A stretch of 40,386 nt of DNA from a virus: positions 1 through 40,386 of IMG/VR virus record IMGVR_UViG_3300042922_000291, one strand, 5' to 3'. This document shows, in pieces, positions 1 through 40,386 of this stretch (within the stretch, counting starts at the first letter, position 1; the number at the start of each line of letters is the position of its first letter). Under the pieces are notes generated by a model. That model ran no database searches and was not told the DNA's origin. It was given only the letters and a program-made list of their open reading frames with translations. A program made the position numbers and the translations under genes.

Positions 1-214
1 CTGTGTTAGTGGCTGCACTTTGGTCTCCTGTGTTAGTGGCTGCACTGCGGTATCCTGTGTTAGTGGCTGCACTTTGGTATCCTGTGTTAGTGGCTGCACT
101 TTGGTCTCCTGTGTTAGTGGCTGCACTGCGGTATCCTGTGTTAGTGGCTGCACTTTGGTCTCCTGTGTTAGTGGCTGCACTGCGGTATCCTGTGTTAGTG
201 GCTGCACTGCGGTC
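1..214. repeat. 27-bp tandem repeat array, left part (~8 copies)
   Basis: About eight near-perfect copies of a 27-bp unit (plus-strand core gctgcac-n7-8-cctgtgttagtg). It continues the array at 39625-40386. Copies differ almost only in two codons: TAC/GAC and CAA/CGC on the minus strand. There are no spacers, so this is not a CRISPR array. Confidence 0.95.
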
Positions 215-556
215 TTGATCATTAGTTACTTTGGCATTTTCCCAATCAACTTTTGATTTTATGTATTCAACTCCGGCTTTAATCAATCCTGGAAGCCCTA
301 TTTCAACTCCGATATGAATTTTGGATGCTGCTACCTTGCTGTCTCCGTCATCTCTTTTGTCAAGCTTTCCGTCTCCTTCAACTTCACAATATCTGCTATC
401 TGCAGGAGGATAATATCCAAATACATCTAACGGATATTCGCAGAAGTGAAATCCATTATTGCAGCACTTTGCGCCCTTTTCTTCATAATCCTTGCCTAGT
501 TCAAATTGAAAATTCCTGCACTGTAATTTCTCATTAAATCCTTTAAAACCTTTCAT
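1..556 (-). CDS. Nonapeptide-repeat protein, N-terminal part (gene crosses the window ends)
   Basis: The ATG at 554-556 follows GAGGGGG and opens a reading frame that enters the 27-bp repeat array and runs off base 1; it continues at 40386-39399. The first ~116 residues form a folded head (starts MKGFKGFNEK, with CRNFQFELG, CCNNGFHFC and GYYPPADSRYC) of the kind I recall as DUF7666 in Firmicute phages. The frame then becomes SAATNTG-x-x nonapeptides (x-x = YR, DQ or YQ), which I infer form a beta-solenoid. It is an early-operon gene, downstream of the 557-847 gene and upstream of Gp157. Function is unknown. Confidence 0.85.
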   Translation of the reverse strand, partial: MKGFKGFNEKLQCRNFQFELGKDYEEKGAKCCNNGFHFCEYPLDVFGYYPPADSRYCEVEGDGKLDKRDDGDSKVAASKIHIGVEIGLPGLIKAGVEYIKSKVDWENAKVTNDQDRSAATNTGYRSAATNTGDQSAATNTGYRSAATNTGDQSAATNTGYQSAATNTGYRSAATNTGDQSAATNT

Positions 557-847
557 CTATGCTTCCCCCTCAATTTTATTTTCATCATTTTCAAACAACA
601 AACTATCTGTGATGCAAAAGAATGTTAAGCCGCTGATAATGCATGTGTATTTATATTGTCTTTTGTCAAATCTCTCAACTGTGTATTTTTTGTCTTCTAT
701 AATTTTCTTGAAATCTTCTTCGCCGTAATACTGAAATGCCTCTTTTTCATCTCCTAGGTATGAAATATTTATAATACCTAGTTCCTTTGCTTTTAATGTT
801 GCTAGTCTAAAATCAACTGCACCATCAACTAATTTTTCTGTTTGCAT
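557..847 (-). CDS. Hypothetical early phage protein (96 aa)
   Basis: The ATG at 845-847 is preceded by AAAGGA. The soluble product is rich in charged residues (KKIIEDKKYTVERFDKRQYKY) and has a hydrophobic stretch near the C-terminus (IISGLTFFCITDSLLF) that is more likely a buried strand than a membrane segment. Its stop TAG sits three bases upstream of the repeat-protein ATG, and its final codons carry that gene's ribosome site (GAGGGGG), so the two are probably translationally coupled. I recognise no family. Confidence 0.75.
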   Translation of the reverse strand: MQTEKLVDGAVDFRLATLKAKELGIINISYLGDEKEAFQYYGEEDFKKIIEDKKYTVERFDKRQYKYTCIISGLTFFCITDSLLFENDENKIEGEA

Positions 848-888
848 TTCTTTGTCCTTTCTGCTACAATGTAGCTGAATAAATTTTT

Positions 889-1263
889 TTAATTGCTGCT
901 GATTAGTTCGTACCTAATCGGCTCTTTTTTTCTACAGTTTGGAGGTAATCCGTATTTGATTCTCCAGTACCTTATTGCCCCCTCACTAAGTCCAATTTTT
1001 AAAGAAATTTTGTAATCACTTAAGTTTTGCTTGTAATACTCCAGGAACTTATCTTTTGTTAGCTCCTTTTTATGCTTGTTATTTACTGCCTTTGCAGGTG
1101 CTTCTAACTCGCAACCATTATCTTGAAGTATTTTGATAATTTTTTCTTTGCTAAAAAGAGTCAACTCTTGAAGCAACTTTATTCTGTTTAGGTTTACGTC
1201 TGCTTTTTTGTACATTCCGCATATTTCTTCTTCTGAATACAACAGCCTTGAAATTTTCAACAC
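889..1263 (-). CDS. Small helix-turn-helix-like protein
   Basis: 124 residues. Residues ~9-48 (EEEICGMYKKA...NRIKLLQEL...EKIIKIL) resemble a short phage domain in which a predicted HTH follows an EEIC-x-x-Y motif. A second helical block near 80-110 (YKISLKIGLSEGAIRYWRIKYGLP) also reads as an HTH, so this is a likely DNA-binding regulator. The start is uncertain. A TAG lies just upstream of the GTG at 1261-1263, TTG follows at 1258-1260, and the AGGAGG is almost adjacent to both. The 5' end overlaps the preceding membrane-protein gene by up to 113 bp in another frame. Confidence 0.6.
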   Translation of the reverse strand: MLKISRLLYSEEEICGMYKKADVNLNRIKLLQELTLFSKEKIIKILQDNGCELEAPAKAVNNKHKKELTKDKFLEYYKQNLSDYKISLKIGLSEGAIRYWRIKYGLPPNCRKKEPIRYELISSN

Positions 1264-1366
1264 CTCCTACATCCTGCCAAGCAAACACCGTAATCCATCC
1301 GGCTACTGTTATAAAGAATGCTTGTACAGCTATTGTTATTAATTCACTTGCTAGATCTGAAAACAT
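1151..1366 (-). CDS. Small single-pass membrane protein
   Basis: The ATG at 1364-1366 has an excellent ribosome site (AAGGAGGGAGG). The 71-aa product has one hydrophobic segment at residues ~9-29 (LITIAVQAFFITVAGWITVFAW) followed by a strongly basic tail (RRRN, KSRRKPKQNK). The coding end overlaps the next gene in another frame, so the distal part may be constrained by that gene. It could be a small inner-membrane effector made early. It is not an obvious holin, because the lysis genes lie elsewhere. Confidence 0.55.
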   Translation of the reverse strand: MFSDLASELITIAVQAFFITVAGWITVFAWQDVGGVENFKAVVFRRRNMRNVQKSRRKPKQNKVASRVDSF

Positions 1367-1377
1367 ATCCTCCCTCC

Positions 1378-1908
1378 TTAGATTGATTTTAAATATTCTG
1401 GTATATTCTGATATCTAACAGGAAATATCATTGCTATTTCTTCATTATCTTGTGTGTAGATTGGTTGATTTGGACCTGAACCATATAACTTTGTATAGTC
1501 TGCTATATCAACAATATCTGCGTACACCTTATTAACAAAGATATAGTCGCTTTCTGATTTTAAAATAACGTCATCTTGGAGACTTCTTATGTTCATAAGA
1601 CTTGTGTATTTTATTTCATTCTTCGGTATATTCTCCAGTAGCTCTACAAGAAATTTAATTCTCTTTTCATCTAGAGGCTCTGGACCTTTGTACATATTCC
1701 TTATTTCATATCCCTTTCCTACTTCTGGAATTGCCTGGAATAAATTTATTAGGGTTACAAATATGCCTTTTTCTATGTGCAGTTGCTTTGTTGTCCTTAT
1801 CCCCCAATACCCAGTAAAGAGGTAACTGTATTTTTCTGTCCTGAACCAAACTACTTGTGAAAACTTGCTGTATTTAAGCGCTTTTCCTAGATTTTTAAAA
1901 TTTATCAT
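1378..1908 (-). CDS. Hypothetical early protein (176 aa)
   Basis: I choose the internal ATG at 1906-1908 because AAAGGAGG lies nine bases upstream and because it begins just after the stop of the excisionase-like gene; the longer frame would overlap that gene. The product is soluble and mixed alpha/beta. It starts MINFKNLGKAL and ends near QDNEEIAMIFPVRYQ. A sliding-clamp-like fold is conceivable from the strand pattern, but no motif supports it. Family not recognised. Confidence 0.7.
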   Translation of the reverse strand: MINFKNLGKALKYSKFSQVVWFRTEKYSYLFTGYWGIRTTKQLHIEKGIFVTLINLFQAIPEVGKGYEIRNMYKGPEPLDEKRIKFLVELLENIPKNEIKYTSLMNIRSLQDDVILKSESDYIFVNKVYADIVDIADYTKLYGSGPNQPIYTQDNEEIAMIFPVRYQNIPEYLKSI

Positions 1909-1925
1909 CTTTGCATTCCTCCTTT

Positions 1926-2126
1926 CTATAAATGTCTTCCTTCTTTTGTGGCTTTGTCCAACCAATCCTTAAATAATCCGCTATTAATCTTTGAATGTGT
2001 TCCAACTTTAATTACTGGAAGAGTCTTATCCGTTCTTATCAACTCTCTTAAAGTATTTTCACCAATTCCGAATATAGCTGCAGTTTCTGTTACTGTTAGC
2101 ATGTATTTATATTGTCCTTCTGGCAT
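1926..2126 (-). CDS. xis: Tn916-type excisionase-like winged-helix protein
   Basis: The start is the ATG at 2124-2126, eight bases after AAAGGAGG; the longer frame has no site. The 66-residue product reads YMLTVTETAAIFGIGENTLREL...LPVIKVGTHSKINSGLFKDWL, the Tn916 Xis-like pattern of an HTH followed by a small wing. The likely role is bending attL/attR DNA so the integrase excises the prophage. It lies in the early operon, on the opposite strand and ~2.7 kb from int, so excision would be switched on with lytic transcription. A role as a small transcription regulator is also possible. Confidence 0.7.
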   Translation of the reverse strand: MPEGQYKYMLTVTETAAIFGIGENTLRELIRTDKTLPVIKVGTHSKINSGLFKDWLDKATKEGRHL

Positions 2127-2142
2127 TGCCTTAACCTCCTTT

Positions 2143-2397
2143 CTAATCCATATCATCCATGCTATTTAGCAAATCTCTAAAAGCTTCTATTATCGGGCTA
2201 TCCGGTTTTATTGTCAAAACTGGAATATAATCAATATTCAAAGTTATTACATTAGTTTCTAGTACATGATGAAAGGACACGTGTTCATCCAATGCCATTC
2301 CTAGTTCAAGTGTTTTTCCATCAGAACTTGAAACATGTATGTCTGAACAGAACTCTATTGCTTTTATTGCCTTGTTAAAGTTTTGTATGTTTGTCAT
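2143..2397 (-). CDS. Hypothetical early protein (84 aa)
   Basis: The ATG at 2395-2397 has TAGGAGAG upstream. The protein is acidic with alternating strand-like segments (VITLNIDYIPVLTIK) and a helical C-terminus (IIEAFRDLLNSMDDMD). It sits between the antirepressor and the excisionase-like gene. No family recognised. Confidence 0.65.
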   Translation of the reverse strand: MTNIQNFNKAIKAIEFCSDIHVSSSDGKTLELGMALDEHVSFHHVLETNVITLNIDYIPVLTIKPDSPIIEAFRDLLNSMDDMD

Positions 2398-2407
2398 GTT
2401 ATCTCTC

Positions 2408-3175
2408 CTACGCTACTTTGTTTTTAATAGCCATTTCCTTAACTATAGCTATGTAACCCTCAATTAATTTCTTATCATCAGCAATTACATCAAGTATTGT
2501 TAACTTATCTCTTTTAGACTTGCTTGCACCTTCTTCTGCCATTCTTCTACGTTTGTTTGTAAGTCTTGTTTGTACATCAACTCCAATTCTTTCATTTAAC
2601 AGCTTATAGCTTTTCTCTCTTACATCTTTTATGTGTTCAAATCCGCCTAATTCCAAAGCTATTTTGTTGATTAATATTGTTGTGTCGCTTCTCCAACTTG
2701 CAGGACTTAACGTTATTACGTCACGCATGTTTTGAATTTCTTGCTTATTGTTATTTATTTCCTGTTGCAATTGCTTCTGCTGTAGTTCTATATTTATCAG
2801 CAACTGGAGTTGTGGAGACAGTTCTTGTATTTTAGATGAAAGCTTAACTGCCCCCTCTTCAACTTTTATGAAATAGTTTCTTGCCTGTTCTCCTTTTTCG
2901 TTCTTTGCTGTCATAGAAAGTTTTTTAGCAAATGCAGCCGTCAGATTGTAATCTTTTACAATATTGCCCTCGACATCAATGTCGAACCCCTCGTAATCTA
3001 TTCCTTCTTCTGCAAATTGATTATCTGTAATATTTGCTTTTGCCCATCTTGAAAATTGTCCTTTGGAAAGTTCTAGAAATTCGTAAAGTTTTCTAGCTGT
3101 TGCTCTTCCTTTTTCATCAACACCTAAAGCAATTTCTATAGGTGTTTGCTTTGTAATGCCTATTAATTCGTTCAT
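2408..3175 (-). CDS. ant: Phage antirepressor, AntA/AntB family
   Basis: 255 residues. The N-terminal ~100 residues match the AntA/AntB domain (ARKLYEFLELSKGQFSRWAKANI...DYNLTAAFAKKLSM). A coiled-coil linker follows (QLQQKQLQQEINNNKQEIQN). The C-terminal ~100 residues are a helical domain of the ORF6C type. Family knowledge says such proteins bind and inactivate a phage repressor to promote lytic growth; here the natural target would be the CI/ImmR-like protein at 3579. A perfect operator-like inverted repeat overlapping a TATAAT lies directly upstream, so the repressor probably also silences this gene separately from the main early promoter. Confidence 0.85.
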   Translation of the reverse strand: MNELIGITKQTPIEIALGVDEKGRATARKLYEFLELSKGQFSRWAKANITDNQFAEEGIDYEGFDIDVEGNIVKDYNLTAAFAKKLSMTAKNEKGEQARNYFIKVEEGAVKLSSKIQELSPQLQLLINIELQQKQLQQEINNNKQEIQNMRDVITLSPASWRSDTTILINKIALELGGFEHIKDVREKSYKLLNERIGVDVQTRLTNKRRRMAEEGASKSKRDKLTILDVIADDKKLIEGYIAIVKEMAIKNKVA

Positions 3176-3193
3176 TATTTTCTCCTTTCTTTT

Positions 3194-3210
3194 CTTGCAT
3201 TATATGCAAG
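3194..3210. promoter_or_regulatory. Operator with embedded -10 upstream of the antirepressor
   Basis: CTTGCATTATATGCAAG is a perfect inverted repeat of 7-bp halves around 3 bp. On the minus strand it embeds TATAAT (3199-3204), so repressor binding would cover a -10 element for the antirepressor gene. The -35 is poor. It shares half-sites with the operators at 3432-3450 and 3485-3501. Confidence 0.7.
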
Positions 3211-3212
3211 TT

Positions 3213-3413
3213 TTAATTTAAAAAAATTTCTACCTTTTCACTATCCGTTAATCCTAGGAAATTAGATAAAATATTAACTTCCTCAATGTACAAACTACCT
3301 TTACCGTTCATTTTATTACTAAATGTTGTAATACTAACATCTAAAGCAATTGCACAATCTTCATAAGTTTTCTTTTTTTCGACTAATTTCCCTTTTAATT
3401 TGTCTGTGTTCAA
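3213..3413 (-). CDS. Cro-like XRE regulator
   Basis: I choose the TTG at 3411-3413, eight bases after GAGG, rather than the GTG that overlaps that site. The product is ~66 residues, beginning with NTDKLKGKLVEKKKTYEDCAIAL, and its HTH spans roughly residues 15-50 (VSITTFSNKMNGKGSLYIEEVNILSNFLGL), the DUF739/Cro pattern. As the first gene of the leftward operon, transcribed divergently from the repressor, it most likely binds the same operators and represses the lysogeny promoter during lytic growth. Confidence 0.8.
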   Translation of the reverse strand: MNTDKLKGKLVEKKKTYEDCAIALDVSITTFSNKMNGKGSLYIEEVNILSNFLGLTDSEKVEIFLN

Positions 3414-3431
3414 CTTTTTCACCTCTTTTCT

Positions 3432-3450
3432 ACTTGCCTGTTGTGCAAGT
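3432..3450. promoter_or_regulatory. Operator between the divergent promoters (site 2)
   Basis: ACTTGCCTGTTGTGCAAGT: halves CTTGCCT and GTGCAAG separated by 3 bp, with the same 17-bp geometry as the other operators. It lies just downstream of the -10 of the leftward early promoter, a position from which a bound repressor would block initiation. Confidence 0.7.
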
Positions 3451-3458
3451 TTTGTCTA

Positions 3459-3487
3459 ATTATAATATATGTGTCGGAAGTTGTCAA
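3459..3487 (-). promoter_or_regulatory. Leftward early promoter
   Basis: On the minus strand: TTGACA (3482-3487), a 17-bp spacer, then TATAAT (3459-3464), a perfect sigma-A consensus. It drives the Cro-like gene, the antirepressor and probably the whole early operon. The -35 overlaps the operator at 3485-3501. Confidence 0.85.
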
Positions 3488-3501
3488 GCATGTCATGCAA
3501 G
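3485..3501. promoter_or_regulatory. Operator between the divergent promoters (site 3)
   Basis: CAAGCATGTCATGCAAG fits the operator geometry: the right half ATGCAAG is perfect and the left half CAAGCAT differs at two positions. It overlaps the leftward -35. A further lone half-site, CTTGCAT, lies at 3527-3533 over the rightward -35. Confidence 0.65.
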
Positions 3502-3527
3502 TTTTTTTAAAATTTATTTTATTTATC

Positions 3528-3555
3528 TTGCATGCCGTTAAATTTGTAGTATAAT
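3528..3555 (+). promoter_or_regulatory. Rightward lysogeny promoter
   Basis: TTGCAT (3528-3533), a 16-bp spacer, TATAAT (3550-3555). It is followed by GGAGG (3564-3568) and the repressor ATG. The -35 is itself an operator half-site, so the repressor or Cro could regulate it. Confidence 0.75.
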
Positions 3556-3578
3556 ACTAATACGGAGGTGTTTATGAA

Positions 3579-4175
3579 ATGAATAATTTTAATGAGGAAG
3601 TCGGAACAAAAATACATAAAGCACGAATAGAAAAAGGCATAACTTTAAAAGATTTAGGAGATTTAATCGGAATTGCCGAGAGCACAGCTCAGAGATATGA
3701 AAAAGGCAAAATAAAATCTATAGATATAGAAATGATAAAGAAATTAGCTAAAGCATTATCAGTTTCTCCAGCTTACTTAATGGGATGGGATGATAATATT
3801 AAAAAAGCAATGGATGAACTAAATAAAAATATGCAAATCAGTGTGCATAAACAATATGAATTACAACATATCATGCAAGAATTAAACAAAAACGATATAA
3901 ACGAAGAAGAAAGAACAAAATTGTTAGATAAAGTAACATCTCTGCTAGAACAGCAAGAAATAAATATTAACAAGAAAAATCTTACATATTATTATGATAA
4001 ACTCAATGATATCGGTCAACAAGAAGCGATCAAAAGAGTTGAAGAACTTACATATATCGATAAATATATAAAGGTACCAGAACACTTAATACTTAAAGCT
4101 GCACATGAAATAGATGGAGCTTCAGAAGAAGACAAGCAACATGATTATGATTTGATGGATGATGACAATTTCTAA
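3579..4175 (+). CDS. CI/ImmR-like repressor, XRE family
   Basis: 198 residues. The N-terminal HTH at residues ~8-62 (IHKARIEKGITLKDLGDLIGIAESTAQRYEKG) is followed by a helical, charged C-terminal region. There is no S24/LexA autocleavage domain, so direct RecA-stimulated self-cleavage is not expected. Instead the next gene is an ImmA/IrrE-type metalloprotease, the ImmR-ImmA arrangement known from ICEBs1 and many Firmicute phages. GGAGG precedes the start by 10 bases, with a three-codon ATG-AAA-TGA mini-frame overlapping the start codon. I infer that it keeps the early promoter silent in the lysogen. Confidence 0.85.
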   Translation: MNNFNEEVGTKIHKARIEKGITLKDLGDLIGIAESTAQRYEKGKIKSIDIEMIKKLAKALSVSPAYLMGWDDNIKKAMDELNKNMQISVHKQYELQHIMQELNKNDINEEERTKLLDKVTSLLEQQEININKKNLTYYYDKLNDIGQQEAIKRVEELTYIDKYIKVPEHLILKAAHEIDGASEEDKQHDYDLMDDDNF

Positions 4176-4198
4176 AATGGCATACTGGGGGATAATAA

Positions 4199-4654
4199 AT
4201 GACATATGAGGAATTAATAAAAGAATGCGAAACTAAAGGCTTAATAGTAAAGGAAAAACATTTAAAAGGCAATAAGGGACTTGTAGTAAAAAATAAGGTT
4301 GCTATAAAAAAAGATATGACAATTATTGAAAAATCATGTGTATTGGCTGAAGAGTTAGGACATTATCATACCAATACAGGCAATATACTAGATTTGTCTG
4401 ATATTGACAACAGAAAACAGGAATTAAAGGCAAGGCAATGGGCATTTGACAAACAGATTGGATTGATAGGAATTATTCGTGCGTATGAAGGTAGATGCAG
4501 AGACAAAGCTGAAATGGCTGAGTTTTTAGAAGTCACAGAATTTTTTTTAGAAGATGCACTTGAATGTTATAGACATAAATATGGAACTGGTGTAAAAGTA
4601 GACAACTATACAATATATTTCGAACCATATTTATATGTACTTAAAATGATATAA
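4199..4654 (+). CDS. ImmA/IrrE-like metallopeptidase
   Basis: 151 residues, with GGGGG seven bases before the ATG. The active-site region is AEELGHYHT (residues 50-58): the catalytic Glu (52) and His55 are there, but the first His of HExxH is Glu51. Many clostridial phage members look like this as I recall, and His57 could contribute to metal binding. The following helix (KARQWAFDKQIG) carries the family's second conserved block. ImmA proteins cleave their partner repressor, so this should be the derepression trigger for the gene upstream, with which it is co-transcribed (23-bp gap). Confidence 0.8.
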   Translation: MTYEELIKECETKGLIVKEKHLKGNKGLVVKNKVAIKKDMTIIEKSCVLAEELGHYHTNTGNILDLSDIDNRKQELKARQWAFDKQIGLIGIIRAYEGRCRDKAEMAEFLEVTEFFLEDALECYRHKYGTGVKVDNYTIYFEPYLYVLKMI

Positions 4655-4710
4655 AAATAATGCCCAGTACTACCAATACCAGGCACTATCAGAACACATA
4701 ACCAAATATT

Positions 4711-4798
4711 CGTTTTCACAAAATTGTGAAAGCGAGCAACAAATATAAGATTAAATGCCCCACTTCACAATCATTTTAGCATTTAATCCTTATATTTG
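4711..4798. repeat. Two inverted repeats between the protease gene and integrase
   Basis: The first repeat has arms TTTCACAA (4714-4721) and TTGTGAAA (4724-4731). The second is large: a 19-nt arm at 4740-4758 pairs with a 20-nt arm at 4779-4798 with only one bulged base, around a 20-nt loop. Neither is followed by a T-tract, so they are not simple terminators. They lie 34 bp upstream of the integrase start and could attenuate integrase expression or bind protein. Confidence 0.7.
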
Positions 4799-4831
4799 CA
4801 ATGGAAAAAACAAATAGAAAGGATGAAAAAT

Positions 4832-6004
4832 ATGACAAAAGCTAAAACAAACACGTCAATCAGAGATTACGATTATTTTCGTGTCGTTCTGACAATCGGC
4901 AAGGATGCAAAAGGCAACCCTATTCAAAAACAATTCTATGGGACTTCAAAGACAGATGCAGAAGCTAAAAGAACCGAGTACATAAAAAATATCACTGCTG
5001 GAATAAATCCTGACCTTGCTTCACAGTCTTTGTCTATGGCCATGCACACCTGGTTATGGGATATAGAAAAGCGAAACGGTAATAAATCATCAAGCTTTGA
5101 GCGTTATGAAGGAATTTATCGTAATTATGTAGAGAATTCTGATTTAGGTGTATTGGTAGTCTCGGAAATAAGAAAAATAGCAGTACAAAAACATTACAAT
5201 AAACTTTTGGATGATGGCAAAACATATTCACAGGTTAAAAGTCTTAATAAACTTCTCAATAAATTTTTTAATTACGCAGAGCAGGACGGTTATGTAATAA
5301 AGAACCCATGCAGAGGAATGAGACTTCCAAAGAATGATGAAGATAATCTTGAAGAAGAGGACAAAGTTGTTGAGACTTTCACTAAGGATGAGCTAAAGAA
5401 AATAATGGATTCTCTTGGTCATGAAAAAATAAGATACATTGTAATGTTTGCAACTTTTACAGGGGCGCGTCTTGGTGAAATTCTTGCGTTAAAGAAAACA
5501 GATCTGCTGAATGATGATTGCTCAATTAACATAAATAAAAGTGTAAGAAGAGTTAAAGTGTATGATTCAGAAGGGAAAGGACATTATGAGGTCAAGGTTA
5601 CCAAACCAAAGACTAAATATTCAATTAGAGAAAATCCAATTCCAGAAGTGCTAAAACCAGAACTTAAGAAGTTATCTAAGCTGGTAGCTGAAGAAAGATT
5701 AAAACTAGGACCTGCGTATGATGATAAAAGTTTACTGTTCCCATCATTAACCGGAACTTATCTAGACCAGCAGAACGTTGCTAAAACATGGAAAAGAGCT
5801 TTAGAAAAAGCTGAAGTGCCATACAAAAAATTTCACGCTCTAAGGCATACATTTGCTACTAATCTATTTGAAAAGGGAGTGGACATTGTAACCGTATCTA
5901 GACTGCTTGGGCACAGTACAATCAAAACAACAGAAATATACACCCATGTTTTAAACGAAGTAAAGAATAAAGAAGTAGAATGCCTGAACGACTTATTAAT
6001 CTGA
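4832..6004 (+). CDS. int: Tyrosine-type phage integrase
   Basis: I choose the ATG at 4832, preceded by AGAAAGGA, over the upstream TTG; this gives 390 residues. The N-terminus is an arm-binding domain ([20 protein letters not shown]), followed by a SAM-like core-binding domain and a catalytic domain. Catalytic residues visible are Arg213 (TGARLGE), His335 and Arg338 (HALRH), His361 (LLGHST) and Tyr370 (EIYTHVL). It integrates the phage at the tRNA-derived attP lying directly downstream. Transcription probably continues from the repressor promoter, tuned by the hairpins upstream. Confidence 0.95.
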
Positions 6005-6014
6005 AAATAAAAAT

Positions 6015-6047
6015 AAGACTGTGATTATATCGCAGTCTTTTCTTTTG
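6015..6047 (+). terminator. Terminator after integrase
   Basis: An 11-bp stem, AAGACTGTGAT with ATCGCAGTCTT (one G-T wobble), loop TAT, then TTCTTTT. It ends the repressor-protease-integrase transcript before attP. Confidence 0.9.
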
Positions 6048-6060
6048 GGCTTTATCCAAT

Positions 6061-6080
6061 TATGTTAATTTTATGTTAAT
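6061..6080. repeat. Putative integrase arm-type site, left
   Basis: A 20-bp sequence made of two ATGTTAAT units. An identical 20-bp copy lies at 6268-6287 on the other side of the attP core. A symmetrical pair around a core is the expected arrangement for integrase arm-binding sites. Confidence 0.65.
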
Positions 6081-6123
6081 TCAATTTTGTTCGATTGGTT
6101 AAAACCGCTGTAATGCTTGCTAT

Positions 6124-6175
6124 TGGTGCACCGTGAGGGATTCGAACCCACGACCTTCCGGATTGAAATTTCAAT
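6124..6175 (-). other. attP: attP core: 3' end of a tRNA gene
   Basis: On the minus strand, 6163-6124 reads as the 3' part of a tRNA: anticodon-stem 3' strand CCGGA, variable loop AGGTC, T-arm around TTCGAAT, acceptor ACGGTGC, discriminator A and CCA. No 5' half is present, so this is attP and not a complete tRNA. The perfect 14-bp palindrome ATTGAAATTTCAAT (6162-6175) sits where the anticodon loop would be, a usual strand-exchange position for phage integrases. Resemblance is best to arginine tRNAs, but identity is not certain. Integration would restore the host tRNA 3' end. Confidence 0.85.
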
Positions 6176-6267
6176 GTTTTATCGTGTTTTATCTTTTTTT
6201 ATTATTGATTTTTTAATCCGTATAACATTTTAATGGCTTGTACATTTTTATATGTTTTTGTGCCTAT

Positions 6268-6287
6268 TATGTTAATTTTATGTTAAT
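6268..6287. repeat. Putative integrase arm-type site, right
   Basis: A second, identical copy of the 20-bp ATGTTAAT-doublet found at 6061-6080. The two flank the attP core at roughly 45 and 93 bp. Confidence 0.65.
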
Positions 6288-6306
6288 ATATTTTTGAGGT
6301 GATATT

Positions 6307-6546
6307 TTGAAAATTATAAATGAACCTATTAAAGTCCTTGCTATATTTCATAAGGATGGAAAAATCGAACCGGTCAAATTCTGGTATGAAGATGAGCCGG
6401 TCGTGGTAGAAAAAGTTCTCAAAATTTATGAAGATAAGAGCTTTGGACATAATAATATAATGTTCATATGCCAGCACAGAGGCTGTGATATATACGAATT
6501 AAAGTATGAGATTAAGAATAACACTTGGTATATGTTCAAAAAATAA
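6307..6546 (+). CDS. Small conserved Firmicute-type protein (cargo)
   Basis: 79 residues from a TTG at 6307, six bases after GAGGTG. The pattern (EPIKVLAIFHKDGKIEPVKFWYEDE...VEKVLKIYE...FICQHRGCDIYELKYEIKNNTWYMFK) resembles a small chromosomal protein common in Clostridia that I cannot name; it looks like a compact beta-rich fold. It lies immediately beside attP, would be the outermost gene at one end of the prophage, and is the only plus-strand gene outside the lysogeny cluster. A host-derived gene carried as cargo is the simplest reading. Confidence 0.75.
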   Translation: MKIINEPIKVLAIFHKDGKIEPVKFWYEDEPVVVEKVLKIYEDKSFGHNNIMFICQHRGCDIYELKYEIKNNTWYMFKK

Positions 6547-6573
6547 AAAAAGACCAGGCGTTATACCTGGTCT
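6544..6573 (-). terminator. Terminator, strong on the minus strand
   Basis: Stem AGACCAGG/CCTGGTCT (6551-6558 with 6566-6573), loop of 7. On the minus strand it is followed by seven Us and is a good intrinsic terminator. On the plus strand the tail is weaker. It would end the leftward transcript from 6776-6804 and also close the 6307 gene. Confidence 0.85.
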
Positions 6574-6658
6574 TCATATATTTAGAGCAATCAAATTAAT
6601 TTTAATTTATTTATCAGCCTAACCGATTGAGTAGACAGGCTACCCAATGGGGTTACAA

Positions 6659-6742
6659 TTATAATGCTACATATAAAATAATTGCAACCATTAGAAAACT
6701 AACTTCTAATTTTAGGTTGATTTTTAAATTAATAATAAACAA
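6659..6742 (-). CDS. 27-residue hydrophobic peptide, possible type I toxin
   Basis: A TTG start at 6740-6742 is placed eight bases after AAAGGAG and encodes MFIINLKINLKLEVSFLMVAIILYVAL, mostly one membrane-spanning segment with two N-terminal lysines. A consensus promoter lies directly upstream (6776-6804), and a U-rich terminator ends the RNA at ~6544, giving a ~220-nt transcript with a long, hairpin-rich 3' part (AGCCT...AGGCT near 6617-6642). Strong translation signals on such a short hydrophobic frame are typical of type I toxins. No known toxin was matched. Confidence 0.45.
   Translation of the reverse strand: MFIINLKINLKLEVSFLMVAIILYVAL
6682..6710 (+). promoter_or_regulatory. Candidate antisense promoter inside the peptide gene
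   Basis: On the plus strand: TTGCAA (6682-6687), 17 bp, TCTAAT (6705-6710). An RNA from here would be antisense to the start codon, ribosome site and leader of the hydrophobic-peptide mRNA. The region is AT-rich, so chance matches are a real concern. Confidence 0.35.
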
Positions 6743-6775
6743 TTTGTTAGCTCCTTTCTTATCTTATTTTTACAC

Positions 6776-6804
6776 ATAATAATATAGAAATTCTAATATG
6801 TCAA
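6776..6804 (-). promoter_or_regulatory. Promoter for the hydrophobic-peptide transcript
   Basis: Minus strand TTGACA (6799-6804), 17-bp spacer, TATTAT (6776-6781). Near-consensus sigma-A promoter with no other gene to serve than the 27-codon frame. Confidence 0.75.
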
Positions 6805-6884
6805 TATTTTCATAAAAATATTTAAAAATATTTAAAAATATTTATTTATCAACATTTTCAAGCATTTCATTTTAATTTATTTAT

Positions 6885-6978
6885 GAAAAAATAGACTGGG
6901 TAATTAGACCAGTTTACTTTACTTTACTATCCTATCCAACAAAGAAAATACCTCTCCGCGTGTCATGAAGTTATCATA
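6885..6978 (-). pseudogene. Possible 3' gene remnant (SLH-like tail) with terminator
   Basis: On the minus strand, 6978-6919 reads YDNFMTRGEVFSLLDRIVK then stop, which resembles the last half of an SLH repeat (TRGE-x-x-x-LLDR). It is followed by a stem (ACTGG/CCAGT) and CTATTTTTT (6885-6916), like a gene end with its terminator. Upstream in frame there are stops, so no full gene remains. Sequence between 6979 and ~7125 holds nothing else I can support. Confidence 0.35.
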
Positions 6979-7125
6979 TCAATCGTCATTAATATCCTTT
7001 TGAATGCAACTTAATTTTAATTTCTCAAACCAACTCCTGTTTTTGTTTTGTAGCAATTCATACGTACAAGCATATTATATTACAAAGCCACTCGTGAATA
7101 ACGCTGGCTGGAATCCTTCGTGGAT

Positions 7126-7171
7126 AAAAAAAAGGAGGGAGCCGAATATCATAATTACGGTCGCCCTCTCT
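7126..7171 (-). terminator. Terminator of the two-gene membrane module
   Basis: On the minus strand GAGAGGGCGACCG pairs with CGGCTCCCTC across a ~13-nt loop, followed by a run of eight Us. It lies just below the stop of the 7191-7802 gene. Confidence 0.8.
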
Positions 7172-7190
7172 TTATATCATACCTTATATT

Positions 7191-7802
7191 TTAAACATTA
7201 CAAAATTTAGCATACATTACTGAATCAACAATGTTTTCGTCTTTATTAAGATAATCTTTCTTGATGCTTTTATTTTTACTGTTATATATTGGAAGATACT
7301 CTGCTACGAATAATCTGAATTTCATATAGGCAAAAATAAAATCTATTTGAAGTTTTGTAGAATAGTATGTCCAAAAAAAGAATGCATTAGAATAAAGTTT
7401 AACTAAATTTTCATTTATTGATATTGCTTCTCTAAATAATTCTTTTATATCATCATCCGCTTTATCTACGCTATCGAGTAACTCACAAGATTCTTTTAAT
7501 GATTCAAGAGTAATTCTCTTGGCCTTAATTTTAATGTTGTTAAAATTCATGTGTATTGATAATACTTCATCCATACCATAAACATTGTCTATAACGCATT
7601 TCAATTTTTCATGTTTCTCTAACCTCTTTTTATTAGGAAGAAGGTCATATTTAGTTTTAAAAACAATAAGGTCACAATAAGTTTCAGCTTTTTTTACTTC
7701 ATTATTGCTTTTCCTTATTCGTTTGCAAAAATGAATTTGCTCAATTATAAATATAATAATTGTTGTTATTACAATTATGACAGTCAACATTGTCTTATCC
7801 AT
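7191..7802 (-). CDS. Membrane-anchored protein of unknown function (cargo)
   Basis: 203 residues with AAAGGAGG eight bases before the ATG. One N-terminal membrane segment (residues ~5-24, MLTVIIVITTIIIFIIEQIHF) is followed by a basic stop-transfer patch (CKRIRKS) and a ~170-residue, mostly helical cytoplasmic part. It is co-transcribed with the small membrane protein upstream (25-bp gap) from a separate promoter and ends at its own terminator. It lies between the lysis genes and attP, where phages carry lysogenic cargo. Superinfection exclusion or another defence role is plausible but is inference only. Confidence 0.75.
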   Translation of the reverse strand: MDKTMLTVIIVITTIIIFIIEQIHFCKRIRKSNNEVKKAETYCDLIVFKTKYDLLPNKKRLEKHEKLKCVIDNVYGMDEVLSIHMNFNNIKIKAKRITLESLKESCELLDSVDKADDDIKELFREAISINENLVKLYSNAFFFWTYYSTKLQIDFIFAYMKFRLFVAEYLPIYNSKNKSIKKDYLNKDENIVDSVMYAKFCNV

Positions 7803-7827
7803 ATATAATACCTCCTTTTTAAATCAT

Positions 7828-8040
7828 CTATGCTCTACCTTTTTTCCGTTCATACAACTCATACAGGGTTTTGTATGTCTTATCATAATTTTCTTGAATT
7901 CTGTTAATGTTCGTATCATACACTTTTTCCAATTGTGCACAATGCTTTTCATGATTTCTTTGTAACAACATTACTAATGCTATATAAAATCCTGCATATG
8001 GAGCCACTTCTATAAGTTTACCTAAAAAAGCATCTGACAT
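7828..8040 (-). CDS. Small membrane protein, BhlA/UviB-like topology
   Basis: 70 residues: a short N-terminus, one membrane segment (residues ~11-26, VAPYAGFYIALVMLLQ), then a charged coiled coil (HCAQLEKVYDTNINRIQENYDKTYKTLYELYERKK). That arrangement matches the BhlA/UviB holin-like proteins. It is separated from the lysis operon by a strong terminator and has its own promoter, so it may pair with the membrane protein downstream rather than act in lysis. GAGG lies 10 bases before the ATG. Confidence 0.65.
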   Translation of the reverse strand: MSDAFLGKLIEVAPYAGFYIALVMLLQRNHEKHCAQLEKVYDTNINRIQENYDKTYKTLYELYERKKGRA

Positions 8041-8112
8041 TTGTGTTTAACCTCATCCACTAATAGTTATTATGCCCAAAATTACTATATTATGTATTTT
8101 ATTTTCAACATA

Positions 8113-8121
8113 ATTATAACA
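8113..8121 (-). promoter_or_regulatory. Extended -10 promoter of the membrane module
   Basis: Minus strand TGTTATAAT is a perfect extended -10 (TGnTATAAT). There is no good -35 at the usual distance; a TTGACA sits too close. It is the only plausible promoter between the late terminator and the 8040 gene. Confidence 0.5.
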
Positions 8122-8133
8122 TACTTGTCAATA

Positions 8134-8174
8134 GCATATATTGTATTTATATTATTACAAATACAATATATAGC
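8134..8174. repeat. AT-rich inverted repeat upstream of the cargo promoter
   Basis: A 15-nt arm (8134-8148) pairs with a 16-nt arm (8159-8174), with one bulged base and a 10-nt loop. It lies immediately upstream of the extended -10, so it may be an operator. No U-tract suggests a terminator. Confidence 0.55.
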
Positions 8175-8224
8175 ATAATGGTTTTGGTTTATTATATATA
8201 TACCCTTATAAAACAAACATTAAA

Positions 8225-8259
8225 CAAAAATAAAAAGAGACCAGGCTATTAACCTGGTC
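8225..8259 (-). terminator. Late operon terminator
   Basis: Minus strand stem GACCAGG/CCTGGTC with a 7-nt loop, followed by TCTTTTTATTTTT. It closes the late operon after the last holin gene. The stem is nearly the same as the one at 6551-6573. Bases 8260-8312 are non-coding. Confidence 0.9.
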
Positions 8260-8312
8260 GATATTCTCAAAGGCGTCATCACCTTTACAGATGCAGGATC
8301 ACCTACCTCCTG

Positions 8313-8684
8313 TTAGTTTTCTATTTCAGATGTTTCTCCTAATATTGCAAGTCCGTCCTGCAAGGCTAAATCTGTAAATAGTAAGTTTTGAGCTTTATTG
8401 AGTTCAAATACTGCAGCTTCTATCAAGGCATCTAGTTCCTGATCTGTTATAGTGATGCCCTTATCTTTGATAAAAGCTAAAACATAATCTTTTTTTGGTA
8501 CTGTAAGTATACCTGCAGCTTTCATCTGCTCAGCAGCTGCTACTGCTATGTTTACCCATGACTCAATTGATGTGAGCTTTTCATTGCTGATTTTCGTTTT
8601 GAGCCATGGAACTACCAAGCCGGTCAACACTACCCCTATAAGCGATATTACAAGTGTTAATATTTGATACGTTAGATTATTCAT
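8313..8684 (-). CDS. Phage holin, LL-H family
   Basis: 123 residues, with AAAGGGG five bases before the ATG. One N-terminal membrane helix (residues ~5-27, TYQILTLVISLIGVVLTGLVVPWL) is followed by an amphipathic helical region (IESWVNIAVAAAEQM...KKDYVLAFIKDKGITITDQELDALIEAAVFEL), the LL-H holin signature. It is the last gene of the late operon, 12 bp after the endolysin, and probably works with the holin at 9415 in membrane permeabilisation. Confidence 0.85.
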   Translation of the reverse strand: MNNLTYQILTLVISLIGVVLTGLVVPWLKTKISNEKLTSIESWVNIAVAAAEQMKAAGILTVPKKDYVLAFIKDKGITITDQELDALIEAAVFELNKAQNLLFTDLALQDGLAILGETSEIEN

Positions 8685-8696
8685 ACTTGCCCCTTT

Positions 8697-9431
8697 CTAC
8701 TTCTCCAATAGTCTTTTCATGATAATTGTATTTAACCACGCCAGCTCATGAACTGTTATGGTTTTATTCTTTACCTTTGTTTCCCAGTCCGCTGTATTCA
8801 ATATGCCTTTTTCACGCAACGATTTCACATTTTCATACAGCATGTCCCATTGCCATTGCTCCGTTAACTGTAAAGCCATTTCACACCTCTCATTAACATC
8901 ATTTTTAAATTTAACCCACTCTGCAGGATTATTTACAAACCATCTGTGACAGTCCTTCCATCCAACAACTTCCTGATGCAGCCATAGAGGCTTTTCTGTA
9001 ACTACCAGGTCAAACTGTTGCATTAAATCTACAACTCTATTCACCAGAGTTTCATATGTCTCAGCGGTCATTTTACCTGTCCAGTCGATGTGTGTACATT
9101 CAATGCCATATGTACAGTTGTTTGGATATGCACCCAAGTATTTTATTGCTTCGTCAGTATATGGCTTTGTACTGCCTACATGGTAAGCCATTTCATCAGC
9201 AGGAATATCAACTATAATACTGCCATCTAAATCAATAATCTCATGTGCTGATCCATAACCACTATTCCCGGATTTTCTATTCTCAAAGAAATTTCTATTA
9301 GCTGCAGCTGTGGAAAGTGGATTCGCTACCCAATGGATTACAATCCCTTTCACTTTTTTCAGCTTTATTCCTGGCCGTGAAAATTCATTTACAGTAAGTA
9401 AATTTTCTGTTACTTTATACTTTTGACTCAT
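8697..9431 (-). CDS. Endolysin: N-acetylmuramoyl-L-alanine amidase
   Basis: 244 residues. Amidase_2 domain at ~27-165: likely zinc ligands His33 (VIHWVA) and His152 (LHQEV) with Cys161/His162 (KDCHRW), plus the GSAHEI block at ~60. The C-terminal ~50 residues (LREKGILNTADWETKV...TVHELAWLNTIIMKRLLE) look like a wall-targeting SLH-type repeat. There is no signal peptide, so export needs the holin. The ATG overlaps the end of the upstream holin by 17 bp and its own ribosome site is weak, which points to translational coupling. Confidence 0.9.
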   Translation of the reverse strand: MSQKYKVTENLLTVNEFSRPGIKLKKVKGIVIHWVANPLSTAAANRNFFENRKSGNSGYGSAHEIIDLDGSIIVDIPADEMAYHVGSTKPYTDEAIKYLGAYPNNCTYGIECTHIDWTGKMTAETYETLVNRVVDLMQQFDLVVTEKPLWLHQEVVGWKDCHRWFVNNPAEWVKFKNDVNERCEMALQLTEQWQWDMLYENVKSLREKGILNTADWETKVKNKTITVHELAWLNTIIMKRLLEK

Positions 9432-9942
9432 TATCTATTTTTTTAACCTCCTTTATGGTCCCATCCGCATTAATTCCTTCCTCTTCCAATATTTTTTCTT
9501 TTCTGTGCTTTACTATTGCAAGCAGCCACTTTACATCACTGCCGGCATCATCTAAATTCTCCAGTATGGATTGGCACTCTCTTAAAAATAAAATAGAGTA
9601 AACAACCGTTCCGAGAAATGCTGCTACTCCGGCAACTGGTGATACTCTATAACTTAAGCCAACCATTATGAAAATTATTAGATATGCAAATATTTTTCTT
9701 GAAGTTCCCACCCACATACTATTACTGTTTATATATTTGCCTTTTATGCTCTTCCATAGCCCACCATGATGGACAGCAATTGAGTAATACTTTGTAATGA
9801 TGTCTAACACCATAACACCTACTACTGCACAAAATGCTGTCAAATATGAGCTCTCTGGAAATAGAACGTACATAACCGCACTCAAAAATATTGCTGCTAT
9901 TGGCTGCACGTTTTCAAATGCATTTTTTAAATACTCATTCAA
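9415..9942 (-). CDS. Phage holin, family 4 (toxin-secretion/lysis type)
   Basis: 175 residues with about four membrane segments (residues ~14-31, 34-53, 85-103, 104-122) and the conserved VMVLDIITKYYS stretch of holin family 4. The C-terminus is charged and cytoplasmic. It lies directly upstream of the amidase and overlaps it. Two distinct holin-type genes flank the amidase, so one may act as helper or antiholin. Confidence 0.85.
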   Translation of the reverse strand: MNEYLKNAFENVQPIAAIFLSAVMYVLFPESSYLTAFCAVVGVMVLDIITKYYSIAVHHGGLWKSIKGKYINSNSMWVGTSRKIFAYLIIFIMVGLSYRVSPVAGVAAFLGTVVYSILFLRECQSILENLDDAGSDVKWLLAIVKHRKEKILEEEGINADGTIKEVKKIDNESKV

Positions 9943-9971
9943 TCCAACACCTCTCGATTTTAATTTTAATT

Positions 9972-10005
9972 AAAATATAAAAGGACCTCCCGAAGAGATC
10001 CTTTT
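9972..10005 (-). terminator. Bidirectional-looking terminator in the lysis block
   Basis: Stem AAAAGGATCTC/GGAGGTCCTTTT with a TTCG-type loop and an AT-rich tail, immediately after the stop of the 10009-10254 gene. It could partly separate tail-gene from lysis-gene transcription. Confidence 0.7.
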
Positions 10006-10008
10006 GTG

Positions 10009-10254
10009 TTACTGCCCGTTTAGGGCTGAGTGTTTTGCAAATTTCTCTGCTATACCCTCTTTATCATATTCAATTTTGTATAATAAATCTTTGATTTTTT
10101 CTTCTAATTTTGTAGCTCTAGTATTTAGATATCCATCACTTTGTGCTCTAGATATTTCGTAAACTCTGCAATCTTTCAAAAGTTGCAACTCATATTGAAT
10201 TACATTTATTTCACTTGAATATCTTTTTAGTATTCCTAATCCTTTTTCATCCAT
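10009..10254 (-). CDS. Hypothetical coiled-coil protein (81 aa)
   Basis: Soluble, helical, with heptad-like spacing (YSSEINVIQYELQLLKDC...TRATKLEEKIKDLLYKIEYD). AGGTGG lies ~10 bases before the ATG. Located between tail and lysis genes and followed by a terminator. No family recognised; a late accessory or structural role is possible. Confidence 0.65.
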   Translation of the reverse strand: MDEKGLGILKRYSSEINVIQYELQLLKDCRVYEISRAQSDGYLNTRATKLEEKIKDLLYKIEYDKEGIAEKFAKHSALNGQ

Positions 10255-10408
10255 TTATAGTATGCCACCTTATAATTTTTTCTAAATCATACCATAGATA
10301 TTTTTAAGGGACAAGGATATTTCGCTAGAACCTCTCGTTTTGTTCCCTATGTGTATTAGTGTTATTTTATGTGCCTATTTCCACACCAAATTTTTCTTTT
10401 GTTGCCTA

Positions 10409-10561
10409 TCAATTATCTTCATAGTTATCATCGTATTCATAACTATCTTCAATAACCTTACCGCATTTACTACACTTTTGCCAATGTCCAAAGTCATCAG
10501 TTTCAGAATATACACTTTCTACATTTTCACATTTACAGAATTCCACATTATTATAATCCAT
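10409..10561 (-). CDS. Small zinc-ribbon protein (50 aa)
   Basis: The ATG at 10559-10561 follows GAGAGGCGG by eight bases. The peptide starts MDYNNVEFCKCENVES and contains FCKC...WQKCSKCGKV, so Cys9/Cys11 and Cys30/Cys33 form a probable zinc ribbon, followed by an acidic tail (EDSYEYDDNYEDN). It could be a DNA- or protein-binding regulator. A possible promoter (TTACAC...TATACT) lies at about 10585-10620. Bases 10255-10408 upstream of the next gene hold nothing clear. Confidence 0.7.
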   Translation of the reverse strand: MDYNNVEFCKCENVESVYSETDDFGHWQKCSKCGKVIEDSYEYDDNYEDN

Positions 10562-10689
10562 TTGATTGACCGCCTCTCTTTTTTACCATAAGTATATCAA
10601 ATGAATTCATGTAAGTGTAAAATTTAAGTAAAATTTTGCATTTTTTGCATATAAAAACAGCATATTTTTTTATTCATTTATAAATGCAG

Positions 10690-10818
10690 TTAAACTTGTG
10701 GTGTTGCAAGTATCATGTTTGCTTGTTCTTGAGTTATGTAACCTTTAACAACGTAAGCTTGTACTTGTTCTTCAGTTATTCTCTTCATAACCCACATATT
10801 TAATATAAAGTTATACAT
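10690..10818 (-). CDS. XkdX-family small tail protein
   Basis: 42 residues: MYNFILNMWVMKRITEEQVQ followed by AYVVKGYITQEQANMIL-ATP. The W-x-x-x-RITEEQV and GYIT-x-x-QA-x-x-IL pattern is the XkdX family found after tail-fibre genes in PBSX-like phages. AGGAGG lies eight bases before the ATG. Bases 10562-10689 are non-coding. Confidence 0.85.
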   Translation of the reverse strand: MYNFILNMWVMKRITEEQVQAYVVKGYITQEQANMILATPQV

Positions 10819-10819
10819 T

Positions 10820-11065
10820 CTATATACCTCCTAACGTTATAAATAGTAAAGCTTCTTCTACTGCTTGTAGCCTTTCGTCTGTTGTTGGCTCTTGTGGCAG
10901 TGTCGGTTCTAAAGCTTTTCTTTCTTCAAATTCTTCTTTTGTCAACATTTCTACTTCTTCGGCTTTAAAACCTGCATTTTCTGCATTTTGTAACATTATT
11001 TCTTGCTTATTTTCAGAGCCATCTATTATCTTTGCTGTATTTTTAATAACGCAATATTTAATCAT
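10820..11065 (-). CDS. Small phage protein next to the tail fibre
   Basis: 81 residues. The N-terminal half is beta-like (MIKYCVIKNTAKIIDGSENK) and the C-terminus TTDERLQAVEEALLFITLGG is a motif I know from small proteins preceding XkdX in Firmicute phages. It lies between the fibre gene and XkdX. Precise role unknown; possibly fibre assembly. Confidence 0.7.
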   Translation of the reverse strand: MIKYCVIKNTAKIIDGSENKQEIMLQNAENAGFKAEEVEMLTKEEFEERKALEPTLPQEPTTDERLQAVEEALLFITLGGI

Positions 11066-11078
11066 TGGGCCACCCCTC

Positions 11079-11588
11079 CTAGTGTGTAATTAACAATACT
11101 TCTATAATCGCTGTACCTGTTGCGCCTGTACCGCCCTTCACCCAGTCAATCGTAAAGCCATCGTCTATAAAGGTAACTGTACCCTTTGTAAAATTGCTTG
11201 ACGAATCTTGAATAAAGGCAGCACTGTCTACATCAACATAAGAACCTGCAACTGTTGTATTATAGTCGAATATACACCGATTTGAGTTAACCTCGTCAAC
11301 TATACCCCACGAAGCTTTAGCAGTTACTCCAGGCACTGTTGAAATAACTATTGCTGATTTTGGTTTAAAACCAACACCGGTTATTGTTTGCAGCCCTGTA
11401 ATAGACAAATCTCTCGCCGCAACTGCTACTTTTGATATTTTTTTTGATAAATGAGGAGCGAAAGAGTTAATTAGTGCCCTATCAGCTGTTATTAATTCAT
11501 TTACTTTATCGGCATTATCGTTTACAATTTGTAAGTCATATGCCTCAGTTACCAGAGGCTTTTTTAAACCTAAAGTTGTTAAATCCAT
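11079..11588 (-). CDS. Tail fibre / receptor-binding-type protein
   Basis: 169 residues. Residues ~1-35 (LGLKKPLVTEAYDLQIVNDNADKVNELI) match the baseplate-attachment start of phage fibres. The remainder is beta-rich with GTVTFIDDGFTIDWVKGGTGATGTAIIEVLLI, typical of a C-terminal tip. It is short for a fibre, so it may be a tip or adapter. Position directly after the DUF2313 baseplate gene supports the assignment. Confidence 0.7.
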   Translation of the reverse strand: MDLTTLGLKKPLVTEAYDLQIVNDNADKVNELITADRALINSFAPHLSKKISKVAVAARDLSITGLQTITGVGFKPKSAIVISTVPGVTAKASWGIVDEVNSNRCIFDYNTTVAGSYVDVDSAAFIQDSSSNFTKGTVTFIDDGFTIDWVKGGTGATGTAIIEVLLITH

Positions 11589-11589
11589 A

Positions 11590-12123
11590 TTACAGTACCT
11601 CCTCTTTTAATTGAAAATGCGTATAGGCTGCAAGTTGTGCATGGGTAAATGTAGCTAAATCACTATGCTTATTGTAAAGCAGGCCAACAGTTATAACCAA
11701 ATTACACGGAGCCATATTCTTTACCATTGTTTCAGCATCATCAAGCATTCTCTTAACACCTAATGAAATTCTTACTGATAGTGTATAGGCTCCATGATTC
11801 AAAGTGATTAAGTAACCATTTGCACCTACAAGATCAGTCAACTTCTTTTCTAATTGTCTGTAAGTGTATGGAAGTTGATTATCCCACTTGACACCAACTC
11901 TAAACCGCCTTGTTTCAAGAGTATCATCCGAAAATGGCTGAATGTTTAACATCTTTTCTCGTCTTGCAATTCCTTTTTCTGTCGCATCTTGTATAAACTG
12001 ATCATCTATTAAGTTGTTTAATTCAGTTTTCAAATCCAATACTTCAACATCTTCAGCTTCAGCAATTTCATTGAATTCTTTTATTTTTTGCAGTTCTTTA
12101 AGCCAATAATCTTTTATGCTCAT
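11590..12123 (-). CDS. Baseplate/tail protein, YmfQ-like (DUF2313)
   Basis: 177 residues. It begins SIKDYWLKELQKIKEFNEIAEAE and has a conserved middle (IARREKMLNIQPFSDDTLETRRFRV...YTYRQLEKKLTDLVG), the DUF2313/YmfQ pattern. In Mu-like and PBSX-like phages this gene follows gpJ and connects fibre to baseplate. The start overlaps the stop of the baseplate J gene by 4 bp. Confidence 0.85.
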   Translation of the reverse strand: MSIKDYWLKELQKIKEFNEIAEAEDVEVLDLKTELNNLIDDQFIQDATEKGIARREKMLNIQPFSDDTLETRRFRVGVKWDNQLPYTYRQLEKKLTDLVGANGYLITLNHGAYTLSVRISLGVKRMLDDAETMVKNMAPCNLVITVGLLYNKHSDLATFTHAQLAAYTHFQLKEEVL

Positions 12124-13169
12124 ATGTTTGTCACCGTCCCAAGAACAGGTATCTGAACATCAGTCAAAATTAGATTGGTCACTCCGCCGTTTAATGTTGT
12201 TCCGGTAATATCAAGAACGCCAGTAACCTGCAGTATTGCACTTTCAATTTGAGCAATTCTTACCACCAATGCGCTTTCATCTTCCCATGTCTTTTTAAGT
12301 TCAAGAAAATAAGCATTGATTGCTTCTCTGATGTATGTTTCAACATCAGTCCATACATAACCAGTTACAAATGTAAGAGTGAAAGTAATATTAACATTCA
12401 ATCCAGCAACTGCTTCAACAGTTACAGAGTGACCTATTGGTGCAATACCTAACCCCTCTCCACTATTTGCCACAGGATCTATTGCCGTCTGAGTATCATT
12501 AACCAAAGTACCTGAAGGAACTGCATAAGTGCTATCAAGAATAACAAGTTTGACTGTTCCACCACCGTTCCATGCAGGATATACCTTTACACCGCCTATT
12601 CCAGCCAGTTCTTTAGTTTTTTCCTTGTAGTCAGCTTGATTTCCACCAAACGCTGCACTTTCCAAGTCATCAAAGTATCTAATTCTTAAATCATCATCAG
12701 ATTCTTCATCTTCACCAAGTATCAATATATCATTCAAGGTAGCAGTTGTCAGTCCTGCCACGTAAGTAACTGCGAGCATTTCTCCTGAGTAAGTGTTTCC
12801 TATAGTTCCTGTTTGTTCACATAGCAGCTTACTTTCAAAGTTAGCAAAATTTTCAGTGACTATATAAGTAGTATCTTCTAATGAAAATCTACTTCCAACA
12901 GGCACATTCAGATTAAACACGCCTTTTCTCACTGCTGCTGTTGCTACTATCCTATTTATTCCTCTTTCCGCAGCCCTCTTTGTAAGGTCGCTTCCTGTAG
13001 CAGTATCAGCAAAAGTTCTATTCATCAAATCATCCAATTCAATATACATCTGAGCAAGTTCAGCTGCAGCCGGAGCAAGAGCATTATATATTAAACTACC
13101 TTCTGCTTTATAAATGCTGTCATCGACTGTATCAAGCATTTCCTGCAATATTTCTTCATATGTTTTCAT
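12120..13169 (-). CDS. xkdT: Baseplate J/gp47 family protein (XkdT)
   Basis: 349 residues with the baseplate J architecture: a helical N-terminus (EEILQEMLDTVDDSIYKAEGSLIYNALAP), a core with TGSDLTKRAAERGI and EESDDDLRIRYFDDLESAAFGGNQADYKE, and a C-terminus of VRIAQIESAILQVTGVLDI. It forms the wedge of the contractile-tail baseplate. It overlaps its neighbours at both ends (14 and 4 bp). Confidence 0.9.
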   Translation of the reverse strand: MKTYEEILQEMLDTVDDSIYKAEGSLIYNALAPAAAELAQMYIELDDLMNRTFADTATGSDLTKRAAERGINRIVATAAVRKGVFNLNVPVGSRFSLEDTTYIVTENFANFESKLLCEQTGTIGNTYSGEMLAVTYVAGLTTATLNDILILGEDEESDDDLRIRYFDDLESAAFGGNQADYKEKTKELAGIGGVKVYPAWNGGGTVKLVILDSTYAVPSGTLVNDTQTAIDPVANSGEGLGIAPIGHSVTVEAVAGLNVNITFTLTFVTGYVWTDVETYIREAINAYFLELKKTWEDESALVVRIAQIESAILQVTGVLDITGTTLNGGVTNLILTDVQIPVLGTVTNI

Positions 13170-13506
13170 TTATGCTTACCTCCCCAAAGATAGTAAGTAC
13201 AGTAAAATCAACCGTGAGCCTTGAACCGTCACGTTCAATTTTAAGATCCTGGATTCCTGTTATGTTTTCATTCACCAAAAGGCATTCTTCAATGTATCTC
13301 TTTACCTCACTATTGAATAATCCCCTTGTTGTCTTCTTTCCTATAAGGCTCTTAACCTCATTGCCATAATACCAGCTGTATATCAAATACTTGTACCGTT
13401 CTGTAATTAGAGCAAAATGAATCCAAATTTTCAAAGCTTCCTTATCGGTTACAAATCCATTTTTCATTTTGCCGGTACTTAAATCCAAATTATATTCTTT
13501 TATCAT
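13156..13506 (-). CDS. xkdS: Baseplate protein, DUF2634 (XkdS-like)
   Basis: 116 residues. The GMKNGFVTDKEALKIWIHFALITERYKYLIYSWYYGNEV block is the DUF2634/XkdS signature, a gp25-like wedge component. It overlaps XkdT by 14 bp and the DUF2577 gene by 4 bp. Confidence 0.85.
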   Translation of the reverse strand: MIKEYNLDLSTGKMKNGFVTDKEALKIWIHFALITERYKYLIYSWYYGNEVKSLIGKKTTRGLFNSEVKRYIEECLLVNENITGIQDLKIERDGSRLTVDFTVLTIFGEVSINENI

Positions 13507-13739
13507 GCTGTCACCCTCGCAATAATAATATAAAGCCTTTTGCTGTATTTTAAAGCAACAACCTTTTGACCTGCATAAAAATTGGATAGGTTGTCAGATA
13601 TAAGCATGTTATTTGTAGTCAAATTATTACCGTTTACCTTTATTTTTAATGGGTTTGGACTTATTACTTCTCCGATGAACACATTACTTTCATTGTTGTT
13701 TTGTTTCATTAATTTTGCAATTTCAACATAACCATCCAT
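13503..13739 (-). CDS. xkdR: DUF2577 protein (XkdR-like)
   Basis: 78 residues, short for the family. An N-terminal helix (YVEIAKLMKQNNNE) is followed by an OB-like strand set (FIGEVISPNPLKIKVNGNNLTT...VVALKYSKRLYIIIARV). Synteny between XkdQ and XkdS makes the assignment firm; it is a probable baseplate/spike partner. Confidence 0.8.
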   Translation of the reverse strand: MDGYVEIAKLMKQNNNESNVFIGEVISPNPLKIKVNGNNLTTNNMLISDNLSNFYAGQKVVALKYSKRLYIIIARVTA

Positions 13740-14677
13740 CAGTATCCCTCCCTCAATTCAAGATGCATTGTATGATCTCCGTTAACAATAGTATGAGAAT
13801 CAGAAATGATTGTATAATCTCCAGTTATGCCAATTAAATTGTCCGTTATGGTTACATAGCTACCATATACACAATCAAAATTCCCTATTGCATCAATGCT
13901 CAAAGTTTTTTCAATACCTTTAAGCATATTTTTTGCAACAATATTGTAATTCTTATCTTCTTCTTTTTCGTACACATCCTGGAATATTCCATAAGCAACA
14001 ATATTTTCGCTGTTTTTTACTTCGCCTATTTGCTTTCCCGCATCATCGTATACTTTTACAACATTGACCATGCTTTCAAGTGTTTCCGTATAACTGCTTC
14101 CTGAGATATCATTATCTGATGATAACAGCACTAGACTTGCACTCTTGGCTTTTTCTTCAACATACAACTTGCCTTGCTTCATGCTGATGATATACTTCTT
14201 TCCGTTTATGCTACTTGCATAATCGTATGCATCCTTGATTATATTAAATATAGTGTCATTCGCAGGAAGGTCCTGAGCTATTTCTGTCTTTGCCAGGGAA
14301 CCGATTGCTATTTTAGTTTCATTGCACAGAGTTGTTGTTATCTCTTCAGCCATCTTTTTACTGAAGTTATGAATAGACCTGCTTTTATTTGCGTAATACA
14401 ATCCATCAACGCATGTAAGGCTTATATTGCCATTTTGAGAGTTCTTTTCTTTTGATAGTATAAACCCTTGAAACAGTTCTTTATCGTTGTCTGTGTAAAG
14501 GGCTATGAAGTCTCCGAGCTTCAATTCGATTTTTGGTATGTAGTAGTCTTGCAGCGGATTAAGTACATCTATCTCGATTCGCCTTGCAACTTCGTCCTCA
14601 TTTCCGCTCCATACAGTCTGAGAGACCAATTCACTTATATCAATGGGGGTTGTGCCTTTATAATATACTGTTTTCAA
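13739..14677 (-). CDS. xkdQ: Baseplate hub protein, XkdQ / gpD-like
   Basis: 312 residues with the late-control-protein-D layout: split-barrel start (YYKGTTPIDISELVSQTVWSG), GDFIALYTDNDKELFQGFILSKEK, and a C-terminal barrel (GNFDCVYGSYVTITDNLIGITGDYTIISDSHTI). It forms the hub onto which the spike is mounted. Directly downstream of the LysM protein (XkdP). Confidence 0.85.
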   Translation of the reverse strand: MKTVYYKGTTPIDISELVSQTVWSGNEDEVARRIEIDVLNPLQDYYIPKIELKLGDFIALYTDNDKELFQGFILSKEKNSQNGNISLTCVDGLYYANKSRSIHNFSKKMAEEITTTLCNETKIAIGSLAKTEIAQDLPANDTIFNIIKDAYDYASSINGKKYIISMKQGKLYVEEKAKSASLVLLSSDNDISGSSYTETLESMVNVVKVYDDAGKQIGEVKNSENIVAYGIFQDVYEKEEDKNYNIVAKNMLKGIEKTLSIDAIGNFDCVYGSYVTITDNLIGITGDYTIISDSHTIVNGDHTMHLELREGY

Positions 14678-15325
14678 TTAAGACACCCCTCCCAATTGAT
14701 TTCTTAAGTTTCCAAGAACAGGACTCTCATAAAGTTTCTTAGATGATGAGAAATTTACCTTGTACCCTGCCATAAGTGGCTCAGATGGTTTTAAGTTGTT
14801 GCTTTTCTGAATAACCTTATAATTACTTCCGTTTCCTGTCTCTTTCTTTGCAATGGTCCACAAAGTATCATCAGTCCTTACAGTGTACTCGTCTGGTATG
14901 GCTTTAACTTCTCTCATATTGTTTGCCTTAAGGAATCTATATTCCTTCAATTCTAATGTAAAATAAACATCGCCAGTACCGTCCTTAACTCCGTGAATAA
15001 AATTTTCTATTGATACGGCAATGTTTATATTTGTCTTGGTAATGATAAATCTTATAGGCTTGTTGCTGTTCTTCCACTTTATAATCATGTCAATATATTC
15101 CTGAGGATCTAATGGAGTAGTTTTGCAGAAATAATAGTTTTGCTTCGGGAAAAAGCCACTTATTGATATTTCAGAAAGCCCTCTTTTACCAATAAGATTA
15201 ATGTCTCCCAACTCATTTATATTTACAACCTTGTTTATGTGCGGATTCGTCAATTCAAAGCCTGAAGGTGTTACAGGCAACATAAAACTTTCTGTATTGT
15301 TCTGCCAGCTTAAATGAAATTCCAC
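14678..15325 (-). CDS. xkdP: LysM-containing tail protein, XkdP
   Basis: 215 residues. The N-terminal half resembles the gp53-like baseplate fold (LPVTPSGFELTNPHINKVVNINELGDINLIG). The C-terminus is one LysM domain at ~145-195 (YTVRTDDTLWTIAKKETGNG...LKPSEPLMAGYKVNF). It probably binds peptidoglycan during injection and connects tape measure to hub. Confidence 0.9.
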   Translation of the reverse strand: MEFHLSWQNNTESFMLPVTPSGFELTNPHINKVVNINELGDINLIGKRGLSEISISGFFPKQNYYFCKTTPLDPQEYIDMIIKWKNSNKPIRFIITKTNINIAVSIENFIHGVKDGTGDVYFTLELKEYRFLKANNMREVKAIPDEYTVRTDDTLWTIAKKETGNGSNYKVIQKSNNLKPSEPLMAGYKVNFSSSKKLYESPVLGNLRNQLGGVS

Positions 15326-15337
15326 TGTAACACCTCC

Positions 15338-16978
15338 CTAAACCATGTTGGCCATGATAATTTTTAGTTTTTTTGCAACTATTTCAGCCACAATATCCGC
15401 CAATTTGTACATATCGCTTTCGCTTTTAACTTCAACTCTGTCAGCAATCTTATTAATAATAATATTAAACGTCTTATTTCCTTGCTGCTTTGCAATCTCA
15501 ATACTCTTATCATGTGGATACACTCTTGAACCGCTAGGAAGGTCAACAATTTCTGCTCCCTTGTCATGTATCATTGCAGGTCCGCCACTCCAATTTTGAG
15601 TACCTTTGTACAATTTAGGAATTTCAGGTATAGCAAATCCAAAAGTCTTGCCTCCAACGCCTGGTATCCAGTCAGGAACTTTTATTCCAACACTGTTGAT
15701 GCCTTTTGTAAGTGTATTTATACCATCAACAATATAATTCACAAACCCCTTGAAGCCTGATTTTATGTTTGTCCACAGCTCGCTTGCTTTTGCTGAAATC
15801 GTGTCCCAGTTCTTCCAAAGTGCCACACCTGCAGCAATTAATACGCCTATTGCTATTGCTACTAATGCTATTGGATTAAGTGACATTACAAAGTTTAACA
15901 TCCCCTGAGCTGCACTAACTCCCTTTAATACGTTGCTAAGATCCTTGAATTTATCAACTACAGAATTTATTACGTTGTAAGCTATGAATGTTGCCAAGAG
16001 CCCACTTGCAACAGGCAATAACCAGTTCATATTGTCTTTGAGCCACTTAATTGCGCCTGAAACATATTCAATTGCCTTGCCGACAGTGTTTGTTAATGTG
16101 TCAGATATCTTTTGAATTGTTCCGTCATTCTGCCACTGTGTTAACGTGTCAGCAACTTCTTTTATTTTATTTTTGATTTTTTCGTAAATACTGCCTTGCC
16201 GTATTGAACCATCTTCAGTTATTCCTATAATACTTGACAAAGCACTCTTAATATTGCCAGTAACAGTGGACCATAAGCCTTTCATTGTAGTTGCCTGTTT
16301 TTCCATGCCACCTGTGAACTTGTCCTGCATTAGTGCAATCATCGCCTGGTTGAATTTTTCCTGGTCCACTATCTGATCTTTGTTATTAACAACCTGAACA
16401 CCGGTAAACATTTCACCAGCTTTCTTTACTATATCAGCTTTCTTAATTCCAAATTCTTTAAGTCTTTCCAATTCTCCTGTTTGAGCATCTACAAGTGCCT
16501 CTGTAGCTTGCATAAAATCCTTGTTTGTAGCAGCTGCCATATCTCCGGCTAATGGAAGCCATTTCTGTGCGCTCATACCCATGGCCTCAAACATTGCAGC
16601 ACCTTCAACCAGTTCTCCACCTTCAAAAGGTGTCTTATTTGCTAACTCAACTGCATATTTCATTATTTGAGCTGCCTTTTGAGTGTCTTTTGTGGCCGTT
16701 TCAAGCTGTAATCTATAACCTTCAAGATCCATTGCTTCCTTAAAACCTACACCAGCTGCGAGAGTTGTTACAGCACCTATTGCTGCACCGGTTGTTTTTG
16801 CGACAGTCTTTGAAATGCTTAAAAAACTCTTATTCATGTTATTAGCAAACTTATTTACAGTATTGGTACCAAGCTGCATTTCTCTTTTGAGTTGCTTTAC
16901 ATTCTTGGCTGCGCTTTCAACAGGCTTTGAAAATTTATCCTTTAATGACAAAACTGTCTGTATTGTCTTGCTTGCCAT
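15338..16978 (-). CDS. Tail tape measure protein
   Basis: 546 residues. It begins with KTIQTVLSLKDKFSKPVESAAKNVKQLKREM, the usual tape-measure start, then helical and Ala/Gly-rich with FEGGELVEGAAMFEAMGMSAQKWLPLAGDMA. Two hydrophobic segments occur near residues ~320-340 and ~370-390. The C-terminal GGPAMIHDKGAEIVDLPSGSRVYPHDKS block is characteristic. It is rather short, implying a short tail. It follows the tail chaperones and an intra-operon terminator. Confidence 0.9.
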   Translation of the reverse strand: MASKTIQTVLSLKDKFSKPVESAAKNVKQLKREMQLGTNTVNKFANNMNKSFLSISKTVAKTTGAAIGAVTTLAAGVGFKEAMDLEGYRLQLETATKDTQKAAQIMKYAVELANKTPFEGGELVEGAAMFEAMGMSAQKWLPLAGDMAAATNKDFMQATEALVDAQTGELERLKEFGIKKADIVKKAGEMFTGVQVVNNKDQIVDQEKFNQAMIALMQDKFTGGMEKQATTMKGLWSTVTGNIKSALSSIIGITEDGSIRQGSIYEKIKNKIKEVADTLTQWQNDGTIQKISDTLTNTVGKAIEYVSGAIKWLKDNMNWLLPVASGLLATFIAYNVINSVVDKFKDLSNVLKGVSAAQGMLNFVMSLNPIALVAIAIGVLIAAGVALWKNWDTISAKASELWTNIKSGFKGFVNYIVDGINTLTKGINSVGIKVPDWIPGVGGKTFGFAIPEIPKLYKGTQNWSGGPAMIHDKGAEIVDLPSGSRVYPHDKSIEIAKQQGNKTFNIIINKIADRVEVKSESDMYKLADIVAEIVAKKLKIIMANMV

Positions 16979-16997
16979 ATTTCACCTTCTTTCAGGC

Positions 16998-17028
16998 TAA
17001 AAAAATAGCGCACCAGTTGATGCGCTAC
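16998..17028 (-). terminator. Intra-operon terminator before the tape measure gene
   Basis: On the minus strand AGCGCA and TGCGCT form a stem around an 8-nt loop, followed by seven Us. The stop codon of the frameshifted chaperone lies in the stem. Since no new promoter is evident before the tape measure gene, it probably acts as a partial terminator. Confidence 0.75.
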
Positions 17029-17180
17029 CTTAACATCTTACTTAACCTCTCCATTTCCTTGTCTGCACTTACCTTGTAAAAGGCTTTTTCCAGAGTAGAT
17101 AAATTTATAATATAATCGTGTTTGAATCCCTTCTGCAGGTAGTAACTTGCTAAACTCAAATCACTATCCTGCTCGATTAG
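17025..17180 (-). CDS. Tail assembly chaperone, -1 frameshift extension
   Basis: After the slippery site the -1 frame reads LIEQDSDLSLASYYLQKGFK then HDYIINLSTLEKAFYKVSADK and stops at 17025-17027, adding 51 residues to XkdN. The YYLQKGF-x-x-DYI-x-NLS-x-x-EK pattern is the second tail-chaperone frame seen in other Firmicute phages. It has no start codon and no ribosome site of its own, so it should exist only as an XkdN fusion of about 187 residues that recruits the tape measure protein. Confidence 0.85.
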   Translation of the reverse strand, partial: LIEQDSDLSLASYYLQKGFKHDYIINLSTLEKAFYKVSADKEMERLSKMLR

Positions 17181-17587
17181 TTTTTTATTTCTTCCTCAAC
17201 TTCTTTTATAAGCTCTTTGCCTTCTGCCATTCCGTACATTGCAAGTATTTCTTGTGCAACAGCTGATATTTCACCTACATTGTCTTCGAAAACTTCAGTC
17301 ACTATATCATAAGGTTCAGCACAGCCGAACTCTTCCTGTAGTTCCTTGCTTTGTAACACCGGACAACATTTGTATATAAGTTCCTTGTAAAGCTCAACGC
17401 AGTCATTGAGCTTTACATTTTCACCATCAAGAACATCTAAAAGGTCTACTATCTTTGTCAATGGGATTCTTTTAATAACAAGATTTCCATCAAGCATCTT
17501 ATTATAGACTTCTTTTGTTTTAATTTTATCGTTTTTTCTTTGTTCAGCCCTTTGCATCAGGCTTTCAAATGTAATCTTATTGCTCAT
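17177..17587 (-). CDS. xkdN: Tail assembly chaperone XkdN (short form)
   Basis: 136 residues, MSNKITFESLMQRAEQRKND with helical remainder (LTKIVDLLDVLDGENVKLNDCVELYKELIYKCCPVL...GCAEPYDIVTEVFEDNVGEISAVAQEIL). This is the gpG-like chaperone that coats the tape measure protein before tail tube assembly. The last two sense codons AAA AAC plus the preceding A form a slippery heptamer, producing a longer fused form. Confidence 0.9.
   Translation of the reverse strand: MSNKITFESLMQRAEQRKNDKIKTKEVYNKMLDGNLVIKRIPLTKIVDLLDVLDGENVKLNDCVELYKELIYKCCPVLQSKELQEEFGCAEPYDIVTEVFEDNVGEISAVAQEILAMYGMAEGKELIKEVEEEIKN
17180..17186 (-). promoter_or_regulatory. -1 ribosomal frameshift site A AAA AAC
   Basis: On the minus strand the zero-frame codons ATA AAA AAC TAA contain the classical slippery heptamer A AAA AAC immediately before the stop. 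A -1 slip re-reads CTA ATC GAG CAG and enters the downstream open frame exactly. Confidence 0.85.
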
Positions 17588-17595
17588 ATTTCCTC

Positions 17596-18030
17596 CTAGT
17601 CAATCATATCCAGGTATTTGAATTTTGCAAACTTAAACGGAACTTCTTCCTCTTGTATTTCTTTGTTTGCAAACTTGAGCAAAGTGATTTCATCAAAAGT
17701 CACACCAGTGAATTCAACTCTTTCTGCACCGTATGATGCAGGATCTGCAAGCCTACCCACGAGTGAAATTTCTGGCATTACACCAGATTCAATTCCGTCA
17801 GCTATTAACTTTGCAACATGGCTATCGATTTTATGAAGAACCGTTGTTCCAGAGCCGGCATACCCCATGTATTTCTGATAAGTTGCCAAATCATCGGCCA
17901 TATTGACTTCTTCATAGTTAAAAGTTGCTTTAGCTTCAAATGATTTAACATTTGAATACAACTCTCCATTCACCCAAAGCCTTCCGAAGGTACCGTTAAT
18001 TACTTTGTTTTGATTCATTTTCTTAGACAT
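17596..18030 (-). CDS. xkdM: Tail tube protein, XkdM-like
   Basis: 144 residues with the DUF2001/XkdM pattern: NGTFGRLWVNGELYSNVKSFEAKATFNYEEVNMADDLATYQKYMGYAGSGTTVLHKIDS. It stacks into the inner tube within the sheath. Eleven bp after the sheath gene stop. Confidence 0.92.
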   Translation of the reverse strand: MSKKMNQNKVINGTFGRLWVNGELYSNVKSFEAKATFNYEEVNMADDLATYQKYMGYAGSGTTVLHKIDSHVAKLIADGIESGVMPEISLVGRLADPASYGAERVEFTGVTFDEITLLKFANKEIQEEEVPFKFAKFKYLDMID

Positions 18031-18040
18031 ATTCTACCTC

Positions 18041-19126
18041 CTATGCCATATTGACATTAAATGTCAAGTCCTCAATTGCATCAAGTATCTTGACATTGCC
18101 GGCCAAGTACATATACGAACCGAAAGTGTTGTTTTTAACTGTTACTTCATCCCAGTCTGCAGCTTCAACTTTGCCTGAAGTTAACCATGCCTGTCTTTGA
18201 GCTTCAACGTCAATCAATGCTTCGTTTGTATATTCATCATCCAGGACATCTTCATTTGCAAGTGCTTTAAAGTATCCATTGACAGCTGAAATAAACAACG
18301 CCTGATTGTCATACTTGTTTTTGTACTTTCCAACGTAGTTGTTCTTAAACTCAGTTGCAATATCTTCTAGTATCTGGTCCATGGCTTCAACTATGGTAAT
18401 TTTCTTCATATCTTCAGTCAGGTTTGCACCAACAGTCACCAAACTGTTAACACCTCTTGCACACTTAACCTCACCATAGTCATTCATAAGTATGAACTCT
18501 CCGGCTCCAATTGCTGCATTCATATCTGCAGGTTCAGCAACATGTTCCAAATCTGCGAATACATAATAAGTTATGCTTCTTGTGAATGGCAACCCTGCCA
18601 GAGTTCCGGCTATTCTTCCTACATAATTCCATCCGGCAAGAGCCGAACCACCTATTCTTGTAATTGTTGTATTTGTAAAATTGACAATATGCATGTCGTC
18701 TGTAACTGTCGCATCATAAGTGACAGCCTTGATTTTTCTAACTTTGTTGACTGCGTTTTTCCCTTTTACATATGTAGCCAGAGCCTGCTGATCAGCTGCG
18801 GTTCCGTCAGCCAAGCAAATCCAGTTGAATTTAAGTGTATCAATCGTAGCAACAGCATCTGCAAAAGCACCGAGCAAAGCAATCCTTACAACATAAACCT
18901 TATTTGGTGTACCAAGGAAAGCATCGCTTATCTGTTGATAGTTAGCAGCTGTGTACTTTGCCTGGTCTAATGCCGCTTCAGAAGCATAGTTGTACTCCTT
19001 GAAAGCGAATGTTGCATCTGTTTCATCTTTTATGACAATCAATACAATTCCTTTCGCACTTCTTGCAATAGCTGTTGCAGCACTTTTTATAAAATTTATT
19101 ATTATTTGTGGTAATCCAATAGGCAT
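18041..19126 (-). CDS. xkdK: Tail sheath protein, XkdK-like
   Basis: 361 residues. It begins MPIGLPQIIINFIKSAATAIARSAKGIVLIV and carries the sheath C-terminal domain (IVEAMDQILEDIATEFKNNYVGKYKNKYDNQALFISAVNGYF...FGSYMYLAGNVKILDAIEDLTFNVNM). It shows that the tail is contractile. At 361 residues it is of minimal sheath length, as in PBSX. Confidence 0.93.
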   Translation of the reverse strand: MPIGLPQIIINFIKSAATAIARSAKGIVLIVIKDETDATFAFKEYNYASEAALDQAKYTAANYQQISDAFLGTPNKVYVVRIALLGAFADAVATIDTLKFNWICLADGTAADQQALATYVKGKNAVNKVRKIKAVTYDATVTDDMHIVNFTNTTITRIGGSALAGWNYVGRIAGTLAGLPFTRSITYYVFADLEHVAEPADMNAAIGAGEFILMNDYGEVKCARGVNSLVTVGANLTEDMKKITIVEAMDQILEDIATEFKNNYVGKYKNKYDNQALFISAVNGYFKALANEDVLDDEYTNEALIDVEAQRQAWLTSGKVEAADWDEVTVKNNTFGSYMYLAGNVKILDAIEDLTFNVNMA

Positions 19127-19139
19127 TTTATCATCCTTT

Positions 19140-19571
19140 CTATATGTTCATTTCTAAGTTCTCTATCAGTTCTAAATCTTCGTCTTCAGCCACTTCATAT
19201 ACATATCTGACATCAAAATTGACAAGCAGCACTTTTTCAGCTGTAATTGTTGCATTAATCTCGTCTATAGGAATAAAGAAATCCTCATTTATCATCAAAT
19301 TTGTAAGAAAAATACTGTTTAAATCTTCAATCATTGTAAGCAGTTCAATTCTATTTTTCTGCTTACTGCTTGGAAAATAATAGATTCTGACAGTCAAATT
19401 CACATCTTTCAACACCTCACCCAGCATTGATTTGTTGTGATTGTCAATATCAACAAAAAAAGCAGGTCTATTAAAACCTTCTTCAATATCGGTGCTTAAT
19501 CGGTCAATTGCCGGGAATTTCGTTGCTAAAGTCGTATTTATAACAGTAATTAAATCATTTATTGTAACCAT
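19140..19571 (-). CDS. Tail terminator-type protein
   Basis: I choose the ATG at 19569-19571, five bases after AGGTGG. The 143-residue product (VTINDLITVINTTLATKFPAIDRLSTDIEEGFNRPAFFVDID) fits the phage tail-terminator family located between the HK97 gp10-like protein and the sheath. It would cap the tail and make the joint to the head. Confidence 0.8.
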   Translation of the reverse strand: MVTINDLITVINTTLATKFPAIDRLSTDIEEGFNRPAFFVDIDNHNKSMLGEVLKDVNLTVRIYYFPSSKQKNRIELLTMIEDLNSIFLTNLMINEDFFIPIDEINATITAEKVLLVNFDVRYVYEVAEDEDLELIENLEMNI

Positions 19572-19580
19572 AAGCACCAC

Positions 19581-20021
19581 CTAACTTAGTCCTTTATTAA
19601 GCAGATCATCCACCAGGTCATAAGTGTCTTTTGCAAAGTCATTTTCGAATTCCTTGCTTGCATTTTCGAGTATAAACTTGCCTTTAACATAGCCGGATTG
19701 TTTTTTATCAGGCTTATGGCCAACAATCTCATGACCGTATTCAATCAAATGAGCGTGAGGGGCATTGTTGTACACTCTTATATTGTATTTTACGTCTCCA
19801 TATTCATATATCTTCTTGCCCCTTTTGAAGCCTTTCATATAGTTGCCAGTCTTCTTTTTAATCTCTTTTCTTGCTTTATTCTTAGCCTTTGAATTCAACT
19901 TATTAGCTTCAATCTTCATGAATTTGTTGCATTCTTTCGGCATTGTTTTTTCAGCAAGCTTCAGAAGTTTAATAGAATATTCATCAAGTTCTTTAATGTC
20001 AAATCCAACTTCAACAGACAT
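19581..20021 (-). CDS. HK97 gp10-like head-tail protein
   Basis: 146 residues with the gp10/XkdI layout: a helical basic N-terminus (LNSKAKNKARKEIKKKTGNYMKGFKRGKK) and the hallmark YNNAPHAHLIEYGHEIVGHK. Tail-completion or joining role. Its ATG overlaps the stop of the head-closure gene by 1 bp. Confidence 0.88.
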   Translation of the reverse strand: MSVEVGFDIKELDEYSIKLLKLAEKTMPKECNKFMKIEANKLNSKAKNKARKEIKKKTGNYMKGFKRGKKIYEYGDVKYNIRVYNNAPHAHLIEYGHEIVGHKPDKKQSGYVKGKFILENASKEFENDFAKDTYDLVDDLLNKGLS

Positions 20022-20353
20022 TATTCCACCACCAGGTTGCAGAATATTTCAATTCTGTCGTTCAATTTATAGTTCGGAATATAATATTCTATATCGTACC
20101 TTTGCCCCTGGAACATAAAATACATTTCATTGTTAAAATTTGGAATCGCATCTTTTCTTATTGTAATTTTGTGACTGATGTTTGCATATTTTGTATTAAC
20201 TTCACCATCCTGCAAATTTCCACTTGATGGGGCTATATTTGCCCATATTGACTTTAAAAAACCGAAATTGTATTCTTTTTCATTAAGTGCATTTGTGCTT
20301 TCAACTTTTCCATATACGTCAATTCTGTTTCTTAACATGCTGCTTAAGCTCAT
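20021..20353 (-). CDS. Head closure / head-tail adaptor protein
   Basis: I choose the ATG at 20351-20353 (MSLSSMLRNRIDVYG), six bases after AGGTGA. The ~110 residues include a beta-rich core (FLKSIWANIAPSSGNLQDGEVNTKYANISHKITIRK...YFMFQGQRYDIEYYIPNY), the SPP1 gp16/XkdH-type head-closure fold. Position after the connector gene agrees. Confidence 0.85.
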   Translation of the reverse strand: MSLSSMLRNRIDVYGKVESTNALNEKEYNFGFLKSIWANIAPSSGNLQDGEVNTKYANISHKITIRKDAIPNFNNEMYFMFQGQRYDIEYYIPNYKLNDRIEIFCNLVVE

Positions 20354-20362
20354 AAACATCAC

Positions 20363-20875
20363 CTACAATAAATTTATTGAATGCATTCCCAGTATCGTTT
20401 CAACAACCTTGTTAAGATTGTTTTTATCAACATATAAGGTCCTGTTGTCATACATGTCCTGTACAAGCACATATACAACTATTACAAAATCTTTGTATTT
20501 GTCTGAAGGCCAGGCTTTGTAATCTGCAGTAATTGTCTCATCAAGCAAGGGGGCAGATAAAAACTCGATTTTTCCTGTTCCATTGTCAAAAGTGTAGTCG
20601 GTTGTCATTACCTTTTCAATTCCGTCAATATATATTTTTTGCGAATCAGCAATCACATTTTCATAGTCAACGTAAAAGGTTGTTTCAGATCCGTCTCCTA
20701 TCCCTGCTACTTCTCCGATTACTTCTACATCTTCAAGTCCTGTGTATGACTTAATATATGTTTTTGCAATTTCCAGCAAAACATCTAAGTCTGCCTTTTG
20801 AGTAACGGACAAATCCGCATACTCAAGTCTTAAATAATCAGCCAGTTCCTTATTTGTTATTTCACTTACTTTCAT
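20363..20875 (-). CDS. Head-tail connector (gp6-like) with an inserted beta domain
   Basis: 170 residues. The N-terminal helices (NKELADYLRLEYADLSVTQKADLDVLLEIAKTYIKSYTGL) and C-terminal helices (FVIVVYVLVQDMYDNRTLYVDK) form the normal gp6-like connector. Between them, residues ~44-122 hold an extra beta-rich segment (VAGIGDGSETTFYVDYENVIADSQKIYIDGIEKV...YTFDNGTGKIEFLSAPL) resembling small decoration domains. It attaches to the portal ring. Confidence 0.85.
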   Translation of the reverse strand: MKVSEITNKELADYLRLEYADLSVTQKADLDVLLEIAKTYIKSYTGLEDVEVIGEVAGIGDGSETTFYVDYENVIADSQKIYIDGIEKVMTTDYTFDNGTGKIEFLSAPLLDETITADYKAWPSDKYKDFVIVVYVLVQDMYDNRTLYVDKNNLNKVVETILGMHSINLL

Positions 20876-21143
20876 CCGGCTTCACATCCTTTGAAGTCTC
20901 CTGCTCCGTATTATCGGTTTCAACTGGCGCATCAGGTTCTTTTGTAAGCTCTTCAATTTGTTTTTTAAGAGCTTCTATTTCTGATTGCAATTCCTTCTCT
21001 TTACTTGGCTTCTCTGGCTTTACTTCTTCTATGAATTTGGCTTTAAGTAAGTCTTTGATTATGTCTTTATTGTTAAGATCTCTTACTTCACCTACATGCA
21101 TAGAAAGAGCACCAGAGAAACTTTCTAGTGCTCTATACTTCAT
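20862..21143 (-). CDS. Hypothetical head-region protein (93 aa)
   Basis: Residues 1-40 (KYRALESFSGALSMHVGEVRDLNNKDIIKDLLKAKFIEEV) form a short folded unit seen in small proteins after phage capsid genes. The rest is a charged coiled coil (KELQSEIEALKKQIEELTKE) and an acidic tail. It overlaps the connector gene by 14 bp. Could be a minor head or accessory protein. Confidence 0.75.
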   Translation of the reverse strand: MKYRALESFSGALSMHVGEVRDLNNKDIIKDLLKAKFIEEVKPEKPSKEKELQSEIEALKKQIEELTKEPDAPVETDNTEQETSKDVKPDESK

Positions 21144-21156
21144 AACTTACCTCCGA

Positions 21157-22305
21157 TTATGCTGCAGCCATTTCAAGCTTAGCAATCTTCTGTGCATTTT
21201 CAACCTTAGAGTCTACTTCTACCCAACCAACAACACCTATAACGTGCTGTGTTGCAAATCTCTCTCTAAGAACTTCGATATTTACTTCTTCAGCTAATTT
21301 AACAGCTAATCCGCTCATATCACCATAGTAAATAGCAGTTTTTGTTGCGGCCATTGTAGGCATATTGTCAGATGTGTAAACATCTTTGCCAAGTAATGTA
21401 TAACCCCATTTTGCATTGAAGTCTTTCTGCAGCAAGTATGTTCCGTCGCCGTCTTTTAACTTACGGATTGCTTTTCTAGTTGCTTTGTTCATTATCCAAA
21501 TAGCTCCACTCTGGTACAGATCAGGAACAGCTTCCTGCAAATCAATTAACTCATCAGCAGTTAATACTGTAGCACTTGCAGCTGTTACTTTTTGAGTTAC
21601 TCCAGACAATCCAGCAATCTTATCAGCAGTTCCGTTTAACAATTCTTTCTCAATCCATTTGGATATAGAATCAGCCATAGCAGTAATTACAAAACTTACT
21701 ATATCGAACTGAGAATTGTTAACCAATGACTTAGATACTTTGCTCAATACTCCAGCCAAGAAGCCTTTTAATTCAATGCTCAAGAATTTGCCTGAAGTAG
21801 ACTCTAATTCAGTAAATTCCGTTGCATATGCCATTGTTATAGATGTTGTTGCTTCATCATAGTAAGGAACATTAAGGGTTCCGCCTACATTATAGCGAGT
21901 TGCCAGCTGATAAATAGGACAAATATCATACACTTTCTTGATGATCTTGTTGGCAATTGACGACGGAATAACCGCTCCATTAGCAGTAGTTGTTAAGTTA
22001 ACATCGGCTCTTTCTTCTACAATTCCTCTGATGTAGTTTCCAAAAGCTCTTTCTTCTGCTTCTTCAACTGCTCTGTGTTCTTCGTTTTCTTGTTTCTTGT
22101 TAAAGTCAACTATTTCTAGGTTGTTGGCTCTTTTTTCAGCTTCGATAGTTGCATCTAAGTCTTTGATTTCTTTTTCAAGAGCGTTGAATTTTGTCATTTC
22201 TTCATCATTCATTGCTCTTTCTTCAGTTTTGGCTTTGTCAAGCACAGATTTCAATTCTGTCACTTTTGTGTTTCTTTTTTCGAGTAATGCTTTTAATATA
22301 TTCAT
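21157..22305 (-). CDS. Major capsid protein, HK97 fold
   Basis: 382 residues. The N-terminal ~95 are a helical delta/scaffold domain (LKSVLDKAKTEERAMNDEEMTKFNALEKEIKDLDATIEAEKRAN) expected to be removed by the protease encoded upstream. The mature part begins near RADVNLTTTANGAVIPSSIANKIIKKVYD and carries typical phrases such as LNVPYYDEATT and GYTLLGKDVYTSDNMP. It follows the protease after 1 bp. Confidence 0.95.
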   Translation of the reverse strand: MNILKALLEKRNTKVTELKSVLDKAKTEERAMNDEEMTKFNALEKEIKDLDATIEAEKRANNLEIVDFNKKQENEEHRAVEEAEERAFGNYIRGIVEERADVNLTTTANGAVIPSSIANKIIKKVYDICPIYQLATRYNVGGTLNVPYYDEATTSITMAYATEFTELESTSGKFLSIELKGFLAGVLSKVSKSLVNNSQFDIVSFVITAMADSISKWIEKELLNGTADKIAGLSGVTQKVTAASATVLTADELIDLQEAVPDLYQSGAIWIMNKATRKAIRKLKDGDGTYLLQKDFNAKWGYTLLGKDVYTSDNMPTMAATKTAIYYGDMSGLAVKLAEEVNIEVLRERFATQHVIGVVGWVEVDSKVENAQKIAKLEMAAA

Positions 22306-22306
22306 A

Positions 22307-22885
22307 CTATTTCTCCTCTATTTTTTTTATTTTATTTTCAAACTCGGAATAATCCGGTTTATTTCTGGTTAAATCTGTCACAGTTACCTCTGAATCATAA
22401 GTTCTAACTTCAATTTCTTCCTCTTCTTCAGCTCTTAACTCTATTGATGTGGACGAATACACAGGATTTCTTCTCATTGCCAGGGTTATTTCAGTCATCA
22501 AGAAGTCTTTTACATGTCTAATTGGCAATTTTCCTGCTCTTTCTTCAAGTTCATCAACAACTTTATACATATTGAAGCTCCAACCTTTTAATTTTCCGGC
22601 CCTTGCTCCCTTAATAGTTTCTTCATCAGTTATCACTGCTTCAGCTCTGAGTCCAACTTCATCCTCATAAGCTTTGAGCGTTCCTTCTTTAGTTGAAGCT
22701 ATTTTTCTTTCATGGTCCAGCTTCAAATCTACATTGTCCACTTTTTCAAGAGCTTTTCGAAATGCTCTTTGTTCAATTATTTCAATAACCTTGCCTCTTG
22801 GAGTAATCACAGGTCTACTCTCTCTCCCGGGTACGTTGACGTAACCGCTTATATGCAGTCCGTCAGCTCTGATTTCCGCCTTCAT
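22307..22885 (-). CDS. HK97-type prohead protease (U35)
   Basis: Starts at the ATG 22883-22885 (MKAEIRADGLHISGYVN) after GGCGG. Catalytic-type residues lie in LKLDHERKIAS (His) and KLKGWSFNMYKV (Ser). The C-terminal half (ITEITLAMRRNPVYSSTSIELR) matches the family. It cleaves the capsid delta domain during head maturation. The start overlaps the portal gene by 23 bp. Confidence 0.93.
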   Translation of the reverse strand: MKAEIRADGLHISGYVNVPGRESRPVITPRGKVIEIIEQRAFRKALEKVDNVDLKLDHERKIASTKEGTLKAYEDEVGLRAEAVITDEETIKGARAGKLKGWSFNMYKVVDELEERAGKLPIRHVKDFLMTEITLAMRRNPVYSSTSIELRAEEEEEIEVRTYDSEVTVTDLTRNKPDYSEFENKIKKIEEK

Positions 22886-24098
22886 TGTTATCACCGCCTT
22901 TCAATTTATTCATATTTTGTGTTTGATTAGTATTCGGAGTGTAAATTTCTCCTGTTTTAGGATTGTAAAGCACTGTATCTAAGCCTAATTTGATGAAATT
23001 CAATCCTAAAGGCGCCCAATCCTCAAAATACCTCGCTTCATCTGGTTGCATGAAATTTGCATCGATAGCTATCTTATAGGCTTCAAATCGCTCTCTTATG
23101 TCACCTTTTAGAAGCTCTTTGGTGTCAAATGCCCAATAAAAAAAATCCTTCTCGCTTTCGAGTAAGAATTCTCTGTTAAGTGCACATTCAATGGCTCTTA
23201 ATACCGGTAAAACGCCGGTTTTTATGCTATTTGTATAATCTTTGCTTGTGGCAGTACCCTTTGCAATAGCTTCAGAAACAAGAAATATCTTGCTTATTTC
23301 GCCTGAATTTGTTTCTTTATTTTCATTTAACTGCATTTCAACAGAAGTATTAGAAGCTTCCTGGAACTCTAAGCCTTCATTAAGAATAACAACATTATCA
23401 CTATTGTTGCTGTAAAGTTTTTTCCATGCTGCTTTTAAGGCATCAATAGCTTCTTGCGTCAATTTCTTTGGCGATTTAACGAAGCCTTTCTTATTACCAC
23501 CCTTTTTCACAAGAGTTTCTTCAAAAACCAAAGAATTATAAGCTACACTTAAAATCAAACTGTTTTCTTCAATTATACTCACTCCCTGGGCACCATCTTT
23601 ACTATTTCTCAAAACCTTAATAAATTCATGTGGCCAGTAAAATTCCCCATTAACCAGAATTTTATATGATTTAAATATAGGATCATTACTTTTCTGTATG
23701 GAAACATGGGATTCATCTACATAATGCAGACTTATTACATCATTAAAACTTTTGTTAATATAGGCATAACCACCTTTCCCCAGGAAGTAATCGGTAATAA
23801 GTGCGCGCCAGAACTGAACAGCATCAAGAGTATCTCCTGTCTCGTCATTAAGAAGCTTTATTCTGATGTCATCCTTAACCTCTTCGGCCTTGCCGTCATT
23901 GTCCTTATAGAGTTTGACCGGAAGCATTGAAATTGTATCAGCTATGAAGTTAATGCAACTCTTCACGCTTGGAATGTTCAATGCCTGCTCTTTTGTTACG
24001 TATGTATTTCCTAAAAGAGCTTTTAACAAAACATCATCAACTGAAGGTTCTACTACCGGATCAGCTCTCTCTTCTTTTTTATGTTTAAACCATGCCAA
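22863..24098 (-). CDS. Phage portal protein, HK97 family
   Basis: 411 residues: NIPSVKSCINFIADTISMLPVKLYK near the N-terminus, FWRALITDYFLGKGGYAYIN, and a C-terminal EARYFEDWAPLGLNFI block, all portal hallmarks. It forms the dodecameric ring used for packaging and tail attachment. Confidence 0.95.
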   Translation of the reverse strand: MAWFKHKKEERADPVVEPSVDDVLLKALLGNTYVTKEQALNIPSVKSCINFIADTISMLPVKLYKDNDGKAEEVKDDIRIKLLNDETGDTLDAVQFWRALITDYFLGKGGYAYINKSFNDVISLHYVDESHVSIQKSNDPIFKSYKILVNGEFYWPHEFIKVLRNSKDGAQGVSIIEENSLILSVAYNSLVFEETLVKKGGNKKGFVKSPKKLTQEAIDALKAAWKKLYSNNSDNVVILNEGLEFQEASNTSVEMQLNENKETNSGEISKIFLVSEAIAKGTATSKDYTNSIKTGVLPVLRAIECALNREFLLESEKDFFYWAFDTKELLKGDIRERFEAYKIAIDANFMQPDEARYFEDWAPLGLNFIKLGLDTVLYNPKTGEIYTPNTNQTQNMNKLKGGDNNEGGNQS

Positions 24099-24127
24099 TT
24101 TCTCACCGCCTTTCTAATTTAGAACTA

Positions 24128-24364
24128 TTAGCAATACGTATATCCGATAATTTTGATACCTTCAGCATGTTTGTGCTTTAGATTTTCATCATAGGTATTT
24201 TGATAATATTCAAGCTTCTTTTCTAGGTTCTCTGGAGGATTTATTATTATTTCTGGGGACTTAAAGCCAGGCATTTCAATAATTACTCCAACGCTTGTTT
24301 TGGCTTTTATTGCCTGTTTAATAATAAAATCGAGGTCACTCATTTTTTCTAATTCACCATACAT
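24128..24364 (-). CDS. Hypothetical late protein (78 aa)
   Basis: Small alpha/beta protein: helix MSDLDFIIKQAIKAK, strands TSVGVIIEMPGFKSPEIIINP, helix ENLEKKLEYYQNTYDENL, final strand GIKIIGYTYC. It overlaps the Tad2-like gene by 1 bp and is therefore probably translated with it. An accessory partner role is possible; I know no family. Confidence 0.7.
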   Translation of the reverse strand: MYGELEKMSDLDFIIKQAIKAKTSVGVIIEMPGFKSPEIIINPPENLEKKLEYYQNTYDENLKHKHAEGIKIIGYTYC

Positions 24365-24609
24365 TATTCAACAACCTCCCAGTCTTCTGATAGCATATCC
24401 GTTTGACTTGCTAACCACGGAACTCTATCTTTTGGAGCATCTGGATTATTTGTTTGAAGTCCTGTTGTGTCGATGAAAATATAAGGATGCGTCATTTTAG
24501 AGTGCGCATCAGGTCTTTGTAACTCAATAAATATCCCTTTGCCGTTCCATCCTTTACGTCTTACCCTTTTTCCTTGCTTTAATAGTTCAATTGCTTTTCC
24601 AAAATTCAT
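24364..24609 (-). CDS. DUF2829 protein, Tad2-like (anti-Thoeris candidate)
   Basis: 81 residues with GAGAGG before the ATG. Features match DUF2829: MNFGKAIELLKQGKRVRRKGWNGKGIFIEL at the start and VPWLASQTDMLSEDWEVVE at the end. Family knowledge: phage Tad2 proteins are DUF2829 tetramers that sequester the cyclic ADP-ribose-type signal made by Thoeris TIR enzymes. The full core and the closing W-x-x-SQ-x-D-x-x-x-EDW motif are present. Its location between the terminase and portal genes is unusual for an early-acting inhibitor; a low basal or lysogenic function cannot be excluded. Confidence 0.8.
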   Translation of the reverse strand: MNFGKAIELLKQGKRVRRKGWNGKGIFIELQRPDAHSKMTHPYIFIDTTGLQTNNPDAPKDRVPWLASQTDMLSEDWEVVE

Positions 24610-24626
24610 TTAATCATCCTCTCCCT

Positions 24627-26318
24627 TTATACAACCTGAACAGCAAAATCTGAACCAAATAATATTTCTTGCTGTAGTAAAAACATTGCATTTATTAAAC
24701 CTACAACCATGTCGACTTTACCGGCAGATTTCTTTTTATTTACGTATTTATTTAAATTTGTATCCTCTGTACAACGAGCATTCTGGAAATTGATTTCAAG
24801 CATTAAATTCTCATCGTAACAGAAAGTTTTGCTTAGAATAAGTTCTTTTAACAGCTTTGTAGGCATGTGCAAAATGCTTGAATGCTGTTTGATTTCTACA
24901 CATTCATATCCAGCTGCTTCGAGTTTCTGAACAGTACTTATAGCGTTCATTCTGTCATACCCTATTTGCTGTATCTCAACTCCATACTCTTTTTCTAAGC
25001 CTAAAATGTGGCTTTCAACATCTTCATAACTTATTACTTCCCCACTACTTTCAAAACAGACACCTTGTTTTATCAACCTATCATAATCAACTCCTTCTTT
25101 TTTACTCTTTTGTTTCTTTTTATCACCAGGTATGAAGCCCCATATTTTACCATAAACTTTTCCCTTGTACTCTGTCACCATTGCGACAGCTGTATTATCT
25201 TCTGTTAATGATAAGTCCATTCCAAGCCATACTCTTTTGCCTTTCCAGAACGATTTATCCTCTTTAATCTTGCATTCGCGGACCTTAGTAATTTCGATGT
25301 AGCCCTCAACACCAAGGCCTTTATATTTAATATTATTGTGCTTACAAAGGTAGTTTTCACGCTTATTCTCATAATCAATGGCATCATCACGCATTTCTTT
25401 GATAGCTTCAAAGATATAATCATGTGCTACTGCAACCGGATTGCTCTGATAAATAACCAGGTCCTCTGTTTGCCACTTATCATCAAGGAGAAATTCATCA
25501 TCTGGCTCGTATAAAAGTGAAAAGCGTCTTTTGCTGTCTCTTAAGCCGTCTAAGGTTTTCTTGGAGATATCAATTTCATCTGTCATCCCATTGTTATCAT
25601 TAGGGTATTGAGTAGAAATTATAATTCCAAGTTTATTGAACAGTGTTATCTGTGAGGATCTCATTGCCTCTATTGGATAACTATCCATAGCACCGGCTTC
25701 ATCAGCCAGGAACGCATTGGCAAGTTTACCGTCCATCTTGTCTTCAGAATACGCAAGAGGAACATATTCACTATCAGTTAATAGACATCTGATTTCACTT
25801 CTCAGAATCTTAAACACACTATCATCCGCTAATAACGGACTGACTTTAATGATTTTCTTAATTGCTAGCTGCAGCTCTTTTGATAATTTTAAATCCGGAG
25901 CAACAGAGAAGAAACGACTAAACTGAGGATCAGTTAGCATTAAGAGTATAAAAATAACCGCTGAATAGAAAGTCTTGAAATTCTTACGACTTATCTCTAA
26001 TAAAGCGGTTGTATAATATCTTATATCTTTATTCTCATCATTCTTAAGCTTAGTACATAGTGTTGCGACAATTAATAACCAGGCATAGTCTTCCATGCCT
26101 TCATCCATAGTACAAAGCAAATCTGGATGGACCATCAGCTTAAGTAATTTATTTACTTTTTCAAAGGAATTTTCATCAACAAAGGCTTCTTCGTCTTTTC
26201 CGTCAACTATATCAACCCAAGATTGGGCTTGCTTTTTAACATATTTCGGTACCTTACGATTGCCTTTTATCAAGCACCATTGAGCATACTTATAAGCCCT
26301 GCTGTCCTTAACTTCCAT
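24627..26318 (-). CDS. terL: Terminase large subunit
   Basis: 563 residues. ATPase domain: a Walker-A variant SRKNFKT at residues 110-116, Walker B-type LADEAG at ~204-209, and the motif IISTQYPND. Nuclease domain from ~370: WLGMDLSLTEDNTAVAMV (acidic metal ligands) and IGYDRMNAISTV. It pumps DNA into the prohead and cuts it. It overlaps the small subunit by 11 bp. Confidence 0.95.
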   Translation of the reverse strand: MEVKDSRAYKYAQWCLIKGNRKVPKYVKKQAQSWVDIVDGKDEEAFVDENSFEKVNKLLKLMVHPDLLCTMDEGMEDYAWLLIVATLCTKLKNDENKDIRYYTTALLEISRKNFKTFYSAVIFILLMLTDPQFSRFFSVAPDLKLSKELQLAIKKIIKVSPLLADDSVFKILRSEIRCLLTDSEYVPLAYSEDKMDGKLANAFLADEAGAMDSYPIEAMRSSQITLFNKLGIIISTQYPNDNNGMTDEIDISKKTLDGLRDSKRRFSLLYEPDDEFLLDDKWQTEDLVIYQSNPVAVAHDYIFEAIKEMRDDAIDYENKRENYLCKHNNIKYKGLGVEGYIEITKVRECKIKEDKSFWKGKRVWLGMDLSLTEDNTAVAMVTEYKGKVYGKIWGFIPGDKKKQKSKKEGVDYDRLIKQGVCFESSGEVISYEDVESHILGLEKEYGVEIQQIGYDRMNAISTVQKLEAAGYECVEIKQHSSILHMPTKLLKELILSKTFCYDENLMLEINFQNARCTEDTNLNKYVNKKKSAGKVDMVVGLINAMFLLQQEILFGSDFAVQVV

Positions 26319-26853
26319 TTAGGGCCTTTAATAAAGGATTTTCTTCTTTACCGGTCTTCTTAGGTATGCTTCTAAGTGCTGCAGCAATCGTCATTATATT
26401 TTCTTTTTCTATATCTAGGAGCATTTTACGCTTGGCCTGAACTTGCTTATCAAGGGCTATGATCTGCGACTGCATATTATTCTTCATCTTGTAATAAGAG
26501 CTCAAATCATCATTATTGGCAAAAGTCTCTCTGTCATTAGTGAGTTCCTGAATATCTCTATAAAATGATTCTCTTTTTTCCTCAAAATCCATACACTCAG
26601 CTTGCAGCATACAATATCTATTAATAACAGATTCATAAATCGCATCATTTTTTTCGATGCCTTTTAGAAGCTTATTAAGTCTGATAAATTCCTTATGCGC
26701 TACAGGATTAGATTTTACTTCAGGACGTTCCTTCAATGCCGTTCCGGTAGAAAGAGACTTTTCTCCCTTTTCTCTCTGCTTTAATTCAGCTTTTGTCCGG
26801 TGAGATTTCTTTTCATTCACCAAGACTGTAAATGGTTTTGGCGGTGTTGGCAT
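26308..26853 (-). CDS. terS: Terminase small subunit, P27 family
   Basis: Starts at the ATG 26851-26853 (MPTPPKPFTV), eight bases after GGAGG. About 181 residues, basic N-terminus (KKSHRTKAELKQREKGEKSL) then a helical body (KEFIRLNKLLKGIEKNDAIYESVINRYCMLQAE), the P27 TerS pattern. It recognises the packaging site. Confidence 0.88.
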   Translation of the reverse strand: MPTPPKPFTVLVNEKKSHRTKAELKQREKGEKSLSTGTALKERPEVKSNPVAHKEFIRLNKLLKGIEKNDAIYESVINRYCMLQAECMDFEEKRESFYRDIQELTNDRETFANNDDLSSYYKMKNNMQSQIIALDKQVQAKRKMLLDIEKENIMTIAAALRSIPKKTGKEENPLLKALNGS

Positions 26854-26970
26854 CAAATTCGCCTCCTTTCAAAATATAATCAAAATCTGATGTGGGAATA
26901 TTTTATCTTTAAATGGGAGTATGTGGTGTGGGACCTTTTAGGATTTTCAACCTTTACGCCATGGGGGGAC
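26854..26970. other. Non-coding gap upstream of the terminase genes, candidate packaging site
   Basis: A 117-bp gap without a gene, with unusual G-rich plus-strand runs (GTGGTGTGGGACC, CCATGGGGGGACTC) in an AT-rich genome. In P27/HK97-type phages with an HNH gene nearby, the cos site usually lies between the HNH and terS genes. No cohesive-end sequence can be proved here. Confidence 0.35.
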
Positions 26971-27333
26971 TCATTTAATCGGCCATCCTTTTGGATAATG
27001 CCTCCTAGCTATTCTACATGCTAACAAGTCTTGACACTTATGTATTGAATCACAGAAGTCTCTTTGGTCACTTGGATGTTGTATATCCAGTAATGTAAAC
27101 TCATTCCATGCCGTTATTAAGGCATCCATAACCTTTCCTTCTTGTTCTGTTAATCCATCTTCTCTTGTTATCTCATACGTTTCCGCTGTTCGGCTTTGTA
27201 TGTTTGTTATTTGCTCAGTAGGAATAAACCTTGTACTACTACATTTCGGACAGCTGTGTCCGTCTGCAAATCTCTCTGCATAAGCTTTCTCATAATTACA
27301 GTCCATACACTTTAATGTTAAATACCTACTCAT
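26971..27333 (-). CDS. Zinc-ribbon plus helical-hairpin protein
   Basis: I choose the ATG at 27331-27333 (MSRYLTLKCMDCNYEK), seven bases after AGGAG. The N-terminal ribbon has CMDC and CPKC. The C-terminal ~60 residues form two helices around HPSD (VMDALITAWNEFTLLDI, then DFCDSIHKCQDLLACRIARRHYP). The hairpin recalls the Acb2/Tad1-type hairpin, but the match is by eye only. It overlaps the HNH gene by 8 bp. Confidence 0.65.
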   Translation of the reverse strand: MSRYLTLKCMDCNYEKAYAERFADGHSCPKCSSTRFIPTEQITNIQSRTAETYEITREDGLTEQEGKVMDALITAWNEFTLLDIQHPSDQRDFCDSIHKCQDLLACRIARRHYPKGWPIK

Positions 27334-27712
27334 TATTAATCTCCTGTTCTGCAATAATGTTCATTATAACTTCTCTTGGTATCTCTCCACGTTCAGACAT
27401 CTCATGATGCTCTTCGCATAATGTAATTAAGTTATCATTGTCCAGTCTCTTGTCGAAGTCTTCTTCAAGACTAATAGCATGATGAACTTCTAAATCATTG
27501 TAGTTGTATTGATTCTTTGTATCATATAACTTTCTGATACACACCTGGCATAGATACTTATCACGTTCTTTTATCTCTTCACGCTTCTTCTGCCATGCCT
27601 GAGTCCATCTAAATTTATCTTTATTGTTGCCTTGTTTACTTCGCACCGGCTTCTTACCACAATCATACTTACTATCATGGATCCTCATACAATACTTACA
27701 GCTCTTTAACAT
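27326..27712 (-). CDS. HNH endonuclease adjacent to terminase
   Basis: I choose the ATG at 27710-27712 (MLKSCKYCMRIHDSKYDC) after AGAGG. 128 residues: two zinc-binding pairs (CKYC, CQVC), then the HNH core LEVHHAISLEED and DNLITLCEEHHEMSE. HNH proteins beside terminases are known to be required with TerL for cos cleavage in several phages, the likely role here. Confidence 0.9.
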   Translation of the reverse strand: MLKSCKYCMRIHDSKYDCGKKPVRSKQGNNKDKFRWTQAWQKKREEIKERDKYLCQVCIRKLYDTKNQYNYNDLEVHHAISLEEDFDKRLDNDNLITLCEEHHEMSERGEIPREVIMNIIAEQEINNE

Positions 27713-27731
27713 TGTTATCATCCTCTTATAA

Positions 27732-27914
27732 TCATTCTGATATATCAAGCACTTCACAAAGCTTCTTGACATCTACAATAATTGGATTATCTTTGTCTTT
27801 AATGTTTTGAACAATGTCAATATAATTAGTCTTAACACATGCTCTTACATTTTTTAATGTTCTGCTAGAATTATCTAATCTTTGATACTCTTCCATACTC
27901 ATTGTTACCTGCAT
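27732..27914 (-). CDS. Hypothetical small protein (60 aa)
   Basis: GGAGG lies six bases before the ATG. Starts MQVTMSMEEYQRLDNSSRTL, with a helix then strand pattern (NPIIVDVKKLCEVLDI). The EEY-x-x-L motif recalls small phage DNA-associated proteins. Family not recognised. Confidence 0.6.
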   Translation of the reverse strand: MQVTMSMEEYQRLDNSSRTLKNVRACVKTNYIDIVQNIKDKDNPIIVDVKKLCEVLDISE

Positions 27915-27937
27915 ATTAAACCTCCAATAAAAAACAA

Positions 27938-28141
27938 TTATATCTGTTTTATCTTCCCTTTAATTCTTTTGTACTTGTCATGCTTCATACAGTCTTTTAT
28001 GCCATTGAACTTCTTATGGTCAAACTCTTCTATGTCACATGTCTTGAATCTATCGCAAGCAGGATTACCTACTTTGCATAAACATATGAGATAGTCTTTA
28101 TTCCATCTTGTATAACAATTGTATTTTGATATCCTGCTCAC
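27938..28141 (-). CDS. Hypothetical Cys-rich small protein
   Basis: ~67 residues with seven cysteines (YNCYTRW, CLCKVGNPACDRFKTCDIEEF, IKDCMKHDKY) suggestive of zinc binding. The start is uncertain: GGAGG overlaps a GTG at 28139-28141. Near the beginning of the late operon, between the 28408 gene and the 60-aa gene. Confidence 0.6.
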   Translation of the reverse strand: MSRISKYNCYTRWNKDYLICLCKVGNPACDRFKTCDIEEFDHKKFNGIKDCMKHDKYKRIKGKIKQI

Positions 28142-28186
28142 CTCCAAAATAAAAAGAACTCTGTTATGAGCTCTTTCTATTTACTA

Positions 28187-28408
28187 TTATTCTGTTTTAT
28201 TATCTATGCTTGTAACTACACTTTCAATATTGCTTACTGTAGTATCAATGCTGCTAAGTTTATTGTCTACCCAACTTGTATTTGATTCAATACTTGCTGT
28301 GTTGCTGTCCATATTAGTTATGTAATTTTCAATTCTTGAAAACGTCTCTGAGATTTCATTAAGTTTGTCCAACATCCCTTCAAATAAAGCTACTATATTT
28401 TCGTCCAT
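28187..28408 (-). CDS. Coiled-coil small protein, first late gene
   Basis: I choose the ATG at 28406-28408 (MDENIVALFEGML), seven bases after GGGGG. 73 residues, nearly all one coiled coil with a repeated SN-x-x-SI-x-S pattern (SNTASIESNTSWVDNKLSSIDTTVSNIESVVTSID). It is first after the late promoter. No family assigned. Confidence 0.7.
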   Translation of the reverse strand: MDENIVALFEGMLDKLNEISETFSRIENYITNMDSNTASIESNTSWVDNKLSSIDTTVSNIESVVTSIDNKTE

Positions 28409-28436
28409 CTCCATACCCCCTAAAGATTTTTCTTTT

Positions 28437-28465
28437 ATTGTACTGCGGAAAACATTTACATGCAA
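28437..28465 (-). promoter_or_regulatory. Late promoter
   Basis: Minus strand TTGCAT (28460-28465), a 17-bp spacer, TACAAT (28437-28442). It lies between the terminator ending the early operon and the first late gene, and would drive the ~20-kb late operon down to 8225. It may need the sigma-like activator at 28592. Confidence 0.7.
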
Positions 28466-28484
28466 TAATAATCTGAAAAATTAT

Positions 28485-28516
28485 TAAAAAAGGTGCCCAT
28501 ATTATAAGCACCTTTT
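28485..28516 (-). terminator. Early operon terminator
   Basis: Minus strand stem AAAAAGGTGC/GCACCTTTTTT around an 11-nt loop, ending in a U run. It separates early from late transcription. Bases 28517-28591 contain only a 12-codon frame. Confidence 0.85.
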
Positions 28517-28591
28517 TACGGAGGTTTTAAGAACGATACTTGTAGTCACCTTTACATACTACCATTTTCTCATAAAAATACTCTCATACAA

Positions 28592-29008
28592 TCACATGTT
28601 TAATAAATCTAATGCTTGTTCATGAAGTCTATATACATGTTGCCAACTGTAATTATTCTTCCAGGCTATCTCTTCCCAGGTCCAATAATTTATATATCTG
28701 TCCTTTAGTATATTTCTTAGTCTATCATCATCAATAGCATCTATTTTTTTATTGATTTCTGCTTTAGTATCAACATATTTATCAGTGTCTGCATTAATTT
28801 GATTGTTTATGTCTATCATATTTGCCACATTCTCTGACATCTTATCTGTTACATTGCTTCCTCTTGGCATATCCGTTATTACACTTGTAATTTTACATGC
28901 TCTGCTTTGCCATTTTTCAAGTTCTAAAATATTTCTATCGATTTGTTTATCTAAGGTTTTTAAGCGCTTTAAATATTTTATTTTTTCTTTTTGTTCAGCT
29001 GTTAGCAT
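28592..29008 (-). CDS. ArpU/sigma-70 region-4-like late activator
   Basis: 138 residues: coiled-coil N-terminus (LKRLKTLDKQIDRNILELEKW), DMPRGSNVTDKMS, then a sigma-r4-like HTH at ~100-138 (RNILKDRYINYWTWEEIAWKNNYSWQHVYRLHEQALDLL). This is the DUF1492/ArpU type that commonly precedes the late genes in Firmicute phages. I infer it activates the promoter at 28437-28465. Confidence 0.85.
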   Translation of the reverse strand: MLTAEQKEKIKYLKRLKTLDKQIDRNILELEKWQSRACKITSVITDMPRGSNVTDKMSENVANMIDINNQINADTDKYVDTKAEINKKIDAIDDDRLRNILKDRYINYWTWEEIAWKNNYSWQHVYRLHEQALDLLNM

Positions 29009-29416
29009 CTATTCCTCCCATATTAATACTTCAACTCTTGGCTTATCATCAAACCACTTATCAATTTGGCAGCTCACAATACATTTATCATCGTCATATG
29101 CTAGTCCATTAAGACTATCAAATATTATCTTTGCTATGTTATCAATGTCCGGCTTCTTTGTAGGTCTTAATTTGCCATAATAAGCATCTTCTTTTTTAAT
29201 CTTGCTGTAACTACTTGGTATGCTATAGAAACATTTTATTTCTGCCTTTAGTTGACCTGTGAGCTTATTTTGCTTTGCTTCTTGAAAACATATCTTAACC
29301 CAGTTTTCATAGTTCACCGTTGTTTCTGGTGTGTATGTCTTTACGAATTTCCCTTGTCTTGAAAACTTAGGTCTGCCTTTTCCTTTTGGCTCTCCTGGTA
29401 TTGTAAATTTAATCAA
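29009..29416 (-). CDS. rusA: RusA-family Holliday junction resolvase
   Basis: 135 residues with MIKFTIPGEPKGKGRPKF at the start and the catalytic region RPTKKPDIDNIAKIIFDSLNGLAYDDD, giving the three or four aspartates of RusA. It resolves recombination intermediates so concatemers can be packaged. Its start overlaps the methyltransferase stop by 4 bp. Confidence 0.93.
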   Translation of the reverse strand: MIKFTIPGEPKGKGRPKFSRQGKFVKTYTPETTVNYENWVKICFQEAKQNKLTGQLKAEIKCFYSIPSSYSKIKKEDAYYGKLRPTKKPDIDNIAKIIFDSLNGLAYDDDKCIVSCQIDKWFDDKPRVEVLIWEE

Positions 29417-30399
29417 CTTATCATCTCCATTAAATTAATCTGCTTACCAACACTTTGCTTTTGATTTAAAATAATTTTTCTGAATATGCTTTCAAATATT
29501 GGCACCGGTATTGAATTACCTGATTGTTTATACAATGCTCCGTTCAGCTTACCTGGTGTACTCGGATGAACAGATAAAGCATTTTCGAAATCTTCATCTG
29601 AATAACCTTGTAATCTCCAACATTCAATCTCTGTTAAATATCTGTACTTACCATTGCCTAAATCAATTACTCCGCTGTTAGGACTTCGCATTTGTTTACA
29701 TGTTATGGTCCAGCAATAATCTTTTATAACTTCAACTCTCCCATTAAACTTTGACTTAGATGTTTTATTGATTAATTTCAACATGCTTGGTTGAGTTACA
29801 ATGTGTTGCTCTCCGTAATCATCTGATAAAAATTCATATATGCTTTTCATTGGAGTTCTTATTAACTCATCGAAATTGAAATAAATTCCGTCTAAACAAC
29901 TTATGGTAAAGACTCTTTCCCTTGCCTGTGGTAATCCGAAGTCTCTTGCATCCAATACATCAAATGAATTTGTATATCCTAAGCGTTCCATTTCCCTTAA
30001 ATAGCCATTAAAGTTATGTATCATATGTTTGCTCAATACGTTCTTAACATTCTCCCAAATAACAATCCTTGGCTTCCAAACGCCCATTTGATTTATGATA
30101 TTTAATGTTTCCCACATAAGGCTTGACCGTGTTTCAGAACCTTTATCAGCTCCCTTTTGCTTGCCGGCTATGCTGAAATCTTGGCAAGGGCTTCCGTGTA
30201 TTAAGATGTCCGGCTTCAAATTCCAATTAACAACTGATTGTGTTTTATAAGGTAGTTCCTTTGCAAACATTGCGTTGTAACTTCGTACTGCCTTTTCATC
30301 TATTTCAACATAGTCTATTGATTTAACAGGTACTCCTATATTCCTTAATGCTATTCTTGGGCTTCCAATCCCACCAAATAATTCAAGTATCTGTAACAA
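29413..30399 (-). CDS. DNA cytosine-5 methyltransferase
   Basis: 328 residues with C5-MTase motifs: FGGIGSPRIAL (I, ~8-18), SPCQDFS (IV, catalytic Cys72), ENVKNVL (VI, ~116), RERVFTI (VIII), and QSGNSIPVP (X) near the C-terminus. No restriction partner is adjacent, so it is probably a protective methylase. One base after the PAPS-reductase-like gene. Confidence 0.93.
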   Translation of the reverse strand: MLQILELFGGIGSPRIALRNIGVPVKSIDYVEIDEKAVRSYNAMFAKELPYKTQSVVNWNLKPDILIHGSPCQDFSIAGKQKGADKGSETRSSLMWETLNIINQMGVWKPRIVIWENVKNVLSKHMIHNFNGYLREMERLGYTNSFDVLDARDFGLPQARERVFTISCLDGIYFNFDELIRTPMKSIYEFLSDDYGEQHIVTQPSMLKLINKTSKSKFNGRVEVIKDYCWTITCKQMRSPNSGVIDLGNGKYRYLTEIECWRLQGYSDEDFENALSVHPSTPGKLNGALYKQSGNSIPVPIFESIFRKIILNQKQSVGKQINLMEMIS

Positions 30400-31554
30400 T
30401 TAATCATCTCCTTGAAATATGGATATTTGCCCATTAACTTCATCTCCGTAACTTAGCCATGGTACTCCAATGTAGTCCAGAACCTTTCCCCAGCCCATGT
30501 CATACATCCAGAAATGCCATTCCTTTGGGTTGTCTTCTCGTAGCCTGTCGAATCTGTGAGGTCTCTTCTCCATATGTATACCGAATCCGCACATACTGCA
30601 GCCTGTTCTTTGAGCTCTAGTGGTTCTTAATGTTCCGTCTTTTTCTCTTACAATTTCTCCATATACCTTAGGTACTGGTATTTTTAAATCTAGTGCAAGC
30701 TGTAATAAGTCCTGTCTTGAAAATATCGCAAATGGACAACTTCTTGTCACTGACTTTCCATAATAATTACATCCGTTTTTCATAAGAGCTTTTTCTCTTT
30801 GACCACCTTCAGATGCCATCAAACCTAGATATGGATGACAACCTGTTTGCTTTGCATAATCATCACACGGCTTTTCTTTCATGTGATAACAACAATCATT
30901 TGATACCTTGAATGGAGCTGTTTTATAATTTGTTCCATAAGTTTCATTTTCCGGTCCTCCAAATAATTCAAGCCACCTTTGCGGAAGTTTCATCTTAGTT
31001 CCTTTTCTATATCCACCTTGCTTTCCGCACTCACCTGTAACAATTGCATGCCTTACAGTTTCATTTTTTTCAGTTGGATTTTGCAGTAATTGTATTTTAC
31101 CTGCTTTCTCCTTACTGATTATTGGATAGCCACATTCTTTTATTACTTCAACCTTTGTTTTGTAAGGCTTCAATGCTTTAACACCAAGCAGTTTATGTAT
31201 CTCCTGAATGCTTTTGTCTTCCAGAGATGTAACTGAGACCGCCGGAACATCAATTCCTATTGACCTTAAAAACAATAGCAGTGTAATGCTGTCCAATCCG
31301 CCTACTGATATAAAGCAGTTTCCGTCTAATTTATCATAGAATTCCCATGCTCTTGCTTTAGCAAGTATTAGTTTTTGTTCATATGGAAGCTGCTGTTTTA
31401 TCATAAATGCATTGGTCTTGCTTCGTTGCTCATCAATATAGTCATTAAATGCCTTTGCATCTTCCTTTGTCCAATCTTCTTGCATGATATCTTCTTCAAA
31501 CATATCATCTTCGAGATCTTCTATTATTTCATCAAATTTAATTTGATTACTCAT
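30400..31554 (-). CDS. PAPS-reductase-like PP-loop protein
   Basis: 384 residues, larger than metabolic PAPS reductases. PP-loop SVGGLDS at 83-89 replaces canonical SGGxDS by SVGG. A Cys-rich C-terminus (CCYHMKEKPC, CNYYGKS, CSMCGFGIHMEKRPHRFDRL) could bind zinc or an Fe-S cluster. Related genes in phages often stand beside methylases. A role in nucleic-acid or nucleotide modification fits better than sulfate metabolism, but is inference. Before the start lies a hairpin GGGAGC/GCTCCC (31568-31592). Confidence 0.8.
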   Translation of the reverse strand: MSNQIKFDEIIEDLEDDMFEEDIMQEDWTKEDAKAFNDYIDEQRSKTNAFMIKQQLPYEQKLILAKARAWEFYDKLDGNCFISVGGLDSITLLLFLRSIGIDVPAVSVTSLEDKSIQEIHKLLGVKALKPYKTKVEVIKECGYPIISKEKAGKIQLLQNPTEKNETVRHAIVTGECGKQGGYRKGTKMKLPQRWLELFGGPENETYGTNYKTAPFKVSNDCCYHMKEKPCDDYAKQTGCHPYLGLMASEGGQREKALMKNGCNYYGKSVTRSCPFAIFSRQDLLQLALDLKIPVPKVYGEIVREKDGTLRTTRAQRTGCSMCGFGIHMEKRPHRFDRLREDNPKEWHFWMYDMGWGKVLDYIGVPWLSYGDEVNGQISIFQGDD

Positions 31555-31602
31555 TGTCCCTCCTTGGGAGCCATCATTGCGACAGCTCCCATTCTATATC
31601 AA

Positions 31603-32046
31603 CTAAAATGGTATATCCTCATCATCAGCTACATGAAACCCATCTTCACCGTCAAAAGCTTCATTGAAATAGCTTTCTGCGTCTACTGGCTTTCCGTTTG
31701 TCTGCTTTGCTTGCCCTATAAACTCAATCCTGTCTGCTATGACATCAGTTGTGTATCTCTTTTCACCTGTTTGAGTAGTGTAACTTCCTGTATTAATTCT
31801 GCCATGTACAGCGCATTGACTGCCTTTGTTTAAGTAGTTTGCTGCATTCTCAGCTGACTTTCCAAATACAGTAATTCCGATAAAGTCTGCAGTTTGTTTT
31901 CCTTGAGCAGCTGCTTCTTGTTTCTTTTCTTTGTTCATTTCTCTATCTACTGCCAAGTTGAATTTTGCCACAGCCATTCCTGTTGATGGTATGAATTTTA
32001 GTTCTGGATCTCTAGCCAAGCGGCCTATTAAAATTACTGAGTTGAT
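31603..32046 (-). CDS. ssb: Single-strand DNA-binding protein (distal part of interrupted ssb)
   Basis: Reading from ATC at 32044-32046 gives I/M-NSVILIGRLARDPELKFIPS, a standard SSB start, then the OB fold (FIGITVFGKSAENAANYLNKGSQCAVHGRI) and the acidic tip DDEDIPF. No ATG is present: the expected first codon is ATC, eight bases after GGGGG. The next usable start is TTG at 32019, which would lose nine residues and the first strand. The native start 5' of the insertion is at 32594 and now belongs to the HNH ORF. See the findings. Confidence 0.85.
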   Translation of the reverse strand: MNSVILIGRLARDPELKFIPSTGMAVAKFNLAVDREMNKEKKQEAAAQGKQTADFIGITVFGKSAENAANYLNKGSQCAVHGRINTGSYTTQTGEKRYTTDVIADRIEFIGQAKQTNGKPVDAESYFNEAFDGEDGFHVADDEDIPF

Positions 32047-32594
32047 AAGTCATTCCCCCTTTTTAATTGATTTCTTTCTTTCGAATGCAAAGACATATGT
32101 TCACTTAATGTCATTAGTTTTAAATTTTCCTTTCTATTATCATTTCGAATTTTATTTATATGATGAACGCATTCATTGCTTTTTAAATGCCTTCCAATCA
32201 AACATTCCATAATTAAATCATGTTCCATAATATAACCATACGAACTACTTTTAGGATGGTCAGGAAAATAAACCGCAATATATCCATCACTCCTTTTTTT
32301 CTTATGTCCTATGCCTTTTAATTCGCGAGTCTTTGATATTTTTTCTTTTGTTTCAGCAGATAATTTTTTATTTTTATTTGCAAGAATTAATTTTTCTTTG
32401 TGTTCAACGCTTAAAGGCTTTCCAATAATACTTTTAGGACTTGTATGTTGTGGTCTTGGTATTACTCCAATTTCATGTATTTTTTTATGAACATATCCAA
32501 CAGAAACATTTAATTCATCAGCTATCTCTTGCATTGTGTATTTTTCTTGTTCATATAGCCTTTTAATGTCATCTATTAACACAACACTATTCAT
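32034..32594 (-). CDS. HNH homing endonuclease fused to the native ssb start
   Basis: 186 residues. Residues 1-7 (MNSVVLI) equal the SSB N-terminus, with a good ribosome site (AAGGAAGG). From residue 8 the sequence is foreign: an HTH (KRLYEQEKYTMQEIADELNVSVGYV), NUMOD3-type repeats (IGKPLSVEHKEKLILANK, LSAETKEKISK), and an HNH core (SNECVHHINKIRNDNRKENLKLMTLSEH). It ends TAA at 32034-32036, inside the restored ssb start. This is a mobile homing endonuclease inserted at codon 8 of ssb. Confidence 0.88.
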   Translation of the reverse strand: MNSVVLIDDIKRLYEQEKYTMQEIADELNVSVGYVHKKIHEIGVIPRPQHTSPKSIIGKPLSVEHKEKLILANKNKKLSAETKEKISKTRELKGIGHKKKRSDGYIAVYFPDHPKSSSYGYIMEHDLIMECLIGRHLKSNECVHHINKIRNDNRKENLKLMTLSEHMSLHSKERNQLKRGNDLSTQ

Positions 32595-32770
32595 TATTTC
32601 ACCTTCCTTAAATCAACCGCTTTGCATTGCGGATTATCAAATACCACTTTTACTCCATCAGGGAATATTGCAGGTTGCAACAATCTGAACATTTCTGCAT
32701 TCTCCTCATTCATCACTATTGGATACAACGTTTCGTCTTTCATATAAAACATCACTAAACCATCTTTCAT
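32594..32770 (-). CDS. Hypothetical small protein (58 aa)
   Basis: The ATG at 32768-32770 follows GGAGG by seven bases. Reads MKDGLVMFYMKDETLYPIVM, then NEENAEMFRLLQPAIF and ends AVDLRKVK. The stop TAA overlaps the next ATG (TAATG), and the gene feeds translation into the interrupted ssb gene. No family known. Confidence 0.75.
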   Translation of the reverse strand: MKDGLVMFYMKDETLYPIVMNEENAEMFRLLQPAIFPDGVKVVFDNPQCKAVDLRKVK

Positions 32771-32877
32771 TCCTGTACCTCCCTGGCCATTGCTTTGAAC
32801 TTTTGTCTTGTGTTTGTCCAGTTTCTATGCTTGTACAACCACTTAATGCAGTGATAGTAATATTTAAGCTTTTTCAT
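32767..32877 (-). CDS. Very small basic protein (36 aa)
   Basis: The ATG at 32875-32877 follows GGAGG by seven bases. Sequence MKKLKYYYHCIKWLYKHRNW then TNTRQKFKAMAREVQE, strongly basic and aromatic. The last codons contain the next gene's ribosome site, and the stop overlaps its ATG (ATGA). Confidence 0.7.
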   Translation of the reverse strand: MKKLKYYYHCIKWLYKHRNWTNTRQKFKAMAREVQE

Positions 32878-32878
32878 A

Positions 32879-33313
32879 TCAGTTCCTCCCTGTACTTCCG
32901 AAGCCGCCTGTTCCTCTTTCGGTTTCATCAAGTTCTTTAACTTCTTCCAACTCAGCCTGAACCACCGGAGCTACTATTCCCTGTGCTACTCTGTCACCTG
33001 GCTTAATATCGAAAGGCAATAATCCATGATTTGTTAAAAAGACTTTTATTTCTCCTCTGTAATCAGAATCTATAGTTCCAACTCCATGAGTAATGCTTAT
33101 TGCATGTTTCATAGCTAGTCCGCTTCTACCTCTTATCTGAAGCTCATAACCTTTAGGCACGGCTACATATAAACCAGTCGGAACAATTACTGTTTCACCA
33201 GGACGAATTACATCTTCACTTTTTATTGATGCTCTTATATCAAATCCTGCTGCTCCTGAAGTTTCATACTTCGGTAAATCAAAACCACTTTTATTGATTA
33301 TTCTTACTTTCAT
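32879..33313 (-). CDS. dut: dUTPase
   Basis: Starts at the ATG 33311-33313 six bases after GGAGG. All five trimeric-dUTPase motifs are visible: AAGFDIRA, GRSGLA, GVGTIDSDYRGEI, GDRVAQGIV and RGTGGFGSTG. It hydrolyses dUTP to dUMP, limiting uracil in phage DNA. Confidence 0.96.
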   Translation of the reverse strand: MKVRIINKSGFDLPKYETSGAAGFDIRASIKSEDVIRPGETVIVPTGLYVAVPKGYELQIRGRSGLAMKHAISITHGVGTIDSDYRGEIKVFLTNHGLLPFDIKPGDRVAQGIVAPVVQAELEEVKELDETERGTGGFGSTGRN

Positions 33314-33665
33314 TTTCAACCTCCGTTAAGTCTTGTAGGGTTAAACCTGTTATATTTACGATTTTAAATATCGTCTTCGAGTTAATATTACATCCATTTA
33401 AAAAGTTCCTAACAGTGACATCTGCTACTCCAATCATTTCTGCAAATTCTTTAACGTTCAAATTGTGCAGTGTGATCCATTCTGCTAATTTTCTGCGTTC
33501 AAATGAATGCTTTAGAATTAAATTTTTCTTATTCATCGCTCTGCCCAGTTCATCTTCTACAGCTTGCTTTGTTATTCCGTACTTTTCTCCAATCTCCTTA
33601 TATGTTTTTCCATCTATTTTCATAGTAAACATATCTATTAATCTTTCTTTTTTCTCAGATTTCAT
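33291..33665 (-). CDS. Two-HTH regulator
   Basis: 124 residues. The N-terminal HTH (TYKEIGEKYGITKQAVEDELGRAM) is sigma-region-4-like, and the C-terminal XRE-type HTH (LAEWITLHNLNVKEFAEMIGVADVTVRNFLNG) sits at ~60-95. GGAGG precedes the ATG. It overlaps the dUTPase start by 23 bp. Probable early-operon regulator; target unknown. Confidence 0.8.
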   Translation of the reverse strand: MKSEKKERLIDMFTMKIDGKTYKEIGEKYGITKQAVEDELGRAMNKKNLILKHSFERRKLAEWITLHNLNVKEFAEMIGVADVTVRNFLNGCNINSKTIFKIVNITGLTLQDLTEVENESKNNQ

Positions 33666-33673
33666 TTTTCCTC

Positions 33674-34654
33674 CTAGAATAAACTCATTTGATTTTCTTC
33701 TTCAATAACAGATTGGCAATTCTTAACTGCCTGATTGTAGTAGCTTTCCTTTAATTCAATTCCTACAGCCCTTCGCTTCATCTTCAATGCTTGATAAGCT
33801 TCAGAGCCTATTCCCAGAAAAGGTGTTAATACTATGTCTCCCGGATTGCTCCACAGCTCAATGGCTCTTTCTATAACTTGGAGCTGAAGAGGGCATATAT
33901 GGCGTTCATCCCTTTCTTCTCTGGCTTCACTTCGATTTAATGTGTAGCTTTGGTCTATGTCCATCCATACAGGACTTGCATATCTTCGCCATACTTGGTG
34001 AGAATAAACCGGATCAACTTTTGCCATTGATATATCTCTGTGTTTCCTGCTATCTGTTAATGTTGGATCTTTCTTTGGTGCTTCCGGTTCATCTTCACCT
34101 ATAAATCTTGTTAAACCATCTGGATGTTTTATAGGTTCATCGTTATCTCCTGGCTTTCTCATTGTCACCAAGTAATCAGGAAGTCCGTTTCTGCACATGG
34201 CAGAATCTTTACATAATTGTTTGTGCATTAACCCAATAGCTTTTGTCCTTGTTGCTTCAACTAGAGGATCTTTCCATATAGCCGTTCTTGAATGATATAT
34301 AAATCCACAGTCTTGGAATAACCTGATTAAATCTCCCGGAAAGTCCTGAAGCCCTATATAACCGTCACGCTCTTTCATTGCCGGTATATCCATGCAGTGA
34401 ACCGACATCAATCGCCCTGGCTTCAAAACCCTGAAAAGCTCTTCAACGATAAACCTAAACTGCTTGAAGAATTCTTCATTATTTCTGCAATTTCCTAAAT
34501 CTCTGTCACTGTTTGAATATGTGTACAAACTTGCAAATGGCGGACTGTAAATGCTGAAATGTATGCTGTCGTCTGGAATACCCTTTAGTACTTCACAGCT
34601 ATCACCATTGTACAAACACATCCTGTCCGTAATATATTGATTGTTTACTTTCAT
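33674..34654 (-). CDS. DNA methyltransferase (N6-adenine/N4-cytosine type)
   Basis: Starts at the ATG 34652-34654 after GGAGG. 326 residues: catalytic motif IV SPPF at 37-40, SAM-binding motif I TPFLGIGSEAYQA at ~285, order IV-then-I, i.e. beta class. A mid-segment rich in DEPEAPKK is a likely linker or target domain. The ATGA-type overlap with the helicase gene suggests they are co-translated. Confidence 0.88.
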   Translation of the reverse strand: MKVNNQYITDRMCLYNGDSCEVLKGIPDDSIHFSIYSPPFASLYTYSNSDRDLGNCRNNEEFFKQFRFIVEELFRVLKPGRLMSVHCMDIPAMKERDGYIGLQDFPGDLIRLFQDCGFIYHSRTAIWKDPLVEATRTKAIGLMHKQLCKDSAMCRNGLPDYLVTMRKPGDNDEPIKHPDGLTRFIGEDEPEAPKKDPTLTDSRKHRDISMAKVDPVYSHQVWRRYASPVWMDIDQSYTLNRSEAREERDERHICPLQLQVIERAIELWSNPGDIVLTPFLGIGSEAYQALKMKRRAVGIELKESYYNQAVKNCQSVIEEENQMSLF

Positions 34655-36027
34655 CAACTAACCTCCATTAACCACTCAGGTAATTTAATTTCATGCTGTG
34701 GCGTGTAATCTATTACATTTCTGGTTGTGTTCTTTATCTCGTTTTTCAATATTTCAGATGTGAGAGCAACCATGTTTGATGACATCATCTGTGCAAGCTC
34801 TTCTTTTCGTCTAACATTCTGCAGTACACTTTCTTCTTTTTCTGAGATAATCACATGCACATTGACTTCTTTTGTCTGCCCGAACCTATAGCAACGTCTT
34901 ATTGCCTGATAGAATCTTTCATAACTGTCTGATAGTCCGCAGAATATCATGTTATTACAGTTCTGCCAGTTCATTCCGAATCCTGCTATTTTCGGCTTCG
35001 TTACAAGATATTTGACTTCGCTTGTTGCGAATCCTATCAATGCTTTTTCTTTATGCTCTGGTGTGTCTGCCCCTTTTACTTCTACAGCTCCATTAATAGC
35101 CTTTGATAAAGCAGTACTTTCATCATTGTAATCACACCACAGTAAGCAGCTTTCCATGCCTTGGACTAATTCAACTGCCTTATTAACCCTGTCCTGCAAA
35201 CTCTCTTTTCTTGCTTCTCTTCTCTCTTCTAATGTCTGTGCTGGAAGAGTAATAAACATATCTTCATTTGTTGGACTTTCAACATAATGAGTTTGAATAT
35301 TCAGCTGAGGTAGTTTGTATTTGCTTCCGTCATATCCCAGGTCTTCAGGATTTTTTACAACCATTGCCCATGATGCAATCCACTTCCAGAAATCATTCTC
35401 AGCATGTCCCTTTAATCTCCACTTTGCTGTATCTCCGCCGTCATGTACAAAGAATGTTGCAAGCATTTCAGGTCTAGTCATTACCCCTAAGAACTCTGAA
35501 TGATTTCCTAATTCTTCATAATCATTCGGTGCCGGAGTAGCTGTACATGCCAATTTGTAATGTGTAAACCTGAACAAATCGAGCATTTCTTGTGTTGTTT
35601 TACCGCTGAAGCTTTTTATAATTGAGCTTTCATCAAGCACTATTCCATCAAATTCATTAGGATTAAAGTGTTGAAGCATCTCATAATTTGTAATGTTTAT
35701 TCCTTGTTTTACGTCTTTCTGACTTCTGCAGCTTGTAACCTCTATTCCGAACTTTGCACCCTCTCTAACTGTCTGCTTACTTACTGCCAGAGGAGCCAAA
35801 ATTAACACCTTGCCATTTGTATGCTTGCAAACTTCATCGGACCATGATAGTTGAATTATTGTTTTTCCAAGCCCTGTGTCAAGAAACACTGCAGCTTTGC
35901 CTTTCTTTAATGCCCATTTTGTAATGTCTCTTTGAAAATCAAACAGATACTTGTTAGCAGGCTCACACTCAAATCCGGAAGGCTTGATAACTCTTTCTTT
36001 ACTTTTTAAAAACTCTTCGTATTGCAT
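34654..36027 (-). CDS. SNF2/DEAD-type helicase
   Basis: 457 residues with superfamily 2 motifs: Walker A DTGLGKT (50-56), DESS (II), TATPAPN (III), and the SNF2-like C-terminal RCYRFGQ (VI). It lacks a long insert, so it is a compact phage form. The ATG follows CCTCC-complementary sequence. It overlaps the methyltransferase start by 1 bp. Replication or DNA-remodelling role is likely. Confidence 0.9.
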   Translation of the reverse strand: MQYEEFLKSKERVIKPSGFECEPANKYLFDFQRDITKWALKKGKAAVFLDTGLGKTIIQLSWSDEVCKHTNGKVLILAPLAVSKQTVREGAKFGIEVTSCRSQKDVKQGINITNYEMLQHFNPNEFDGIVLDESSIIKSFSGKTTQEMLDLFRFTHYKLACTATPAPNDYEELGNHSEFLGVMTRPEMLATFFVHDGGDTAKWRLKGHAENDFWKWIASWAMVVKNPEDLGYDGSKYKLPQLNIQTHYVESPTNEDMFITLPAQTLEERREARKESLQDRVNKAVELVQGMESCLLWCDYNDESTALSKAINGAVEVKGADTPEHKEKALIGFATSEVKYLVTKPKIAGFGMNWQNCNNMIFCGLSDSYERFYQAIRRCYRFGQTKEVNVHVIISEKEESVLQNVRRKEELAQMMSSNMVALTSEILKNEIKNTTRNVIDYTPQHEIKLPEWLMEVS

Positions 36028-36035
36028 GTTGCCTC

Positions 36036-36272
36036 CTAGTTAGTTTTCTTGAACTTGTCTTTGAGCTCCTGCATTTTTAAATCCATGCCAGTCTCTATTT
36101 CTTCTATCATGTTTACATTTTCAAAGTTCAATAAATGCTGGTCTCCGTTGCCTGTCTTAATCAATACAGCATTGCCTTCTTGAACTATCTCTGCGACATT
36201 ATAGAAATTTCTTGATGTTGATATAGTCTTAAACCATACTTTTATGGTTGCGCCCTCAAATGTTGCTTTCAA
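36036..36272 (-). CDS. Hypothetical small protein (78 aa)
   Basis: Beta-rich first half (ATFEGATIKVWFKTISTSRNFYNVAEIVQEGNAVLIKTGNGDQHLLNF) then a helix (LKMQELKDKFKKT). SH3-like small barrel is possible. Sits between the replisome organizer and helicase genes with 8- and 3-bp gaps. Family unknown. Confidence 0.7.
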   Translation of the reverse strand: MKATFEGATIKVWFKTISTSRNFYNVAEIVQEGNAVLIKTGNGDQHLLNFENVNMIEEIETGMDLKMQELKDKFKKTN

Positions 36273-36275
36273 TTC

Positions 36276-37112
36276 TTATCCTCCTGTTTTAAACTTTTCA
36301 TGTTTTCTTCTTGCAATTTCTTCAAGTTCTGCTTCAGTCTTTTTACCAATCTTGCTGTCAAAGTTATGAAAACTGTTTGGCTTTGTAATTGGTTGAGTCT
36401 TAACAGGTTCCTTCTTTGCCCAATTTCTTATTGTTGCCAAATAATCTTTATATGACTTTCCGGTACTTGCACAATATTCAGATACTCTCTCAATACGTGC
36501 TTTCCAATCAGTAGGGAATTCATTTTGTAATTTTTCAAGCTGTTCATCAGATAAAAGTACATTTTGATATTCACCATATTTATGTTTTTGAGGTTTCTTC
36601 TTTATATCTTTATCTAATTCTTTATCTAATTCTTTATCTAATTCTTTATCTATATCTAGCGAGCTAACATTAGCTTTACTGTTAGTTTTACTGTTAGTTT
36701 TACAATCTTCTTTACCCTCAGCAATTAGCTTTTGTTTCTCTCTGTACTCCTGCATGTAGGTTCTCATATACTCTTTTTTATTTTCTAACTGATCTAATGA
36801 TTGATGTTTGCTCCAATTCGGAATTGTTATTGCATTATTTATAACTTCAATCATTCCAAACCTTTCAAAAGTATTTATAGCTAATCTCACTATATTAATT
36901 GGTCTTCTGAAAATAGTTGCAAGCATTTCATCTGTATATGGAAGTTTGTCATTGAATAAAAGAACACCGCCATTATTAATTTTGCCTGCTAGAGTTAGTA
37001 ATTTAAACCAAATTACTATCATTGCATCAGCTTCAGGCATACTTTCAATTAATAGTATTTTTTCATCGTCAAATATGTCTGTAACAATTTTAATCCACTT
37101 GACTTCTGCCAA
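36276..37112 (-). CDS. Phage replisome organizer
   Basis: 278 residues. The N-terminal ~115 match the phage replisome-organizer domain (KWIKIVTDIFDDEKILLIESMPEADAMIVIWFKLLTLAGKIN...IFRRPINIVRLAINTFERFGMIEV). A low-complexity linker (KTNSKTNSKAN, DKELDKELDKELDK) is encoded by 12-bp repeats. The C-terminal region contains WKARIERVSEYCASTGKSYKDYLATIRNWAKKE. It binds the origin and loads the helicase; the internal repeats may be that origin. Confidence 0.88.
   Translation of the reverse strand: MAEVKWIKIVTDIFDDEKILLIESMPEADAMIVIWFKLLTLAGKINNGGVLLFNDKLPYTDEMLATIFRRPINIVRLAINTFERFGMIEVINNAITIPNWSKHQSLDQLENKKEYMRTYMQEYREKQKLIAEGKEDCKTNSKTNSKANVSSLDIDKELDKELDKELDKDIKKKPQKHKYGEYQNVLLSDEQLEKLQNEFPTDWKARIERVSEYCASTGKSYKDYLATIRNWAKKEPVKTQPITKPNSFHNFDSKIGKKTEAELEEIARRKHEKFKTGG
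36607..36704. repeat. 12-bp direct repeats inside the replisome organizer gene
   Basis: Three perfect AATTCTTTATCT units at 36616-36651 plus a partial copy just before, then a second set of TTAGTTTTACTG-like units around 36670-36704. Such AT-rich iterons within an initiator gene are a common phage origin design. Confidence 0.7.
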
Positions 37113-37116
37113 TTTA

Positions 37117-37647
37117 TCACCTTCCCCACTGTTCCTTTAATGCTTGAATCTCTGCAGGTGTCAGTGTGTTTATTTTTAAATCTTTGCATTCGCTAACTAT
37201 GCCATCAATAAGAATGGCCATTTCTTTTGTGTCATACTCACTTGAACCTACGAACACTTTTATATGAGTAAAGTCCTTTCCATTAACTGTGCCGTGTCCA
37301 AACTCTTCAGAGTACTTAACACTTTTTAAGAATATTGGTACCGCTTCATCAACCACTGATACAACACTACTCTGGCCGTACCTTTTAAGCATTTTTATGT
37401 AAATTTCATCTTTGCTTGACCTGAGGACATTTGCAATTTCAGTAATCAACTTCCAGGCATATGCATTGGCATCTAATGAGCGTTTCTTTTTCTTATGACC
37501 TATCTTGCATTCTTTCAGTTTTTCATCATTTAAAAGCTCATTCAGTGGCTCCATGTTGCTTTCTTCTTTCTTGGGAACTATGAGCGTTACTTCATAGTCC
37601 CCGGAAAGCTCTCTTGTTATTTTGCCTTTTATAAAAGTGAGTTCCAT
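37117..37647 (-). CDS. NinB-like phage protein
   Basis: 176 residues. KKKKRSLDANAYAWKLITEIANVLRSSKDEIYIKMLKRYG matches the helical core of NinB-related recombination proteins, as does the closing EIQALKEQW. NinB acts with phage recombinases on single-stranded DNA. Located between a XRE protein and the replisome organizer. The family match is from pattern memory. Confidence 0.65.
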   Translation of the reverse strand: MELTFIKGKITRELSGDYEVTLIVPKKEESNMEPLNELLNDEKLKECKIGHKKKKRSLDANAYAWKLITEIANVLRSSKDEIYIKMLKRYGQSSVVSVVDEAVPIFLKSVKYSEEFGHGTVNGKDFTHIKVFVGSSEYDTKEMAILIDGIVSECKDLKINTLTPAEIQALKEQWGR

Positions 37648-37651
37648 GGTA

Positions 37652-37867
37652 TCACCTAATCAATTCTTCAATTCCTATGTCAAAATATTCAGCTATACAT
37701 GCAGCGTTATTAATTGTTGGTAATTCCTTGTTGTTTTCCCATTTAGAAACCATACTCTTATTTATTTTAGCTTCGAACTTCGTATTCAAGCCGATACACA
37801 ATTCTTCTTGTGTAATTTTTGCTGTTTGTCTTAAAATTTTCAAATTTCTACCAAAGTTTATTTTCAT
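37652..37867 (-). CDS. XRE-family HTH regulator
   Basis: 71 residues: IRQ-type HTH at residues ~7-45 (LRQTAKITQEELCIGLN...INKSMVSKWENNKELPTINN), closing with CIAEYFDIGIEELIR. A full XRE domain with little else. Probably a local early regulator. Confidence 0.85.
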   Translation of the reverse strand: MKINFGRNLKILRQTAKITQEELCIGLNTKFEAKINKSMVSKWENNKELPTINNAACIAEYFDIGIEELIR

Positions 37868-37875
37868 ATATCCTC

Positions 37876-38166
37876 CTAAAGATAATTTTTACCTATAAGT
37901 TTCATAAATTCTTCTCTGCTGTGCGTTTCTTCATACTTTCTCTGGCATTCACATTTAAGTTTTAAATCCAATTCCTTATTATCGAAATGTACACCTAATT
38001 CTTTATCTTGGTTGTGATATATCCCTGTAAGCCATACCCAAAATCCGTTCTTATCAGATATTTTCCTATTGCCAAATCCGTAGTAAATATGGTGACATTG
38101 TAAGTCAATTACGCTTCCGGTCACATAACATTTCTTAGTGTTTTGAAGTATGCTATTTGCCCTCAT
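37876..38166 (-). CDS. Phage HNH-like recombination nuclease
   Basis: I choose the ATG at 38164-38166 (MRANSILQNTKKCYVTG), nine bases after GAGG. 96 residues with CYVTG, QCHHIYYG, NGFWVWL and a closing CQRKYEETHSREEFMKLIGKNYL, a familiar small phage nuclease next to ERF/RecT genes. Overlaps the ERF gene by 14 bp. Confidence 0.75.
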   Translation of the reverse strand: MRANSILQNTKKCYVTGSVIDLQCHHIYYGFGNRKISDKNGFWVWLTGIYHNQDKELGVHFDNKELDLKLKCECQRKYEETHSREEFMKLIGKNYL

Positions 38167-38788
38167 TTGCTTTTGCCTCATACCCCTTGCATACTTGGTC
38201 ATATTCTAACTTAGTGAGTTGGTCAGGTTCTTTCTTGAATTTTTTCTGTATTTGGTCTATCACGGCTACTTTCTGATAGCCTGCTGCTTGTCCCAGAGCG
38301 AACAATCTTTTTATTTGAGCTTCACTCAACGCTTTTGTAGTTGATTGAGGTTTTGTCTTGCCTGATGTGTCTTTTCCGTCTGGATCGTCTTCATCAGTAG
38401 GAAGTCCAAAATATTTAAGTAAGAAGTATCTTTCTGAGTATGTCAATGCACTGCCAAAACTCTTTGAAATATCGTCTTGCTGTCCGTAATAAGCCCAGCT
38501 TACTATTTCTCTTTCTTCCGGATTCTCTGCATTAATCCATGTATAAGCCATATCTCCCCATACTTGAATATCAACTTTTTCCTGTCCCTTTGCGTTTGTG
38601 TAGCAAAAGAGTTGATGTTCTCCTACCTGAGCTGAGGGCTGAAGGATTAATCCAACCTCATTCATTTTGTCTTTTATCTTGTTAAGAATTTGATTTCCGC
38701 TTACGTACTCATAACCAAATCCTTTAGTATCCTTTGAAAATCCGCTTGCTACCTTTCTGACTTCGATTATCTTTTGATATAAGTTCAT
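38153..38788 (-). CDS. erf: ERF-family single-strand annealing recombinase
   Basis: 211 residues: YQKIIEVRKVASGFSKDTKGFGYEYVSGNQILNKIKDKMNEVGL, then DISKSFGSALTYSERYFLLKYFGLPTDEDDPDG, the ERF signature. The C-terminus has a small helical end (EAQIKRLFALGQAAGYQK). Anneals homologous ssDNA during replication and recombination. ATG overlaps the preceding stop (TAATG). Confidence 0.92.
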   Translation of the reverse strand: MNLYQKIIEVRKVASGFSKDTKGFGYEYVSGNQILNKIKDKMNEVGLILQPSAQVGEHQLFCYTNAKGQEKVDIQVWGDMAYTWINAENPEEREIVSWAYYGQQDDISKSFGSALTYSERYFLLKYFGLPTDEDDPDGKDTSGKTKPQSTTKALSEAQIKRLFALGQAAGYQKVAVIDQIQKKFKKEPDQLTKLEYDQVCKGYEAKANEGK

Positions 38789-38913
38789 TAAAAATCACCG
38801 TCGCTTTCAGGAGTTGTCAGCTCATTAACTATTTCAAGCATTCGCTCAAATTGGTTCTCATTCATATCTTCAATGCTTACGCTTAAGCTATCGGTATCAA
38901 TGTTTATTTTCAT
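38788..38913 (-). CDS. Small acidic protein (41 aa)
   Basis: ATG at 38911-38913 overlaps the Gp157 stop (ATGA). Sequence begins MKINIDTDSLSVSIEDMNEN and ends QFERMLEIVNELTTPESDGDF. Its stop overlaps the ERF ATG. Short gene joining two recombination genes; function unknown. Confidence 0.75.
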   Translation of the reverse strand: MKINIDTDSLSVSIEDMNENQFERMLEIVNELTTPESDGDF

Positions 38914-39398
38914 TTAATCCTTAACCCCTTTCCTTGCGTTAACTCAACACCTTCAATAGTTTGTCCACTCTTCAAGATGTCTTTCAGCAACGTTTTATTC
39001 AATGTTTCAGTGGTTTTAACAACGTAATATTCTTTAGGTATTACAGTTTCGTCAATGACTTTTACAGCCGGAGGATTGTTCGCAACACTGATGCTGAATA
39101 AATCTGTCTTTATTTTCTCCTTGCCTGTGTCAATCATTGCTTGTTTAAGATTATCTTTAAGCTTGTCTATGCTGTTCTCTAAGCTGCTTTTACGGCTTGC
39201 TAAGCGTTCTATTTCTGCCTTTAAGGTATTTATATTACCTTCTTGCATCTTGATTATCTTGGCATATCCTTCAGCCTTTAACTCGATGCTGTCATTAATC
39301 ATTTCCAATGTGTCTGCAAGTTCTTCCTCTGTGAAATCTCCACTTTCAATTAATTCCTGGAGCTTCAGGTAATTTTCTTTTAGTTCGTATAGATTCAT
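38910..39398 (-). CDS. Siphovirus Gp157-family protein
   Basis: 162 residues: LYELKENYLKLQELIESGDFTEEELADTLEMI, a long coiled coil (INTLKAEIERLASRKSSLENSIDKLKDNLKQAM), and the C-terminal DLFSISVANNPPAVKVIDETVIPKEYY block, the Gp157 signature. The family has been connected with phage resistance in Streptococcus and is usually next to ERF/RecT genes. The ATG abuts the repeat-protein stop. Confidence 0.92.
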   Translation of the reverse strand: MNLYELKENYLKLQELIESGDFTEEELADTLEMINDSIELKAEGYAKIIKMQEGNINTLKAEIERLASRKSSLENSIDKLKDNLKQAMIDTGKEKIKTDLFSISVANNPPAVKVIDETVIPKEYYVVKTTETLNKTLLKDILKSGQTIEGVELTQGKGLRIK

Positions 39399-40386
39399 CT
39401 ACTTATCCTCCTTGACTTCAACAAACTTGTTATTTTCCAACGTGTAGAAAATGTTAGCTTTGATTCTCTTTCCGTCTACCTTTGCAGACTTAACATTCTT
39501 AATATGCCAATCCCAGTTATCATCCTGCTCCCATTCTGCAAGCACTATGTAACAACCTAATGCGCCTTTAGCTTTGCTCTCTACGCCCATGGCCATTGCT
39601 ATACTTTCTTTGCCCTCTACGATTGCTGCACTTTGGTATCCTGTGTTAGTGGCTGCACTTTGGTCTCCTGTGTTAGTGGCTGCACTTTGGTCTCCTGTGT
39701 TAGTGGCTGCACTGCGGTATCCTGTGTTAGTGGCTGCACTTTGGTATCCTGTGTTAGTGGCTGCACTTTGGTCTCCTGTGTTAGTGGCTGCACTTTGGTC
39801 TCCTGTGTTAGTGGCTGCACTGCGGTATCCTGTGTTAGTGGCTGCACTGCGGTATCCTGTGTTAGTGGCTGCACTGCGGTATCCTGTGTTAGTGGCTGCA
39901 CTTTGGTATCCTGTGTTAGTGGCTGCACTTTGGTATCCTGTGTTAGTGGCTGCACTTTGGTCTCCTGTGTTAGTGGCTGCACTTTGGTCTCCTGTGTTAG
40001 TGGCTGCACTTTGGTCTCCTGTGTTAGTGGCTGCACTGCGGTATCCTGTGTTAGTGGCTGCACTTGGGTATCCTGTGTTAGTGGCTGCACTTTGGTATCC
40101 TGTGTTAGTGGCTGCACTTTGGTATCCTGTGTTAGTGGCTGCACTTTGGTCTCCTGTGTTAGTGGCTGCACTGCGGTATCCTGTGTTAGTGGCTGCACTT
40201 TGGTATCCTGTGTTAGTGGCTGCACTTTGGTCTCCTGTGTTAGTGGCTGCACTTTGGTCTCCTGTGTTAGTGGCTGCACTGCGGTATCCTGTGTTAGTGG
40301 CTGCACTGCGGTATCCTGTGTTAGTGGCTGCACTTTGGTATCCTGTGTTAGTGGCTGCACTTTGGTATCCTGTGTTAGTGGCTGCA
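39399..40386 (-). CDS. Nonapeptide-repeat protein, C-terminal part (gene crosses the window ends)
   Basis: Continuation of the gene that starts at 556. From 40386 to ~39633 it reads about 28 copies of SAATNTG-x-x (x-x = YQ, DQ, YR, once YP). It then exits into a ~75-residue cap, SAAIVEGKESIAMAMGVESK then AKGALGCYIVLAEWEQDD and ending VEVKEDK. ESIAMAMG-x-x-SKAKG resembles the head repeats of trimeric autotransporters. A second frame (VQPLTQDTK) is also open but has no ribosome site and does not join the folded ends. Placed just upstream of the Gp157 gene. Confidence 0.85.
   Translation of the reverse strand, partial: AATNTGYQSAATNTGYQSAATNTGYRSAATNTGYRSAATNTGDQSAATNTGDQSAATNTGYQSAATNTGYRSAATNTGDQSAATNTGYQSAATNTGYQSAATNTGYPSAATNTGYRSAATNTGDQSAATNTGDQSAATNTGDQSAATNTGYQSAATNTGYQSAATNTGYRSAATNTGYRSAATNTGYRSAATNTGDQSAATNTGDQSAATNTGYQSAATNTGYRSAATNTGDQSAATNTGDQSAATNTGYQSAAIVEGKESIAMAMGVESKAKGALGCYIVLAEWEQDDNWDWHIKNVKSAKVDGKRIKANIFYTLENNKFVEVKEDK
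39625..40386. repeat. 27-bp tandem repeat array, right part (~28 copies)
   Basis: Near-identical 27-bp units run to the last base of the window and resume at base 1. The junction is out of phase by 10 bases, so some unit sequence is missing between the ends and the true copy number is unknown. Confidence 0.95.

Follow-up and report, generated by a model that had tools for sequence, protein, structure and literature searches.

A phage HNH endonuclease gene that appears to swap translation starts with ssb

The DNA analysed here, a 40,386-bp virus record referred to throughout as the window, carries on its minus strand an HNH endonuclease gene followed by ssb (32594 to 31603), and the 5' end of ssb is present there twice. 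We put at roughly 80% the probability that the upstream gene is an ssb-targeting HNH homing endonuclease whose insertion swaps translation starts, such that the HNH gene would take the start of ssb and ssb would receive that of the donor. An exchange of this kind would offer a selfish gene a route into an important gene without an intron, since it takes the start of the host gene and supplies a spare one.

Two copies of the ssb 5' end

The HNH ORF (32034..32594, minus strand; 186 aa) starts at ATGAATAGTGTTGTGTTAATAG/ATGAC and its protein opens MNSVVLI/DD, where the slash marks the junction; beyond it, ATGACATT represents the HNH protein proper. A sequence-only reading of this DNA had identified these first seven codons as the start of ssb, and comparison with the ssb starts of other loci confirms the assignment. 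Its first 22 nt were set against a collection of 90,710 ATG-started 22-mers drawn from the retrieved loci; all matches of at least 19/22 were ssb starts, the element itself excepted, so the likeness is not due to chance. The best matches reach 21/22 (L013, L044, L053, L055, L058 and L116), and ssb relatives without the HNH gene open alike, for example L002 with ATGAATAGCGTTGTACTTATAGGCCG. The captured piece (32573..32594, minus strand; 22 nt) is thus up to 21/22 identical to HNH-less ssb starts, and the Shine-Dalgarno sequence of the original ssb, AAGGAAGGTG (32600..32609, minus strand), now serves the HNH ORF. Directly upstream, as context, lies a 58-aa ORF (32594..32770, minus strand; PHROG 16626) whose stop overlaps the HNH start (TAATG).

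The downstream ssb frame reads ATC AAC TCA GTA ATT TTA ATA GGC CGC TTG GCT, or (I)NSVILIGRLA, in register with MNSVVLIG, and ends at 31603. The duplication proposed earlier is therefore present, the differences between the copies are largely synonymous as had been noted, and both share the word TTAATAG, found at 32579-32573 and again, 548 bp away, at 32031-32025 (minus strand). One part of that proposal requires correction, namely the interruption of ssb. The second copy carries ATC in place of ATG, 8 nt after the Shine-Dalgarno sequence AAAAAGGGGG (32055..32064, minus strand; within the HNH 3' end, with the same module in relatives) and with an in-frame TGA stop two codons upstream, so that ssb is complete (31603..32046, minus strand; 147 aa). 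Its product matches Pfam SSB (E 7.8e-25) and, over residues 1-147, PHROG 44 (E 4.7e-48), and is 93% identical to the SSB of L002.

Comparison with relatives reveals different origins for the two copies. The first is of the native type, matching L002 at 18/22 positions. The second, beginning with ATCAACTCAGTAATTT (32031..32046, minus strand), is foreign: its first 22 nt match L002 at only 12/22 positions and L005 and L127 at 19/22, and it also resembles L279, an HNH-bearing relative. Beginning at GGCCG, the window ssb and that of L002 are again nearly the same over about 60 bp. A second copy unlike L002 joined to a body like L002 indicates that the imported block comprises the HNH gene together with ~16 nt from the start of the donor ssb, and that both junctions lie at one word of ssb. 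The two window copies align only weakly with each other in a local DNA comparison, as expected if they stem from different ssb lineages; the case accordingly rests on comparison with relatives. This HNH gene comes from a single contig; the genome contigs searched yielded no relative of it, searches with the locus returned no phage DNA match, and a search by way of the 58-aa gene returned no empty-site relative with the window's left flank.

The protein contains an N-terminal HTH, NUMOD3 and HNH_3 (Pfam, E 3.6e-07 for HNH_3), and it matches PHROG 7545 (E 3e-30) from residue 8 on, that is, from just after the captured codons. Conserved columns delimit the catalytic region (32085..32222, minus strand; residues 125-170), with H125, H144, H145, N153, H166 and H170 invariant. 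In an AlphaFold model (mean pLDDT 80) the captured residues 1-6 form a tail before the first helix, a position that would explain why they are tolerated. A PDB fold search with the protein gave HTH-type matches only, none below E 0.05. A second HNH endonuclease gene in the window (27326-27772, minus strand; Pfam HNH), upstream of terminase-like genes, is of the common packaging-associated kind.

Removal of the DNA between the two TTAATAG copies would restore MNSVVLIGRLARD and give an exact in-frame SSB, the outcome expected if an HNH gene resided in a self-splicing intron or an intein-like element. We regard this as very improbable. Rfam detects no group I or group II intron, even at E 10, and the ORF fills nearly the whole 548 bp, in keeping with the earlier remark that there is no room for an intron core. 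The HNH ORF ends in TAA with ssb in another frame, and this stop codon, which leaves no continuous frame, rules out an intein. Moreover, ssb possesses its own Shine-Dalgarno sequence and constrained codons 2-6, both superfluous under splicing, and the same downstream ssb start occurs in HNH-clade relatives without capture. Group I and group II introns and inteins were rejected on these grounds.

An HNH family tied to ssb and recurrent start capture

Relatives of the HNH gene immediately precede ssb in Escherichia HC6, Klebsiella BUCT541, Hafnia yong1, Pasteurella Pmp11 and Providencia PSTNGR2lys. A profile scan found ssb directly downstream in 46/46 full-length HNH relatives examined, a set that includes these five phages and also L230, in which the HNH frame is broken 238 nt before ssb. 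Among the weaker HNH-domain matches of the same scan, ssb adjacency falls to 3/39, the other 36 having no ssb in the locus, and two of the three (L248 and L273) belong to the window's own subclade. Judged by its gene neighbourhoods, this HNH family is dedicated to phage ssb; it spans very distant phages (Pasteurella, Hafnia, Klebsiella, Escherichia and clostridial-type), all of them tied to one replication gene. The L230 gene, a Pasteurellaceae-type HNH copy whose neighbouring ssb is intact, is probably a decaying homing gene.

The window HNH has the sequence attributes of a free-standing homing endonuclease, namely an HNH catalytic motif combined with DNA-binding modules (NUMOD3 and HTH), and a gene that lies in or next to its presumed target and is patchy among close relatives. 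The sequence-only reading would have given up the insertion if relatives carried the HNH ORF upstream of a complete ssb with an ordinary ATG. Many relatives do so, which bears out that objection in part: on the gene orders compared, an HNH gene before a complete, ATG-started ssb is the family's usual arrangement, and start capture is an extra, recurrent trait of some members.

The strict linkage to ssb across very distant phages, the overlap of the HNH and ssb reading frames and the frequent presence of recombination genes nearby could also be taken to mean that the HNH protein is a domesticated SSB partner, a recombination nuclease or regulator of ssb encoded in an operon, whose N-terminal likeness reflects a leader-peptide fusion. 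This is improbable given how patchy the gene is among close relatives: it is found in Pmp11 and is missing from the Pasteurella phages Pmp10, Pm86 and Pmp13 and from L002. The low G+C content of the HNH gene (28% vs 35% for the contig), the HNH_3/NUMOD3 architecture typical of homing enzymes, and the placement of the junctions at one conserved ssb site likewise argue against domestication and favour a homing gene that exchanges starts with ssb.

The Pasteurella phages provide an empty site. In Pmp13, which lacks the HNH gene, 3 nt separate an exonuclease gene from the ssb downstream of it; Pmp11 has a 3-nt gap after its exonuclease gene as well, and there the HNH gene comes next, with ssb behind it. 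The 200 bp before the Pmp11 HNH start and the 200 bp before the Pmp13 ssb are identical at 175/200 positions, and the first 27 nt of the Pmp11 HNH gene (nine codons, MAGVNKVII) match the Pmp13 ssb start at 24/27 positions, compared with 21/27 for Pmp11's own ssb start. These matches indicate that the Pmp11 HNH gene occupies the original ssb start and that the ssb behind it has a different one. The comparison with an HNH-less ssb that had been suggested as a check thus places the insertion at the ssb start, and this empty site displays the same event as had been claimed for the window: an HNH gene inserted into ssb, the ssb start codon and ribosome site now serving that gene, and the 5' end of ssb present twice. 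With isolates of one Pasteurella species that do and do not carry the gene, homing and the target site become directly testable.

Further HNH proteins have ssb-like N-termini, including L221 (MSGSVNKVILV/D), L225 (MAGSVNKVI/G) and L201 (..RGVNKVI/D), a pattern whose background is about 0.6% of other ORFs (roughly 24/3,969). In several lineages the ends of the captured pieces lie no more than about two codons from one point, immediately ahead of the Gly conserved in SSB; this suggests a single conserved target. In a maximum-likelihood tree the window belongs to a nine-member Firmicutes clade (support 100/100) and sits beside L274, in which no capture is seen; the proteobacterial captures fall in another part of the tree (97/86 split). 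We read this separation as start capture having arisen at least twice, with the proviso that the tree's label test did not count uncaptured rows and is compatible with other histories as well. The HNH protein of Providencia PSTNGR2lys (L190), which opens MASKV.., was considered as a further capture and rejected, as its ssb begins MQDMNQCNFTG.., starting inside the HNH end. In that locus ssb was probably annotated from a start (MQFSLAV..) lying too far downstream, and the MQDMNQCNFTG.. frame opens within the HNH 3' end.

Probable AUC and AUU starts of ssb

The ATC at the ssb start position of the window (32044..32046, minus strand) is a probable non-AUG start codon. All six other HNH-clade loci that HNH similarity brought up (L248, L273 and L276-L279) have ATC or ATT at this position. 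A scan for GGAATGACTTATYAAY recovered 26 distinct ssb contexts, in every one of which a G-rich Shine-Dalgarno sequence precedes an ATY that coincides exactly with the Met position, and none of the 86 other matches encodes ssb. In a protein-based ssb sample, drawn with two search patterns of which one is biased towards Ile at position 1, ATC/ATT starts make up 7/74, all seven behind the same kind of module, and ATG starts have diverse leaders. No ATG, GTG or TTG is found within the first 60 codons of ssb in L286, L297, L299, L275, L277 or L409. In Firmicutes phages, ATC/ATT ssb starts are seen behind AAGGNGGAATGACTT, with or without an HNH gene, in L286, L293-L300, L309-L390, L409, L414 and L452. 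The AUU starts of L006, L012 and L015 are ambiguous, since an in-frame GTG lies three codons upstream.

A sequencing error at ATC was rejected because ATC/ATT recurs in the HNH relatives and at many other ssb loci. Frameshifting from an upstream ATG (ATGACTTATY) is unlikely, as L277 and L452 lack that ATG. Another reading is that the allele is a damaged recombinant: ATG at the place of ATC would give the HNH gene a TGA stop and an ATGA overlap as in L030, and the first NTG in the window ssb is the TTG at codon 10. The ATC would then be a loss-of-start mutation, with SSB made poorly, not at all, or from that TTG, and with host SSB substituting. Little probability attaches to this account, because ATC/ATT is conserved in the HNH-clade relatives and in the 26 other contexts, several of them without NTG in 60 codons, because codons 2-6 are still constrained, and because a TTG start would remove the first OB strand. 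Sequence features expected of a genuine non-AUG start are present, namely no usable NTG, a strong Shine-Dalgarno sequence at normal spacing, and conservation. Initiation of SSB at AUC is therefore well supported by comparative evidence, if not proven.

Precedents for such starts exist in bacteria. Clostridia initiate at AUC/AUU at 5-20% of AUG with one leader and 40-100% with another, compared with at most 3% in E. coli (PMC9680021). Judged by SSB, Sedimentibacter and relatives are the closest genomes that bear a name, so a clostridial-type host is likely for the window phage. In S. aureus, ribosome profiling documents AUU/AUA starts of infC, cvfC1 and ccpN that are kept next to extended Shine-Dalgarno sequences (PMC13009471). 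The likeness to the phage genes lies in AUU/AUA combined with strong Shine-Dalgarno pairing; the S. aureus cases, however, are bacterial genes with profiling data, and the AUC/AUU starts of phage ssb are read from sequence (PMC13009471).

For the Firmicutes phages we tentatively offer a joint reading, one that we hold to be somewhat less than an even bet. Many ssb genes would start at AUU or AUC behind the near-identical module AAGGNGGAATGACTT-AUY-AAY, which would travel with, or have been left by, HNH elements that home to ssb; with its start so altered, the allele may be protected against the nuclease, and ssb may be expressed weakly or under its own regulation. That the AUY module constitutes a resistant or regulated allele is speculation. 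In one locus (L282:740-800), an HTH regulator gene is extended at its end by a remnant of an HNH C-terminus (CMKERHEKRRND), and an ATT-started ssb without an HNH gene follows directly; this could be the scar of an element loss that left the module behind, with which it fits.

Gene callers limited to ATG, GTG and TTG are blind to AUU/AUC ssb starts, and their conservation suggests that many phage ssb genes are mis-annotated. In Roseburia phage Shimadzu (L484), a GTG start with homology to other SSB N-termini lies 72 nt upstream of the annotated start of ssb (orf45). The ssb at L022:3508-3810, 85% like that of the window, is frame-shifted after about 80 codons, perhaps through assembly error or as a chimera.

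Proposed mechanism and known systems

We infer that the most likely substrate of the HNH enzyme is an uninterrupted ssb, which it would cut or nick near codons 6-9, in the first OB-fold strand (..VIL[VI]/G), and that repair from an element-bearing phage would copy in the HNH gene together with the donor's ssb start. With its left junction inside the recipient ssb, the HNH gene would have acquired the recipient's ribosome site and ATG, and its protein would open with the first seven codons of that ssb. On the right, a homologous junction at the same TTAATAGG would have put the Shine-Dalgarno sequence, the AUC and the first ~16 nt of the donor at the head of ssb. Both would remain expressed, HNH from the strong native AUG and SSB from the overlapping AUC start; translational coupling is plausible, given that the two reading frames overlap (by 13 nt in the window).

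The closest precedent in position is T4 SegG. As described in two reports (PMC535899, PMC2988022), its gene lies directly upstream of gene 32 (ssb), is absent in relatives and is co-transferred with gene 32, and its reading frame overlaps the gene 32 control sequence. The resemblance is one of position: SegG is a GIY-YIG enzyme, whereas that of the window is HNH_3 only, and no ssb start capture is described for SegG. MobE in nrdA of Aeromonas phage Aeh1, and MobA with T4 gene 60, share with the window an intron-less HNH homing gene in coding sequence (PMC2988022). There, however, nrdA is split into two polypeptides that reassemble, while the window has a complete ssb whose start the HNH gene takes. 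The sequence-only reading had likened the insertion to gene splitting of the MobE type; this likeness fails, because a complete 147-aa SSB frame lies downstream with its own Shine-Dalgarno sequence and AUC/AUU start, its 5' end coming from the donor. The ShiLan element is likewise a non-splicing HNH insertion inside a phage gene, here a methylase, and differs in that, as PMC11855218 presents it, the HNH frame runs out of frame from its own GTG, the methylase gene reads through it and no starts are exchanged. In the parts of these sources available, none of SegG, MobE/nrdA and ShiLan is described as taking the start of its host gene and handing over another. A literature search that covered few subscription papers found no report of this HNH family or of AUU/AUC starts in phage ssb.

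Lactococcus phage F12 has a NUMOD4-HNH gene just upstream of ssb, an HNH of another type for which start capture is not described (PMC6105707). A similar pair is found in L015 (3366-4441), where an HNH gene of this other type (NUMOD4) directly precedes an ssb whose start position reads ATT, which suggests that unrelated HNH genes have targeted ssb more than once.

Tandem repeats of 27 bp occupy both ends of the contig (window 1-213 and 39625-40386) and encode SAATNTGYQ/DQ repeats on the minus strand. They probably belong to a single gene that the contig ends interrupt, as would happen if a circular or permuted genome had been broken within the repeat.
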